Assembly (NCBI GenBank): GCA_002839795.1
Contig: PGYS01000006.1
Span: 1 to 64,000 of the forward strand
Source of the DNA: Ignavibacteriae bacterium HGW-Ignavibacteriae-3
Lineage (GTDB): Bacteria; Bacteroidota; Ignavibacteria; Ignavibacteriales; Melioribacteraceae
Direction of reading: 5' to 3'
Length of the DNA: 64,000 nt
This document shows, one piece after another, positions 1 through 64,000 of this stretch. Position numbers and translations under genes: made by a program. A model generated the notes under the pieces. The model saw only the letters and a program-made list of their open reading frames with translations. It was not told the origin of the DNA and made no database searches. Every line of letters starts with the position of its first letter. The first letter of the stretch is position 1.

Positions 1-163
1 ATGAAATTAGTGGCGAGACTTTGAGCTGTGGAGAATTGTCCAAAAATTTTCGGTCCATAGTATCTGGCAAGAATCCAAAATACAACAACATTTGCAATCA
101 ATCTGGATGTTATTGATAAAGTTGAGTAAAGAGAGTTCTTCCGAATTCTCACTGCCTCGGACA

Positions 164-1408
164 TTAAGATTTAGCCTTTTTTTTGAATCCAATTTTAGAA
201 AGATCCGACCGCAGCTGGGAAGTTATAAAACTGTGCTTCTCTGGATCCTGAAGTTTAAATCGGGCGAAAAGTTCTTTGAAAAAAACTAAAAACAGGCCCA
301 GCAGCAGTGATGATACAAAAGAGACCATTGCATAAATACTCCCCTTTGGTTTTGATTTTCTGTCTGCCGGTTTTGCATGATCCAGAACCAGAACGGAAGG
401 AGTATTACGGACTTCCTCTATCTTTGCTTGTTCGTAAAGCGGCTGAATGAATTCAAGAATCTTATATTGAATTTCGAGATTACGGTAAATTTTAAGATAC
501 TCATTGCCGAGTTTAGGCGCTTTTTTAAAGGGTATTAAAAGACTGACCTCTTTTTGGGAAGGATCAGATCCCGAGTTAAGCTTATTAATCTTCTTCTGCA
601 ATTCATCCATTTCCAGTTTAGAATTAATTGCGGAAGGATGATCTACTCCGTAGGTTTGTTTCAATACATTATATTCAACTTCTTTTTTATATAATTCCAC
701 GTAAATGCCCGACATTGATTTCACGGTAGCTTCCAACTGTTGGGGAACTGCAATGAGTCCATAGGCTTCCTGAAATTTGCGCATTTCAGATTCCAGATGG
801 GTAATATCATTCATACTCTGATTGTATCTTTTTTCCACGAATTCCCTGTTAGCTTTCGCGTTGGTAACATTAAGTTCTGTATTAATAGTGTTTAATTTCG
901 TCACCAGATAATTGGCCATGTCTGCGGCTTTCTGCGGATCCTTATCGAAAACGGAAATTGTCAGGTTGCCCTCATCCTGGATTTCCAGACTGGAATTCGA
1001 CAGCCATTCCTTAACTACTTTTTCGTAGAAATCATTTTCCAGATCGTACTCTTTTCTGAGATCAAATTTTGTTATAACATCGTCTGTAACGGTTGCGCTT
1101 TTTAAGATAGCCAGATATTTATCGGATTCGGAATTTCCGCTTGTTAAAGCAGCCAATCCTTTGCTGGCTGAGAATCCCTTAGCCAGCCCAGACAGTCCCG
1201 AAAGAGTTGACAATAAATCTGTTTTCTCTGCGGGTAAAACCGACGCTGAAGCCATATACCACCTGGGGGCCAGTAATGCATAACTTGTTGCTCCCACCGT
1301 TATAACGAATACGAACAAAAATAAAAATTTTCGATACTGGATTATAACCGCAAGAAATTCAAAAAAAGTATTCCCGACATTTTGCTTACTTTCGAGCTGA
1401 CCACTCAT
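164..1408 (-). CDS. Wzz/chain-length determinant-type polysaccharide co-polymerase
   Basis: 414 aa, N- and C-terminal TM segments, long coiled-coil middle, C-terminal PxxxxxPK-like motif (AKPADRKSKPKGS) before TM; next to an SLBB export gene. Confidence 0.8.
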   Translation of the reverse strand: MSGQLESKQNVGNTFFEFLAVIIQYRKFLFLFVFVITVGATSYALLAPRWYMASASVLPAEKTDLLSTLSGLSGLAKGFSASKGLAALTSGNSESDKYLAILKSATVTDDVITKFDLRKEYDLENDFYEKVVKEWLSNSSLEIQDEGNLTISVFDKDPQKAADMANYLVTKLNTINTELNVTNAKANREFVEKRYNQSMNDITHLESEMRKFQEAYGLIAVPQQLEATVKSMSGIYVELYKKEVEYNVLKQTYGVDHPSAINSKLEMDELQKKINKLNSGSDPSQKEVSLLIPFKKAPKLGNEYLKIYRNLEIQYKILEFIQPLYEQAKIEEVRNTPSVLVLDHAKPADRKSKPKGSIYAMVSFVSSLLLGLFLVFFKELFARFKLQDPEKHSFITSQLRSDLSKIGFKKKAKS

Positions 1409-1485
1409 ATATAAACCTTTATGTTTGATTACAGAACGGAACTAATTGTAATTTTAATTATGAACACCATTTAGTTTTAAAATAT

Positions 1486-2940
1486 TTATTTCATAGCCTG
1501 GATTATAAGAAACGTTAATGAAACCACGGTGGCTATGATGCTTGTAAATGCTCCAACTTTCTGCAAATAAAAATCAAATCCTTTGGGTATGTTTTTAGGT
1601 ACGTAAATCATATCTCCGGATTCGATTTCTTTAACTCCGCCTGCAGGAATCCATGTCCGGTTTGTACCTTTAATAAGACTAATCCCATCATCGTTAACAG
1701 CTCTTTCTGTTTTCCCGCCTGCTTTTTCAATGTAGTAAGTAATTCCTTTTTGCGGTTGAAAAGTAAAATAGCCCGGATTCACAACTTGTCCAAAAACATA
1801 AACTTTATTTTGGAATGAAGGAATTATAATCACATCGCCATCCCTCACCACCGTATTTCCGTCTTCGCTATTTTCCTCTAAGACATTCTCGAAATTAACC
1901 GAACTCTTATGATCTATGAATCTGAGCGCATTATCCAAATACAGAGACGCTTCCAATTCCTCGGTAAGCAGATTGTTGGAACGTGTAATCAAAACTTCTT
2001 CCGAGAGAACTTCTTCCATAGATTTTTGGAAGATCGGCAGTGTTGTAAAAGAGCTGTCTTTTTCATACCGAGTTCTCATTCCGCTCATTTTTTGAAGTTG
2101 GGCCTCATCAGTTCCGTTCATTAATTCTGATCTTCTTAAATCGGCGTGAGCCGTAAATCCGCCGGATTTATTAATAACTTCTCTGAGCGTTGTTCCGGAC
2201 TTGGCGATATGGACATATCCCGGTCTATTGACTTCCCCTAAAACTAAAATTTTAAAATCCTTTTTCTGATTATTATCCGAGAGAACTCTTATTCTGTCGC
2301 CGCGTTTTAATGGGAACTTACTATTTATCCCAACCCTTAGAATTTCCTCCTTATCCCCGGCACTATTTAGCCGGGAAATTTCTGCGGTAGTAACGCTGTC
2401 GTATGCCGGATTAAGGCCTCCGGCAAAAAGAAGGGCGTCGAGAAGGTTATCGCCTTCAACGAATTGGAATTTGATCTCTTTGTTTACAGCACCGATCACA
2501 TCAATAAAATTTCTCTCCGGATCATTTTCGGGAAATATTATAACATCGTCGTTTTGTAAATACGGGTTGTTCAAAAAATCACCTGTAATTCTAAATCTCA
2601 TTAAATCAATTTTTTTTACATCCCCGTTTATTCTCTTTAGAGTGATATCCCGGAGGGGGTATTTTTTGATCTCTTTGTTAACCTGATTTATAGTCTCAAT
2701 CTTATTAAGTGATCCGAGAGCTTTTTGAGCTGCTTCCGAATAAATACTGGTAATAAAGTAATCCAGCCGCTGAAGCCGGGAAGCAGTAAATGTTCCCGAA
2801 ACAATGAAGTTACCGCCAATCGTAACGGAAATAGGCTGATAGCTCATGGGATTAATTTGCCTTTGACCCTGCTGATCACTCTCCTGAGCAAATTGCAGGT
2901 TAGCAAAGCTTAGCATGAAGAGAAAAATTATTTTTTTCAT
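1486..2940 (-). CDS. SLBB-domain polysaccharide export outer membrane protein (Wza-like)
   Basis: Signal peptide, repeated SLBB segments (VLGEVNRPGYVHI..., VFGQVVNPGYFTF...), C-terminal TM. Confidence 0.85.
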   Translation of the reverse strand: MKKIIFLFMLSFANLQFAQESDQQGQRQINPMSYQPISVTIGGNFIVSGTFTASRLQRLDYFITSIYSEAAQKALGSLNKIETINQVNKEIKKYPLRDITLKRINGDVKKIDLMRFRITGDFLNNPYLQNDDVIIFPENDPERNFIDVIGAVNKEIKFQFVEGDNLLDALLFAGGLNPAYDSVTTAEISRLNSAGDKEEILRVGINSKFPLKRGDRIRVLSDNNQKKDFKILVLGEVNRPGYVHIAKSGTTLREVINKSGGFTAHADLRRSELMNGTDEAQLQKMSGMRTRYEKDSSFTTLPIFQKSMEEVLSEEVLITRSNNLLTEELEASLYLDNALRFIDHKSSVNFENVLEENSEDGNTVVRDGDVIIIPSFQNKVYVFGQVVNPGYFTFQPQKGITYYIEKAGGKTERAVNDDGISLIKGTNRTWIPAGGVKEIESGDMIYVPKNIPKGFDFYLQKVGAFTSIIATVVSLTFLIIQAMK

Positions 2941-3047
2941 ATTCGTTCGATTATGTTATTAAAGTTGAAAAATAAAAGTGATAAACTAAGAAAGGTAAAA
3001 AGAGGCAGTAGAATAATACTCCGTTTTGGTTTTCTATCTGCACAAAT

Positions 3048-4064
3048 CTAACGATTTTTATATTGAAGTTCATAATATTTCTGATATTCACCCGAAATTA
3101 TTCTCTCCCACCATGATTTATTGCCGAGGTACCATTCTATTGTACTATCTATCGCCTGCTCAAATTCAAATGTGGGTTTCCAGCCGAGTTCGCTCTGAAT
3201 CTTTGATGAATCGATTGCGTATCGGCGGTCATGTCCTGGACGGTCTTTCACATACTCAATAAGCTCTTCACCTTTTCCGAGTTTCTTCAGAATAAGCTTT
3301 ATGATCTCTATATTCTTCATTTCCCGGCCGGCGCCGATATTATAAACTTGCCCGGGCTCACCAATTTCAAATACAAGTTCTGCGGCTTTGTTATGATCAA
3401 TTACAAAAATCCAGTCTCTCACATTCAAACCGTCTCCGTAAACGGGAAGTTTTTTATTGTGAAGCACATTGATGATCATCAGGGGTATTAATTTTTCGGG
3501 GAATTGTAATGGTCCGTAATTATTAGAACATCGGGTTATTACTACCGGCAGGCCATAAGTATGATAAAATGATAGAGCTGCCATATCTGCTGCTGCCTTG
3601 CTGGATGAATACGGACTGTTAGGGGATAACGGAGTATTTTCCGTGAATAATCCTTCAGAGCCGAGACTGCCGTAAACTTCATCGGTGGATATCTGAAGAA
3701 ATTTTTCAACTTTATATTGCCGGGCGGATTCGAGTAGAATTGAAGTCCCGACTACATTCGTTCTGTAAAACACTTCGGACCCCAGAATACTTCTGTCAAC
3801 ATGAGATTCCGCGGCGAAATTAATTACATATTTAATTGAATATTTGTTAAAAATATAATCGACAAGTTCACTGTTGGTTATATCGCCTTTAACAAAATGA
3901 TAATTCTTTTTTCCTTCACTGGGTTTCAGATTTTCAAGATTGCCGGCATAAGTTAGCTTATCCAGATTTATAATATTGAAATCATCACGTACAGATAAGA
4001 TGTGATTGATAAAATTGCTGCCTATAAATCCGGCTCCGCCGGTTATGAGTATGTTTTTAGTCAT
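3048..4064 (-). CDS. rfbB: dTDP-glucose 4,6-dehydratase
   Basis: GGAGFIGSNF Rossmann motif, STDEVYGSL, YSSSKAAAD, NNYGPLQFPEKLIP. Confidence 0.92.
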   Translation of the reverse strand: MTKNILITGGAGFIGSNFINHILSVRDDFNIINLDKLTYAGNLENLKPSEGKKNYHFVKGDITNSELVDYIFNKYSIKYVINFAAESHVDRSILGSEVFYRTNVVGTSILLESARQYKVEKFLQISTDEVYGSLGSEGLFTENTPLSPNSPYSSSKAAADMAALSFYHTYGLPVVITRCSNNYGPLQFPEKLIPLMIINVLHNKKLPVYGDGLNVRDWIFVIDHNKAAELVFEIGEPGQVYNIGAGREMKNIEIIKLILKKLGKGEELIEYVKDRPGHDRRYAIDSSKIQSELGWKPTFEFEQAIDSTIEWYLGNKSWWERIISGEYQKYYELQYKNR

Positions 4065-4068
4065 TGTA

Positions 4069-4803
4069 TTAGAAAGCGATTAGACCGACAAAAATTCCGG
4101 TTTGAATAAAAAATGAATTATTGTTCAGATCAGACGGAACACCGCTGATATTCTGATCATTATTTAGTTTCCATTGACTTCCGATCGATGTTACATAACC
4201 TGCTCCAAATCTAAACGCTATGAACCTGTCCAGTGGAATGTCGATATTTAACGTTGGTGTGATAGTATAAAATGAATTAGTAATGCGGTCGCTTACCTGA
4301 TTGGATGATGAGGCGCCTGACACTTTTTTCCAGATATCGGTCCAGGAGTAGGAACCCTGATTCTGATATCCCTCCACGCCATTAGAACCCATACCTATTA
4401 TTGTTCCGACGGAAACCGCAATATTTTTAATGAACGGAAGCGTATATTCGACTGTAAGTCCGGCAAAACTGAAATTATATTTAACTTCCCTGCTCAATCC
4501 GCCGACCGTACCACTCGTACTTTTAGTCCCGCCGAGTCCCATACCGCCGATTCTCAAGTTGTCGATAAGCATGATGTATGCGTAGCCGCTCCCTCCGTAG
4601 ATCATCATACCTGAGCTCGATAGTGTGCCGATTCCCATATTTTTAATCTGTGCGTTAATAGGGTCCAGATTAGGAAAAACCATCGCCGGAGTGAAACCCC
4701 CGGCAGCACCGAAACGCGCCACCCAGCCGACATCTTCCCCTTCCTGGGCTGAGACAGAGGTGAAAGAAAGTACGGCAAATGCTAGTATTAATAATTTTTT
4801 CAT
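4069..4803 (-). CDS. Outer membrane protein, hypothetical
   Basis: Signal peptide plus beta-strand-rich, Gly/aromatic-rich sequence. Confidence 0.5.
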   Translation of the reverse strand: MKKLLILAFAVLSFTSVSAQEGEDVGWVARFGAAGGFTPAMVFPNLDPINAQIKNMGIGTLSSSGMMIYGGSGYAYIMLIDNLRIGGMGLGGTKSTSGTVGGLSREVKYNFSFAGLTVEYTLPFIKNIAVSVGTIIGMGSNGVEGYQNQGSYSWTDIWKKVSGASSSNQVSDRITNSFYTITPTLNIDIPLDRFIAFRFGAGYVTSIGSQWKLNNDQNISGVPSDLNNNSFFIQTGIFVGLIAF

Positions 4804-4878
4804 TTTACTCTATTTTCTTTTTGTGGTTAAAATTAGTAATTCCTTTAACAAAACGGAAATTGATGAGGTGATATAATA

Positions 4879-4939
4879 AAGACCGTACTGGTTTTCATTT
4901 CTAGTTTACCACAACAAGGAGAAAACCAATAACGGTCTT
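4879..4939. repeat. Inverted repeat AAGACCGTactGGTTTTC ... GAAAACCAataACGGTCTT
   Basis: Near-perfect ~18-bp arms read directly, in the intergenic region downstream of ftsZ. Confidence 0.7.
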
Positions 4940-4956
4940 ATAATGAGAATGGCTGA

Positions 4957-4977
4957 CTAAAAAGACTGTTTTCAGTC
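4957..4977 (-). terminator. Rho-independent terminator of the dcw/ftsZ operon
   Basis: On minus strand GACTGAAAACAGTC followed by TTTTT, 35 nt after the ftsZ stop. Confidence 0.7.
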
Positions 4978-5011
4978 AACCGAAAGAATATATAAACTGA
5001 CCCTACTCTTA

Positions 5012-6304
5012 CTAATCCATAATTTTTCTAAGGAATGAAGAGCTATCCTCCTCGTCCTTGTTTTTATTTGTGAAGTAATCATCCTCGCTATAGTCATTCT
5101 GTTCCGTCTTGAATCCGCCTTCAATTGAACTCTGCTCGAAGAGATCAAAAGTATTCTTCTTTACTCGCTGTATTGTGGGGATACTAAGATCCGGATTTGC
5201 ATCTAAATTAAAATCACCGCGTTTAGGAGAGAATCCGCCATAACTGACTATTTTCTTTTCCTGCTGTTTCCGTTCCGTTTTTTCCGTTTTAAGATTGCTG
5301 ATCGGACGGGCGCTGGCTTTTGTCTCAAATCCCGTTGCAATTACTGTATATGAGACATATTCATTCATCTGATCTTTGATTACTGTTCCGAATATTACAT
5401 TTGCCTCTTCTCCGGCAGCTTCAAAAATTACATTATTTCCGGCCTCTACTTCCTGCATTGTCATATTTGTCGGACCGGTGACGTTCAGAAGAATATTTTT
5501 TGCTCCTTTAATTGAGACACCTTCGAGGAGCGGTGAGGAAATTGCTTTCTGCGCAGCTTCCACTGAACGGTTTTCTCCGCTGGCAATTCCGCATCCCATG
5601 AGTGCCTGACCGCTGTCTCTCATTACGGTTCGTACATCGGCAAAATCAACATTGATGATTCCTTTTACTGTGATAATATCGGCAATACCTCTTGTGGCTT
5701 CATAAAGTATTTCATTCGGCTTATTGAATGCTGCTTTGGCGGCGGTTGCTGTGTCTATGATGCTTAAGATTCTTCCGTTGGGAATTACGATTAAACTATC
5801 AACGTATTGTCTAAGGTCGGCAATTCCTTCATCGGCATTTTTCATTCTTTGTTTGCCTTCCCATCCGAATGGTTTTGTAACAATGCCAATGACGAGTGCG
5901 CCCATGCTTTTAGCTATTGATGCAATTATCGGAGCTGCACCTGTTCCGGTACCTCCTCCCATTCCCGAAGTAACAAAAACCATGTCAGCTCCTTCAAGAT
6001 GACGGGTGATCTTCTCTCTATCCTCTTCTGCCGATTTTCTTCCTACATTGGGATCGGCGCCCGCTCCAAGACCTCTTGTAACATTCGTACCGATCTGAAT
6101 TTTGTGCGAAGCGAGACTTTCCTCCAGAACCTGAGCATCCGTATTTACGGCTATAAACTCAACTCCCGTTAATCCTCTTTCGATCATACTGTCGATCGCA
6201 TTGCAGCCGCCTCCCCCGATTCCGACTACTTTTAATTGAGCCGACATTGGACGTTGAGTTTCCAGTGTGATGAAGCGTGGCCGTTTTTCTGAACTAGTTG
6301 ACAT
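5012..6304 (-). CDS. ftsZ: Cell division protein FtsZ
   Basis: Tubulin signature GGGTGTGAAP, IGGGGCNAI; last gene of dcw cluster. Confidence 0.97.
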   Translation of the reverse strand: MSTSSEKRPRFITLETQRPMSAQLKVVGIGGGGCNAIDSMIERGLTGVEFIAVNTDAQVLEESLASHKIQIGTNVTRGLGAGADPNVGRKSAEEDREKITRHLEGADMVFVTSGMGGGTGTGAAPIIASIAKSMGALVIGIVTKPFGWEGKQRMKNADEGIADLRQYVDSLIVIPNGRILSIIDTATAAKAAFNKPNEILYEATRGIADIITVKGIINVDFADVRTVMRDSGQALMGCGIASGENRSVEAAQKAISSPLLEGVSIKGAKNILLNVTGPTNMTMQEVEAGNNVIFEAAGEEANVIFGTVIKDQMNEYVSYTVIATGFETKASARPISNLKTEKTERKQQEKKIVSYGGFSPKRGDFNLDANPDLSIPTIQRVKKNTFDLFEQSSIEGGFKTEQNDYSEDDYFTNKNKDEEDSSSFLRKIMD

Positions 6305-6330
6305 GATTCCTCCTTGTTGTGGTATTTGTT

Positions 6331-7572
6331 TTATAGTTTATCAAAGAATTCTTGTATTTTTTTAAATGTCTTAACGACATTGAATTTGCTTTCTTTATTG
6401 CTTGTTTTGACTGTTGTAAAATTTTCCGATTTGCTTCCGGGTATTCCGCGTATTAATCCGGCTACAGTAGCAAATTCCGGACTTTCAACTTCGCTTGATA
6501 ATCCTGATCCGAGATCGAGCGGAACGCCGATGCGTGCCGGCATTCCAAAAACTTCTTCGGCTAATTCCGTGCACCCTCTCAGAAGCGATCCGCCTCCGGT
6601 AAGAACAACTCCGGCTTTAATTTTATTTTTGAATCCTGAGTGGCGCAATTCATTATCAATAATTGTGAACAATTCGCGCATCCTTACACTTATGATTTGA
6701 GTAAGAAGAGTAAGCGGAATTTTCACATTACCTCTGCCGCCCACACCTTTGATGTAAATCTCCTCTTCCTTTATGATTGCGTGCTCTGTTGCATAGCCGT
6801 GTTCCTTTTTGAGTTTTTCAGCGTCAGAGGTCACAATACCAAGTGTTTCTCTGATATCGTTTGTGACCTGATTACCCGCGACGCCCACAACTTTAGTGTG
6901 TTTAATCGCCTTTTTATGAAAGATTGCTATATCCGTTGTGCCGCCGCCGATATCGATCAGTAATATTCCAAGATCTTTTTCATTCTCTTCAAGAACCGCA
7001 AAACTTGACGCGATGGGTTGAAGCACATAATCTTTTACAATATATCCCGCACGCTCAACTGATTTTTTAATATTTTGAATGGCAGGAATGGATGCCAGGA
7101 CCACATGATTAACAGCCTCAAGTCTTGAGCCGCACATTCCAATAGGATCTTCAATACCTCCCTGATGATCGACTGAAAATTCTTCGGGAATTATATGCAG
7201 AATCTGCCTGTCGGATGGAATGCGAATCGTCTGAACATCCGCCCGCAGCCTGTCAAGATCTTGTTGATTTATTTCTTTTTCCGGATTACTGATGGTAACA
7301 TAATTTCTGTGGCGGAGACTGGTAATATGCTCGCCGGCGACGCCGACATTAACTTCTTTAATCTGCAGACCGGCTCTGTTGAGGGCTATATTCATAGCTT
7401 CGGTTATCGCGTCCGCTGTTTTCGAAATATTCGCTACCAATCCGCGGTTCAAGCCTTCGGAAGGTGCGACTCCGAAACCAAGAATATTCAAATTATTTTC
7501 CACCTGTTCAGCGATTACCGCACATACTTTTGTTGTGCCGAGGTCAAGTCCGGCTATTATATTTTTTTTCAT
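6331..7572 (-). CDS. ftsA: Cell division protein FtsA
   Basis: Actin-like ATPase motifs (GLDLGTTKVCAVIAE, IDIGGGTTDIAIF, LTGGGSLLRG). Confidence 0.96.
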   Translation of the reverse strand: MKKNIIAGLDLGTTKVCAVIAEQVENNLNILGFGVAPSEGLNRGLVANISKTADAITEAMNIALNRAGLQIKEVNVGVAGEHITSLRHRNYVTISNPEKEINQQDLDRLRADVQTIRIPSDRQILHIIPEEFSVDHQGGIEDPIGMCGSRLEAVNHVVLASIPAIQNIKKSVERAGYIVKDYVLQPIASSFAVLEENEKDLGILLIDIGGGTTDIAIFHKKAIKHTKVVGVAGNQVTNDIRETLGIVTSDAEKLKKEHGYATEHAIIKEEEIYIKGVGGRGNVKIPLTLLTQIISVRMRELFTIIDNELRHSGFKNKIKAGVVLTGGGSLLRGCTELAEEVFGMPARIGVPLDLGSGLSSEVESPEFATVAGLIRGIPGSKSENFTTVKTSNKESKFNVVKTFKKIQEFFDKL

Positions 7573-8363
7573 GATTTATTATGCCCCGCGTCAATATTTT
7601 TAACTAGCCCGTTAGTCGAGTCTGTTATGCCGAGAAATACATGTCCACCGTAGCGCAAGTCTACATAATCCAGATAATTATTTATTTCTTTCCCTTTGAG
7701 GGATTGCCAGAGAGTATTGAAATAGATCACTTTTCTGATCTCATTGCCGCGCCCGATCATAATCGGGTAATCGGTTGAGGAGAGGTATAAAATTATTTCT
7801 CCGCCGCTTTGAAGATCTATTGCCGAAAAATCTTTTTCCAGATCCGGATTGGCCAGTTTAACGGCTGAAATAATTTTGGATGCAGTAACCACATCAAGAT
7901 TTTTTTTCATTGAAGATAGAGCTACAGGCTGACTTCCAAAAAAAGCGTTGGATATCACAGGATAGTTTATTTTTTTAGTATCAGAAAAGAGCGGAAGCAA
8001 TTGCAGATTGTCAGTTATCAGATACTGATTTCCTTTGTCCAACAGAATCGAATCGAAAACTTTTTCTCTGATTTTTATCAACACTTTTCCTGCTTCCGTA
8101 AAACGTACATCCGCGTTCTGAATGTACGGGTGTTTTTCAATTCTATCCTTTATTATCTGCAGTGACAGATTTTCATAATTTTGTTTTTCAGCAAGATTCG
8201 CATAGCTCAAATATTGCTCTTTAGAAAAATGATTTTCTCCTTCAACCGCGATTGAGTAAATCTTGACTTCATGACCTGAACTGATTCCGACGGAGAGATA
8301 GATCAATCCACCGACGGTTAATATCATGAAACTGATGCCCAATATTTTACCGGGATTCTTCAT
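7569..8363 (-). CDS. ftsQ: Cell division protein FtsQ/DivIB (POTRA)
   Basis: N-terminal TM, POTRA-like region, position between murC and ftsA. Confidence 0.85.
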   Translation of the reverse strand: MKNPGKILGISFMILTVGGLIYLSVGISSGHEVKIYSIAVEGENHFSKEQYLSYANLAEKQNYENLSLQIIKDRIEKHPYIQNADVRFTEAGKVLIKIREKVFDSILLDKGNQYLITDNLQLLPLFSDTKKINYPVISNAFFGSQPVALSSMKKNLDVVTASKIISAVKLANPDLEKDFSAIDLQSGGEIILYLSSTDYPIMIGRGNEIRKVIYFNTLWQSLKGKEINNYLDYVDLRYGGHVFLGITDSTNGLVKNIDAGHNKS

Positions 8364-9760
8364 TTATTTTTTTTTGCTTTTAATTGTTCAATAAATTTTT
8401 CGCCGTATTTCCAGATATCGCCGGCACCCAATGTGATAATTATATCGTCCTTCTGATAAATTTTCTGAAGCAGATCAGGAATTTTTGTTTTGTCCGGTTC
8501 ATAAAAGACATTTTTATGACCGAATTGATTTGCAGTATCGGTGATCAATTCTCCGGTTATTCCTTCCATCGGTATTTCGCGTGCGGGATAAACGTCCGTA
8601 CAAATAAAAATATCCGAGTTGAGAAATGATCTTCCGAACTCAGCGTAAAAATCTTTTGTACGCGAATAAAGATGTGGCTGAAAAACTGCTATCAACCGTC
8701 TGTTCCATCCGCGGCGGATTCCATCCAAAGTCACATTTATTTCAGTCGGATGATGGCCGTAATCATCAACAACCATAACATCCCCGTCATATTTAATTTC
8801 AAAGCGCCTGTAAACACCGGTGAATTTTTCCAGCGCTTGCTTTATCATTCCGAACTCAACGCCCATCTCTTTGGCTATTGTAACAGCTACAAGAGAATTT
8901 TTAATATTATGAAGACCGGGGAGATTGATTTTGATTCTGCCGAGATCATTCCCCTGATAATTAACGGTGAACTCTGAATGATTCTCTAAGTGAGTGATAT
9001 TAACTGCGCGAATATCGGCCTGGGGAGAAATTCCATAAGTAAAGATTTTTTTATTGATTTGAGGAATAACATCCTGCAATGCCGGTTCGTCAAGACAGAG
9101 TACCACGAAGCCGAAGAATGGAACTTTATTCGCGAATTCTATAAAGGCAGATTTAATATCGTCGAGATCCTTATATGTATCCAGGTGTTCTCTTTCCAAT
9201 GTTGTTATTGCGGCAATAGTTGGTGTCAATTTCAGAAATGTCCGGTCGAATTCATCGGCCTCTACTACTATGTACTCTCCGCCTCCGAGACGCGCGTTGG
9301 TTCCGCCCAGGGAACTTAATTTGCCGCCTACTATAATAGTAGGATCAATACCTGCTTCAGTCAAAACTAAACCGACCATAGATGTGGTGGTAGTTTTACC
9401 GTGTGTCCCGGCAATACCAATCCCATATTTCATTCTCATGCACTCGGCAAGCATTTCGGATCTTTTAATAACCGGAATTTTCCTTGAGATAGCCTCTTTC
9501 ACTTCCGGGTTATCAAGAACAACGGCGGACGAATAAACTACAACATCCGCCTCTTTAAGGTTATTAGTTGAGTGACCTTCATAGACTTTTATTCCAAGAC
9601 TCTCAAGCCGTTCCGTGACTTCTGTTTTAGCAAGATCAGATCCGGAGATGCTAAATCCCTGGCTCAATAATATCTCGGCAATTCCGCTCATTCCGATTCC
9701 GCCGATCCCGACAAAATGAATATTTTTTACTGTCTTCATCATCATTGAAGTATTCCTCAA
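8360..9760 (-). CDS. murC: UDP-N-acetylmuramate--L-alanine ligase
   Basis: GIGGIGMSGIAEIL, GTHGKTTTTSM, HHPTEI. Confidence 0.97.
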   Translation of the reverse strand: MRNTSMMMKTVKNIHFVGIGGIGMSGIAEILLSQGFSISGSDLAKTEVTERLESLGIKVYEGHSTNNLKEADVVVYSSAVVLDNPEVKEAISRKIPVIKRSEMLAECMRMKYGIGIAGTHGKTTTTSMVGLVLTEAGIDPTIIVGGKLSSLGGTNARLGGGEYIVVEADEFDRTFLKLTPTIAAITTLEREHLDTYKDLDDIKSAFIEFANKVPFFGFVVLCLDEPALQDVIPQINKKIFTYGISPQADIRAVNITHLENHSEFTVNYQGNDLGRIKINLPGLHNIKNSLVAVTIAKEMGVEFGMIKQALEKFTGVYRRFEIKYDGDVMVVDDYGHHPTEINVTLDGIRRGWNRRLIAVFQPHLYSRTKDFYAEFGRSFLNSDIFICTDVYPAREIPMEGITGELITDTANQFGHKNVFYEPDKTKIPDLLQKIYQKDDIIITLGAGDIWKYGEKFIEQLKAKKNK

Positions 9761-10857
9761 ATTATCTCCGCCAAACGGATAGCTCTTTCAGCAATTGTCT
9801 GAGCCGCCATTGGTTTTGCAAATTCCGAAATATTTTTTTTCATCACATCATGCCGCGCAATGTTAAGCAGCATCTCACTTATAACGGGAAATAATTCATC
9901 TTTTAAGTTCTTGTCTTCTATAAGTTCGGCAGCGTTCGCAACCTTAAGAGCTTTAGCATTTTTATACTGATGATTTGCCGCAACATTTTCTGACGGGACA
10001 AATATTGCCGGCATTCCCAGAAATGCGATTTCAGCTATCGTGGTAGCACCGGATCGAGCCAGTACTACATCGCATGAGGAATAAGCCGCAGACATATCAC
10101 TTATGAACGGGAATATTTTTACCGATGTATTTTCAAGATGTTTATAATGCATAAAATAGAATTGACCCGTCTGCCACACAACCTGGATTCCGTTGTCGAT
10201 CATCTTACTCAGATTGCCGGCGATGGCTTCATTTATCGATCGTGCGCCTCCGCTTCCGCCAATTACCAGTAAAATCTTTTTTGAAGGATCTAAACCGAAC
10301 TTTTTAGCCGCTTCAATTCTATCGTTAAGTCTAAGATTCATTCTCACCGGGTTGCCGCTCATTATTAATTTGGAGTTATCCCTGAAATATTTTTTTGATT
10401 CTTCAAATGTTATGTGAATTTCAGTTGCCCTCTTTTCGAGCAACCTGTTTGTAAAACCGGGGTAACTATTCTGTTCAAGAAGAATTACTTTCGCGCCAAG
10501 AACAGATGCAGCCCAGATTACCGGTCCGGAAACGTATGCACCGCTTCCTACAGCAACCCGCGGTTTATAACTGAAACAGATTGATAGTGATTGAAGCATT
10601 GACACAAATAGTTTTATCGGGAACAATAAATTGCTCAATGTGAATTTTCTTGAAAACCCGCTTACCCAAATTGACCGGAAATTAAAACCACATTCGGGAA
10701 CCACTCTTCCCTCAATTTTATTTTTGGCTCCAACGAACAGAATCTCAGATTCCGGTTTAATTAACCGGATCTGCTGCGCTACAGCGAGCGCCGGATAGAG
10801 ATGACCGCCGGTACCTCCGCCTGCAAACACAAACCGATATGGAGTTTTATTCTTCAT
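9757..10857 (-). CDS. murG: Undecaprenyl-PP-MurNAc-pentapeptide GlcNAc transferase
   Basis: GGGTGGHLYPALAVA, GGSGGARSIN, RSGATTIAEI. Confidence 0.97.
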   Translation of the reverse strand: MKNKTPYRFVFAGGGTGGHLYPALAVAQQIRLIKPESEILFVGAKNKIEGRVVPECGFNFRSIWVSGFSRKFTLSNLLFPIKLFVSMLQSLSICFSYKPRVAVGSGAYVSGPVIWAASVLGAKVILLEQNSYPGFTNRLLEKRATEIHITFEESKKYFRDNSKLIMSGNPVRMNLRLNDRIEAAKKFGLDPSKKILLVIGGSGGARSINEAIAGNLSKMIDNGIQVVWQTGQFYFMHYKHLENTSVKIFPFISDMSAAYSSCDVVLARSGATTIAEIAFLGMPAIFVPSENVAANHQYKNAKALKVANAAELIEDKNLKDELFPVISEMLLNIARHDVMKKNISEFAKPMAAQTIAERAIRLAEII

Positions 10858-11966
10858 CCTACCTGAGCAATTTTCAATTCTGATGTTTTAACTGTCTGTC
10901 TTCCCACATTAACAATTATCCCGATCGAAACAGCAAAAAGAATAATTGATGTTCCGCCGAAACTTATGAACGGCAGTGTAATTCCGGTTGTGGGAATCAA
11001 ACCGGTTACTACGCAGGCATTAATAAATGCACTTACTATAATGTTGAAACCAAGACCCAGAACAAGCAGCTGACCAAATTTATCCTGAGCTTTTTTCGCT
11101 ATTATAAGACAGGTCATAAACAGAGAAAAGAACAACAGCAGTACTGTGACTGTCCCGATAAATCCAAGTTCTTCGCCAAGTATTGAAAAGATAAAATCGC
11201 CGTAAGATTCAGGAAGGAAAAGATCGCTTTGCCGGCTATGACCGAGACCTATTCCGAACACACCTCCGCTGCCGAGAGCTATTTTTGCCTGTTTAACCTG
11301 AGTATTTATATCCCCTCCATTCATCAGACTGTTTATGTACGTAAATATTCTTTCCCTGGAATGTCGAAGCAGCATCATTACCAGGCTGATGCCGGCAATC
11401 GCCGGGACGACTACAGCCGCCATATGTTTAATTCGTGCACCGGCTATAAATAAAAGCGCAAACGAAGTGATCACAATGATTATGCTCGTACTGATATTCG
11501 GTTGAATTATAACAAGACTGCTGACAACAGCTATCCAGATTAAAGGAAACATGAATCCTTTTTTGAAATCCCTCAGATCATCTCCCATTCGTTCAAGCAT
11601 TAATGCCAGATGCATAATTAAAATAACTTTTGCGGCTTCGGACGGTTGGAACTGGAAGAACCCGAGGTCGATCCATCTTTGCGCGCCTTTTACTTTAGCG
11701 CCGATGATGAATGTTAATACGAGAGCAGCTATGATAAAGTATAACAGTTTTTTTGAATGCATCCGGTATTTATCGTAAGGTATATAGGCGCAGGCAATCA
11801 TGGCGATTATAGCTGCAACTACTTTCCAAAGATGGCTTTTAAACAAATGGTAAAGACTGTCAAATTTCGACATGCTGTAAGTTCCGCTGGCGGTCAGGAC
11901 CATAATGGCACCAAGTGCAATAAGGACTACAGCAAGTATTATCAATATTTTTACAAGTGTATTCAT
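10854..11966 (-). CDS. ftsW: Peptidoglycan polymerase FtsW
   Basis: SEDS family, multiple TMs, QPSEAAK, TGITLPFISFGGTS. Confidence 0.95.
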   Translation of the reverse strand: MNTLVKILIILAVVLIALGAIMVLTASGTYSMSKFDSLYHLFKSHLWKVVAAIIAMIACAYIPYDKYRMHSKKLLYFIIAALVLTFIIGAKVKGAQRWIDLGFFQFQPSEAAKVILIMHLALMLERMGDDLRDFKKGFMFPLIWIAVVSSLVIIQPNISTSIIIVITSFALLFIAGARIKHMAAVVVPAIAGISLVMMLLRHSRERIFTYINSLMNGGDINTQVKQAKIALGSGGVFGIGLGHSRQSDLFLPESYGDFIFSILGEELGFIGTVTVLLLFFSLFMTCLIIAKKAQDKFGQLLVLGLGFNIIVSAFINACVVTGLIPTTGITLPFISFGGTSIILFAVSIGIIVNVGRQTVKTSELKIAQVG

Positions 11967-13315
11967 CAGACCAGGTTATTAACTGATTGTTTAAAAACTT
12001 TTCCTCTGTGTTCGTAATTCTCAAACATGTCAAAACTTGCGCATGCCGGGGAAAGCAGAACAGCCGATCCCGCACGGGCATCTAATCTTGCTTTTACAAC
12101 GGCATCTTCCAGCGACTCCATCTGTTCAATCTCAACAACCGCGCTGAAGTAATCATATATTTTTTGCGATGATACTCCGATAGCATAAATCTTTTTAACG
12201 TGCTTTATGACGAGATCGCGAATGTCGTCATAGTTATTTCCTTTATCTTTTCCTCCGAGAATCAGATAGACCGGCTTAATAAAACTTTTAAGAGCAACGA
12301 TTACAGAGTCTACATTTGTTGCCTTGGAGTCATTGTAATATTCAACCCCGTCAAGATCCCGGACAAATTCAATTCTATGTTCAACGCCTTTGAACGAGGA
12401 AAACGCATCTTTAATCTTTTGAGCTGGTATATCAAGTAGTTTTGCAACAGTAAGGACAGCGAGAGCGTTGGCAATGTTGTGCTCTCCTTTAATGAAAAGA
12501 TCGGATGCAGCACAAACTTGGCTCACTTCCTCCCGACGCGAAAAAAACAACTTGCCTTCTTTATAAAAAGCGCCGGCTGGTAATCCGCTTTCCAATGAGA
12601 AGGCAAGTTTTGTAACTCTCATATTCTTCAAGTACGGTTTTATATTCAAATCATCGGCATTATAGATAAGATAGTCATCCTCAGTCTGGTTACCGGTTAT
12701 TTTCATTTTTGATTGGATATACTCTTCAAAATTGTAATTGTACCTGTCCAAATGATCCGGCGTAATATTTAATACTATCGCAAACCTTGGTTTAAATTCA
12801 TCGGCGAAATCAAGCTGGAAACTGGACGTCTCTAATGCCACGAATTCATTTGACTGTACATCCAGAACTATTTCTGAAAACGCCTGCCCTATATTGCCTG
12901 CCGAGTAACATTTAATTCCGCTTTGATTCAAAGTATGATTCATCAGTGCGGTAGTAGTAGTTTTGCCGTTTGTGCCCGTAATGGAGATTATTCCGCCTTC
13001 ACAGAACCAGGACGCGAATTCAACTTCTCCTATAACTCTGATATTTTTAGAAAGAGCAGTTTTAAGAATTTCCGAATCTGATGGAACTCCCGGACTTGTA
13101 ATCATCAAATCGCACTCATAAACTCTCTCTGAGTGGGAACCGCATTCGTAAGAGATACCCTCAGAATTAAAGATCAGGATAGAATCCTGCAATTTCTCTT
13201 TGGAACCGCTGTCGCTTACGAATGGAATGGCTCCCATTTTTTTCGCAAGTCTTGCAGCGCCGACTCCGCTTCTGACCGCACCTATTACCGATATTTTTTT
13301 TCCGGTGATATCCAC
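11966..13315 (-). CDS. murD: UDP-N-acetylmuramoylalanine--D-glutamate ligase
   Basis: GTNGKTTTTALMNH, NDSKATN, Mur ligase fold. Confidence 0.95.
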   Translation of the reverse strand: MDITGKKISVIGAVRSGVGAARLAKKMGAIPFVSDSGSKEKLQDSILIFNSEGISYECGSHSERVYECDLMITSPGVPSDSEILKTALSKNIRVIGEVEFASWFCEGGIISITGTNGKTTTTALMNHTLNQSGIKCYSAGNIGQAFSEIVLDVQSNEFVALETSSFQLDFADEFKPRFAIVLNITPDHLDRYNYNFEEYIQSKMKITGNQTEDDYLIYNADDLNIKPYLKNMRVTKLAFSLESGLPAGAFYKEGKLFFSRREEVSQVCAASDLFIKGEHNIANALAVLTVAKLLDIPAQKIKDAFSSFKGVEHRIEFVRDLDGVEYYNDSKATNVDSVIVALKSFIKPVYLILGGKDKGNNYDDIRDLVIKHVKKIYAIGVSSQKIYDYFSAVVEIEQMESLEDAVVKARLDARAGSAVLLSPACASFDMFENYEHRGKVFKQSVNNLV

Positions 13316-14424
13316 TATCTAACCTTAAATGAAGCTAAACTTATTATTGCAAGAATTATTGTTATGATATAGAACCGTATAACTATCTTTGGTTCGGCCC
13401 ACATTAATTGTTCAAAATGATGATGAATCGGGGCCATTTTAAATACTCTGCGGCCTTCGCCGTATCTTTTCTTAGTGTATTTGAAATACAAGCGCTGAAT
13501 TACAACCGATAGAGTTTCAATAAAAAATATTCCGCCAAGAATCGGGATAAGAAGATCTTTCTTAATAAGTATCATCATTACACCAAAAGCACCGCCTAAG
13601 GCAAGTGAGCCTGTATCACCCATAAATACCTGCGCCGGATAAAAATTAAACCAGAGAAAACCAAGACCGGCACCAATAAGAGCCGCGATAAAGACCGTAA
13701 GCTCGCCGCTGCCGGGCAGGTAAATGATGTTAAGATAATCCGCATAAATGATGTTCCCGCTTATATAAGTAAGAATCGCGAGAGCCAGCATTACAATTAT
13801 AATAGTCCCGATTGCAAGCCCGTCAAGACCGTCTGTCAGATTAACCGCATTCGAAATCGCGGTGATGATAAAAACAACCCAGGGTATATACAGGTAAGAA
13901 AAATCCCAGTTCAGATTTTTAAAAAACGGCAGCGTAGTCTGGGTATTAAATTGAGCGAACTCCGGCAGATAGTAAATTGCAAATCCGACAACCAACCCGA
14001 CGAAAATCTGTCCCATCAGTTTGTAACGAGCAATAAGACCTTTGGGAAGTTTTTTGACAACCTTTAAATAATCATCCAGAAATCCGACCATTCCTAAAAA
14101 CACCGTCCCGAATAGAACCAGAATTATGTAAACACTTTTAATATCACTCCAGATCAGAACAGGAATCACTACAGAAACCAGGATTATCAGACCTCCCATT
14201 GTAGGAGTTCCGGCTTTCCTAAGATGGGTCTGCGGCCCCTCTTCCCTTATCGGCTGGTCAACCTGTTTCTTTTTCAATTTAGCAATGATTATAGGCCCGA
14301 AATAGAAAGATATCAGCAGAGCGGTAATCGCCGAAAGAGCCGAGCGGAACGACAGATAACGGAATACGTCGAATCCGGGCGGATTAAAATTTTTATTTAT
14401 GTAATCAAATAGATAGTAAAACAT
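13315..14424 (-). CDS. mraY: Phospho-MurNAc-pentapeptide translocase
   Basis: KKxTPTMGG-like (RKAGTPTMGGL), FLDDYLK, NLTDGLDGLA, MGDTGSLALGG. Confidence 0.97.
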   Translation of the reverse strand: MFYYLFDYINKNFNPPGFDVFRYLSFRSALSAITALLISFYFGPIIIAKLKKKQVDQPIREEGPQTHLRKAGTPTMGGLIILVSVVIPVLIWSDIKSVYIILVLFGTVFLGMVGFLDDYLKVVKKLPKGLIARYKLMGQIFVGLVVGFAIYYLPEFAQFNTQTTLPFFKNLNWDFSYLYIPWVVFIITAISNAVNLTDGLDGLAIGTIIIVMLALAILTYISGNIIYADYLNIIYLPGSGELTVFIAALIGAGLGFLWFNFYPAQVFMGDTGSLALGGAFGVMMILIKKDLLIPILGGIFFIETLSVVIQRLYFKYTKKRYGEGRRVFKMAPIHHHFEQLMWAEPKIVIRFYIITIILAIISLASFKVR

Positions 14425-15812
14425 TACTCAAACCTTTTCTCCAAAATGTTTACGAACTCTTCCATTTTCATTCCCCGGGAACCTTTTACGAGAATAACGG
14501 CGTTTTCGATTTCCTCGTACTGAAGGTAAAGCGACAATGCTTCTCTCAGATAAAAATGTATTGATCTTACTTTTTTCAACCTTAACTGCTTGTGCAGGTG
14601 CTTCATCATTGCCCCTGTTGTCAGGACAGTCATATTTTTATCAGCGGAGAAAATTTCTGATAAGTCTTTATGAAGTCTGGCTGACTTTGCGCCCAGTTCA
14701 AACACATCTCCGAGTACTACAACTTTCTTCTTAAAAGTTTTTATTTTTTTCAAAAGATCAACTGCGGATCTTATGGACGCTGGACTGGCGTTGTAAGTAT
14801 CATCAATAACAATTGCGTCTTTATATTTCTTCAGATATAATCTTCCCTGAACTGATTTGATTTTTTGCGCACCGACGATTATTTCTTTGTTAGTAAGACC
14901 TAATTTCAGTGCAATGGAGCAGGCAGCCAGAAAATTATTTGCGTTCGATTCGCCATAAACCGGTAATACGGTCTTAATTTTTTTCTTTTTGTATATGATT
15001 TGAATTTCTGCTCTGCCGTCATCAGTATGGCCTAAAATCTTGCCTTTTACATCGACTCTTCCCTTGAAGCCATAAGTAATTTTGTTTTTATAAATCCCGG
15101 AATTTTTTCTAATGACAGGATCATCCATATTCAAAAAGACGGTACCATTCCGTTTTTCAGTTTCATTTAACAGAGCTGACTTTTCTTTAAAGATTCCCTC
15201 CTTGCTTTTGAGAAATTCCAAATGTGCATCCCCGATATTTGTAATTAAAGAGTAATCGGGACGGGAGATCTTTGCTGAGTAGGGAATCTCTCCGAAATGA
15301 TTAGTCCCCTGTTCAAGAACAACTACTTCACTCTTAGCGTTTGAACTTAGAATCGTCAGAGGCACACCGATGTGGTTATTGTTATTTGCCTCGGTCTTAA
15401 CAACCGTATATTTTTCCCGCAGCAGCATTGAGACCATCTCTTTAACGGTAGTCTTGCCATTGCTTCCTGTAATTGAAATAACTTTTGCCGTTAGTTTGTC
15501 CCGCCAGATTCCGGCAATTTGACCGAATGCCTTAGTTGTATCATCAACAGTTATAACCGGAATTTCCAAAAATCTGAATCTCTTCAATTTCTTCGATTCA
15601 ATGACAACGGCGGCGGACCCGTTTTTGATTGCATCTTTAATAAAATTATGGCCGTCAAACTTTTCTCCCTTGATGGCTACAAATAAAGATCCTTTTTTTA
15701 CTTTGCGTGAATCAATCTCTATAGAAGAGAGGGATTTATAGGCAACCGGATTAAAAATTTCCGAGCCTGAAATATTAAAAAGATCTTCGATTGTAATTTT
15801 CAGTTTGCCCAT
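14424..15812 (-). CDS. murF: UDP-MurNAc-tripeptide--D-Ala-D-Ala ligase
   Basis: SITGSNGKTTVKEM, Mur ligase, dcw position. Confidence 0.94.
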   Translation of the reverse strand: MGKLKITIEDLFNISGSEIFNPVAYKSLSSIEIDSRKVKKGSLFVAIKGEKFDGHNFIKDAIKNGSAAVVIESKKLKRFRFLEIPVITVDDTTKAFGQIAGIWRDKLTAKVISITGSNGKTTVKEMVSMLLREKYTVVKTEANNNNHIGVPLTILSSNAKSEVVVLEQGTNHFGEIPYSAKISRPDYSLITNIGDAHLEFLKSKEGIFKEKSALLNETEKRNGTVFLNMDDPVIRKNSGIYKNKITYGFKGRVDVKGKILGHTDDGRAEIQIIYKKKKIKTVLPVYGESNANNFLAACSIALKLGLTNKEIIVGAQKIKSVQGRLYLKKYKDAIVIDDTYNASPASIRSAVDLLKKIKTFKKKVVVLGDVFELGAKSARLHKDLSEIFSADKNMTVLTTGAMMKHLHKQLRLKKVRSIHFYLREALSLYLQYEEIENAVILVKGSRGMKMEEFVNILEKRFE

Positions 15813-17278
15813 TCCGCCAGATATTTATTAGATAATTCTTTATCCGAAAAGTGGTTTCTCACACCGTTGATTTCCTGATAGTTCTCATGACCTTTTCCCG
15901 CAATCAGAATGACAGCGTTATCCTCACTTTCAAGGATGGCCGACCGGATAGCTTCTTCCCTGTTTTCGATTACACGGTAGTTGTTTGTCAGGATTCCCTT
16001 CAGTATTTCATCAATTATTATGTATGGATCTTCAGTCCTGGGATTGTCTGACGTTATATAAACTCTATCGCTCATCGAGGATGCAATATTTCCCATAACA
16101 GGCCGTTTTGTTCTGTCACGGTCGCCGCCGCATCCAAATACAGTGTAAATCGGTCTTTCGTCTTTTACTATATGCCGAACTGCTGTCAAAGCCTGTTTAA
16201 GTGAATCGCTGGTATGTGAATAATCAACAATCACTTTTTTATTTTTCTTTGAAATGATTTCGAACCTTCCGGGGACCTGTTTGGTCGAGCTGACGCCCAC
16301 TGAAGCTGTTTTGGGATCGACACCGCTCACTACAGAAAGCGCGAAAGCGGAAGCCGCATTAAATGCATTAAAATGCCCTACAAGATTTGTACTTAAATGA
16401 TAATTATGTCCTTCATATAATAAGTCAAATTTTGTTCCGTCCAGATCATATTCCAGTTTATCAATTCTGAAACCTGCACTGCTTTCAGCACCGTAGGAAT
16501 ATTTTTTTGCGACTGAATCTTTCAGAAGAGTTTGTGCATTAGGATCATCGGCATTATAAATAATCTTTCCAGTTCCGGGAATCATATCAAACAGAATCTT
16601 TTTCGAATTGAGGTAATGCTCAAACGTTTTATGAAAATCCATATGATCGGAAGTGATATTTGTAAAAATCCCTGCTTCAAAATTCAGGTAATCGGCTCTT
16701 CCGAGGTCCAGTGCGTGGGAAGAAACTTCCATAACACAATGTGTGCAACCTTCTGATATCATCTGTGAAAGCAGAGAATTAATTTCATCTGACTGAGGTG
16801 TTGTGAGCGTGGTTTTGACTTCATTTTCACCTATGTAATTCGCTATGGTGCCGATCAAGCCAGTTTTATATCCGGCATGCTCAAAAATATTCTTAACAAA
16901 AAATGCCGTAGTTGTTTTTCCCTTCGTTCCTGTTATACCTATCAGTTTAATTTTTTTCGAGGGCTCGCCATAAAATATGTTTGAAAACTCCGCCAGTGAT
17001 TTGCGGCTGTCCGAAACAACAATTTTCACGCAGCCGGCATGAGCGAATATCTGATCGGGAACCGCATCGGGATTCTGCATAACTACGGCCGCGGCGCCCT
17101 GGTTGATAACTTCAGATATAAATTTATGCCCGTCCAGTTTTTGACCTTTTATTGCAAAGAAGATTGAGCCGTTCAGAGCTTTCCTTGAATCCAGAGTGAT
17201 GCCGGAGATATCTTTCAGCTCCGCCCTGCCGGCAACCTGAACTACTTTAACTCTACTTAGCAATTCACTCAATTTCAT
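15800..17278 (-). CDS. murE: UDP-MurNAc-Ala-Glu--DAP ligase
   Basis: GITGTKGKTTTAFF, DNPRTEDP (meso-DAP-type motif), dcw position. Confidence 0.95.
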   Translation of the reverse strand: MKLSELLSRVKVVQVAGRAELKDISGITLDSRKALNGSIFFAIKGQKLDGHKFISEVINQGAAAVVMQNPDAVPDQIFAHAGCVKIVVSDSRKSLAEFSNIFYGEPSKKIKLIGITGTKGKTTTAFFVKNIFEHAGYKTGLIGTIANYIGENEVKTTLTTPQSDEINSLLSQMISEGCTHCVMEVSSHALDLGRADYLNFEAGIFTNITSDHMDFHKTFEHYLNSKKILFDMIPGTGKIIYNADDPNAQTLLKDSVAKKYSYGAESSAGFRIDKLEYDLDGTKFDLLYEGHNYHLSTNLVGHFNAFNAASAFALSVVSGVDPKTASVGVSSTKQVPGRFEIISKKNKKVIVDYSHTSDSLKQALTAVRHIVKDERPIYTVFGCGGDRDRTKRPVMGNIASSMSDRVYITSDNPRTEDPYIIIDEILKGILTNNYRVIENREEAIRSAILESEDNAVILIAGKGHENYQEINGVRNHFSDKELSNKYLAEWAN

Positions 17279-19309
17279 TCAGTTCATACTCGATTTAACT
17301 TTTTTCGAAGAAGGTTCACATTTAATTACGCATTCCGTTCCCGGTACTATACTGGAACCGGGTTCAAGGCTTTGCCAAACAACTTTTCCGGTGCCGGTAA
17401 TATTGTATTTCAAGCCCAGATCCGTCAATAGAGCGATTGCATCCCTCATAGACTGGTTTAAAAGATTCGGAACTGTTGAACTTTTTTTATCAAAAGATTT
17501 TCTCGCTGGAATATTTTTAACAGATATATCCGCCACATTAGCGAAGGTAGTTGTTTTTTTAGCTGGCGGAGTCTTAATTTCCGCAATCAGCTGATCAGTA
17601 AGATTAAGTTTACGTTCAATTTTATTTTTATTCGGAACAAGATTCAGATCTGTTTCAATCATTCTTTTGGCAATATTGTGGAATATGGGAGCGGCAACTA
17701 CTCCGCCGTAAGTACCTGTCTTTGGGGAGTTGACGAGTATAAAACAGACTACAGTAGGGCTGTCAGCCGGAAAAAAGCCAATGAATGATGAATTGTGAAA
17801 ACTGCTGGAATATGAATTATTTACAAGTCTTTGAGCCGTGCCTGTTTTACCTCCGACTAATACATTTTCCAGACGTGCGGCTGATCCTGTTCCGTGTTCA
17901 ACTGCTCCAACCATCAGATTTGTTATTCTATCCGATGTGGATTTGCTGATCACTGTCCTGATTTTTTTCGGCTGTGTTTCTTCGATCAAATTTCCCTTAT
18001 GGTCCGAAAGTTTTTTAACTATATAGGGCTGAACCAGATTTCCTCCGTTAATTAACGCACTAAAGGCGCAGGTCAGCTGAAGCGGAGTTAAAGCGATTTC
18101 ATAACCGAATGAAAGAAATGGTTTTGTTAAGAGAGAAAATGTTCTGGGCTTTTTCAATAGACCAGATGCCTCACTCGGAAGTTCAACCTGTGTAGCGTTA
18201 CCGAAACCGAAATCGCGAAGATATTTATAGAAAGTATCGTCGTCTATTCTTGCGGACAATTTTGCCATTCCCACATTACTGGATTGTTCAAGTATGCCGC
18301 GCACAGTCAGAAATTCTTTGGGATGTGTATCCAGGATCGGGACATTTTTAATATAGTATCTGCCGTTCTCTGTATTGATCAATTCGTTTTCATCAACGAG
18401 ATTCTGATCCAGAAGAATTGATAAAGTTATTGATTTCATTGTCGAACCGGGCTCAAATGTATCTGTTAATGCCCTGTTCCTTCTGGAATTTGCCGAAAAG
18501 AGTTCGTATGAGGCAGGATCAAAATCAGGAGAATTTGCAAGCGCATAAATTTCACCCGAGTTTGGATTCATTACAATTCCTACAGCCGATTCGCCTCCGA
18601 ATTTTCTTAACCCTGCCGCGAGTTCTTCTTCAAGAATTTTCTGATAATTTTTATTTATTGTCAGATAGATCTGATTTCCCGGAACAGCCGCATTTGAAAT
18701 CTTTTCATCAACCGAAATTACGCGGCCGAGCACATCCCGTTCTATACTGTAATAACCATCCTTGCCGGTTAATTTATTTTCATAAATTTTTTCAATCCCT
18801 TCCACTCCTGTCAAATCACGATTAACAAAACCGAGAACATGTGAAGCCAGATTGCCATAAGGGTATATTCTTGAAAAATCCTCCTGATGAAAAAGACCTT
18901 CGACAACAACTTTTCTGAGAGCAAGGGCCGTTTCCATCGGGACTTTCTTCTCGATGCAGACATTGGCGGTTCCCTGCTCAATTATTTTTCTGTAATATTT
19001 CTGCGGTTTATTAAATACTCTTGAAAAAGCGATTACGATGGAATCGATTCTGGTAGGATTCATCATCCTTGTATCTACAAAAAATGAGATATTGTCGGAA
19101 GTGAAACTGAGAACTTCGCCGTTGGCGTCTTTGATTATTCCGCGTTCCGCTTTAACTATTAACGGTTTATTCTGCTGACGGTCCGCGACGAGCGAATAAT
19201 ATTCGTGTTTCGCTATTTGTATAGTGAAAAGCTTGGCAATCAGCGCCACAAAAATTGCCAGCAGAATACCGGTTAATATCAGCGCGCGTGAATTAATCAT
19301 ATTTCTCAT
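17279..19309 (-). CDS. ftsI: PBP2/FtsI transpeptidase with C-terminal PASTA domain
   Basis: FEPGSTMKS (SxxK), SSN, KTGTAQ; C-terminal TVPNLLNQSMRDAIALLTDLGLKY PASTA-like. Confidence 0.93.
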   Translation of the reverse strand: MRNMINSRALILTGILLAIFVALIAKLFTIQIAKHEYYSLVADRQQNKPLIVKAERGIIKDANGEVLSFTSDNISFFVDTRMMNPTRIDSIVIAFSRVFNKPQKYYRKIIEQGTANVCIEKKVPMETALALRKVVVEGLFHQEDFSRIYPYGNLASHVLGFVNRDLTGVEGIEKIYENKLTGKDGYYSIERDVLGRVISVDEKISNAAVPGNQIYLTINKNYQKILEEELAAGLRKFGGESAVGIVMNPNSGEIYALANSPDFDPASYELFSANSRRNRALTDTFEPGSTMKSITLSILLDQNLVDENELINTENGRYYIKNVPILDTHPKEFLTVRGILEQSSNVGMAKLSARIDDDTFYKYLRDFGFGNATQVELPSEASGLLKKPRTFSLLTKPFLSFGYEIALTPLQLTCAFSALINGGNLVQPYIVKKLSDHKGNLIEETQPKKIRTVISKSTSDRITNLMVGAVEHGTGSAARLENVLVGGKTGTAQRLVNNSYSSSFHNSSFIGFFPADSPTVVCFILVNSPKTGTYGGVVAAPIFHNIAKRMIETDLNLVPNKNKIERKLNLTDQLIAEIKTPPAKKTTTFANVADISVKNIPARKSFDKKSSTVPNLLNQSMRDAIALLTDLGLKYNITGTGKVVWQSLEPGSSIVPGTECVIKCEPSSKKVKSSMN

Positions 19310-19613
19310 TTAATATTTTTTCAATCTGGTAGACCTGATCTTTAGAAACAATAATTATTTCCGGATTTGTCTTTGGTCTTATTAATCCGAGAGAATCCTG
19401 TGCATATCTCACTATCCTATCCTGTGCCGTAAGTTCCTGAATCTTAACCAGCTTGGCTTCTATTCTGTTTAATCTTACGTTCAATGAATCCTGCTTGAAT
19501 ATTTTTTCTCTTGTATTTCTTTTCATCTCTGACCGCACAACAACATAAGAGAGAAGTATAATGGCAATGGTTGTGAGAATTACAATGAAATTTTTTAATG
19601 ATGATCCTTTCAT
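19293..19613 (-). CDS. ftsL: FtsL-like cell division protein
   Basis: Short bitopic TM plus coiled coil, between rsmH and ftsI. Confidence 0.65.
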   Translation of the reverse strand: MKGSSLKNFIVILTTIAIILLSYVVVRSEMKRNTREKIFKQDSLNVRLNRIEAKLVKIQELTAQDRIVRYAQDSLGLIRPKTNPEIIIVSKDQVYQIEKILNEKYD

Positions 19614-19616
19614 TTA

Positions 19617-20534
19617 TTAAACCCTCTCCGCCACTCTCATCTTTGCGCTTCTGGCGCGCCTGTTTCTGCCGACTTCTGTGTCATCCGGCGAAACCGGTTT
19701 GCGGGTAATCAATTTGAGGCGCGGCACCTTTCCGCAGACACAAATGGGAATTCCCGGCGCGCAGATGCAGCTTAGACTTTCATATTTCATTCTTTCTTTT
19801 ACTATCCTGTCTTCCAGAGAGTGGTAGCCAAGAACAACGATTCTTCCTCCCGGCTTTAAAAGTGAAATTGATTTATCCAGAAATATTTTCAACTCTTCAA
19901 GTTCATTATTCACGAAAATGCGCAGAGCCTGAAAAACACGAGATAATGATTTATTCAGGAAACGGGCCGGCGCAACTTGTTCAATTATTTTCTTCAGCTG
20001 AAAAGTATTTGAAAATTTTTCCGTCAATCTTTGTTCAACTATTTTCCTTGCAATTATTCTGGAATTCTTCTCTTCACCGAGTTCAAAAAGAATTTTCGCA
20101 ATTTCCTCCTGTGGAAATTTATTTAGGAGATCGGACGCGGATATTCCCTCACCTTTATTCATCCTTAAATCCAGCGGCGCATCTTCCCTGAATGTGAAAC
20201 CTGATTCAACAGTATCAAGCTGGTAGGAAGAAACTCCCAAATCCGCAAGGATTCCGTCAAAGTTGTCAATGAACTCAATCTTTGAAATCGAATCGATGTT
20301 TGTAAATCCTGTATTGTAGATCGAAAATCTTTTATCGCCGGAAAATTTTTCTCTGCAATAATCAAATGCCGATTTGTCCTTATCAGTTGCAATAAGTTTT
20401 CCATTGATGTCTATTTTTTTTAATATCTCTTCAGAATGTCCGCCGAATCCGGCGGTAGCGTCAAGGTAAATTCCATCCTTTGCTGTAATCAAAAAACCAA
20501 CGCTTTCAGTTAACAGAACCGGTTCGTGATTCAT
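19617..20534 (-). CDS. rsmH: 16S rRNA m4C1402 methyltransferase
   Basis: MNHEPVLLTESV, DATAGFGGHSEEIL, GYHSLEDRIVK. Confidence 0.97.
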   Translation of the reverse strand: MNHEPVLLTESVGFLITAKDGIYLDATAGFGGHSEEILKKIDINGKLIATDKDKSAFDYCREKFSGDKRFSIYNTGFTNIDSISKIEFIDNFDGILADLGVSSYQLDTVESGFTFREDAPLDLRMNKGEGISASDLLNKFPQEEIAKILFELGEEKNSRIIARKIVEQRLTEKFSNTFQLKKIIEQVAPARFLNKSLSRVFQALRIFVNNELEELKIFLDKSISLLKPGGRIVVLGYHSLEDRIVKERMKYESLSCICAPGIPICVCGKVPRLKLITRKPVSPDDTEVGRNRRARSAKMRVAERV

Positions 20535-20980
20535 TTCGGTTTTTTTTGCATTATCTGTTTAGCAATTTCAGCAAACGGTTTAGTGTGCTCTTTCTTCTGC
20601 GCTTCATAAGTTTCCGGATTCCAAATCTCAATTTTTTTATTCTGGCCGAGTATAAAAACTTCCCTTTCAATTCCGGCAAACTCTAAAAGATTTTTTGGGA
20701 CGAGCAGGCGTGATTGAGAATCTAGTTTATACTCAGCGGCGAGTTCAAAAAGCATTCTTTTAAATGCGGCTTCTTCTGGATCGAAATCATCAAGCTGATT
20801 GATTCTTGTAAGCACTTCCTCTTTCCAGAAATCCTGAGGATATATATCAATGCACTGAACTATTCCACGGGTCATTACGAAAGTTTCATTCGCCGCTTCG
20901 TTGACATATTTTTTAAAAATGGAGGGAATACTTACTCTTCCCTTTGTATCGACCGAATATTTAAAACTGCCTATAAACAT
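20531..20980 (-). CDS. mraZ: Transcriptional regulator MraZ
   Basis: SpoVT/AbrB-like repeats, VDTKGRVSIPSIF, first gene of dcw cluster. Confidence 0.95.
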   Translation of the reverse strand: MFIGSFKYSVDTKGRVSIPSIFKKYVNEAANETFVMTRGIVQCIDIYPQDFWKEEVLTRINQLDDFDPEEAAFKRMLFELAAEYKLDSQSRLLVPKNLLEFAGIEREVFILGQNKKIEIWNPETYEAQKKEHTKPFAEIAKQIMQKKPK

Positions 20981-21273
20981 AACCCATCCACAATTTGGGA
21001 AAATTAAACACTATTACCCACTTGACTGCAAAATAAGTGTTTTTATGTGGGATTGTCAAGATTTTTTTACTTAAAAAGCCCGGAAAAGTAAAAGATTGGC
21101 GTAAATCACACGTTGTCGTCAAAGTGGAAAGACGGTCAGGGAAGTTTTCACCTATAATTCGAACTTAACGTTTAAAATCAATTGAAATATTATTTTATTT
21201 CGGTGCGTGAATCTTTGAAGTTCAATTTATTTCTAATTGGCCTTAACACTTTTATCGATGTTGCGATAATAAT

Positions 21274-21540
21274 ATGAGTAGAAAAAATCAAGACAAAACA
21301 ATGAACCATTTGCTGCCCTTTGGGATTATTTTGGGAACGGGAATTCTTTCCATGATTTCCTATTTCATTTTTACAGAATTGAAATTGAAACGGAAACTCA
21401 TAAAAATAGTTGAGGAAGAAAAGGAATCCTTACGAATTGAAAAAGAGAAGGACCGGAATGAAGCAATAAGAAGAGGATTAGAATCTTTTCAAAAACATTT
21501 CAGAATTAATCCAAACACAATTGACTACGGTAAACTCTGA
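21274..21540 (+). CDS. Small single-TM protein, hypothetical
   Basis: 88 aa, one TM then charged coiled-coil tail. Confidence 0.5.
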   Translation: MSRKNQDKTMNHLLPFGIILGTGILSMISYFIFTELKLKRKLIKIVEEEKESLRIEKEKDRNEAIRRGLESFQKHFRINPNTIDYGKL

Positions 21541-21541
21541 A

Positions 21542-21705
21542 AGATTAAAAGAGCCACCTGGCGGATTCCTCCATAGGAGTCCCTTCGGGAGAACCGCAGA
21601 CCTGCTCATTACCAAAGTAGTGACTAATATATTGCTTTAAAACATGAATTAGGTTTTAATTGTTTCGGATAGATTTATTAGAGGGCATACCTAATCAGGA
21701 AGTAC
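21542..21705 (-). repeat. Tandem unit 1 (164 bp): tRNA-Thr 3'-half relic plus spacer
   Basis: Near-identical to 21706-21870; relic 21552-21612 matches the tRNA-Thr 3' half. Confidence 0.9.
21552..21612 (-). pseudogene. tRNA-Thr 3'-half relic with 22-nt T-loop insertion (insert 21569-21590)
   Basis: Minus strand GTAATGAGCAGGTCtGCGGTTC[TCCCGAAGGGACTCCTATGGAG]GAATCCGCCAGGTGGCT versus the intact tRNA. Confidence 0.88.
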
Positions 21706-21870
21706 AGATTAACAGAGCCACCTGGCGGATTCCTCCATAGGAGTCCCTTCGGGAGAACCGCAGACCTGCTCATTACCAAAGTGGTGACTAATGTATGGCT
21801 TTAAAACATGAATTAGGTTTCAAATGATTTGGATAGATGTTGTCGACAGGCATACCTAATCAGGAGGTAC
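21706..21870 (-). repeat. Tandem unit 2 (165 bp): tRNA-Thr 3'-half relic plus spacer
   Basis: Near-identical to unit 1. Confidence 0.9.
21716..21776 (-). pseudogene. Second tRNA-Thr 3'-half relic with the same 22-nt T-loop insertion (insert 21733-21754)
   Basis: Same insertion site and sequence as relic 1. Confidence 0.88.
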
Positions 21871-21880
21871 AGATTAACAG

Positions 21881-21954
21881 AGCCACCTGGCGGATTCGAA
21901 CCGCCGACCTGCTCATTACGAATGAGCTGCTCTACCAGCTGAGCTAAGGGGGCT
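21881..21954 (-). tRNA. tRNA-Thr(CGT)
   Basis: Cloverleaf on minus strand: D-arm GCTCAGCTGGTAGAGC, anticodon arm GCTCA-TTCGTAA-TGAGC, T-arm GGCGG-TTCGAAT-CCGCC; one acceptor mismatch. Confidence 0.93.
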
Positions 21955-22001
21955 TATGAAATTGCACACTATCCGGACTTAGAATCCGGACATCAGCATA
22001 G

Positions 22002-22097
22002 TTATCTCAATTTCTTTTTATGACGATTTTTTCTCAAACGTTTTTTACGCTTGTGCGTTGCCATTTTATGTCTTTTTCTTTTTCTACCGCAAGGCAT
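22002..22097 (-). CDS. AURKAIP1/COX24 (mS38-like) small basic ribosomal protein, 31 aa
   Basis: MPCGRKRKRHKMATHKRKKRLRKNRHKKKLR; strong AAGGAGGA Shine-Dalgarno upstream of ATG; absent from the ORF track because it is short. Confidence 0.85.
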   Translation of the reverse strand: MPCGRKRKRHKMATHKRKKRLRKNRHKKKLR

Positions 22098-22110
22098 CTA
22101 CATCCTCCTT

Positions 22111-22869
22111 CTAATGTGTTGTAAGTAATTCCTTTGCTTTTTGCCCGATCTCATTGTTCGGATTAATTTCAACCGCTTTGTTCCAATAAACTTTTGCCTT
22201 CTCGAAATTACCCGCGGTCATATTCACGATGCCCAGATTTAAATTTGCAATCTGATGCTTCGGATTTATTTTAATTGCCTTCTCCATAGCAGAGATAGCT
22301 TCCTTGTTTTTTCCTGTCTCGAAATAGCATACTCCCATATCGACAAGAACATCAGGATTTTTGGGATCTGTTTTCAAATACTGGATATATCTTTCAATTG
22401 CTTTTTCTTTCATTCCTGAATCGTTCAGAAGATGCGCAAGATGAAGCAAAGATTCTGTATCGTTCGGATTTTTATCAACCGTGGCTTGCAGATTATTTAT
22501 ATGCTGAAGATTATTAAGATCCACACCAGAATGAGGATTATCACCGGCTGCATTGGCGGTGATAGCAGAGGGGGTGGTATCAAGCACTCCCGATGCATAA
22601 ACAAGCAGCGCGCCTATCAGCAGTAAAGAAAAAAGCAAGTAAAAAAGTTTTGTAGAAGAAATCGAATTTGGTTTTGCGGTTTCCTCTTTTACTGCTGATT
22701 TTTTTTTCGAATTGTTGCGGAGATCAACATTTTTTTCAGAATTAGAAATATTTTCTTTTCCTTCCCTATCCGCGGCGGATTTTTTTGTACCGGTTACAGC
22801 TGCGCCGCATCCGGCACATACGGCAGTTTCCGCCATCAATTCATCCCCGCAAACCGAACATCTTAACAT
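22111..22869 (-). CDS. Zinc-ribbon plus TPR repeat membrane protein
   Basis: CSVCGDE...CAGCGA zinc ribbon, one TM, TPR repeats. Confidence 0.8.
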   Translation of the reverse strand: MLRCSVCGDELMAETAVCAGCGAAVTGTKKSAADREGKENISNSEKNVDLRNNSKKKSAVKEETAKPNSISSTKLFYLLFSLLLIGALLVYASGVLDTTPSAITANAAGDNPHSGVDLNNLQHINNLQATVDKNPNDTESLLHLAHLLNDSGMKEKAIERYIQYLKTDPKNPDVLVDMGVCYFETGKNKEAISAMEKAIKINPKHQIANLNLGIVNMTAGNFEKAKVYWNKAVEINPNNEIGQKAKELLTTH

Positions 22870-23196
22870 TTAATTCTCCTTTAGGTTATCCGGATTCTCT
22901 TCGTTTATATTTTCTTTCATCCCGGAGTCGACAGCGGCTTTGAAGTCCTTTGAAAATTTAAACATTGGGACATAGTGTTCACCAACATAAACTTTTTCAC
23001 CGGTTCTAGGATTACGCGCATACCTTGCATTCTTTTTCTTAACACGGTAACTTCCAAAACCTCTGATTTCAATACCTCTCCCATCGCGCAATGCGCCGAT
23101 AACAGTATTTAAAAATCCTTCTACTATTGCTTCCGTTTCCAGCTTAGTCATGCCGGTTCCGGATGCAATCTTTTCAACAATATCAGCCTTGGTCAT
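22870..23196 (-). CDS. HU/IHF family DNA-binding protein
   Basis: MTKADIVEKIASGTGMTKLETEAIVEGF...RGFGSYRVKKKNARYARNPRTGE; start moved from 23271 to the internal Met. Confidence 0.93.
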   Translation of the reverse strand: MTKADIVEKIASGTGMTKLETEAIVEGFLNTVIGALRDGRGIEIRGFGSYRVKKKNARYARNPRTGEKVYVGEHYVPMFKFSKDFKAAVDSGMKENINEENPDNLKEN

Positions 23197-23389
23197 CTCT
23201 AACCTCAAATTTTTAAGTGAGTTACAGATAAAAGTGGGCCGAAAAATATTAAAAAAAAGGGTTAAAACCAATTAATTCATCACTCAGACATTCTATTGGA
23301 GATTTACTATCTCATAAATTGATTTTTGCCTCATTTCAAGACATAATTTATCCTTAAGATCGTAATAGAATGCGAAAATAGAGCTGAAT

Positions 23390-24043
23390 GTGCCTTTTTT
23401 TGACTGGTACACTGTTTGTAATTATTTAGATAAATTTAGGGCAAATGTGATGACTCTATTACCGATTATATATACCAGTTTATTGATTTTCACGGCATTA
23501 TTTGTATTTGTTGTGCTTGTTTCATACATCTCTTACAAAACAAGAACGAGAAATAATTTGCCTCCTCATCATAAGCATTTGGATATTCGCGGTGATATGG
23601 TAGCCGTTCGGCCGGGCGCATATAGTAGAAATTATAACTCCAAACAGCTGTCTAACACTGTTCCAAGGATTATCAGTGAGCATAAAACCAAAATTAGCAC
23701 TACCCGTATGAATAATATTGATATGGGAAAATTGAGCAGTAACTACAATCTTGCCATTGATTTTATGAGACACAAAGAGGATTCCGCAAATGAAATGGAA
23801 AGAGCAAGATCAAAAAAGAAATCCCGCAGATTGGATTATAGAACCACTTCAATAAATGATCGTCTGGTTATAATGAACAATACCGAAAAGTTCAGAACAC
23901 CTTCACAAAATGAGGTCTATGAGGAAAAGCCCGGAAGACATTATACTAACCATAGCGAATTAAATGTACTAACTTATTACAGCGATAGGCCGGAGATGGA
24001 TTTCGCTGCGTTAGCCGCACCGCGGGTTAACCGTGCAATGTAA
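23390..24043 (+). CDS. Hypothetical single-TM protein with basic cytoplasmic tail
   Basis: N-terminal TM then hydrophilic tail; the true start may be the internal MTLLPI. Confidence 0.5.
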   Translation: MPFFDWYTVCNYLDKFRANVMTLLPIIYTSLLIFTALFVFVVLVSYISYKTRTRNNLPPHHKHLDIRGDMVAVRPGAYSRNYNSKQLSNTVPRIISEHKTKISTTRMNNIDMGKLSSNYNLAIDFMRHKEDSANEMERARSKKKSRRLDYRTTSINDRLVIMNNTEKFRTPSQNEVYEEKPGRHYTNHSELNVLTYYSDRPEMDFAALAAPRVNRAM

Positions 24044-24099
24044 CGTCGGATATAAATCTTCTAAATTGCCGGATTGATGATTATTTTATATTTTACACA

Positions 24100-24609
24100 A
24101 TGGAAATAATCCCCTTCATATTTACGGTCCTTGAAATTTTAATCGGATTGACTCTCCTTACCCTGGGCCTGTCATACATTATTAATAAAACTAAGCAGAA
24201 TAAGGAAGAAGAAATTCCTCAGAGGAGGGTAGTTTATAGCGAACCTTTAGCAGAACAAAATGCGGCTCCTCTTCTTGAGAATAATTTCAGAAAGCAGATA
24301 ATTGAAAGCGAAGACTCACTTTCTGCCGAAATGAAAAATCAGAAAGAAATAAAATCATCTAAAAAAATACACTCGAAAAAAAAACCTGAAATACGCGACG
24401 ATAATCCTATTATTCTCAATAAGCGCGTATCCGTAATGAAGAATCTTTTAAAGACAAGGACTGCCGATGAGCCGGCAAAATCCGTGAAAATTATTACAGA
24501 AAGACGCGATAATAGTCTCCGGGGTGATATTCTTGATAAATACATTGAAGAAGATAATAAAGATCTGTTCACACTTGATGTAAAAGAAAAAAAGAAGAAG
24601 ACCAAATAG
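24100..24609 (+). CDS. Hypothetical single-TM protein with highly charged tail
   Basis: N-terminal TM, Lys/Glu-rich tail. Confidence 0.5.
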   Translation: MEIIPFIFTVLEILIGLTLLTLGLSYIINKTKQNKEEEIPQRRVVYSEPLAEQNAAPLLENNFRKQIIESEDSLSAEMKNQKEIKSSKKIHSKKKPEIRDDNPIILNKRVSVMKNLLKTRTADEPAKSVKIITERRDNSLRGDILDKYIEEDNKDLFTLDVKEKKKKTK

Positions 24610-24667
24610 TCCCACTCCCAAAGATGATCCCGGTAATTAATTAATTTTCCAACTTCATCGTTTAATA

Positions 24668-25249
24668 ATGAAATCAAATAAAATCCTTTATATCAAGAAC
24701 ATGGTCTGCAACAGATGTATTAAGGTTGTAGGTGAAGAGTTTGACAAGCTGGGAATTGCTACCAGAAGCATTTCGCTTGGTGAAGTCGAAACTGAACAAT
24801 CTGCTGAAAATCTCCCTCTCGGAAAAATAAAAGAAGTCCTCGCAGTTAACGGGTTCGAACTCATAGAAGATAAAAAAGCCAGGCTGATCGAAAGAATTAA
24901 AAAATTTATTATAAAAATTATTTACGAAGAAAATTCCAATATTTCCGAAAATCATAAGTTTTCCATTCTGATTGAGAAGGAACTTGGATTGGATTACAAT
25001 TATTTGAGCAGTTTATTCTCCTCCCGGGAAAGCATCACGATTGAGCAGTATATTATTCTGCAAAAAATTGAACACGCGAAAGAATTATTAAAATACGGCG
25101 AGTTAACTCTTAGTGAAATTGCCTACAAATTAGGATACAGCAGCGTCCAGCATTTATCGAGTCAATTCAAAAAGACAACAGGATTTACCGCAAGTCAATT
25201 CAAGGTAATGACTGAAAATATGCGTAAACCGCTCGATAAAATTCACTGA
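24668..25249 (+). CDS. AraC-type HTH regulator with HMA-like N-terminal domain
   Basis: N-term YIKNMVCNRCIKVV (CxxC), C-term AraC HTH (LTLSEIAYKLGYSSVQHLSSQFKKTTGFTASQFK); adjacent to copZ/copA. Confidence 0.85.
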   Translation: MKSNKILYIKNMVCNRCIKVVGEEFDKLGIATRSISLGEVETEQSAENLPLGKIKEVLAVNGFELIEDKKARLIERIKKFIIKIIYEENSNISENHKFSILIEKELGLDYNYLSSLFSSRESITIEQYIILQKIEHAKELLKYGELTLSEIAYKLGYSSVQHLSSQFKKTTGFTASQFKVMTENMRKPLDKIH

Positions 25250-25285
25250 ATTGCCATCCTCCCCTCTTTGAGACTGTCTATATAA

Positions 25286-25329
25286 AATTGTATAACTTTT
25301 TTAAGTAATTGTATAACGGTTACAACCGT
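25286..25329 (+). promoter_or_regulatory. Putative AraC-type operator: direct repeat AATTGTATAAC at 21-bp spacing plus dyad ACGGT-TACA-ACCGT
   Basis: AATTGTATAAC at 25286-25296 and 25307-25317; dyad 25316-25329; between the regulator and copZ. Confidence 0.55.
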
Positions 25330-25369
25330 AATGATGTTATTTTAAATTGTCCAATAAAAGGAGTTATAA

Positions 25370-25570
25370 ATGACAACTATGGAATTTAAAATTGAAGGAA
25401 TGAGCTGCGGTCATTGCGTAATGGCAGTAAAAAAAGAATTATCTAAACTCAGCCTTGAATCGGCAGAAGTTGAAATCGGTTCGGCGAAAGTAACGTTTGA
25501 TGAATCGGCGGTTGATTCAGTCAAAATCGAAGAAGCTATTTCCGAAGCGGGATATAAAGTGATTAAATAG
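25370..25570 (+). CDS. copZ: Copper chaperone, HMA domain
   Basis: EGMSCGHCVMAVKKEL. Confidence 0.88.
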   Translation: MTTMEFKIEGMSCGHCVMAVKKELSKLSLESAEVEIGSAKVTFDESAVDSVKIEEAISEAGYKVIK

Positions 25571-25582
25571 AAAGGACGTGTA

Positions 25583-27814
25583 ATGAAAAAGATTGATATT
25601 CCTGTTGAAGGCATGACTTGCGCCAGCTGCGTTACCAGGGTAGAAAAGATAATAGGGAAATTCGAAGGTGTAAGAAATGTAAACGTTAATCTTGCTTCGG
25701 AACGTGTATCATTTGAAGTTGAAAATGATAACTTTGATTTGGAATCCGTTGCAGAGGCAGTTCAGGATTACGGTTATAAATTAAAACTGGATAGCTCAGC
25801 TGATAAAATCCGGTATTTATCGAGTGATGGGTCGCCGCTTAAGGAAAAGGATGAATACTTTGAAGAGATTAAGAAAGATTTTTTTCTTTCGCTCATCCTT
25901 ACAATTCCTCTTTTTACCATTAGTATGCTCGGTGATTATTCTTTCTTCCAAAGCCTCTGGCCGTTTTCTGTTGATTACACTAATAAAATATTATTAATCC
26001 TTACAACCCCGATAATCTTTGTCGCTGGTAAAAGATTTTTCAAAATATTCTGGTCAAACCTTAAACATTTTTCCGCCGAAATGAATTCACTTGTGGCAAT
26101 AGGAAGCGGTGCGGCTTACGGTTATAGTACGGTTGCAACTCTCTTTCCCGAAACTGTTTCACTTCACGGAGATTTGCCGCACGTCTATTTTGAAACAGCG
26201 GGAGTTATAATTACCCTCATTCTTATGGGAAAACTTCTGGAACACAACGCTAAAAGAAAAACCAATTCCGCTATAAAAAAACTGATGGAATTGAAGCCCA
26301 AAACTGCAAGAATTCTGGTCGGAGAAATAGAAACCGAAATTCAAATTTCTGAGTTGAAAACCGGCGATATTATCGTAATCAGACCGGGGGATAAGATTCC
26401 TGCCGACGGAATAATTAATTGGGGCAGTTCAGCGATAGATGAGGCAATGATTACCGGAGAGAGCATACCGGTTGAAAAAAATATCGGTTCAAAGGTTATC
26501 AGCGGCACTATCAATATAAACGGCGCGTTTAATTTTAAAGTGACCGAAGCCGGAGATAATACCGTTCTGGCTCAGATTATACGGCTCGTTGAGCAGGCGC
26601 AATCCTCTAAACCGCCAATCCAAAAAATGGTGGATAAAATCGCTTCTGTCTTTGTACCGGTAGTTGTGCTGTTTGCTATAGCAATATTTGTTGTCTGGTT
26701 ACTTATCGGCGGAGATAATTCCTTCAGTACAGCATTAATCAATTTTGTTGCCGTCCTGATAATTGCATGCCCTTGCGCGCTTGGACTGGCAACACCAACA
26801 GCAATTATAGTCGGAAGCGGTCTCGGTGCGTCGAATGGTATTCTGATACGTAACGGGGAAAGTCTTGAACTTGCTCAAAAGATTACTACAATTATTTTTG
26901 ATAAGACAGGCACACTCACCGAAGGAAAACCTGCGGTAACTGAAATTCTTCCTATGAATATTTCAGAAGATGAACTGCTTCAGCTCTGCGCTTCTCTTGA
27001 GTCGCAATCGGGACATCCGATAGCAGCGGCTATTGTAGAAGCTGCCAAATCAAAAAATATTTCTTTATCAAAACCGGAATCTTTTCAGAATTTATCCGGA
27101 TTCGGTTTAACAGGGATTGTTGAAGAGAAAGCGATAATTTCCGGAAACCTTAATCTGATGAGTGAGTATTCGATTAAAGTTGATAAAGCAGGAAAACAGT
27201 TTGAAGATTTATCAGCGGGTGGTAAAACTGTTATTTACATAGCGATCGATGGCGAGCTGAAAGGAATGATCGCGATTGAGGATAAATTGAAAGAGACTTC
27301 AGTCAAAGCAATTGAAGAATTAAACAGAATGGATATTAAAACTGTAATGCTTACCGGTGATAACAAAAGCACAGCTGAATCAATTGCACGTAAGGTAGGA
27401 ATTTCTGACTTCAGAGCGGAAGTTTTACCGGAGGGAAAAGCCAATATTGTTAAAGAATTTCAGAGCAAAGGAGAAGTGGTTGCTATGGTGGGCGACGGCA
27501 TTAACGACTCGCCGGCACTTGCTCAAGCAGATGTAGGAATCGCTATAGGGACGGGAACTGATGTAGCAATTGAAACTGCACAGATAACTCTGGTACAGGG
27601 AAATTTACTAAGTGTTTCAAAAGCAATTAACCTTTCACGTTACACCATTAGAACAATTAAACAGAATTTATTCTGGGCCTTCATTTATAATACGGTTGGA
27701 ATTCCGCTGGCTGCGATGGGGTTGCTGAATCCGATGATCGGAGCTTTGGCAATGTCATTAAGTTCAGTATCTGTTGTAAGTAATTCATTACGTCTAAAAA
27801 GGACTAAACTATAA
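25583..27814 (+). CDS. copA: Cu(+)-exporting P1B-ATPase
   Basis: HMA GMTCASC, TGES, CPCALGLATP, DKTGTLTEG, GDGINDSPAL. Confidence 0.95.
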   Translation: MKKIDIPVEGMTCASCVTRVEKIIGKFEGVRNVNVNLASERVSFEVENDNFDLESVAEAVQDYGYKLKLDSSADKIRYLSSDGSPLKEKDEYFEEIKKDFFLSLILTIPLFTISMLGDYSFFQSLWPFSVDYTNKILLILTTPIIFVAGKRFFKIFWSNLKHFSAEMNSLVAIGSGAAYGYSTVATLFPETVSLHGDLPHVYFETAGVIITLILMGKLLEHNAKRKTNSAIKKLMELKPKTARILVGEIETEIQISELKTGDIIVIRPGDKIPADGIINWGSSAIDEAMITGESIPVEKNIGSKVISGTININGAFNFKVTEAGDNTVLAQIIRLVEQAQSSKPPIQKMVDKIASVFVPVVVLFAIAIFVVWLLIGGDNSFSTALINFVAVLIIACPCALGLATPTAIIVGSGLGASNGILIRNGESLELAQKITTIIFDKTGTLTEGKPAVTEILPMNISEDELLQLCASLESQSGHPIAAAIVEAAKSKNISLSKPESFQNLSGFGLTGIVEEKAIISGNLNLMSEYSIKVDKAGKQFEDLSAGGKTVIYIAIDGELKGMIAIEDKLKETSVKAIEELNRMDIKTVMLTGDNKSTAESIARKVGISDFRAEVLPEGKANIVKEFQSKGEVVAMVGDGINDSPALAQADVGIAIGTGTDVAIETAQITLVQGNLLSVSKAINLSRYTIRTIKQNLFWAFIYNTVGIPLAAMGLLNPMIGALAMSLSSVSVVSNSLRLKRTKL

Positions 27815-27818
27815 AATT

Positions 27819-27846
27819 GTAAAGACGCGCCATGGCGCGTCTCTAC
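27819..27846. repeat. Palindromic repeat GTAAAGACGCGCCATGGCGCGTCTCTAC
   Basis: 28-bp palindrome with one mismatched pair, 5 bp after the copA stop. Confidence 0.85.
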
Positions 27847-27858
27847 AGAGGGAAGCAT

Positions 27859-28221
27859 ATGAAAAAATACGAACTGCAGACAAAGCCATTCATCGTTCCA
27901 ACAAACGACGGTAAATTAATTGAAGAGCATTTTGGGAAAGCCAGCATTGAGATCGGCGATTACAGTTTCGCTCACATGATCGCTCCTCCGGGATGGTCGG
28001 AACCATTCCAGACGCCCGAGTTTGATGAGATCACTTATGTCTTCAGCGGTAAGAAAAAATTTGAGGTTGATGGAGAGGAGATAATCTTAAAAAATAATCA
28101 ATCAATTTGCATCAGAAAGGGCAGTCGCGTACGGTATTCAAATCCTTTCGATCAGCCGTGTGAATATGTTTCAGTTTGTGTCCCGGCTTTTACGATTGAT
28201 AGGGTGAAAAGAGAAGAATAA
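27859..28221 (+). CDS. Cupin-domain protein
   Basis: Cupin-like (PPGWSEPFQTPEFDEITYVFSGKKKFEVDGEE); start moved to the ATG outside the palindrome. Confidence 0.8.
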   Translation: MKKYELQTKPFIVPTNDGKLIEEHFGKASIEIGDYSFAHMIAPPGWSEPFQTPEFDEITYVFSGKKKFEVDGEEIILKNNQSICIRKGSRVRYSNPFDQPCEYVSVCVPAFTIDRVKREE

Positions 28222-28287
28222 ATATCCAATAGAACACAGATCGTCATGATTGGTTATGATTAATCTTAAAAGATCATAATCTGCCTG

Positions 28288-28392
28288 TCGTCGAGGACCA
28301 TTCCTCGACGATAAATGTAGAAGACATTAATAACAATCCTTTGAGAGATCTAATCCAGCCCAATTTCATTCGTCAGGGAGTGATCCCTGACG
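28288..28392. repeat. Dispersed repeat copy A (two palindromes plus conserved core)
   Basis: TCGTCGAGG...CCTCGACGA; core TTTGAGAGATCTAATCCAGCCCAATTTC; CGTCAGGGA-gtga-TCCCTGACG. Confidence 0.85.
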
Positions 28393-28413
28393 TCCAGAGA
28401 CATGTACATTGCA

Positions 28414-28638
28414 TCATTCATATTTTGATTTTGCTTCTTTAATGACAAGATCGGCCGATCTTCTTTCTGTGTGACCGATCTTCAATTGCTTGTACCGTTC
28501 TTCAACTTCAGCCTGCCAGATTTTGTCCATGTTTTGAATCTCATCGGAATCGATACTTTCAAGAAGCATAAATGATAGTTCAGCTCTCTCTTTTGGAGAT
28601 AAAGCCAGTGCTGCTTTTTCTATTTCTTTAATACTCAT
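28414..28638 (-). CDS. Addiction module (Unstab_antitox-like) antitoxin, orphan
   Basis: SIKEIEKAALALSPKERAELSFMLLESID; no toxin ORF adjacent. Confidence 0.75.
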   Translation of the reverse strand: MSIKEIEKAALALSPKERAELSFMLLESIDSDEIQNMDKIWQAEVEERYKQLKIGHTERRSADLVIKEAKSKYE

Positions 28639-28698
28639 TTATTGTCCGGATTAATTTCAATTAAATATCTTAAATAGATTTTTAATACGCAAACGCAA

Positions 28699-28791
28699 CC
28701 ATTCCTCGACGATTTTTGCAAGGCTTTAATGACAATTCTTTGAGAGTTCTATTCCAGCCCAATTTCTTACGTCAGGGAATGGTCCCTGACG
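28699..28791. repeat. Dispersed repeat copy B
   Basis: Same orientation and core as copy A: CCATTCCTCGACGA...TTTGAGAGTTCTATTCCAGCCCAATTTC...CGTCAGGGAatggTCCCTGACG. Confidence 0.85.
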
Positions 28792-28814
28792 GCCGAAATA
28801 GAAAAGGATTATAA

Positions 28815-28839
28815 TTCCCCTCCTTTCAAAGGAGGGGAA
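28815..28839. terminator. Strong hairpin TTCCCCTCCTTTcAAAGGAGGGGAA downstream of the guaB-like gene
   Basis: Perfect 12-bp arms; no clear T-tract. Confidence 0.5.
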
Positions 28840-28846
28840 CTGAATT

Positions 28847-29863
28847 TTATTTTCGCGGGAGTCTTTCCAGGTATGAACTTGTGCTAAGCACGGCAAATGT
28901 ATTTATCTTCTTTAATTCATCGAGCGATTCGCAGTTAAGATAGCTCATTGAGCTTTTCAGTCCATCGGAGATAGCGTTAACAACACTTCTGACTGTACCT
29001 TTATACGGAACCATTGTCTCCTCCCCTTCGATGAACTCACCCTTCATCTTTACGCCGAATGATGCCGAACCCCGGTACTTCTTAAATAACTGATCGTTGT
29101 ATTTTATTACTTCACCGGGAGTTTCTTTTGTTCCGGCAAGCATTCTTCCGAGCATTACGGCATCCGCTCCCGCAGCCAATGCTTTGGCAACGTCGCCCGC
29201 ACTTTTAATTCCACCATCGGCTATCAATTCTATCTTTAATTTTTCTTCCTCACGGACGAAATATGTATCGATTACTGATGCGACCTGTCCTATTCCAATG
29301 CCCGTTTGAACAGATGTTGTACACACGCTTCCGCCTCCGATACCGATTCTTACAGCGTCGGCGCCGGCATCAACAAGCTGCCGCAAAGTTCCGCCGTGCG
29401 CTATATTTCCCACTATCACTTTAACTTTGTATTTTTTCTTTATCTCCTCACATTTTTGTAAAACGTGGGCGTTATTCGCGTTTGCCGTATCAATACATAC
29501 GATCAAATTGTTAGCGGCTATCTTCTCAAGCAGTTCATCTTCGGCGGTCAAACTAACTGAGACGGCCTGGATCCCCTCGATCACATTCCCGTTTGAGAAT
29601 AGTTCAGTTAGAGATGAATCGAATCTGTTTACTATTCCTATGCATCCGGAATTGGTAAGTTCCTTTGCCATGGCTATCCCGGTAACAGTATCCATCGGAC
29701 TTGATATAACCGGAACTGCCAATTCCTTTCCTAAAAATTTTGATTTAATATTTACTTCGGATCTTGTCTTGACCCGCGATACCTGTGTTGGGATCAGGCT
29801 AATATCGTCATAAGTAAGTGATAGTGAATAGCTGTTCAATTCATGTTTAGTGTAAATTTTCAT
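28847..29863 (-). CDS. IMP dehydrogenase/GMP reductase family protein
   Basis: TYDDISLIPTQ, GIGGGSVCTTSVQTGIG (catalytic Cys loop), no CBS insert; GuaB versus GuaC not resolved. Confidence 0.88.
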   Translation of the reverse strand: MKIYTKHELNSYSLSLTYDDISLIPTQVSRVKTRSEVNIKSKFLGKELAVPVISSPMDTVTGIAMAKELTNSGCIGIVNRFDSSLTELFSNGNVIEGIQAVSVSLTAEDELLEKIAANNLIVCIDTANANNAHVLQKCEEIKKKYKVKVIVGNIAHGGTLRQLVDAGADAVRIGIGGGSVCTTSVQTGIGIGQVASVIDTYFVREEEKLKIELIADGGIKSAGDVAKALAAGADAVMLGRMLAGTKETPGEVIKYNDQLFKKYRGSASFGVKMKGEFIEGEETMVPYKGTVRSVVNAISDGLKSSMSYLNCESLDELKKINTFAVLSTSSYLERLPRK

Positions 29864-30152
29864 TTAATTCTCCATTTAGGTGGAAGAGTATTTGTTGGAA
29901 AAAGCCGATATATTTTTTGTCACGTCGATCACGCTCATGGAACCATCTGTGGTTTAAGATTTCTCAGTCGTTCCACTTCTTCGAAATGACAGTTTAATAT
30001 TTTTTAGATGTTTGTATTTATTAACCAAATATTTCCGGAGTTGAATCTATGCAATTTTCCCGTTCAAATCTTCTCCCTTATAAAAAATTCTGCTATACTT
30101 TTTATAAATAGATGATTTCCATATCTTGGCACAAACTTTTTAAGGAATACTG

Positions 30153-31493
30153 ATGGCTGAAACTAAAAAGCTCATTGGCTGGAAATTTCCAAAGGAATTT
30201 TGGCTCGCGAATTTAATGGAACTATGCGAACGTGCCGCTTATTATGGTTTTTTTATTGTTCTTACTCTGTATTTAACAGACATAGTGGGATTTGACGATA
30301 AGGCAACGGGAGTTGTTGCCGGTGTCTTCTTCGCAGGATTGTATCTTCTACCCCCATTCGCAGGAGCGATAGCGGATAAAATCGGTTTTAAGAACGGATT
30401 AATATTAGCGTTCGGCTTGCTGACAATCGGATACGCCCTTCTCGGAATGTTTCATGAAAAAATACTTGTATTATTATTTCTATTTATTATACTCGTCGGC
30501 GGATCATTTATTAAACCTCTTATCACCGGAACAGTCGCAAAACTTACGAATGAGGATAACCGCGCCAGGGGATTTGCATTATTTTACTGGGTGGTCAATA
30601 TCGGAGCCTTCTCCGGAAAAACGTTCGTGCCTTACATCCGTCAGGGAATCGGTGTTGAGTATGTTAATTTTTTCTCTTCCGCCATGGCCTTTGTGGCTAT
30701 GCTCTTCGCCATTTTCTTATTTAAGCAGAATGACACATCTCATCAGAATAAAACAATTGCAGATGTATTCAACTCGCTCAAAAGAATATTTTCACAGCCC
30801 CGATTGATAATTTTAACTTTAATTGTAACAGGCTTCTGGATTATTCAGCATCAGCTGTATGCAACAATGCCTAAATATGTGATTCGTCTGAGAGGCGATG
30901 AAGCCCGGCCTGAGTGGCTGGCGAATGTTAATCCCGCTGTTGTTGTTCTCTTTGTTGTACTTGTTACCAATATGATGAAGAAGAAAAAAGCTGTAACATC
31001 TATGTTTGTCGGAATGCTGCTGATGCCCCTCTCGGCATTTGCGATGTCATTCAGCAGCGGACTAGAAGGAATGGCCGGAGACAGTATTTCGATATTTGGA
31101 TTAATTTCTCTTCATCCGATTACGGTGATGTTAATTATTGGAATTGCAATTCAGGGATTGGCCGAATGCTTCATCTCACCCCGATTCCTGGAATATTTTT
31201 CTTATCAGGCACCGAAAGGTGAGGAAGGAGTATATCTTGGCTTCAGTCATCTGCATTCATTTTTCTCTGCGCTCGCGGGATTTATAATGTCCGGATTTTT
31301 ACTTGATAAATACTGTCCAGATCCCAAAACTTTACCGGCCGGATTAACTGAAATTCAGAGGGCCGCATATTATGCCGATGCCCATCTTATATGGTATTAT
31401 TTTGTGGCGATCGGCTTTGTTGCCGCTGTGGCATTGCTTGTCTTTAAGTTCTTCACTGAAAGAAATGATAAAAGGAAGGCGATTCCGACGTAA
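30153..31493 (+). CDS. MFS/POT-type transporter
   Basis: ELCERAAYYGFFIVLTLYL, 12-TM-like hydrophobicity. Confidence 0.8.
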   Translation: MAETKKLIGWKFPKEFWLANLMELCERAAYYGFFIVLTLYLTDIVGFDDKATGVVAGVFFAGLYLLPPFAGAIADKIGFKNGLILAFGLLTIGYALLGMFHEKILVLLFLFIILVGGSFIKPLITGTVAKLTNEDNRARGFALFYWVVNIGAFSGKTFVPYIRQGIGVEYVNFFSSAMAFVAMLFAIFLFKQNDTSHQNKTIADVFNSLKRIFSQPRLIILTLIVTGFWIIQHQLYATMPKYVIRLRGDEARPEWLANVNPAVVVLFVVLVTNMMKKKKAVTSMFVGMLLMPLSAFAMSFSSGLEGMAGDSISIFGLISLHPITVMLIIGIAIQGLAECFISPRFLEYFSYQAPKGEEGVYLGFSHLHSFFSALAGFIMSGFLLDKYCPDPKTLPAGLTEIQRAAYYADAHLIWYYFVAIGFVAAVALLVFKFFTERNDKRKAIPT

Positions 31494-31501
31494 AATATAT
31501 A

Positions 31502-31533
31502 TTCGTCCCTCTGTCTTTATCAGCAGGGACGAA
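31502..31533. terminator. Hairpin between convergent genes
   Basis: TTCGTCCCT...AGGGACGAA. Confidence 0.45.
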
Positions 31534-31553
31534 GTAGATATATAATGCCGGTT

Positions 31554-32624
31554 CTAGTCTGAAATATTAACCGTCTTAGAATCCGTAACGGTGATTTTTT
31601 TATTGAACGGGAACGAATGGTTCCCGTTTTTATTTGCCGCAATAATTCTTACAGGATAATCCCCGGCAGCCGGTAGATCAATTTTAGCCGATACAATTCC
31701 CGTTAATTTATTAAATGAAAATTCTTTCTCTTCTTTATTAAAATAGACTACAACGGATTTAGGATTTATTCCCGCCGTATCTTGAACCATCCATGAAAAC
31801 TTTAAAAAATTATTTTCAACTTTAAGACTGTCCACAAGAAAATTTATCTCAGGTTTGCCCGCCCTAAAATATTTTCCGATGCCTCTGAATATTCCCCAAG
31901 CCTGAATCTGATTAAACTCCTCGTTATTAAGCCGGAGCTCTTCAAAATGACTTGTATGAAAAGCGCCTTCAACCAATACAGCCGGAATGTTGGCCTTTCT
32001 TAGTACAGAAAATCCCTGACCCGGATAAATATTATAGTCGGAGTACGTTCCATCGAACGAGCCGAGCCCTCCCGGATTTCCCATTACATAAGCCAGGTCA
32101 CGTTCAATATATCTTGCTATATCACGGTTACAAGGTTCATGCTCAAAATCGGTTTCTTTTGCATGGTAATAAACAGAAGTGTAGTTTGTAGAAATATCCT
32201 CTGCTTTTCCGGGAGCGTTATGGTGAATGCTTATAAATAAATCGGCGCCGCTTTTATTGGAAAGCTCGGACCGGTAACCGAGATCAACAGTCTTATCAAT
32301 TTCCCTTGAAATAAATACGGTTGCCCCCGCCTGCTCAAGATATTTTTTCAGATTCATGGCCACCCTTAAATTCACATCCGCTTCCACTACGTCACCCTTT
32401 TTATTTGTATTCCGGCGGTCTTCCCCGCCGTGGCCGGGATCCAGGAAAAGTTTTTTCCCTGAAATATATTTGGAATAATCTGCAATAGTTTTTTGGCGGA
32501 CATCTGTCTCTTTCCAGTCAGGCGGATATTCATAAAGGGGAACTACAGGCGCAGATGAACAGGCAGTTATTAACAGAGTAATGAAAACCACTGACGTTTT
32601 GATCAGATAACTTTTACGCATTTG
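31554..32624 (-). CDS. N-acetylmuramoyl-L-alanine amidase (Amidase_3) lipoprotein
   Basis: LFLDPGHGGEDRR, SIHHNA, VEGAFHTSHFE; lipobox-like TACSS; start moved to MRKSYL. Confidence 0.88.
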   Translation of the reverse strand, partial: QMRKSYLIKTSVVFITLLITACSSAPVVPLYEYPPDWKETDVRQKTIADYSKYISGKKLFLDPGHGGEDRRNTNKKGDVVEADVNLRVAMNLKKYLEQAGATVFISREIDKTVDLGYRSELSNKSGADLFISIHHNAPGKAEDISTNYTSVYYHAKETDFEHEPCNRDIARYIERDLAYVMGNPGGLGSFDGTYSDYNIYPGQGFSVLRKANIPAVLVEGAFHTSHFEELRLNNEEFNQIQAWGIFRGIGKYFRAGKPEINFLVDSLKVENNFLKFSWMVQDTAGINPKSVVVYFNKEEKEFSFNKLTGIVSAKIDLPAAGDYPVRIIAANKNGNHSFPFNKKITVTDSKTVNISD

Positions 32625-35600
32625 TCTCCTTCCTGTGCAAAATGACATTTTGAACAATGATTTAAGTTTGGCTTAAACTGTTCTGAGAATATTTCCGTAA
32701 CCGCGAGCTCCAGTTCATCGCCAAAAGCTGTTAAATCATTGAGACTGATATTATATGATACCGGATTCTCAGGGTTTTTCAGAAATATAATTCGCAGTTC
32801 ATACGAATTAATTTCTTTATATAATTTAGATAATATGTAAGCATAAAATTGCAGCTGAGGCAGATAATCCGATGCACGGGATATAAGCTGTTCATTTTTC
32901 ACATTATCCGTTTTGTAGTCAATAATTACCAATCTATTATTTTCGATCAGCAATTTATCAATTATTCCGTAAAGATAGTGTTCACCAAAACCGCAATAGA
33001 CCTCAAATTCATTTTTTGAGTCGGGGTGTGAATTTATCTTCCGGTACGTATCCGATGAATAATACGATTCGATTTCCACAATTATAGCTTCAACCAATTT
33101 ATTATTAAGAATAACATTTCCGGCAGTGTTTTCAAGCTCCACTCTTCTTTCAACGAATTTCCTCAGGTCAGCATCCCTGTATCCTTCTTTTAATGCGGAG
33201 TGAATAATTTTACCCCGATTCTGAGCAAACTGACGCAGTTCTTCGTCTTCGTTTGAATTGAATTCGTACTCGCTATTTTTATTTTTTATTAAATCATAAA
33301 TTCTTGAGTAGCCCAATTCATAAGTAAGCTGGTATTTCACCGGACATTGTGTGAACATTGAAATTTTCGTCGCCGAAATTATCTCCTTGCCGGGTTTGTC
33401 GCTTATCTTTCCTGTCAGATTCAATTTTGGTCTTTCAACTTCATCACTCCCTTCCTTGTCAAAATTAATTATTTCAACCTGATTAACTATTGGTATTTTA
33501 AGGGAGATTTTTTTTACTGGAAAAGAAAAACTATCAACATCATACTTAATGAACTCAACATCCGAATCAAGAACTATTTCATTTTGTATCAAGTCGGTGT
33601 TAAGACCTTCAGAAATCAGTTCCAGGAACGAATTTTTCTTAATGGCCATTTCCTTACAAGTGGCGCTGATAAAAAGATAATTAATCGCTCTTGTTACTCC
33701 GACATAAAGAAGTCTTTTTAATTCAGCTCTGTTTTTCCTTTCGGATACATAATTGTACAATGCCACGATGGGAGGAGTGGAATATTTTTCAAAATATTTT
33801 AGCTGAATAGGGACTTTTGCAAGCATTCCAAAATTTTTATCCGCACTTAATGATTTCGCCCTTACGGAATCATCCTGGGTTGTATCGTTACATCCGTAAA
33901 GAAAAACCGCTTTATATTCGAGACCTTTAGCCTGATGAATAGTTAGAATTTTAACAGTGTTTTCGTCCCTCGCTACCTGCGCCTGTCCCTCATCTTCAAA
34001 ACCTTCGATCGCTTCTTTAAGGAAAACGGTGAAGTCATATAAATTTTTAAAACTCTTTTTTGTATAAGAACGTGCCAGCGTTAAAAGTTTTTCAATGTTG
34101 GCCAGTTCCTGCGGCGCATTTTGTTTAGCGGCAATTACCGCCCAGTAGCCGCTCTCAAGAAGCAGCTTTCTTACAAGGGAAGAGATCTCCATTCCTGGAG
34201 AGGCCTTGACGAACTTTTTGAGTTCATCAACAACAGATTTTATTTCAGAAGATGACTTCGATCTCTGTTCCATTTTTTCGAAGAAGGAATCTCCTTCTTC
34301 GAGTGATATTTCATAGAGCTGAAGGTCGGAAATATTGAAGAACGGGGAACGTAATATCCCGATGAGCGCGGAATCATTCTCCTCATTAAGAAGAAAGGTG
34401 AGATAATTGTAAACATCATAAATTGTCTGTCTCTGATAAAATCCTTTTCCGCCGATAATAGTAAATGGAATTCCGTTCGCAGCAAAGGCCTCTTCCAACT
34501 CGAAGAAGGAACTCCGTTTCCGGCAAAGCACTGCGATATTTTTGTAGTCTAACTTATTCTCTTTGATCAACCGCGCAATTCTATATGCTACATGATTACA
34601 TTCTTTATTTTCTGACTGACTCTCCGTAAGAAGGATTTCAACTTCTCCCGGTTCCGATTCTTCTTTTGCACAGACCAGATTGCTATGGCTGACTTCATTA
34701 AAATACGCTGACGGATTTTTAAACAAATTATTAAATAGATGATTTGTGAAGAGAACCAGCTGCGGAGCCATGCGGAAACTGTGAGGGAGATTAAGAAGTT
34801 CTCCCCTTTCCCTGTCCTGCTCAATCTCCATCTTTGTTCTTTCAAATATCTCAAGCTCAGCATTCCGGAAAAGATAGATACTCTGCTTTTCGTCACCGAC
34901 CACGAATAAATTGCCCCTTTTGAGATGATTAAGTATCGGCATAATTATTTCATACTGAAGTTCATTCGTATCCTGATATTCATCAATCATAATATACCTG
35001 AATTTCTCACTCAGCTGTTTAATCACATTCTCCAGACTCAGAATTTTATGAGTAAGAATTAAGAGGTCTTCAAAATCAAGATAACCGTTTTTCTTTTTCC
35101 GGGCGCTGTAAAGATTTAAGGTATAGTTATATATTCTTATAAAAGCTTTTCCGAATACAGCTAGTTCGTAGTAAGACTTACCCGTTTCATCGGCAATTAA
35201 AAATCCGCCTAGTTCAGAAAATGATTTCCGAATAAATTCGCAGTCGTCTTCAAATAGTTCTCTGCCTTTATGGAGATAGCCCGTTTTCCTGACGGTCAGG
35301 TCATTGGTCAATGAATTTTTGACTAATCCTCTCAATGCTAAAAGTTTTTGAAACGGATTATTAACGGGCCGGATAAGATTAAGAACATATTCCGTTTCCA
35401 ATCCATGTTTATTATCAGGATTTTCGTTCAGAACATATTCATTAATTCTTCCGATCGAAAGAACCAGATCGTCAATTATTTTCGAAAAGATCCGGTTGAA
35501 TTCATCTTCAAATTTATCATTCAGGTAAAGCGCAATTTTTTCTTCAGACTCAGAGTACAGGCCATCGGATATCTGCTGAATGACTCTTCTTCTTTCAATC

Positions 35601-36127
35601 GCACTTTTTAATTGAGATAAGAATAATTTTTTTGAGGAAAAGAATCTGATCAGGTACCTTAGATCGCCATTATATTCAGAATTTAGAATTAAAGAATTTA
35701 TCACGTCCTCAATACTAAGCTCGATTAGTTCATCAGAAGCGGCTTTATCTATAGGATGAAAATTTGCGTCGATCTCAGCTTCGGGGGCAAATTCTCTAAG
35801 AATATTTATACAGAACGAATGAATGGTAGAAATATTTGCCGAAACCAGTTGTCTTCTTAGATTTTGAAGTTTCCTTTTTTTGCCGGGTTCGGATTCGGCC
35901 ATTATTCTTTCATCAATTTCGAAAGCAATTTTTTTGTTTAATTCACCCGCTGCCTTATCCGTAAATGTAATGGCAACAATACTGCCAAGATCAACATCAT
36001 TATTTAAAAATATCTCTACGAAGCGTTTGGAAAGTACAAATGTTTTGCCGGAGCCTGCATTCGCAGTAACCGAAATGTGTTTATCAAATGTCAGTGCGGC
36101 TTTCTGCTGCGGTGTTAATTCGGTCAT
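32603..36127 (-). CDS. UvrD/AddA-type helicase fused to PD-(D/E)XK nuclease with putative Fe-S cysteines
   Basis: TANAGSGKTFVLSKRF, DEYQDTNELQ, VLYVGVTRA-like, IDYKTDNV nuclease; C-terminal CSKCHFAQEGDKC. Confidence 0.85.
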   Translation of the reverse strand: MTELTPQQKAALTFDKHISVTANAGSGKTFVLSKRFVEIFLNNDVDLGSIVAITFTDKAAGELNKKIAFEIDERIMAESEPGKKRKLQNLRRQLVSANISTIHSFCINILREFAPEAEIDANFHPIDKAASDELIELSIEDVINSLILNSEYNGDLRYLIRFFSSKKLFLSQLKSAIERRRVIQQISDGLYSESEEKIALYLNDKFEDEFNRIFSKIIDDLVLSIGRINEYVLNENPDNKHGLETEYVLNLIRPVNNPFQKLLALRGLVKNSLTNDLTVRKTGYLHKGRELFEDDCEFIRKSFSELGGFLIADETGKSYYELAVFGKAFIRIYNYTLNLYSARKKKNGYLDFEDLLILTHKILSLENVIKQLSEKFRYIMIDEYQDTNELQYEIIMPILNHLKRGNLFVVGDEKQSIYLFRNAELEIFERTKMEIEQDRERGELLNLPHSFRMAPQLVLFTNHLFNNLFKNPSAYFNEVSHSNLVCAKEESEPGEVEILLTESQSENKECNHVAYRIARLIKENKLDYKNIAVLCRKRSSFFELEEAFAANGIPFTIIGGKGFYQRQTIYDVYNYLTFLLNEENDSALIGILRSPFFNISDLQLYEISLEEGDSFFEKMEQRSKSSSEIKSVVDELKKFVKASPGMEISSLVRKLLLESGYWAVIAAKQNAPQELANIEKLLTLARSYTKKSFKNLYDFTVFLKEAIEGFEDEGQAQVARDENTVKILTIHQAKGLEYKAVFLYGCNDTTQDDSVRAKSLSADKNFGMLAKVPIQLKYFEKYSTPPIVALYNYVSERKNRAELKRLLYVGVTRAINYLFISATCKEMAIKKNSFLELISEGLNTDLIQNEIVLDSDVEFIKYDVDSFSFPVKKISLKIPIVNQVEIINFDKEGSDEVERPKLNLTGKISDKPGKEIISATKISMFTQCPVKYQLTYELGYSRIYDLIKNKNSEYEFNSNEDEELRQFAQNRGKIIHSALKEGYRDADLRKFVERRVELENTAGNVILNNKLVEAIIVEIESYYSSDTYRKINSHPDSKNEFEVYCGFGEHYLYGIIDKLLIENNRLVIIDYKTDNVKNEQLISRASDYLPQLQFYAYILSKLYKEINSYELRIIFLKNPENPVSYNISLNDLTAFGDELELAVTEIFSEQFKPNLNHCSKCHFAQEGDKCVKVI

Positions 36128-39100
36128 TATTCGGCCAGGGGTAAAGTGAGTAAAATGATCGTTCCATCCGGCGTGCTTTTTTCTATAGCGATACTTCCGC
36201 CGACCCCGTCAACGAATTTTTTGGCCAGATTAAGCCCGACTCCCATTCCGCTTTTTTTCGTAGTAAAATTTTCATCAAATACCCTCGATATATTTTCAGG
36301 TTCTATTCCATGCCCGTCATCAGAAACACGTATGGCGCAAAAGCCTTCTCCGGTATTTATGGTTATCACAATCAGGCCGGACATGGCCTGTATTGAATTA
36401 CGTATTAAATTTATCATCGTTCTGCTAAGATGATCCCGGTCAGCATTAACTGTAATAATTTCATTCTCACAAATGAATTTAATTTCCCTATTCTCCTCCG
36501 CAAAAAGATTCACGGATTCCCTGACAACTTCAACAGCATTCAGTTTTTCAATATTCAGTCTCGGCATTCTGGCAAAATTGGAAAATTCATTCGCAATATT
36601 TTTCAAAGTCTCAATCTGGGAGACAATGGTTTCAGTAACCTTTTCAAATATTGAATCAAACTTGGGAGATTTGTCCCTGTACGCAGTAATCAACTGCTGC
36701 ACATTCAGTTTCATTGGAGTTAACGGATTTTTTATTTCATGCGCCACCTGTTTTGCCATTTCTTTCCATGCGGATTCTCTTTCCATCCGGGCAATTTCTA
36801 TCTGGCTATGATTTATTTTTTTAACCATTCTGTTAAATCCATCAACAAGATCTTTAATCTCCCCTGAAGTTTTATAAGAAACTTCAACATTTAGATCACC
36901 GCTTCCGACTGATTTAGTAGCCATGGTCAATTTTCTTATGGGCGACGAGATCTGATCCGCAAGAACCGTGCTCAGAATAAATAATAGAAGAAAGGCGAGA
37001 GAGAATACTCCAAACAGGAATATATCAAGTTCCAGATCGGACAGAGGAACAGTTACTTTATTAAAGAGATCATCAACTTTTATAACTATATGCCGATTTC
37101 CATTTTCCGCAGACAAGTAAACAGAATGGACCGGGATGGATTCAAATTCCTCCGATGATGAAATTGTTCTGTTTTTCAACAGTATACAATTCAAATAAGC
37201 CATTGAATTCAGAGTTGAGTGGAGCAATCCGACTTCATTGTATATTTCCTGAGAACTGTAAATCAGATCTTTTCCTGAAAAGACGGAATAATTAATATTG
37301 AGATCTCTGGCGGCTTTTTCATAAACGAACAATTCATCAAGCGTATTGCCTGAGGAATAAAGATTAAGATAAAATTTCACCTGTTCGGACATCTCGGTTA
37401 ATCTCTTTTCGATCAATTGCGTATTCTTTTTTTCTGTTATATCCCTGAAGTAAAGCGCGATAATTATCAGCGGAATCAGCGATATAAATAAAAAAGCTCC
37501 GATGAGTCTGGTGCGGTAAGAAGTAAAAACAATCTTTGTTTTTTTAAACCGGACCGCCGCAAACAGTATAATTAATGAAGTTATTATCAGTGTGTGCACA
37601 AAAAGAACTTTAAAGAAATCTGATAAATTCCATGAAAAATTCTTTTCCTCCAAAGCCACAGCGATAATCTTCTCTTTTGAAGGGAGTTTTACTTTAAAGA
37701 GATATACCAGATGATTCTCATTTTTAATCCCCAAATTCATCCAGGATTCTGAGTACGACGAAAATTGAGCATTCATAATTTCTTTCTGTTCGGCGGTGGA
37801 AAGAGTAACGCCGCCATACGAACGTATCAACTCTCCGTTTTGAAAATCAAATATCTTCAATTTTGAAAAATTCACAGCATTGGATATCTCAGCCCGCTGC
37901 CTGTCAAGAATTTTCGGAAGATCATCATAACTGAAATAATTATCACTGTATATTGCCGATACAACAGCATATCCGATACTGACATCATCTCTTTTTACGG
38001 GGATAATACCTGTAAAGTTAATTCTATCACCGTAAAGATCAGCTTCCTTAATAATTTTCAGACTGTCCGGCATTTCCTGAAGCCTTGATCTGATTGAATG
38101 GAACGGGACAATCTTTCCCGTCTGATATCCACCGATAAAATTATTGGACCTATCAAAAAAATTAATCGCCGATGGAATTCCCTGTCTGTAGAGCAGACTG
38201 CCCGTCCAGAGTATAAACGCGTCGGAGGAGAGATTATTAGATTGGGAAAATGAATTTAATGTTCTTTCATTCTGCTGTATCTGGACAAGTGTTTGAAATA
38301 CCATGAAACGTACAAGATCCTCATTCATTCTTGTCAGTTCATGCGCAGTTGTTTTTAACGATTCCCTTTCGATCCGGGAATTATAATAAGTTAATAATAT
38401 GAGCGAGACTATTGAGGCGGCAAACGCGTAATAAACGAATATTATACCCGTTTTCTTATCTTGAAATATTATAAGATAGACGAGTAGAAATGTTATTGAG
38501 ATATAAATTATCCTTATAAGCGGTGTTCCCTGTGGTTCGCGCTGTATAAGATCGAAAAGCCATCCGGAAATCTGGAAGAAAAGAAATATTAACAGTAAGT
38601 ATTTTACGCCCGTCCTGTTGCCTTTCCACCGAAACTGAAATAAAATAAAACGCAGAAGAATGATTGAAAACAGAACCGAACAAAAGCCAAGGATGAGAAT
38701 ATTGAAAATCATTAAAAATATCGGAGGCGAAGGAATAAGGGCAAATTCTTTAAAGTAACGGATAGTTGAATCAAATATTACGCTGCGGATTGCCGCACCC
38801 AATCCCCTGAGTGACAGAAGATAAAGGAATGCCAATACTATTGCAATGAATGTTGATCTGAGAAAATTCTTCTTTTCTGTCCCGTTATTTTCCTCAAAAT
38901 ACTTAACCGCAAAATAATAGCCCGACAAGACTACAATCAGAAGAAATATTATAGTAACAAAAAATTCCAATGGTGAACGAACCATTCCAAACGCGAACAC
39001 TGACGAAAAATGGGCGGGATCGTTAATTGAACCATCTATAAACGAAGTCGGGATATCAAATTCAAAAAGCAGAATCCTAAAGACAATTAAAAACAAGGAG

Positions 39101-39954
39101 ATGCTTATAAACCGGAACAGCTTTCTTTTGTAACCAAATATATAACCCCGAAGCCAGATACCCGCTATGATAATGATCAGCAGAACGAGTGAATACTGAA
39201 CTAATATTATCTCTTTTTGAATCCCGTCAAGTTCATTATCGAGCGATGGCTTATCGAATGTAGCCACCCCTATTTTATTCATAAAATTATTCAGTACAGA
39301 GAAGGAGTATTTCCTGCCGTCCCTGGAGACAGGCGCCGACGCCGAATATTTGAAGTCTATTCTTGTGGATAAAACATTTGAGAGCGAATCGGTTAACGTT
39401 TCATACTCTGTATTTTTTTGCGAAAGGGAATAATGCTTGTCGACCGGCAAGCTTATTATCATGAATAAATAATCTTCCCCGGTTTTAAGTGTATCTAAAA
39501 ATGAAAGGTAAGTTATAAGTTTCCGACTGCTGAAAAATGATTGTCCGGTATAGCGCTCTAACTTATAGAGTTCATCGTTCTTCAAGACCGGTTCTGAATT
39601 CCAGGCTAAAAGTTTGTTGGTCTTATCATAAAGCTGGATGGATAGCTCAGTGTATTTCCGGTCATTCAGCAGCTTGAAAAATAAACTTTTATTTGAGGAT
39701 TCCGGAACAGAGCCGGCACGCAATTCTGTTTTGAGGCCGCGTCCTGCCGATATAAGGTGATCTGTTTTTATTTCAAAAGCGCGGTTAATAGAATTGGCTA
39801 CAAAATCGATTTTATCAACTAAAGTATCACTCCAATCATTTTTCTCTCTCTCAGACAGGATAGGGGCAATAATGCCTGACAGAAAGATCAGAAACAGAAT
39901 CAAAGCAATCAGCCGCAAATATTTTTTATTCCGTTTTGAAATATTTACCGCCAT
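36127..39954 (-). CDS. Large multi-TM sensor histidine kinase (HAMP, HisKA, HATPase)
   Basis: HEIKNPLTPMKLNVQQL H-box, NLIRNSIQAM, GVGLNLAKKFVDGVGG; many TMs. Confidence 0.9.
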   Translation of the reverse strand: MAVNISKRNKKYLRLIALILFLIFLSGIIAPILSEREKNDWSDTLVDKIDFVANSINRAFEIKTDHLISAGRGLKTELRAGSVPESSNKSLFFKLLNDRKYTELSIQLYDKTNKLLAWNSEPVLKNDELYKLERYTGQSFFSSRKLITYLSFLDTLKTGEDYLFMIISLPVDKHYSLSQKNTEYETLTDSLSNVLSTRIDFKYSASAPVSRDGRKYSFSVLNNFMNKIGVATFDKPSLDNELDGIQKEIILVQYSLVLLIIIIAGIWLRGYIFGYKRKLFRFISISLFLIVFRILLFEFDIPTSFIDGSINDPAHFSSVFAFGMVRSPLEFFVTIIFLLIVVLSGYYFAVKYFEENNGTEKKNFLRSTFIAIVLAFLYLLSLRGLGAAIRSVIFDSTIRYFKEFALIPSPPIFLMIFNILILGFCSVLFSIILLRFILFQFRWKGNRTGVKYLLLIFLFFQISGWLFDLIQREPQGTPLIRIIYISITFLLVYLIIFQDKKTGIIFVYYAFAASIVSLILLTYYNSRIERESLKTTAHELTRMNEDLVRFMVFQTLVQIQQNERTLNSFSQSNNLSSDAFILWTGSLLYRQGIPSAINFFDRSNNFIGGYQTGKIVPFHSIRSRLQEMPDSLKIIKEADLYGDRINFTGIIPVKRDDVSIGYAVVSAIYSDNYFSYDDLPKILDRQRAEISNAVNFSKLKIFDFQNGELIRSYGGVTLSTAEQKEIMNAQFSSYSESWMNLGIKNENHLVYLFKVKLPSKEKIIAVALEEKNFSWNLSDFFKVLFVHTLIITSLIILFAAVRFKKTKIVFTSYRTRLIGAFLFISLIPLIIIALYFRDITEKKNTQLIEKRLTEMSEQVKFYLNLYSSGNTLDELFVYEKAARDLNINYSVFSGKDLIYSSQEIYNEVGLLHSTLNSMAYLNCILLKNRTISSSEEFESIPVHSVYLSAENGNRHIVIKVDDLFNKVTVPLSDLELDIFLFGVFSLAFLLLFILSTVLADQISSPIRKLTMATKSVGSGDLNVEVSYKTSGEIKDLVDGFNRMVKKINHSQIEIARMERESAWKEMAKQVAHEIKNPLTPMKLNVQQLITAYRDKSPKFDSIFEKVTETIVSQIETLKNIANEFSNFARMPRLNIEKLNAVEVVRESVNLFAEENREIKFICENEIITVNADRDHLSRTMINLIRNSIQAMSGLIVITINTGEGFCAIRVSDDGHGIEPENISRVFDENFTTKKSGMGVGLNLAKKFVDGVGGSIAIEKSTPDGTIILLTLPLAE

Positions 39955-39955
39955 A

Positions 39956-40402
39956 TTAATTTATTGTTATCTGGGATATCCGCCATTGATTATCAACCAA
40001 TTGAAGTGATATGAAGACAGTTGCAGTTCCCCGTATTCCTTTGTTATTATATTTTAAGATTCCGGATGCGAATGGAGTTGAAGTTTCAGTAACAATGTTG
40101 GATAATTTAAACGAACTGCTCTGGTAAACACTCAGAAAATCCTTCATCACGTAATATGACTGATTGGCACTGTAGTATCCCGCAGTTCCATTGGCCAGAC
40201 TCAGATAATTTTTATCACCGAAGTAGCTTGAGAATTTATCAACGGCCGAGGAGTTCAATCCCTCTTCGAAACGGAAAAAAACCTTCTGCGCTTCCCTCCC
40301 CTTCGATTCCTGAGCGGATACCGTCAAAGTGCTGAAAATTATTTGAAATATCACAGCCAACAGAGGTAATAATATTTTATTTCTCTTAATGTTCATCTCC
40401 AA
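39956..40402 (-). CDS. DUF4783-like secreted protein
   Basis: Signal peptide, NTF2-like fold pattern (FSSYFGDKNYLSL...SYYVMKDFLSVY). Confidence 0.6.
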   Translation of the reverse strand: MEMNIKRNKILLPLLAVIFQIIFSTLTVSAQESKGREAQKVFFRFEEGLNSSAVDKFSSYFGDKNYLSLANGTAGYYSANQSYYVMKDFLSVYQSSSFKLSNIVTETSTPFASGILKYNNKGIRGTATVFISLQLVDNQWRISQITIN

Positions 40403-40443
40403 TTTTCAGCAATAGTTTAATTGTAAAATAAATAAAAGATATA

Positions 40444-40471
40444 AAAAAGCATACCTCACGGGTATGCTTTT
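40444..40471. terminator. Rho-independent terminator (AAAAGCATACC-TCACG-GGTATGCTTTT)
   Basis: Perfect stem with flanking A/T tracts. Confidence 0.7.
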
Positions 40472-40498
40472 CGAAAAGAAAGTATGAATGCATTAACG

Positions 40499-41368
40499 TT
40501 AGTATTTTTTAATAACTTCCTTAGGAACTGATCCTCTTTCATTAGATACTTTTCCTCTCTTAAGTTCTCTGTTTCCTGCTACCAGCTGATATGCCCAGTC
40601 AAACACTACGCGTTCATTCGTGATATTTTTAATTCTTACCTTGGCATAATGATTGTCCCATGTCCATATTACATAGGTATGGCCAACAATAGCGTCTGTA
40701 TATTTTACATTTTCACCCTGTTTAACCGGAACCCATCCGCCGGTTGGCGCATAACTTACATCCCATATATCGCGTGAAGTACCCATATCCTGAATATCGC
40801 TGTCGTCCCAGACATTCAAATAAAATTTACCGTTATAATTTTCGAAGAAGAGATCGGTCTCTAAATGGTCGTATGCTAAAACAAGATACTTGCTGAAATC
40901 GTATCCGGAATTATTTGGAAATTTCAGATAATCATAAATTGTCTGATTAAATCCTTCCGGTCGTGGCGTGTCATAAACCACATCCTTGCTGAGTTCGCTT
41001 TCATTGAAATCATAATCATATGCGGTGACAGCATAATAATATGTCACTCCGTTCTTTGCGTCATAATCGATGAAGGAATTTTTCTGAGTATGTCCGATTA
41101 ATGTGTATTTTCCGTCATATGAATAGGCATAATATACATTATAACCCGCGACGTCACTTTCAATGTTGTAGTCCCAGAAAATATCAATACGATTATCTCC
41201 TGTTACAGTATACACATTTTTAGGCGGTGCCGGCGGTGTATCATCATAATAATTATTGACCTTATCGCATCCCGTTAGGATAAATGAGCCCGCCAGAAGG
41301 GTCATTAGTAAAAGGGTTCTTAAGTGTTTCATAACGTCCTCCGAATAATTCTGACTTAGGTATTGCAA
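40499..41368 (-). CDS. Fibronectin type III-like lipoprotein, hypothetical
   Basis: Lipobox (GSFILTGC), FN3-like YTVTGDNRIDIFWDYN...VTYYYAVTAYD; start likely MKHLRT (internal). Confidence 0.6.
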   Translation of the reverse strand: MQYLSQNYSEDVMKHLRTLLLMTLLAGSFILTGCDKVNNYYDDTPPAPPKNVYTVTGDNRIDIFWDYNIESDVAGYNVYYAYSYDGKYTLIGHTQKNSFIDYDAKNGVTYYYAVTAYDYDFNESELSKDVVYDTPRPEGFNQTIYDYLKFPNNSGYDFSKYLVLAYDHLETDLFFENYNGKFYLNVWDDSDIQDMGTSRDIWDVSYAPTGGWVPVKQGENVKYTDAIVGHTYVIWTWDNHYAKVRIKNITNERVVFDWAYQLVAGNRELKRGKVSNERGSVPKEVIKKY

Positions 41369-41469
41369 TCAAGATGCCAACTGATTTTTCCGGGATTTAA
41401 GACGAAATAGTTGATTTTTTGTTCAAATTATGTGAAATAAATTTCAAAAGGGTGCCGCGGGAAGCAGGA

Positions 41470-41505
41470 AAAAATCAGAGCTGTATTATTAATTGCACAG
41501 CTCTG
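41470..41505 (-). terminator. Rho-independent terminator of pyrRBC
   Basis: Minus strand CAGAGCTGT...ACAGCTCTG then ATTTTTT. Confidence 0.75.
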
Positions 41506-41521
41506 AACAATTTTGTGAATT

Positions 41522-42811
41522 TCAGATGGACCTGAATTTGGATTCGTAATAGATCTTTTTGTTATTTATAACCGCTACAGATTTTCCGGTAAGAAGACGT
41601 TTGTCAAACGGTGAGTTTTTAGCCTTCGACTTAAATTTGGCAATATCAACTGTCCAGATCAGATCGGGATCAATTATAGTAAGATTTGCTGTCTCCCCCT
41701 CTTTGATTTCCGGCACAGGAAGATTCAAAATTTTCCTCGGATTAATTGACAATTTTTCAATCGCCTGGCTGAGAGAAAGATGTTTTTTATTTACGAGTTC
41801 ACTCATAACCAGACCGAATTGAGTTTCAAGTCCGATAATACCGTTAGGAGCATAAATAAATTCCATCTCTTTTTCCTCAATGGCGTGCGGGGCATGATCG
41901 CTTGCAATGCAGTCTATTGTTCCGTCTTTCAATCCTGCTACAATGGCATCTACATCGGCACGGCTCCTGAGAGGAGGATTCATCTTATAATTTGTGTTGT
42001 ACGATTTTAATGATTCATCGGTTAACGTAAAATGATGGGGGGCAACTTCGGCAGTAACATTTATTCCCCGTTTTTTTGCCTGCCTTACCAATTCAACTGA
42101 ATTTTTAGAACTGATATGCGCGATGTGAACTTTTCCGCCGGTGAATTCTGAGAGCATTATATCTCTCATAACTATGAGATCCTCTGCAACATTGGGAATT
42201 CCCGGCAGACCCAGAGAAGTTGAGATAAAACCTTCATTCATAACTCCATCCGCCATAGATTCATCCTCGCAATGTTCTATTACCGGTGTTCCGAAGTTTT
42301 TGGAGTACTCAAGAACATTCCTGAGCATCTCCGCGTTTTTTATGGCAACGCCGTCATCGGAGAAAGCGACAGCGCCGGCTTCGAACAGCTCAAACATTGG
42401 AGAAAGCGCCTCTCCTTTCCTTGAGAGAGTTGCGGCCGCAACCGGATAAACATCAACCAGATGATTCTTAGCTTTCTCTTTAATGAAACGGACGATCTCC
42501 GCCGAGTCTATATCAGGATTGGTGTTCGGCATACATGCAATGCCGGTAAATCCGCCCGCAGCGGCCGCATTGCTTCCCGTTACTATTGTCTCTTCATCCT
42601 CGCGGCCGGGTTCCCTGAGATGCACGTGCATATCAAATAATCCGGGAACACAATATTTATTTTCGAAATCCAGAACTTCGGCAGATTTAAAATCACTTTC
42701 CTTCAGATTTCCTATTCTTATTATGATCCCGTCTTCAATCAATAGATCATTCTTTTGATTTAACTTTTGTTCAGGATTTAATATTGTAACTTGTTTGAGT
42801 ATAGTTTTCAT
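41522..42811 (-). CDS. pyrC: Dihydroorotase
   Basis: DMHVHLREPG, IASDHAPHA. Confidence 0.95.
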   Translation of the reverse strand: MKTILKQVTILNPEQKLNQKNDLLIEDGIIIRIGNLKESDFKSAEVLDFENKYCVPGLFDMHVHLREPGREDEETIVTGSNAAAAGGFTGIACMPNTNPDIDSAEIVRFIKEKAKNHLVDVYPVAAATLSRKGEALSPMFELFEAGAVAFSDDGVAIKNAEMLRNVLEYSKNFGTPVIEHCEDESMADGVMNEGFISTSLGLPGIPNVAEDLIVMRDIMLSEFTGGKVHIAHISSKNSVELVRQAKKRGINVTAEVAPHHFTLTDESLKSYNTNYKMNPPLRSRADVDAIVAGLKDGTIDCIASDHAPHAIEEKEMEFIYAPNGIIGLETQFGLVMSELVNKKHLSLSQAIEKLSINPRKILNLPVPEIKEGETANLTIIDPDLIWTVDIAKFKSKAKNSPFDKRLLTGKSVAVINNKKIYYESKFRSI

Positions 42812-42825
42812 TTCTCACCTTAAAA

Positions 42826-43743
42826 TTAGTGCATTGTCCCGAGCAGATATAAAACAGCCATTCTTACCGCAACTCCATTTGTGACCTGATCAAGAATCAC
42901 CTGGTAAGGGCCGTCCGCAACTTCGGATGATATTTCAACTCCACGGTTAATCGGACCGGGATGAAGTATTAAAATTTCTTTATTATTTTTTTCTATCCGT
43001 TCTGATGTAATTCCAAAATAATTATGATATTCCCTAAGCGAGGGAATCCGTGTGCCCGCGTTTCTTTCCAACTGAATACGTAGAATATTCAGAACATCAT
43101 TCCTCTTAATGGCCTCGTCAATATTTGTATAAATTTTTACTCCAAGCGATTCAATTCCCATCGGAATCATTGTAGCCGGCGCGCAGACAGAAACCTTTGC
43201 GCCCATTGTCTTTAACCCGTAAATATTTGAAAGTGCAACTCGGCTGTGAGCCACATCTCCAACAATGCAGACATTCAATCCTTCCAATCTTCCAAGACGC
43301 TCTTTGATAGAGTACATATCAAGTAGGCCTTGCGTGGGATGTTCATGAAGTCCGTCACCTGCGTTGATAATATTTGCTTTCGAAATCCTTGTAAGGTATT
43401 GTGGAACACCGGCTGATTTATGACGGACAATTATCATGTCAACTTTCATAGCTTCAATATTCCGGACGGTGTCTTTGAAAGTTTCGCCTTTTTTAACACT
43501 GCTGCTTGATGTTGAATTAACGGTATCCGCCGATAGTCTTTTTTGCGCCAGTTCGAAGGAGATTCTGGTTCGTGTAGAATCCTCAAAAAAAAGATTAACT
43601 ATTGTTTTTCCTTGAAGGGTAGGAACTTTTTTGATCGGTCTTTCAAGTACTTCCCTGAATGTAGTGGCTGTATCCAGAATTAACTGTATATCTTCTATTG
43701 GAACTCCGTTTAATCCTAATAAGTGTCGGTTTGATAATGACAT
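42826..43743 (-). CDS. pyrB: Aspartate carbamoyltransferase catalytic subunit
   Basis: FFEDSTRTRISFELA, GDGLHEHPTQGLLD, HPGPINRG. Confidence 0.96.
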   Translation of the reverse strand: MSLSNRHLLGLNGVPIEDIQLILDTATTFREVLERPIKKVPTLQGKTIVNLFFEDSTRTRISFELAQKRLSADTVNSTSSSSVKKGETFKDTVRNIEAMKVDMIIVRHKSAGVPQYLTRISKANIINAGDGLHEHPTQGLLDMYSIKERLGRLEGLNVCIVGDVAHSRVALSNIYGLKTMGAKVSVCAPATMIPMGIESLGVKIYTNIDEAIKRNDVLNILRIQLERNAGTRIPSLREYHNYFGITSERIEKNNKEILILHPGPINRGVEISSEVADGPYQVILDQVTNGVAVRMAVLYLLGTMH

Positions 43744-43753
43744 TTTGTTCTCT

Positions 43754-44302
43754 CTAATTTTTAGTTGGAGCGTTTACCAGATAAACAGAATCTTCACCGT
43801 CTGTTTCCTTGATTTTAACACGTACTTCTTCATTAATGGAAGTTGGAATATTTTTGCCTATAAAATCAGCTTTGATAGGAAGTTCACGGTGGCCTCTGTC
43901 AATAAGTACGCAAAGCTGAATTGAATTCGGTCTTCCGAGATCCATCAGCGCATCAAGAGCAGCACGTACGGTTCTGCCTGTATAAAGCACGTCGTCGATT
44001 AAAATTATATCACGGTCATTCAAATCGATTGTAATATTTGTCACCGATATTTCGGGCTGTTTAAGGCGTGTCCGGAAATCATCGCGGTAAAGGGTAATAT
44101 CGAGCACACCATAATTTGGTTCCGATTTATCAATTTCAGTTATTTTTTGTTTTATGCGCTCGGCAATAAACTCCCCACGCGTACGCATACCGATCAGCAC
44201 AAGATTTTTTGATCCCTTGTTCTTTTCTAGAATTTCGTGCGCAAGACGGGTAAGAGTGCGGTTTAGACCTTCCTCATCTATAATCTTTGCTTTGATGTCC
44301 AT
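43754..44302 (-). CDS. pyrR: PyrR: RNA-binding attenuator / uracil phosphoribosyltransferase
   Basis: ILIDDVLYTGRTVRAALDAL PRPP motif, LIDRGHRELPIKADFIGKN. Confidence 0.95.
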   Translation of the reverse strand: MDIKAKIIDEEGLNRTLTRLAHEILEKNKGSKNLVLIGMRTRGEFIAERIKQKITEIDKSEPNYGVLDITLYRDDFRTRLKQPEISVTNITIDLNDRDIILIDDVLYTGRTVRAALDALMDLGRPNSIQLCVLIDRGHRELPIKADFIGKNIPTSINEEVRVKIKETDGEDSVYLVNAPTKN

Positions 44303-44323
44303 ATTGATTAGTCCCGGGCTGAT

Positions 44324-44357
44324 AAAAAAAATCCCCGTTGACTAAAAGTCGCCGAGG
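44324..44357 (-). terminator. Leader (attenuator) terminator upstream of pyrR
   Basis: Minus strand CCTCG-GC-GACT-TTT-AGTC-AA-CGGGG-A-TTTTTTTT, about 22 nt before the pyrR ATG. Confidence 0.75.
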
Positions 44358-44400
44358 TTTTCATTTTTGTATGGATTGGTATTTTGATTTTCATTCCTTG

Positions 44401-44418
44401 TTTATCTCTCCGGATAAA
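44401..44418 (-). promoter_or_regulatory. Putative PyrR RNA-binding hairpin in pyr leader
   Basis: Minus strand UUUAUC[CGGAGA]GAUAAA, hexaloop fits CNGNGA. Confidence 0.65.
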
Positions 44419-44439
44419 ATTAAAGGATAACTTGTAGTG

Positions 44440-44471
44440 CAAATGTATATTAAAATCTTTTTAGAACAAAA
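44440..44471 (-). promoter_or_regulatory. Bacteroidota-type promoter for pyrRBC (TTTTG-N19-TACATTTG)
   Basis: -7 TAnnTTTG and -33 TTTG elements at 19-bp spacing on minus strand. Confidence 0.6.
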
Positions 44472-44481
44472 TTGCGGATCA

Positions 44482-44577
44482 AAAAAGAGGTTGTCTTAAA
44501 AAATCAATAATGTCATGCTGAATTTATTTCAGCATCTATTTTTAATCAAAATCGATATTTTTGAGACAGCCTCTTTT
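44482..44577. mobile_element. MITE-like element with terminal inverted repeats
   Basis: AAAAAGAGGTTGTCTTAAAAA...ATTTTTGAGACAGCCTCTTTTT, ~96 bp, non-coding; internal ATGCTGAATTTATTTCAGCAT palindrome. Confidence 0.65.
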
Positions 44578-44585
44578 TCAAAAAA

Positions 44586-45683
44586 CTATTTTACCTTGAA
44601 TTCAATTCTTCTGTTCATGGCTCTGCCATCCGCGGTTTTATTATCTGCAATAGGATTGCTTTCTCCATAACTCATTGCAGTTAATCTTGATGCGGCAACT
44701 CCTTTTGAAACAAGATAATCTTTCACAGCATCAGCCCGTTTTTGACCCAGTTTCTTATTGTAGGACTCTGAGCCCACATTATCCGTATATCCCTGAATTT
44801 CTATTTTCATATCGGGATTTTTTAATAATGTTTTTGCGGCATCATAGAGTATCGGGTATGATTCAGCTAAAAATTTATTACTATTGAAATGAAAGTTAAC
44901 ACCGATGAGAACCCATTTTTCCATCATCGCAGCTTTAGCAGGAGTTTCAACTACAACTTCCTTTACAACTTCCTTAGGAATATGCTTCTTGATCATATCT
45001 TCAATCTTATTGTAATTAGTCATATCCTTGTATTCCTGGGTAATACCGGAATAAAGCTGGCAATATTTTGAGGGACTTCCTTTATCGATGAAATAAAGTA
45101 AACCAAGATTTATACCCATATACGAATCCCGGGCATTGACTTCAGCAGCGCCTAAAGCACCTTCAAACTCGGAATTGTCTGTAGTGTAAAAACCGAATTC
45201 AGTTACTAATTTCCAATCAGTATCCAGAGACCATTCAACTCCGGCGCCAACATTCATCTGATAATTAACAGTATTATCCTCAAGTGTAGCGGTTGCTTTA
45301 TTAGTCAGCTTTTTATACAGTCCTCCAATTCCGCCGAAGACATATGGAGATACCGGTTCACAGGGTACAAGATAGTAGAGTAAATCAAGATCTCCCGTAA
45401 AAGCATTTGTGCTGGCAGTAACTTTAACCAGACTTGTGTTAGTAAATTGACTTTCAAGATGGGCATAACCTGCTTTCAATCTCAGTCCGACATGTTCCGA
45501 AAAATTTCTTTGTAGAGAAAGGTATCCGCCATAATTCGAATTCAGGGGTGTAAGGTTGATGCTGATAAACCTAGGATATTTAAAACCAAAGCCAAAAGAC
45601 CAGCTATCAGTTGCAAGTTGTGCCTGAGTATTATCAACGGACACAAAAAGCAATAAGGAAAACAGTAAATAAAATTTTTTCAT
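44586..45683 (-). CDS. OmpA-family outer membrane protein
   Basis: N-terminal beta-barrel, C-terminal OmpA domain (IEIQGYTDNVGSESYNKKLGQKRADAVKDYL). Confidence 0.9.
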   Translation of the reverse strand: MKKFYLLFSLLLFVSVDNTQAQLATDSWSFGFGFKYPRFISINLTPLNSNYGGYLSLQRNFSEHVGLRLKAGYAHLESQFTNTSLVKVTASTNAFTGDLDLLYYLVPCEPVSPYVFGGIGGLYKKLTNKATATLEDNTVNYQMNVGAGVEWSLDTDWKLVTEFGFYTTDNSEFEGALGAAEVNARDSYMGINLGLLYFIDKGSPSKYCQLYSGITQEYKDMTNYNKIEDMIKKHIPKEVVKEVVVETPAKAAMMEKWVLIGVNFHFNSNKFLAESYPILYDAAKTLLKNPDMKIEIQGYTDNVGSESYNKKLGQKRADAVKDYLVSKGVAASRLTAMSYGESNPIADNKTADGRAMNRRIEFKVK

Positions 45684-45775
45684 TTTTTTACCTCCTCCTA
45701 TCGAAGGAATTAAATTAATTAGTAACTAGTATTTTTTTCTAACCGGGAAAAATTCTATTTTTCCACCCACAAATT

Positions 45776-45850
45776 CGGGGTGTAGCGCAGCCCGGTTAGC
45801 GCGCTTCGTTCGGGACGAAGAGGTCGGGAGTTCGAATCTCCCCACCCCGA
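45776..45850 (+). tRNA. tRNA-Pro(CGG)
   Basis: CGGGGTG...CACCCCGA acceptor, anticodon arm CTTCG-TTCGGGA-CGAAG, T-arm GGGAG-TTCGAAT-CTCCC. Confidence 0.93.
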
Positions 45851-45857
45851 CAGTAAC

Positions 45858-46109
45858 ATGAATACTTTTACTACATATATTTTATACAGCAGATCAAAGA
45901 ACAGGTACTACGTCGGGCACACCGGCAACTTTTCCAGAAGATTCATAGAACACAATTCCGGTCAAAATATTTCCACCAAATTTGGCGCTCCGTGGGAATT
46001 AATATTTACCAAAGAATTCACAACTAAATCCGATGCATACCACCTTGAAATAAAAATCAAGAAAAGAGGCATAAGCCGATTTCTTTCAGATCATAATTTG
46101 CCCGGTTAG
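45858..46109 (+). CDS. Mini GIY-YIG nuclease (83 aa) inserted between tRNA-Pro and a tRNA-Pro relic
   Basis: YILYSRSKNRYYVGHTGNFSRRFIEHN ... DAYHLEIKIKKR; ATG 8 nt after tRNA end; stop lies in the duplicated D-arm. Confidence 0.88.
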   Translation: MNTFTTYILYSRSKNRYYVGHTGNFSRRFIEHNSGQNISTKFGAPWELIFTKEFTTKSDAYHLEIKIKKRGISRFLSDHNLPG

Positions 46110-46167
46110 CGCGTGGCGCCTTCGGCGCCAAAGAAGGGAGTCCCAAATTGCAGGGCTCCCCACGGAG
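46100..46167 (+). pseudogene. Altered tRNA-Pro-like relic with rewritten anticodon arm and expanded T-arm
   Basis: GCCCGGTTAGCGCG identical to tRNA-Pro 45790-45803; then TGGCGCC-TTC-GGCGCCA, GGGAG-[TCCCAAATTGCAGGG]-CTCCC, CAC. Confidence 0.75.
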
Positions 46168-46182
46168 AATAAATAAAAATAT

Positions 46183-47505
46183 TTAATATGGTCCTGAGAC
46201 GACTCCGCCCTGATTATGAGAAGTCCAGTACCAGCCAGTTTTTCCATTAGGGTTCGCTGCCGATTTTACCGGTTGAAGAACCCATTGAATATATGAAGCA
46301 GTAAAAGATTGAGTAGATCCCTGTTGAGTAACGCTTCCTGTGTAAGGCGTAGTTCTTTGCTGAACATACCAGCGGTATGACCATGACCCACTTCCAGGCA
46401 CATTTGGGTTAACCTGAACGCCATTAACTTGATAGTTCGACGGCAACGTGGGGAAATTTCCACCTACAGTTAATGATTGCGCCTTTCCAAAATCGATTCC
46501 CAGCCTATTCTGTTGCTTAAGCCAAGCAATGAGTGTGGCCGCTGGAAGCTGGCCAGACGACAATGTAAGGGAGGATTGTGCACTGACAAATGTTTTAGTT
46601 CCGGAACCAGAAGATAATTGATAATAATCAAAATTCCCTAGGACAGCTGTTCCAGGATTTGCAGTAATACTTACTGCGCTCCCAATGGTATAAGTAGTAA
46701 AATGGGTTACCGGTGCGGTGGCCGATGTTCCGGCAGAATTAACAGTAGCAGTAAAGCCTGAATTAGTGTACTGCCCGGTTGTTTCATTTAAAAGCTGAAG
46801 AGGGAAAGTCGCACCGGGAGTCATCGCGCTCGCCAAAGGGATTGAAATTGTTACAGGCACGTTGAAAACTGTTCCGCTCGGTCCGAACTGCGCAGCGCCT
46901 AAAATTGCTGTGTTGGCGTCAGCCGGGGCCGGTACCTGAGCTATGGAAATAGGAGCGGCTGAAAGTACTACATTTGACGATACAGCATTCGGCGGAACGC
47001 TGACGGTTACAGGAGCAGTTGATACACCTGCTTGTGCTGGGGCAGAAACTGTACCTCCTGATGCCGGAGTAACAGTCGCTGACGTGGAGACCACTTTACT
47101 TAATAATATATCACCAACAGCAGCAGAATTTGATTCTTTTTCAATAGATGCTCTTTCAGAGTTGAATCCGTAACCGGCTTTACTGGCGGCTAAATTAAGA
47201 GTATTATCATTTAAATTTGTTACGTCATAAGCATATTTTCCGGTATTATCGGTAAGTATTGACGTGAGCACCGTACCTCCGGCGTTTGAGATCCTTATTG
47301 TAGCTCCATTAATGGCAGTAAGATTGGATGCATCTTTTACAAAACCGGATAAAACAAGCGGTTGAGCCGGCGGTACCGGCGGATTAGGAGCAGGCAATTC
47401 TGGACCTACTCGTGAGCTTTCGCAGCTGAATATAAGCATAGATGCTAAAGCAAAAAGAAAAAGAGAGTATACCGGTCTTAAAGTAGCGGAACTATTCCTT
47501 TTCAT
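46183..47505 (-). CDS. Secreted lipoprotein with carboxypeptidase-regulatory-like/Ig-like domain
   Basis: Lipobox (LIFSC), VLSGFVKDASNLTAINGATIRI. Confidence 0.65.
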   Translation of the reverse strand: MKRNSSATLRPVYSLFLFALASMLIFSCESSRVGPELPAPNPPVPPAQPLVLSGFVKDASNLTAINGATIRISNAGGTVLTSILTDNTGKYAYDVTNLNDNTLNLAASKAGYGFNSERASIEKESNSAAVGDILLSKVVSTSATVTPASGGTVSAPAQAGVSTAPVTVSVPPNAVSSNVVLSAAPISIAQVPAPADANTAILGAAQFGPSGTVFNVPVTISIPLASAMTPGATFPLQLLNETTGQYTNSGFTATVNSAGTSATAPVTHFTTYTIGSAVSITANPGTAVLGNFDYYQLSSGSGTKTFVSAQSSLTLSSGQLPAATLIAWLKQQNRLGIDFGKAQSLTVGGNFPTLPSNYQVNGVQVNPNVPGSGSWSYRWYVQQRTTPYTGSVTQQGSTQSFTASYIQWVLQPVKSAANPNGKTGWYWTSHNQGGVVSGPY

Positions 47506-47525
47506 ATTTCACCTCATATAGATTG

Positions 47526-48911
47526 TTAATTTCTTGAGAAAATATTTCTGATAAAACTCGGATTTAATTTTTTATTATATATCCCCAACCTGCTGCCTGT
47601 ATTATATCTTAAACCAATCAATTGGTCAGAGTCTGATTTTACGAGATAACTCCAGTAAAAAATTTCGTCAGATTTCAATCTGACAGCGGCTGGTTTCCAA
47701 TAATGTGAAGGAAAAAGCGGAATGGAAATATTTATTCCTCCATTTGAAATTCCGTCTCTGGAGCGAATAGCAAAAAACCCTATCTCAATTTCATTAAATT
47801 CTCTGTTAATGTCAAAACGAAAACTTTCATCCCCCATTAAAAATTTACCTGCAGTGATTCCCAGAGTAAGATCATATGCCGGGATCCTGTATTCGATTGA
47901 TGCAGATCCGGTTATTTTGAATGCGTCGTAATAGTACAATTTAGTCATGCCAGAAAATGAGGCAATGCTCGTTGTCCCCAAATTGAGATTAAGAATCATA
48001 TCTCCGTTCATAAAATATTTTCTAAAATCAATATCGAGCCCATACCGGTTTTGAGTAAAATATCCTGCGGAAGCCGAGATAAAAAAATCATTTTCGAGTC
48101 TCACAACCTGATTAACCGCCATTATACCGGGCCTTATTGAATCCTCTCTGTTGCCAAATTCATTTATCACGGGAATTATTACTTCATAATTAATATTCAT
48201 TCCCTTCCACCAGCTTGTTTTAATTCCCGGCACAAGATTAACCTGAGAAATCACCGGTTTAACGTAAGGCCCGAATACAAAATTAATCTGTGGCTTCAGA
48301 ACGATATCAAATCGAAATGAAGAAGAGTTATTCAGTTCTTCGCCGCTGATTTGCTCAAAAATCGCATCGGAGTTAATATTTATTCTGAGCCGGTCCGCAA
48401 ATTCCTTGCCGGATAATTTTTCATCAAAATAATTTATGCAATCAGATACATCCGCCTCAATTACTATCAATGGGATTTTTCTGTTCAAGGGAATTAAAGT
48501 AATTTTTTGATCAGCAGATAATTCGGGAGAAATAATTTTTAAAACTTCTTTAACCCCATCAACATCAAATCTATAAACTCGATTCTCGTAAGCAATTATT
48601 ACATTTTTATCAATAATCTTTAAACGCAGATTTTCAAAACCGTTTGAGGACAATTTTTGAATCAGGGTCTCTTTCAAGCCGTCATCGGATGCAGTAATTG
48701 AGACGTTTGCGCTTAATATAAACAGGATTAATAAATTTAAAAATGCCCATTTGTATATATAATCTTTAAAATTAGTAATCAATGCTTTTCCGCACAATTG
48801 AAAGATTAACGAATGCAGGAGACTTTTCTTACATATGGGATAAGCGATTATAGCCCCTCTTCTAAACCCTTTACATTTAATATATACATTAGAATTTTTA
48901 ATCTCAAACAA
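47526..48911 (-). CDS. YjbH-like outer-membrane/exopolysaccharide protein
   Basis: Beta-rich C-terminal region (FGPYVKPVISQVNLVPGIKTSWWKGMNINYEVIIPV); start uncertain, likely downstream near the signal peptide. Confidence 0.5.
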   Translation of the reverse strand: MFEIKNSNVYIKCKGFRRGAIIAYPICKKSLLHSLIFQLCGKALITNFKDYIYKWAFLNLLILFILSANVSITASDDGLKETLIQKLSSNGFENLRLKIIDKNVIIAYENRVYRFDVDGVKEVLKIISPELSADQKITLIPLNRKIPLIVIEADVSDCINYFDEKLSGKEFADRLRININSDAIFEQISGEELNNSSSFRFDIVLKPQINFVFGPYVKPVISQVNLVPGIKTSWWKGMNINYEVIIPVINEFGNREDSIRPGIMAVNQVVRLENDFFISASAGYFTQNRYGLDIDFRKYFMNGDMILNLNLGTTSIASFSGMTKLYYYDAFKITGSASIEYRIPAYDLTLGITAGKFLMGDESFRFDINREFNEIEIGFFAIRSRDGISNGGINISIPLFPSHYWKPAAVRLKSDEIFYWSYLVKSDSDQLIGLRYNTGSRLGIYNKKLNPSFIRNIFSRN

Positions 48912-49028
48912 ATATTTTTTTTGACGGCCTGAAATGTTACAAATCTGCTCTAATTTGGAATATTCTTTAAGTATCCGGGAATCGTTATATAAATTTTATC
49001 TAACTTTGCACAAAAAAAGGAGAGCAAT

Positions 49029-49526
49029 ATGGCAGCCAATCATTCTTTTGATATTATTTCTGAAATTGATTTTCAGGAAGTTGATAATGCCCTAAACCAG
49101 GCAATTAAGGAAATCTCACAGCGATATGATCTGAAGGATTCCCACACCGAACTCGAATTGAAAAAAAAGGAGAAACAGATTACAATAAACACGAAGGATG
49201 ATTATTCCAGAAAACAATCGATCGATATTCTTCAGTCAAAATTTATCAAACGCGGTATTTCTATAAAAGCACTGAAATACTCCGAGCCGGAGCCGGCTGC
49301 AAACGCGAGAATGAGACAAACAATCGATCTGCAGAGCGGAATCTCAAAAGAGAATGCAAAAATTGTAACAAAGATAATCAAGGATAGTAAATTAAAAGTG
49401 AATTCGCAGATTCAGGATGAGCAGGTTCGTGTGCAGGCGACAAAAATTGATGATCTTCAAGCTATTATGAAACTTGTTAAAGAAGCTGATTTAGATTTCC
49501 CCGTTCAGTTTACCAACTATAAATAA
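49029..49526 (+). CDS. YajQ family nucleotide-binding protein
   Basis: MAANHSFDIISEIDFQEVDNALNQAIKEISQRYDLK. Confidence 0.95.
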   Translation: MAANHSFDIISEIDFQEVDNALNQAIKEISQRYDLKDSHTELELKKKEKQITINTKDDYSRKQSIDILQSKFIKRGISIKALKYSEPEPAANARMRQTIDLQSGISKENAKIVTKIIKDSKLKVNSQIQDEQVRVQATKIDDLQAIMKLVKEADLDFPVQFTNYK

Positions 49527-49564
49527 TTAATCCCCCTTTTATACATCAATCGGTTTAAAATAAA

Positions 49565-49589
49565 GAAGCTGCCCTATTGGGGCAGCTTC
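49565..49589. terminator. Hairpin between convergent yajQ-like and TonB receptor genes
   Basis: GAAGCTGCCCtattggGGCAGCTTC. Confidence 0.6.
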
Positions 49590-49617
49590 CTAAATAAACA
49601 ACAACTGGAACAAAAGA

Positions 49618-52600
49618 TTAATTGAACATGTATCTGACAGAGAACTGAATTCTCCAGACATCAGATTCAAAAGCTGTTTGTTCAAGTGATTTATTCATCA
49701 ATTTACCGTTTACTTCTCTCATTCTGTACTGAGCTTTTCCAGATGCGTCAACCGGACCGCCCTGAGACGATGATGGAACAATTAATGGACTTGAATTGCC
49801 AAATGATGAACTAACAAGACGTTGTCCTACACCCCAATCACTGTTAAGCAGGTTACCGAAGTTAAGAATATCGGCTCTGAATTGTAATGTATTTCTCTTA
49901 TCCATCAAGTTTGTGAAAACTTCCTGAACAATGCTCAGATCCATTCTGTATACCATAGGAAGAAATACGGCGCCGCGTTCAGCGTACTTACCGCGATTTT
50001 CTTTCAAGTATTCATCCTGCTGAATATAGGCATCCCATGCGGCTGCCTGATCAGCAGCAGTATATACTCTGCCTGTTGTACCGGTATATTGCTGGAAGTT
50101 CATTTCAGTTTTGTTTCTGTGGATGTAGATAAGGTCGTTACTTGTACCGCCGTCACCATTCAAGTCGCCGCTGAATATATAGCTTGCATTTCCATTTGTA
50201 CGGCCTTCCCAGAATAATGATATTGTGGTAGCGCCGAAATTAAAATATTCTTTACGGTACGATAACATAGCAAAGACTCTCGATCCAGGTGAATTTGAAG
50301 AAAAAGCCACGCCAGGATTGTTAGGATCGCCGTTATGCTGATTGTTGTTCCAGGATCCGAAAGCAATGGAGCCGGGATCAACTGTATTTTTGGATTCGCC
50401 GTAGCTGTAAGCAGCCTTTGCTAAAAATCCGTTAGCGAATGGCCTCTCTAATGTAAACGCAAGGTTCCATGAATAACCGATATCCTGATTTTTCATAACA
50501 ATAGCATTGGAAACTGCGGAATTAATTCTGTTGCTTGTAAAGCGAGGGCGGTTATCAACGAAGCCCTTAAACGCTGATTGAGCAGCAGGCAGATTAGCAT
50601 TAATGTAATAGACACCATTAACATCTTTATTATAAATAAACTCCGCTGTTCCGAAAAAGTCTAATGGTAATTTCTGATCGATTGCTAAGTTTGTTCTCCA
50701 GACCTGAGGGAATTTAAAGTCTTTATCCGTCAAGGCCAATTCATAACTGGAAGCCGGAGCTCCTGTTATTGTGGTTGGTTTGTAACGGTCAGGATTAGGA
50801 TTGAACGGTCTTGTTGTGGTGTTATCAATCGATTCGAATCCTGTTAGCACGCCTGTGTTTCCGATCTGATTAGAAATCCATACATAAGCCGGACGACCGG
50901 TGAATAATCCGGAACCGCCGCGGATCTGTGTACTGCGGTCACCGTAAACATCCCAGTTAAAGCCGAAACGAGGAGAAACAAGAACATTGGCATTAGGCAG
51001 CTTTGCGGTACTGTACTGGATTGGATTTCCGTTTTCATCTCTGAATGTAAGAGCGTCTGCATTTGCGTTTGCATAACCGGTTTCGCCGAACTTAGGAACG
51101 TCAAAACGTAAGCCGAGAGTTAATGTTAGATCATTATTGACCTGCCATTCATCCTGAGCGTAAACGCCTGCATACCAAACTTCCAATGGCTGAACAGGTT
51201 TAGTGTTGCCGGGAATATTGTTCCATCTAACCTGGAAACGGCGTAAGGATACAGGAGAAACTGTTCTGTTTGGATTTGCCAGATAACCGTTAGCATCTGT
51301 ATAGAAGTCATTTAAAGAGTTATATACATAAACGCTTTGTGATCCCGGGAAGAATACGTTTTCAGATTCATATCTTTCAAGACTAACGCCGAAAGTGAAG
51401 CTATGATCCTGCATGTACAGACTTAAATTATTCTGGAACTGATATGTTTTGTAGCGCAATTCATTATTCGGTGTGAACGGCTCAAAACCGAAAGATGTAT
51501 AAGTAGAACCGCCGTTCAAGATATCAACCAACGGGAAAAATTCACCGACATAACCGCGGCTTTCATCCTGATAAGTATAACCGAGAATCATACTGTTGGA
51601 CATTCTGTCACTGATAATGGAATTCCATTCACCGATGATAGAGCGTATGTTTTCAAGAATCTTATAATTTGAATTTGCAAAGTTAAGACTGGTGGTGTTC
51701 GATCTTCTGCTGCCAAAACCTAGCGAAGAAGAGTTTGATTCAAGAACGTCTGTCTCTGAATCCAAATGATTGTAACGTAATGTAAGTTTGTTCTTATCAT
51801 TCAAGTTGTAATCCAACTTAACAATAAAACGTGTTGAGGGTGTAAGCGCATCATAACCCTGATAAGGACCCGTTACATAATTGAAATTATTTTTCAGGTA
51901 CGCGCTGAGAGCATCCAGATCTGAAGCTAATACTCTTGTTGTATTTCCGCCAACCGTCTGGCCGCCTGTGTTAGCCGTAAAAGTTGTTGCCGGCTGGGTT
52001 AGATCATCTTTTTCGAAACTAAAGAAGAAGAAGAGTTTATCTTTGATGATTGGACCGCCAAGAAATACACCGTATTGTTTGTAGCTGAATTTTCCGGCAT
52101 TGTAATCAAAGTCTTTAGCTCTTGTACCAACCTGACTTTCGGTACGGAACTGATAATAAGCCGCGCCTGAAAATTCGTTGGTTCCGCTTTTTGTAACTGT
52201 ATTAACTGCGGCTCCGACGAAATTACCCTGACGAACATCGTAAGGTGCAATATTAACCTGAACCTGCTCGATAGCATCAAGAGAGATAGGAGAAACACCG
52301 GTACGTTCACCGGGCTGGCCAGCAAGACCGAATGAGTTATTGAAGTAAGAACCGTCAACTGTAATATTGTTAAGACGGTTATCCTGACCAACAAAAGAGT
52401 TGCCGGAAGCCTGAGGTGTTAAGCGTGTAAAATCACCAATTCTTCTTGTTATTGTAGGGAGATATTGAAGAGCTTCAGTCGTAACTGAAGTAGCAGCTCC
52501 GGTTCTATCAGCACTAAATACAGCCTGGCGCTGAGCAGTAACCGAAATTTCGCCGACTTCAATACTCTTATCACGCATGGTAAAATCATAAGCAGATCCT

Positions 52601-52911
52601 ACACCGAGTGTGAGGTAAATATTTTCTTTAACCTGACTTTCAAATCCGATGAAACTTACAGTTACTTTGTAAGGGCCACCGACTCTCATACCAAGCAGGT
52701 TGTACTTTCCATCGGCGCGTGACGATGTTCCATACTGTGAACCGGAAGGTACGTGGACTGCAATTATGTTAGCACCCGGTAATGCTGCCCCTGACTGGTC
52801 AACTACGGTTCCGCTGATCGAGGATGTAGTTGTCTGGGAATACATTAACTGAGAGCTAAACATTACAGCCGCGAACAGGAAAAAAGAAATCAAATGTTTA
52901 ACTTTTCTCAT
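49618..52911 (-). CDS. Oar-like TonB-dependent receptor
   Basis: Signal peptide, CarboxypepD_reg-like TTTSSISGTVVDQSGAALPGANIIAVH, VTKSGTNEFSGAAYYQ, C-terminal aromatic strand. Confidence 0.88.
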   Translation of the reverse strand: MRKVKHLISFFLFAAVMFSSQLMYSQTTTSSISGTVVDQSGAALPGANIIAVHVPSGSQYGTSSRADGKYNLLGMRVGGPYKVTVSFIGFESQVKENIYLTLGVGSAYDFTMRDKSIEVGEISVTAQRQAVFSADRTGAATSVTTEALQYLPTITRRIGDFTRLTPQASGNSFVGQDNRLNNITVDGSYFNNSFGLAGQPGERTGVSPISLDAIEQVQVNIAPYDVRQGNFVGAAVNTVTKSGTNEFSGAAYYQFRTESQVGTRAKDFDYNAGKFSYKQYGVFLGGPIIKDKLFFFFSFEKDDLTQPATTFTANTGGQTVGGNTTRVLASDLDALSAYLKNNFNYVTGPYQGYDALTPSTRFIVKLDYNLNDKNKLTLRYNHLDSETDVLESNSSSLGFGSRRSNTTSLNFANSNYKILENIRSIIGEWNSIISDRMSNSMILGYTYQDESRGYVGEFFPLVDILNGGSTYTSFGFEPFTPNNELRYKTYQFQNNLSLYMQDHSFTFGVSLERYESENVFFPGSQSVYVYNSLNDFYTDANGYLANPNRTVSPVSLRRFQVRWNNIPGNTKPVQPLEVWYAGVYAQDEWQVNNDLTLTLGLRFDVPKFGETGYANANADALTFRDENGNPIQYSTAKLPNANVLVSPRFGFNWDVYGDRSTQIRGGSGLFTGRPAYVWISNQIGNTGVLTGFESIDNTTTRPFNPNPDRYKPTTITGAPASSYELALTDKDFKFPQVWRTNLAIDQKLPLDFFGTAEFIYNKDVNGVYYINANLPAAQSAFKGFVDNRPRFTSNRINSAVSNAIVMKNQDIGYSWNLAFTLERPFANGFLAKAAYSYGESKNTVDPGSIAFGSWNNNQHNGDPNNPGVAFSSNSPGSRVFAMLSYRKEYFNFGATTISLFWEGRTNGNASYIFSGDLNGDGGTSNDLIYIHRNKTEMNFQQYTGTTGRVYTAADQAAAWDAYIQQDEYLKENRGKYAERGAVFLPMVYRMDLSIVQEVFTNLMDKRNTLQFRADILNFGNLLNSDWGVGQRLVSSSFGNSSPLIVPSSSQGGPVDASGKAQYRMREVNGKLMNKSLEQTAFESDVWRIQFSVRYMFN

Positions 52912-53286
52912 ACATTGCTCCTAAGTGGGTTGGTAAATTATTAATTAATAAGGTTTTTTTTTTCGAAGTGATATTGATGTAAAAATTTTCTGGGTGCAAG
53001 ATTCTATATAAATTTGGTTTCAAATCCATTGAATAACAGTAATTTTACTTAATTCGCAATTTTTGAATTAATTGATTCTCGGAGAAAAATTTTTACACCC
53101 GAAGATATGAAAATCTGGCTATAGTCAAAAGAATTTTCATACTTTTTTTTGAGACCGCCTGCTGGGTTTCCCTCGGAAAATATTGACTTTTCTTTATAAG
53201 AATTATATTTGCAGCCCTTCCAATTTCCTTATTCAAGTTCAACATTCTTATATTGGCTTATGAATTTTTACTCAAGGGAAAAAAGA

Positions 53287-54492
53287 ATGAAAAAGACACT
53301 TTTGATGTTTTCACTTATTTTTGCATTAACCGCAACATTAAATGCGGGACCGAAGCCATATGTAATTTTAGTTTCTTTCGACGCCTTTAGATGGGACTAT
53401 TTGAATCGGGGTATAACACCGAATCTTGAAAAAATAAGGGAAAACGGAGTCTCTGCTATTTCATTACGCCCGTCATTTCCTTCCAAAACCTTTCCAAATC
53501 ATTTGTCCATTGTTACGGGCATGTATCCTGCCCATCACGGAATTATCGCAAATAGTTTTCAAGACCCGTTCACAAAAAAAATCTACAGACTAAGCGATAC
53601 CAATGCGGTACGAAACGGCCGATGGTATTTAGGCGAGCCTTTCTGGGAAACCGCTGAAAGACAGGGAGTTATTTCAGCGAGCTATTTCTGGCCGGGTTCC
53701 GAGATATCCATTCCATACAGGCGGCCGACTTATAATCAGGCATATGAACATGCACGTCCATACGAGACAAGAATTGACGGAGTTATTGAGTGGTTAAATC
53801 TTCCGTATGAGAAGCGGCCCCATTTTATCACCCTCTATTTTAGTGAAACAGACGATGAGGGACATCCTTTCGGACCTGATTCGCCGGAAGTGAACGAAGC
53901 AATAAAGCGGCTTGACTATTTAACAGGCTATCTCTTTAATAAATTAAACGAAACTCAAATCCGGGATAGTGTGGATGTGATATTTGTGTCCGATCATGGA
54001 ATGACGAAAATTGATAAGGAGCGCAGAATAAACATTGAGAATATAATTCGCGATGAAAAATGCAGGCTGGCCGAATCCGGCCCATTCATGTTTATTGAAC
54101 CGGAGAAATCGAAACTCGAAACGGTTTACAATATTCTGAAAAAAAATGAGGACCATTACAAAGTATATTACAAAAAAGATATTCCGGAATATTACCACTT
54201 CAACGATCATCCATTCATTACATCAATAGTTGTGATTGCAGACTTAGGATGGTCAGTCATCACCAACAGAAAGTCTGAATGGGACGCTTTGGGAGATCAC
54301 GGTTTTGACAACCACCAGATAGATATGCATGGAATATTTTTAGCAGCCGGACCTCATTTTAGAAAAAATTACCGCACCGGTACTTTATGGAACATCGATA
54401 TATATCCCCTTCTTTGTAAAATATTTGATATTTATCCGCGCACCAATATTGACGGCAATCTCGACAGAATAGAATTCATTTTAAAAAATTAA
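53287..54492 (+). CDS. Nucleotide pyrophosphatase/phosphodiesterase (alkaline phosphatase superfamily)
   Basis: VSFDAFRWDYL, PSFPSKTFPNHLSIVTGMYPAHHGI, VSDHGM; start moved to MKKTLLMF. Confidence 0.9.
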   Translation: MKKTLLMFSLIFALTATLNAGPKPYVILVSFDAFRWDYLNRGITPNLEKIRENGVSAISLRPSFPSKTFPNHLSIVTGMYPAHHGIIANSFQDPFTKKIYRLSDTNAVRNGRWYLGEPFWETAERQGVISASYFWPGSEISIPYRRPTYNQAYEHARPYETRIDGVIEWLNLPYEKRPHFITLYFSETDDEGHPFGPDSPEVNEAIKRLDYLTGYLFNKLNETQIRDSVDVIFVSDHGMTKIDKERRINIENIIRDEKCRLAESGPFMFIEPEKSKLETVYNILKKNEDHYKVYYKKDIPEYYHFNDHPFITSIVVIADLGWSVITNRKSEWDALGDHGFDNHQIDMHGIFLAAGPHFRKNYRTGTLWNIDIYPLLCKIFDIYPRTNIDGNLDRIEFILKN

Positions 54493-54508
54493 TTTCCGGC
54501 TAATTCCG

Positions 54509-55780
54509 ATGGCAAAAAATTTATTAAAAATTGATTATGAAAAATATACTCTGGATAACGGTCTGCAGGTAATTCTATATCCCGATAATTCATTTCCGCT
54601 TGTCTCTGTAAATATCTGGTACAGTGTTGGCTCGGCAAATGAAAAACCCGGCAAGACAGGTTTTGCCCATTTATTCGAGCATATGATGTTTCAGGGTTCG
54701 GAAAATATTCCGAAGGAAGGACATTTCCGTTACATTCAGGAAGCCGGCGGAAGTCTGAACGGATCAACAAGTATTGACCGTACGAATTATTATGAAACCG
54801 TTCCTGCCAATTACTGGGAACTTCCGCTCTGGCTTGAATCCGACAGAATGGGATTTATGCTTGGCGGTCTGACTCAGGAAAAACTTGATAATCAGAAAGA
54901 TGTTGTAATGAACGAACGCCGCCAGAGTTACGAAAATCAGCCATATGGAACCGCATGGGAAAAACTATTCTCTAATTTATTTCCGGAGAATCATCCATAC
55001 TCCTGGCCTACTATCGGATGGATGGAGGATATAACAAAGTTCGAATTGAACGAAGTAAAAAATTTCTTCCGCACATATTATTCACCGAACAATGCCTCTC
55101 TTGTAGTAGGAGGAAACTTTGATACTAACGGGATGAGGAATAGTATCGAAAAATATTTCGGTGATATTCAAAGCGGCGGCAAGGTTCCCGGAATTACAGT
55201 GCCTCCAAAAAAAAATATTGAGACAAAAAAGATAATTGTTGAGGATTCCATTCAACTGCCCCGTATTTATCTGGGCTTTCATACGGAAAAAGCTTTCAGT
55301 AAAAACGACGCCGCTTTAGACATCCTTTCCGATGTACTTACATCATCCAAAAACGCGCGTCTTCAGAAGTCGCTTATTTTTGAAAAGCAGATTGCTCAGG
55401 ATGTCTATTCGTTTCAGTATTCAGCCAGACTCGACGGTTCATTTATAATTATATCCACGGCAAAACCCGGAATTACCCTTGAATCCATCAAGAGTGAAAT
55501 CATGACTGAAATTTCAAAGCTTATCAGCGGAGGAATTACAGATGACGAGATGCTCAGGGCAAAAAACAGTCTGAAATCATCTTACATTTATTCACTTCAA
55601 AAACTGGACCTTATTACGGATCACCTGAATCATTACAATTATTTTCTGAATGAACCGGATTCTTTTTTATTCGACCTCTCCCGGTACGAAAATGTAACAA
55701 AGGAACAGGTAATTGAAGCTGCAAAAAAATATTTACTCAACGGACATACCGAACTGAACTTCATTCCAAGGACAAAGTGA
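54509..55780 (+). CDS. M16 family zinc peptidase (HxxEH present)
   Basis: AHLFEHMMFQG. Confidence 0.93.
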   Translation: MAKNLLKIDYEKYTLDNGLQVILYPDNSFPLVSVNIWYSVGSANEKPGKTGFAHLFEHMMFQGSENIPKEGHFRYIQEAGGSLNGSTSIDRTNYYETVPANYWELPLWLESDRMGFMLGGLTQEKLDNQKDVVMNERRQSYENQPYGTAWEKLFSNLFPENHPYSWPTIGWMEDITKFELNEVKNFFRTYYSPNNASLVVGGNFDTNGMRNSIEKYFGDIQSGGKVPGITVPPKKNIETKKIIVEDSIQLPRIYLGFHTEKAFSKNDAALDILSDVLTSSKNARLQKSLIFEKQIAQDVYSFQYSARLDGSFIIISTAKPGITLESIKSEIMTEISKLISGGITDDEMLRAKNSLKSSYIYSLQKLDLITDHLNHYNYFLNEPDSFLFDLSRYENVTKEQVIEAAKKYLLNGHTELNFIPRTK

Positions 55781-55786
55781 TTTGAT

Positions 55787-57148
55787 ATGATAGACAGATC
55801 TGCAGCGCCTGCGCCCGAAAAAAAATTAACTTTTGATCTTCCGGAAATAAAAGAGCTCAGTCTCTCCAATGGAACTAAAGTCTTATTCGTACGGAAGGAT
55901 AAACTTCCCATCGTTTATACAAATCTCATTATTTCATGCGGCAGTAAATCGGATCCGGCGGCAAAGAGGGGCACCGGATATCTTACTTCCCTTCTTGTTG
56001 ATGAAGGAGCCGGTAAATTTGATTCTCTTGAATTAAACGGGGAATTTGAAAAACTGGGATCTATTTTTTCTGTGCGCTCAAATCATGATATGACTTCAAT
56101 GACTCTTACCTCATTGAAAGACAATTTCAACCGGTCTCTTGAGTTAATGTCTGATGTAATTCTGACTCCGCGTTTTGACGAGAAAGATTTTGCGAGAGAA
56201 AAGAAAAAGGTGCTTGATAAAATTCTTCAGCTTAAGGATGAGCCTTCGTTTATAGCATCCTCTGTTTTTGAGCGAAAAATATTTAAAGATTCATATTATG
56301 CGTTCCCCGAAATCGGTTTTGAGAATACTGTGGCGGATATCTCCAACAACGATATAAAAAAATTCTATACGCAAAATTATACAGCGGCGAATTCAACATT
56401 TGTAGTTGTGGGAAACCTTACAGAGAGTGAAGTGACTGACAAGTTCAACGGATATTTTAGCAAATGGGACAGCTCAAAGAAATCATCGGCAATATTTGAA
56501 AAACCGGAAAGAGCACCAACAAGTTTTTATTTTGTCCACAAAAAGGATTCCGCGCAAAGCGAAATACGTATTGGACATCTGGCAAAAAAACGCGATGCAG
56601 CCGATTTTATTCCCGCGCGTATAATGAATACTATTCTCGGCGGACAATTCTCCAGCCGAATCAATCTTAATTTGAGAGAAGACAAGGGATTTACTTACGG
56701 CGCTAATTCATCATTTCAATATTACAGGGAAGCGGGTCTATTTGAAGTTTCTACCGCCGTTAATATTGAAAATACAGGTGAAGCCGTTTCGGAAATATTA
56801 AAGGAGTTAGACGGAATAAGAAAAGAGATTACTCCTAAAGAGATTGAGTTCGCCAAGTCTTATCTTATCAAGCAGTTCCCCGCGAGGTTTGAGACTTATG
56901 CCCAGGTAGCCAAAAACATTGAACAGTTGATTCTTCACAGGCTGGACATTGATGATCTTAGAGGCTACACAGGAAAAATCGAATCGACTGAAATAAGGGA
57001 AGTATCGGCGGCCGCACTCGAAAATATTTTTCCTGAAGAATTAGTAGTGGTGGCGGTAGGAGAGAAAGAAAAGATAATACCTCAACTAAAAAAAATAAAA
57101 GGTGTTGAACCTGAAGAACTTGATTTAAACGGGAATCCGCAGATTTAA
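55787..57148 (+). CDS. M16 family protein lacking HxxEH
   Basis: M16 fold pattern; active-site region reads GYLTSLLVDEGAG. Confidence 0.85.
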   Translation: MIDRSAAPAPEKKLTFDLPEIKELSLSNGTKVLFVRKDKLPIVYTNLIISCGSKSDPAAKRGTGYLTSLLVDEGAGKFDSLELNGEFEKLGSIFSVRSNHDMTSMTLTSLKDNFNRSLELMSDVILTPRFDEKDFAREKKKVLDKILQLKDEPSFIASSVFERKIFKDSYYAFPEIGFENTVADISNNDIKKFYTQNYTAANSTFVVVGNLTESEVTDKFNGYFSKWDSSKKSSAIFEKPERAPTSFYFVHKKDSAQSEIRIGHLAKKRDAADFIPARIMNTILGGQFSSRINLNLREDKGFTYGANSSFQYYREAGLFEVSTAVNIENTGEAVSEILKELDGIRKEITPKEIEFAKSYLIKQFPARFETYAQVAKNIEQLILHRLDIDDLRGYTGKIESTEIREVSAAALENIFPEELVVVAVGEKEKIIPQLKKIKGVEPEELDLNGNPQI

Positions 57149-57153
57149 TTTGT

Positions 57154-58185
57154 CTAATTTGTGTTTTGAGTCATGTAGGATTCTGAGAGCGCAATAATCT
57201 TATGGCCCTTTTTCTTATACTGTTCCAGTTCCATAATTATCTTTTCAAAATTATTAAATGAACAGATAAATATTTTCTGTCTCATTCCCGTAGTATCGTT
57301 AGCGTAAAATTTAAATTTCGAAAACAATTCACTCTCATCAGCTCCCTCGAGCTGAATGAATTCTTTCAGCGGAAATAATTTAATCCCCTGCCGTTTAAAA
57401 TCATCCCGCACAAAATTGTAGATCGGAGAAATATAGAGTGCGGATTTTTCATCAACCGCAACTATTTTTGAATCCCTGAATGAAGAGAGGATATTCTTAA
57501 TTGATCCCCGCAGAAGTTCCTTCGGATACTCCTGTTTCAGCTTCATCTTCGAATCGTTTATTTCATTATTCAAAAGTAACACATACTCCTTACGGTATTT
57601 TTTAAGCGTATCGGCCTGAAGCATGAGTGATTTATCAGGCACAATCATACAGGCAAGCGGCTGCGTAAATCCTAAGAATTTATTAAAATTGCCGCTGCCG
57701 AGATCAAGGGCGTCGGAGATGATAAAAGCAAGACTATTTCTCTTGCGTATTAAAGTTTTTACCGGAAGCAGGGTGGCTTTAAGTTTAAGAATTTCATTCA
57801 CATAAATTCTAATTTCAGTGGAACCGTTAATTCTCTTTTCTTCAGAAACAAATCCTGTTATATCTTTTTCGATAATTTTATTTATATCTCTGATAATAAG
57901 TGGGGCAGGGATATCGGCCGGAATTTTAATTGAATACTCAACCTTTGTAGAGTCATCGTATACCTGTTTAACCTTTTTTTTTGATATCCAGCCGGATTCA
58001 ATTCCATAGTCACCCAATACTTTGAAAAAGGCGCTGTCTATCTTTACAACAGAGACTTCCTTAAGAGTAAATGATTTCTCGGGTAATTCCGATTGCTGAA
58101 TTTTGTCAATAGCGATATCCACGATCAATAGAATGACCGCAAAGATCAAAAGGAACGTAATGATTTTTTGTTTTTGACTTGTCAA
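57154..58185 (-). CDS. Hypothetical membrane-anchored protein; possible divergent YibQ-like polysaccharide deacetylase fold
   Basis: N-terminal TM; SLAFIISDALDLGSGNFNKFLGFTQPLACMIVPDKS. Confidence 0.35.
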   Translation of the reverse strand: MTSQKQKIITFLLIFAVILLIVDIAIDKIQQSELPEKSFTLKEVSVVKIDSAFFKVLGDYGIESGWISKKKVKQVYDDSTKVEYSIKIPADIPAPLIIRDINKIIEKDITGFVSEEKRINGSTEIRIYVNEILKLKATLLPVKTLIRKRNSLAFIISDALDLGSGNFNKFLGFTQPLACMIVPDKSLMLQADTLKKYRKEYVLLLNNEINDSKMKLKQEYPKELLRGSIKNILSSFRDSKIVAVDEKSALYISPIYNFVRDDFKRQGIKLFPLKEFIQLEGADESELFSKFKFYANDTTGMRQKIFICSFNNFEKIIMELEQYKKKGHKIIALSESYMTQNTN

Positions 58186-58251
58186 TTGGGATCCATTGCA
58201 AAGAAAAGAATTCCGTGCGGTAAATTTTATATTTTTAACTTTTAAAGTCTA

Positions 58252-59034
58252 TCAGGAGTTTTTAAAATCAGCTTTTCGCTTTTCCAGAAATGCGGAAGTT
58301 CCCTCTTTAAAATCCTCTGTCCCGCAACAAAGACCGAACATACTCGATTCCAGATTCTGCCCTTCAATTTCGGAAACATCATCGCATGCAACAATCGCTT
58401 TGATGGCCATTCTGATTGCAATCTGTCCCTTGGAGGAAATCTTTTCGGCCATTTCAACCGCCTTCGTCATCAATTCTTCGCCTTTAAAAACATTATTTAC
58501 CAGTCCCATTCTTAGCGCCTCGTGCGAATCGATAAGATCGCCGGTTAAAATCATTTCCGCTGCTCTGCCGGAATTGATCAGTCTGGTTAATCTCTGGGTA
58601 CCGGCATAACCGGGAATAATACCGAGATTCACTTCAGGCTGACCGAACTTTGCTTTATCCGATGCAAGACGTATATGACAAGCCAGAGCCAGCTCGCAGC
58701 CGCCGCCCAACGCAAAACCGTTAACCGCGGCTATAACAGGTTTGCCGAGTTTTTCAATCATATTAAAAACCTCCTGACCATTTTCGGAAAAAATCTGACC
58801 TGAAACTGCATTAAGCTTATTCAGTTCGGAAATATCGGCTCCCGCTACAAAGGCCTTTTCGCCTGCACCGGTAACAATCACGGCGTTAATTTCATTTTCA
58901 TTTTTGATATAGGTAAAACATTTTTTCAGTTCGGTCAGCGTGGCATTATTAAGAGCATTCAGTTTATCGGGTCTGTTAATAGTGATGAAAGCTATTTTAT
59001 TTTTTACTTCGCATAAAATATTATTGTAATCCAT
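58252..59034 (-). CDS. Enoyl-CoA hydratase/isomerase (crotonase)
   Basis: NRPDKLNALNN, AFVAGADISEL, NGFALGGGCELALACHIRLAS. Confidence 0.94.
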   Translation of the reverse strand: MDYNNILCEVKNKIAFITINRPDKLNALNNATLTELKKCFTYIKNENEINAVIVTGAGEKAFVAGADISELNKLNAVSGQIFSENGQEVFNMIEKLGKPVIAAVNGFALGGGCELALACHIRLASDKAKFGQPEVNLGIIPGYAGTQRLTRLINSGRAAEMILTGDLIDSHEALRMGLVNNVFKGEELMTKAVEMAEKISSKGQIAIRMAIKAIVACDDVSEIEGQNLESSMFGLCCGTEDFKEGTSAFLEKRKADFKNS

Positions 59035-59044
59035 CTCCGCCTCG

Positions 59045-59629
59045 CTAAAATTTTACAAATATTGGTATGTTCGCTTTCAGATTGAATGAGAGATACTGAT
59101 TGGAGGAATAATAATTATAGTAAGTTATCGCATCCAGAATGAACATAGAGAAACCAACGCCCACATGAAAACCAAATTTAGTAACCTCTTCAACATAATT
59201 ATTTTTTCTGCTGTCAATTTTGAACTGATGCAGTTTTTCAAAGAGGGCCCAATTTGCACCCACATCAACTATCGGCATCAGCAATACAACACTTTCGAGG
59301 ATTGGTTTAAAATAGTACCGTATTCCGGGAGCAACATGTAAAACATTACTTGAGAATGATGAATACTCACTCAATTTATAAAAATCCTCTCTACCCGGAA
59401 AATGACCGTAACCTATGGAAGTGTAGAGAAAAAATGGCATATATTCATTATCGGTGTATGAGAATGTAACGTCGAAACCTACGCCGATATTCTGATTCTC
59501 CGCCATATTTCCCACAGGAATACGCGGGCCAACACCAATGGCCATAAACAGACCCTTGGCCTCGCCGAATTTAAATTGGGCAAAGACAGCGGAGCTCAAT
59601 AAAAAAATAATTAAAATTTGCTTTTTCAT
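59045..59629 (-). CDS. Outer membrane beta-barrel protein, hypothetical
   Basis: Signal peptide, aromatic-rich beta pattern. Confidence 0.6.
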   Translation of the reverse strand: MKKQILIIFLLSSAVFAQFKFGEAKGLFMAIGVGPRIPVGNMAENQNIGVGFDVTFSYTDNEYMPFFLYTSIGYGHFPGREDFYKLSEYSSFSSNVLHVAPGIRYYFKPILESVVLLMPIVDVGANWALFEKLHQFKIDSRKNNYVEEVTKFGFHVGVGFSMFILDAITYYNYYSSNQYLSFNLKANIPIFVKF

Positions 59630-59641
59630 ATCAATAACAGA

Positions 59642-60100
59642 TTACTTACCCAAAATTTGAGTTCCTATTCCATGCTTAAAAACCAGATCTCCTCCATAAA
59701 TGCCTGTAAGATAGACCAGGATGCAGCCAATCAAACCAAACAAAATAAATACATACATTAAATTACCGACAAATTTTTTCTTAATTACAACATAAATTCT
59801 CAGAATCATAATCAGCGAGAAATACCACATAGTAACAGTTGCGTATTCCCGGTGAACTTCGATAAGCCGATTAAACTCAATATTTTCAGGAAAGCGAAGA
59901 TCAGCCATCGCCTGCGCCTGGTTTCCGGTTAGAACAGACAGCAGTGCAGTACCCACCCCAAAAATTAAGATGAGCAGAGAACCTTTCTGTAAAAAATCCT
60001 TTTTTAGAACAATTCCAGATGTTTCAAAAATAAAATACAGAATAAAAAATGCGATCGGAAAATGCACGACGCGCGGATGCAGCTCTGATAAAAATTCCAT
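59642..60100 (-). CDS. DUF2231-like membrane protein
   Basis: ELHPRVVHFPIAFFILYF, four TMs. Confidence 0.75.
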   Translation of the reverse strand: MEFLSELHPRVVHFPIAFFILYFIFETSGIVLKKDFLQKGSLLILIFGVGTALLSVLTGNQAQAMADLRFPENIEFNRLIEVHREYATVTMWYFSLIMILRIYVVIKKKFVGNLMYVFILFGLIGCILVYLTGIYGGDLVFKHGIGTQILGK

Positions 60101-60228
60101 TTACACTTTTTCTTTTCATTCGTTGGAAGTTTCGACGCGATTCAAATATATGATAATGAATTCAATATTCAAAAATCGATTTACGATGGCGGCATATTTA
60201 GATACTTGATACTAAATACCGTTTTAAA

Positions 60229-60999
60229 TTATCCGCACAAAACACTTCCCCCGTTTACATTTAATATTTCTCCGTTAACATGCCTTGCAAGATCTGAGGC
60301 AAGAAATAAAACGGGTCCTGCAATATCCTCCGCGGTTGCTATGCGTCCCACCGGAATCCCCTTCCTTACACTTTCTTTATAAGCTTCGTCTGAAAATACA
60401 TCACCGCACATTTCCGTATCTACCCATCCCGGGGCTACAGAATTTACAGTTATGTTAAACGGCGCAAGTTCCACAGCAAGAGATTTTGTAAATGAAATAA
60501 TTCCGCCTTTCGATGCCGCGTAATGAGAATGAAAAGCCTCTCCTCTTTGTCCGGCAGTTGAAGAGATCAAAATAATTCTTCCGAAATTATTCTTCTTCAT
60601 CTGAGCTGCAGCAGCTTTGCAAAACAAAAATGTAGAAGTCAGATTGGTTCTCATCATTTCATTCCATTGATCCAGAGTCATCTTATCTATCGGCCCCTCA
60701 TTCCATATTCCCGCATTATGAACAATGATATCGATTTTCCCAAAATCAATTGCGATCTTTTCCACTACTTCAAATATTTCTTTTTCCGATTCTATATTTA
60801 CGCAATAGCCTTTGGTCCTAGATTTTTTATTGGCGGCCGATTCCTCAATATTCTTTTCAAGGTCTTCTGCTTTGGTCTTTGAAGTTTTATAAGTAAACGC
60901 AACAGACGAGCCGGCAAGCGAGAATAATTTAACGCAAGCCTCACCTATTCCGCGGGAACCGCCGGTAATTAAAGTAACCTTATCAACCAGATCGATCAT
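60229..60999 (-). CDS. SDR-family 3-oxoacyl-ACP reductase-like
   Basis: TGGSRGIGEA, NAG, YAASKGGII, VNGGSVLCG. Confidence 0.92.
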   Translation of the reverse strand: MIDLVDKVTLITGGSRGIGEACVKLFSLAGSSVAFTYKTSKTKAEDLEKNIEESAANKKSRTKGYCVNIESEKEIFEVVEKIAIDFGKIDIIVHNAGIWNEGPIDKMTLDQWNEMMRTNLTSTFLFCKAAAAQMKKNNFGRIILISSTAGQRGEAFHSHYAASKGGIISFTKSLAVELAPFNITVNSVAPGWVDTEMCGDVFSDEAYKESVRKGIPVGRIATAEDIAGPVLFLASDLARHVNGEILNVNGGSVLCG

Positions 61000-61734
61000 T
61001 CAATACCTCACTTTAAATAAAAATAATCCTTTTGCTGGAATAGACTCTGCCGCCGCTTCCCTGTTTTTTTGATCAAGAACTTCCATGAGATACTTTTCAT
61101 CAAAATTATTTTCTGCCGCATGCAGCAGTGTCCCTACTATTGTACGAACCATCCCGTGCAGAAAACGATTTGCGGTAATATAAAATGTTGAAATGTCCTT
61201 TCCTTTTCTCCACCATATTTCTGAAATGTCGCATGTTTTATCATCTATCTCGTCATTCTTTTTGGAAAGGGATGAAAAGTCGTGTACGCCCAATAGTGAT
61301 TGGGATATTCTGTTTAATTCCTTAAAATTAATTTTGGTAACAGGCGGGTAATAATATGCGTACTTATAATAGAAAGGTGACTTGTTGTGATTGAACAGAT
61401 AAAGATAGCTTCTGCTTCTGGCATCGAATCTGGAATGAAATTTTTCATCAGCTTGTTTCATTTTAACAACGGAAATATCCTCCGGCAGGATTGAGTTAAG
61501 AGAGTATTGAAATTTATAAATGTCAATTTCAATTTCTGTCCTGAAATTTGCAACCTGGCCTAACGCATGAACACCTGAATCAGTTCTTCCCGAACCGATC
61601 AGATTTATCTTTTCTTTTGTTATAACTTCAATGGCATCAACAATTTTTTGCTGAACAGTTGGGGCATTCCTCTGAATCTGCCAGCCGGCATAATTTGTAC
61701 CGTCGTATTGAATGTCTATAATATAATTATACAT
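61000..61734 (-). CDS. truA: tRNA pseudouridine(38-40) synthase
   Basis: IQYDGTNYAGWQIQ, GSGRTDSGVHALGQVANF, RFLHGMVRTIVG. Confidence 0.96.
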   Translation of the reverse strand: MYNYIIDIQYDGTNYAGWQIQRNAPTVQQKIVDAIEVITKEKINLIGSGRTDSGVHALGQVANFRTEIEIDIYKFQYSLNSILPEDISVVKMKQADEKFHSRFDARSRSYLYLFNHNKSPFYYKYAYYYPPVTKINFKELNRISQSLLGVHDFSSLSKKNDEIDDKTCDISEIWWRKGKDISTFYITANRFLHGMVRTIVGTLLHAAENNFDEKYLMEVLDQKNREAAAESIPAKGLFLFKVRY

Positions 61735-62002
61735 CTTGTCCGGTTATAAAAATAATTCTTGTTTCAAAATAATATTTGTCGTTTATTATTTATGAAAAAA
61801 AATCTTGTCAGGTAACCAAGGCTAATATTCTTTTCTTCCCGGCTATAATATATACATTTCCTCTTTCTCTAAAAACATTTTGCAATCCCTGAATGCAGGG
61901 TCGTTAATTTTATTATTGATGCTAAGTTTTTGGTTTATTGTGTTTTGATAAACGCTGCACAACTTAATTAACTCATCTTAATAATAATTTCAAGGGAAAT
62001 GT

Positions 62003-64000
62003 ATGAGAAAAATTGTACTAATCCATTTCATCGCCCTCCTTCTTTTACCATGTATCCTGTTCGCACAAGGTAAATTTAAAGTAGAAGGCAAAATCTTAGA
62101 CGCAAAAACTTTGGAGCCGTTAGTTGGTGCCGTGGTTATGCTTCAATCAACTAAGGTTGGGACAGCAACTGATGCAGAGGGGAATTACTCCATCGAAATT
62201 CCTGGTGCTCAAAAAGGGGACATAATTACGCTCGATGTGAGTTATGTAGGGTACCGCAAAATTTCTATTCAAATCACTCTTGCCGGGAATTCGGTTATTC
62301 AAAATATTTCCCTAACAGAGGATGTTCTCCAGATGCAGACTGTTGTTGTTACCGGAACCGGAACCCAAGTAGAGAAGCAAAAACTTGGAAATACTATTGG
62401 GCATGTTTCCGCATCTGAAGTTGATAACAGTAAGGCGATTGATGTTATTTCCGCGATCCAGGGAAAAGTTGCGAATGTTGAAATTACACAAACAAGCGGA
62501 GAACCCGGTGCCTCCAGTTATATACGAATTAGAGGTGCTCACTCTATAACCGGCGGTACACAACCATTATTCGTTGTGGACGGATCACCTATTAATAATC
62601 AGGAAATAGGCGCAGGGGCTGTAGGAGGTGTAACCCAGCAAAATAGAGCAACCGATATTAATCCGAAAGATATCGAGTCGATCAGTATTTTAAAGGGGGC
62701 ATCGGCAGCAGCTCTTTACGGATCGCGAGCGCTTAACGGTGTTGTTCTCATAACAACAAAGAGCGGTAAACCGGGAAAAGCGAAAGTCAGTTATGATCTT
62801 TCCTATTCATTCGACGATATTACTAATGTTCAACCCCTTCAGCAGATGTACGGTCAGGGGAGCAACGGGACTGCAAGTAAAACTGCAAGTTCAACCTGGG
62901 GACCGCTATTAGCCCCGGGAACACCAACTTTTAATCATGAGAAGGATATGTTTCAAACCGGCCACAATACCGATAACAATATTACAATTTCGGGCGGTAA
63001 TGAGAGAACAACATATTATTTCTCGGCCGGTCGCACAGATGTTTTGGGAACTATTATTGGGAACAGCAGCTATGCGCGGAATTCTTTTCGGTTAAAAGCT
63101 TCCCAACTTGTAAACGATCAAATAAAAGTCACCGGAAATTTTCAATATAATGATGTCTCCGCCGATAGAATACAAAGAGGTTCCAATGTGAGCGGTTTAT
63201 TATTAGGCGCCTGGCGTACTCCTCCGGATTTTGATAATTCACAATATATTGATCCCGTCACAGGATTTCATAGATCATATAGAGTTCAATCTCCAACATC
63301 TCTAAAGACTTCGCGCGGTTATGATAATCCTTTCTTTGTTGCATTCGAGCACGTAAACAAATCTGAGGTTGGGAGAGCTTTCGGAAATATTAAGGTTGAT
63401 TATGATCCATATGACTGGCTGAACTTCAGCTATATTCTGGGTCATGACTATACAAATGATGAAAGAAGAACTGTTCTTCCGCCAAGCAGTTCGGCTCAAC
63501 CGGACGGTCTTGTTACGAGAGAAAAATTCAACACTCAGGAAACTGATGGTAATTTCACCGTTACCGCAAAAAACAAATTTGATTTTGCAGATCTTACTGC
63601 AACAATAATATTAGGCCAAAACCTAAATCAGAGAAAATACAACGCATACTCGGTTACCGGGACCAATATGGCAGTTTATGGTTTCAATCAATTGGATAAT
63701 ACTGCATCTTACACGCCCGATGAATATGAATCAGTCATAAGAAGCGAATCATATTGGGGAAATTTAACCGTAGAAATGTTCAACCAATTGTATATCACGG
63801 CAGGACTTCGTAATGACGGTTCCTCCACATTTGGCGAAAGCAAGAAGCGCCACTGGTATCCAAAATTCAGCGGTGCATGGGAATTTACCAAGCTTGATAT
63901 CTTTAAAGATTTTTCTTCATGGCTGAACTTCGGTAAACTGCGGACATCATACGGTGAAGCCGGACAAGAACCCGGAGTATATACTACCATAACTGCTTTC
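62003..64000 (+). CDS. SusC/RagA-family TonB-linked outer membrane protein, 3' truncated by window
   Basis: Own translation from ATG 62003: MRKIVLIHFIALLLLPCILFAQGKFKVEGKILDAKTLEPLVGAVV...ILKGASAAALYGSRALNGVVLITTKSG; open to the window end, absent from the ORF track. Confidence 0.92.
   Translation, partial: MRKIVLIHFIALLLLPCILFAQGKFKVEGKILDAKTLEPLVGAVVMLQSTKVGTATDAEGNYSIEIPGAQKGDIITLDVSYVGYRKISIQITLAGNSVIQNISLTEDVLQMQTVVVTGTGTQVEKQKLGNTIGHVSASEVDNSKAIDVISAIQGKVANVEITQTSGEPGASSYIRIRGAHSITGGTQPLFVVDGSPINNQEIGAGAVGGVTQQNRATDINPKDIESISILKGASAAALYGSRALNGVVLITTKSGKPGKAKVSYDLSYSFDDITNVQPLQQMYGQGSNGTASKTASSTWGPLLAPGTPTFNHEKDMFQTGHNTDNNITISGGNERTTYYFSAGRTDVLGTIIGNSSYARNSFRLKASQLVNDQIKVTGNFQYNDVSADRIQRGSNVSGLLLGAWRTPPDFDNSQYIDPVTGFHRSYRVQSPTSLKTSRGYDNPFFVAFEHVNKSEVGRAFGNIKVDYDPYDWLNFSYILGHDYTNDERRTVLPPSSSAQPDGLVTREKFNTQETDGNFTVTAKNKFDFADLTATIILGQNLNQRKYNAYSVTGTNMAVYGFNQLDNTASYTPDEYESVIRSESYWGNLTVEMFNQLYITAGLRNDGSSTFGESKKRHWYPKFSGAWEFTKLDIFKDFSSWLNFGKLRTSYGEAGQEPGVYTTITAF

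Follow-up and report, generated by a model that had tools for sequence, protein, structure and literature searches.

Tiny nuclease elements of about 300 bases at bacterial RNA genes

Tiny nuclease elements of ~300 bases are widespread at RNA genes of bacteria and are undescribed in the literature searched. The unit is a nuclease ORF together with a spare, hairpin-bearing partial target, placed immediately next to a complete target gene on the same strand; relatives lack it at orthologous sites, and tandem amplification of the unit is common. These units are probably (we put the chance at roughly 0.6) isotype-specific mobile elements moved by nuclease-provoked recombination, with each lineage specialised on one isotype of structural RNA gene.

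One such element, ~310 bp in size (ORF plus partial tRNA copy), follows a tRNA-Pro gene in the window, the 64,000-nucleotide stretch of Ignavibacteriae bacterium HGW-Ignavibacteriae-3 (contig PGYS01000006.1) that was analysed (Table 1). The sequence GCCCGGTTAGCGCG at 46100-46113 is an exact 14-nt repeat of the tRNA-Pro D region at 45790-45803, and the last ORF codons, CCC GGT TAG, fall within it. The hairpin that follows is succeeded at 46136-46163 by GGGAG, TCCCAAATTGCAGGG, and CTCCCCAC; the T loop of this distal part is enlarged and palindromic, and its acceptor is decayed. An earlier note, made by a model from the letters alone, had described the D-arm copy, the perfect hairpin in the place of the anticodon arm with a T-stem remnant behind it, and a frame that stays open for 20 codons 3' of the TAG, and the sequence bears out all three. 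The tRNA-ORF gap, given there as 8 nt, is 6 nt from the tRNA end called by ARAGORN. Readthrough of the TAG, also suggested, was discarded as unnecessary: Pro-type copies take their stop from the D-loop GGTTAG, beyond which the frame stays open merely through tRNA-derived sequence plus hairpin. The local tRNA-Pro scores 26.5 against the flank of the ORF, compared with a maximum of 23.7 for 100 other-isotype tRNAs, and because its score tops theirs and the layout recurs in ~100 other loci, the copy exceeds chance. A hairpin of matching place and size is found in L011, and one of matching place in L013, L019, and L023. Between tRNA-Pro and its piece lies the mini ORF alone, with no site-specific recombinase encoded, and an Rfam scan of the locus detected no intron family and no group I intron; the tRNA-Pro is uninterrupted.

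Table 1 Features of the tRNA-Pro element in the window, and loci of a sister clade discussed in the text.
Feature	Position	Strand	Evidence or remark
Intact tRNA-Pro(CGG), target gene	45776..45851	+	ARAGORN; Rfam 66.2 bits; same sequence in empty relatives
83-aa single-domain GIY-YIG nuclease ORF	45858..46109	+	Pfam PF01541 5.3e-15; AlphaFold; dN/dS
Stop TAG of the GIY-YIG ORF	46107-46109	+	Inside the tRNA-Pro copy
ORF-proximal part of tRNA-Pro copy (tRNA nt 15-28)	46100..46113	+	Sequence; alignment
Perfect 7-bp hairpin TGGCGCC-TTC-GGCGCCA replacing the 17-nt anticodon arm	46114..46130	+	
Distal part of tRNA-Pro copy (variable region and T arm)	46131..46163	+	Sequence; alignment
Right flank; homologue directly 3' of the tRNA in empty G005 (L214) and G001 (L218)	46164..46200	.	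Comparison of relatives
Sister-clade loci, outside the window	L003 1477-1753 (own genome, C145); L054 1038-1314 (G005); L083 1121-1433 (G028); L025; L016		

The AlphaFold model of the window protein is a compact single domain (pLDDT 94), and its nearest folds are UPF0213 (1zg2) and Slx1. No DNA-binding domain beyond the GIY-YIG fold was found with Pfam or in the model, and similarity to the group I intron endonuclease/Seg subfamily stays below threshold (NCBIfam grpIintron_endo, 15.6 bits against a cut-off of 56). Across 21 ORFs of many isotypes eight columns are invariant, with the expected catalytic residues among them; Y7, Y18, G20, R28, H32, and E64 do not vary in this set. The dN/dS ratio of the window ORF against its relatives is 0.09-0.12, and among related ORF copies it spans 0.04-0.32, mostly <0.2, ratios that indicate purifying selection on the mini GIY-YIG ORFs.

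tRNA linkage is strongly enriched in this family. A short GIY-YIG ORF lies ≤300 nt from a tRNA in 109 loci, where random placement would give linkage of the order of one per cent (estimated from tRNA density), and in 98 of these 109 a piece of a same-isotype tRNA sits across the ORF and outscores every other-isotype tRNA. The enrichment, the partial tRNA repeats at other copies, and the intactness of the adjoining tRNA had all been anticipated in the earlier note, and none of the contrary outcomes named beforehand (orthologous loci with the ORF ancestrally unlinked to tRNA-Pro, no enrichment, no tRNA-like repeats) occurred. The window's own genome has nine GIY-YIG matches, two of them long proteins and seven short, and five of the seven short ORFs neighbour a tRNA or what is left of one (Pro, Ala, Leu, Ser with a decayed ORF, and Cys). 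Relatives of the same order hold many short ORFs, frequently in tandem arrays with periods of ~300-450 bp; the regions fetched from them were picked for such arrays and are not a sample of array frequency. A contig search with one genome per species gave 80 relatives, most of which adjoin a tRNA, nearly always on the same strand. An all-isotype profile was too diverse for this search and a Cys/Ser-based profile was used instead, so that these 80 loci are biased towards one sequence type. Hosts belong to Bacteroidota (including named isolates), Patescibacteria, Cloacimonadota, and Omnitrophota, and in two Patescibacteria genomes all nine short ORFs fetched are tRNA-linked. Many carriers are metagenome-assembled genomes; cultured carriers are Flavobacterium defluvii DSM 17963, F. 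circumlabens, F. piscis, Pedobacter helvus, and Olivibacter sitiensis. One locus, L068, is a full element at tmRNA. A phage origin was discarded, as just one of 32 relatives on viral contigs lies ≤300 nt from a same-strand tRNA, and that one lacks a tRNA piece.

The ORFs also group by the isotype of the tRNA that they adjoin, across genera, as they did in a first, earlier tree. On a tree of 233 sequences the isotype label changes 33 times, compared with at least 80 times in 200 shuffles, and the nearest ORF from another locus shares the isotype in 90 of 128 cases (chance, 0.13). About 28 related ORFs form one clade that never adjoins a tRNA. For some isotype clades, vertical inheritance with losses could be part of the cause. 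Both points weigh against the mobile-element reading.

Two geometries occur. In the 'down' geometry the order is tRNA, ORF, and 3' piece; in the mirror 'up' geometry, which had not been foreseen, a 5' piece is followed by the ORF and then by the intact tRNA. A GC-rich perfect hairpin is present in 85 of 101 clear pieces, compared with 98 of 2020 shuffled regions (4.9%), the commonest cores being TCCGCC..GGCGGA and TCCCGA..TCGGGA. Within an isotype class the hairpin almost always takes the place of one fixed tRNA segment (Met 38-47, Cys 39-56, Asp 51-59, Val 25-34, and Pro 29-45), and the Pro segment is replaced in both the up and the down types. The half of the copy at the host flank is better kept than the half at the ORF side, in down elements (31 vs 8, p=3e-4) and in up elements (11 vs 3, p=0.06). 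Pieces are frequently just a third of a tRNA. Gaps between tRNA and ORF are very short (1-20 nt) in the Pro, Cys, and Ser classes; in many classes a terminator lies between the two, and in many loci the tRNA terminator is duplicated too. The idea that the ORF takes its 3' end from tRNA sequence holds for Pro, Gly, some Asp, and Ala elements and fails for many classes in which the stop comes ahead of the piece. Copies in L009, L020, and L077 are decayed.

Elsewhere in the genomes the hairpin motifs are scarce, with four in the window's own genome and 2-6 per Flavobacterium genome, some of these within elements, and on these counts a dispersed REP family was discarded as the source of the hairpin. 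TCCCGA palindromes are commoner in Ignavibacteria (5-34 per genome), where some of them belong to tRNA and 5S arrays that lack an ORF.

In the window's own genome, L009 (620-946, C156) has a decayed GIY-YIG ORF with its start codon in a tRNA-Ser 5' piece, followed by an intact tRNA-Ser, and L001 (1400-2150, C26) has a mini nuclease ORF flanked by two degenerate tRNA-Cys copies, with an integrase-like gene beginning just past one of them; the element may here have encountered the attachment site of an island. In L075 (G023, C43), an element with a tRNA-Gly piece sits within a tRNA-Tyr/Gly/Thr/Trp cluster.

Empty orthologous sites, another expectation of the earlier note, exist at two tRNA genes. 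Within the genus of the window, four genomes (G000, G006, G009, and G003) carry the element at tRNA-Pro and five (G001, G002, G004, G005, and G007) lack it; in G005 and G001 the sequence homologous to the element's right flank lies directly 3' of tRNA-Pro. In Flavobacterium G050 and G057, which are empty, the native terminator lies directly 3' of the initiator tRNA-Met; in the carrier L160 the tRNA-Met is followed by a different terminator and the ORF, and then by a tRNA piece and the native terminator. In L161 and L178 an ORF of the L160 type, again with its terminator, adjoins a second tRNA-Met gene and is accompanied by a piece of the tRNA concerned. Compared with the same isotype from other genomes, the host's own tRNA is the best fit to the piece in 83 of 103 loci. 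Because of this fit, and because the Flavobacterium ORFs at two tRNA-Met genes bear local pieces, the piece is a product of local duplication or conversion and has not just travelled with the ORF; this, too, tells against the mobile-element reading.

The tRNA-Pro sequence is identical in the four carriers and the five empty genomes, and it is the flanking context that differs. Since the gene is the same in both, carriers are without the sequence-level protection that classical homing requires, and to judge from these alleles the identity is a problem for simple homing. Resistance of carriers through flanking context is possible.

For mobility by nuclease-provoked recombination we propose the following course. 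The nuclease would cut or nick the tRNA gene, or a structure formed by it, near the segment that the hairpin replaces, and recombinational repair via the shared tRNA half would insert the unit while a single complete tRNA remains. Crossing over within the 3' half would give tRNA-ORF-piece (down), and one in the 5' half piece-ORF-tRNA (up); on this crossover scheme the host-side half of the copy would be better preserved because it is the displaced original. The hairpin would destroy the target in the spare copy, which could therefore be neither cut nor used as a tRNA, and direct repeats of the shared half would permit tandem amplification and loss of the ORF. Self-cutting might be avoided by inefficient cutting of the donor, as discussed for free-standing GIY-YIG enzymes (PMC13096335), by cutting of a transient structure, or by recognition of flanking context.

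Tandem arrays of hairpin pieces lacking an ORF are found at tRNA-Asn, tRNA-Pro, and tRNA-Asp (L295, L296, L297, and L300). In L295 (300-1100, G024), eleven tandem 67-bp hairpin-bearing 5' pieces lie upstream of tRNA-Asn. In L298 (223-600, G037), a 5S rRNA gene precedes two duplicates of its own 3' end, with a similar hairpin and a duplicated terminator, and no nuclease ORF is present. In L222 (1503-1700, G030), the tRNA-Pro has the T stem GGGAG and the next, ORF-less copy has the T stem GTAGG as in G024, which may mean that a foreign 3' half has taken the place of the functional one.

These arrays, that at 5S rRNA included, bear on an alternative in which the nuclease acts on the hairpin and not on tRNA sequence; the mobile or amplifying unit would then be the hairpin-bearing piece of an RNA gene, and cleavage of the hairpin or of a cruciform would start recombination. 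The nearest solved structures, UPF0213 and the structure-specific Slx1, and the perfect inverted repeats that bound the ORFs of a sister clade (below) point the same way. We nonetheless consider this alternative unlikely: hairpins are scarce outside these contexts in Flavobacterium, the ORF clades track tRNA isotype and so would need recognition of tRNA sequence as well, and the ORF-less arrays may be deletion derivatives.

Isotype specificity, purifying selection, and the short tRNA-ORF gaps of the Pro, Cys, and Ser classes, which imply co-transcription, would also suit a system at the RNA level, in which the enzyme binds or cuts its cognate tRNA, the pseudo-tRNA is a decoy, antitoxin, or processing signal, and the linkage provides co-expression, not mobility. 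Such a system is quite improbable, given that the GIY-YIG enzymes characterised so far, to our knowledge, all act on DNA, that in so many classes a terminator separates the ORF from the tRNA, that a piece is so often a mere third of a tRNA, and that patchy presence, decayed copies, and tandem arrays look selfish. Still harder to credit is an origin without mobility, by occasional local tandem duplication of the 3' or 5' end of a tRNA around a resident nuclease gene, followed by decay. It would explain why the piece mostly fits the host's own tRNA best and why tRNA terminators are duplicated as well, but leaves unaccounted for the spread of isotype-specific ORF clades over different genera and phyla, the occurrence of both mirror geometries, the hairpin substitution at isotype-fixed places, and the foreign terminator in L160. 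An artefact of assembly or annotation, or chance similarity, might come to mind with so many metagenome-assembled carriers, but its likelihood is negligible, being already refuted by the same architecture in cultured isolates, and the tRNA-piece and hairpin controls are far exceeded.

Recombination provoked by an isotype-specific nuclease has its closest parallel in SegB of phages T4 and T6, a free-standing GIY-YIG homing endonuclease that lies near tRNA genes, cleaves within them without isotype preference, and promotes tandem amplification of the tRNA region along with truncated segB (PMC13096335). The mini elements, known here from sequence, share with SegB a GIY-YIG nuclease near tRNA genes and tandem amplification. 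They differ in having a single-domain protein of ~80 aa from a different subfamily, nearest to UPF0213/Slx1, and in being chromosomal in bacteria, isotype-specific, and equipped with a hairpin-swapped partial tRNA copy. As with SegB-type homing endonucleases, the catalytic residues are conserved, the ORF lies outside any intron or intein, and empty orthologous alleles exist; the carrier and empty tRNA-Pro alleles, however, do not differ at the target. The element would thus seem to work like a free-standing homing element that targets tRNA genes, and is not a proven member of that class. Islands that tyrosine integrases insert into tRNA and tmRNA genes likewise regenerate the target and leave a displaced fragment at the other end (Islander, PMC4383910), and both tRNA and tmRNA serve as targets of the mini elements too; these, in contrast, have no integrase, total ~300 bp, carry a hairpin in place of an arm in the fragment, and show tandem arrays and both 5' and 3' fragments. 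With UPF0213/COG2827 (YhbQ/YazA-like) and Slx1, the best structural matches, the mini protein shares a single GIY-YIG domain. The rtT repeats at E. coli tyrT follow the tRNA in tandem, each with a copy of the tRNA 3' end; we know of no GIY-YIG ORF or hairpin swap there, both of which the mini elements have. The element hairpins resemble REP/RAYT and other bacterial palindromic repeats in being GC-rich palindromes of REP size, and differ from them in being few per genome (in the window's own genome and Flavobacterium) and at fixed places in tRNA copies.

In the literature searched, most of it outside subscription journals, we found no article tying GIY-YIG ORFs to bacterial chromosomal tRNA genes, and the accessible part of a 2006 study of the GIY-YIG superfamily (PMC1564403) does not mention tRNA linkage. 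We would tentatively go further, at somewhat under even odds, and regard the elements as a new category of minimal mobile element in their own right: ~300 bp long, with the nuclease as sole gene product and with derivatives that lack the ORF, on tRNA, tmRNA, and 5S rRNA genes in several phyla, cutting at a specific arm, turning one isotype-specific arm or half-arm into a hairpin, and always leaving a working gene. As mobile elements they would rank with the smallest known that encode a protein, and their many isotype-specific lineages would be a natural specificity series in which a compact single-domain nuclease has been re-aimed at different tRNA arms. The family accounts for many partial or pseudo-tRNA genes and for many annotations of 'GIY-YIG nuclease family protein' beside tRNAs, and the swap of a hairpin for an arm raises the question of how a selfish nuclease labels its own copy while leaving an essential gene unharmed.

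Related ORFs also occur away from tRNA genes. In a sister clade (Table 1), mini GIY-YIG ORFs lie between perfect inverted repeats of ~13 bp, ACCCCGTGAGATA..TATCTCACGGGGT, inside protein genes, namely those for a RAYT-like transposase (at the same codon in two genomes), a tyrosine integrase, and a four-helix-bundle-like protein. When the flanks are joined, the reading frame becomes continuous again in L003, in one L054 copy, and in L083; these ORFs may be either plain insertions or something that is spliced or bypassed. The tRNA-free clade of ~28 ORFs (L005, L032, L074, and L014) is frequently found among other dispersed palindromic repeats, for example CCCCGAACTTGTTTCGGGG ahead of the ORF and TCAGCATGACA behind it, and in L005 and L032 a similar gene comes next after the ORF.
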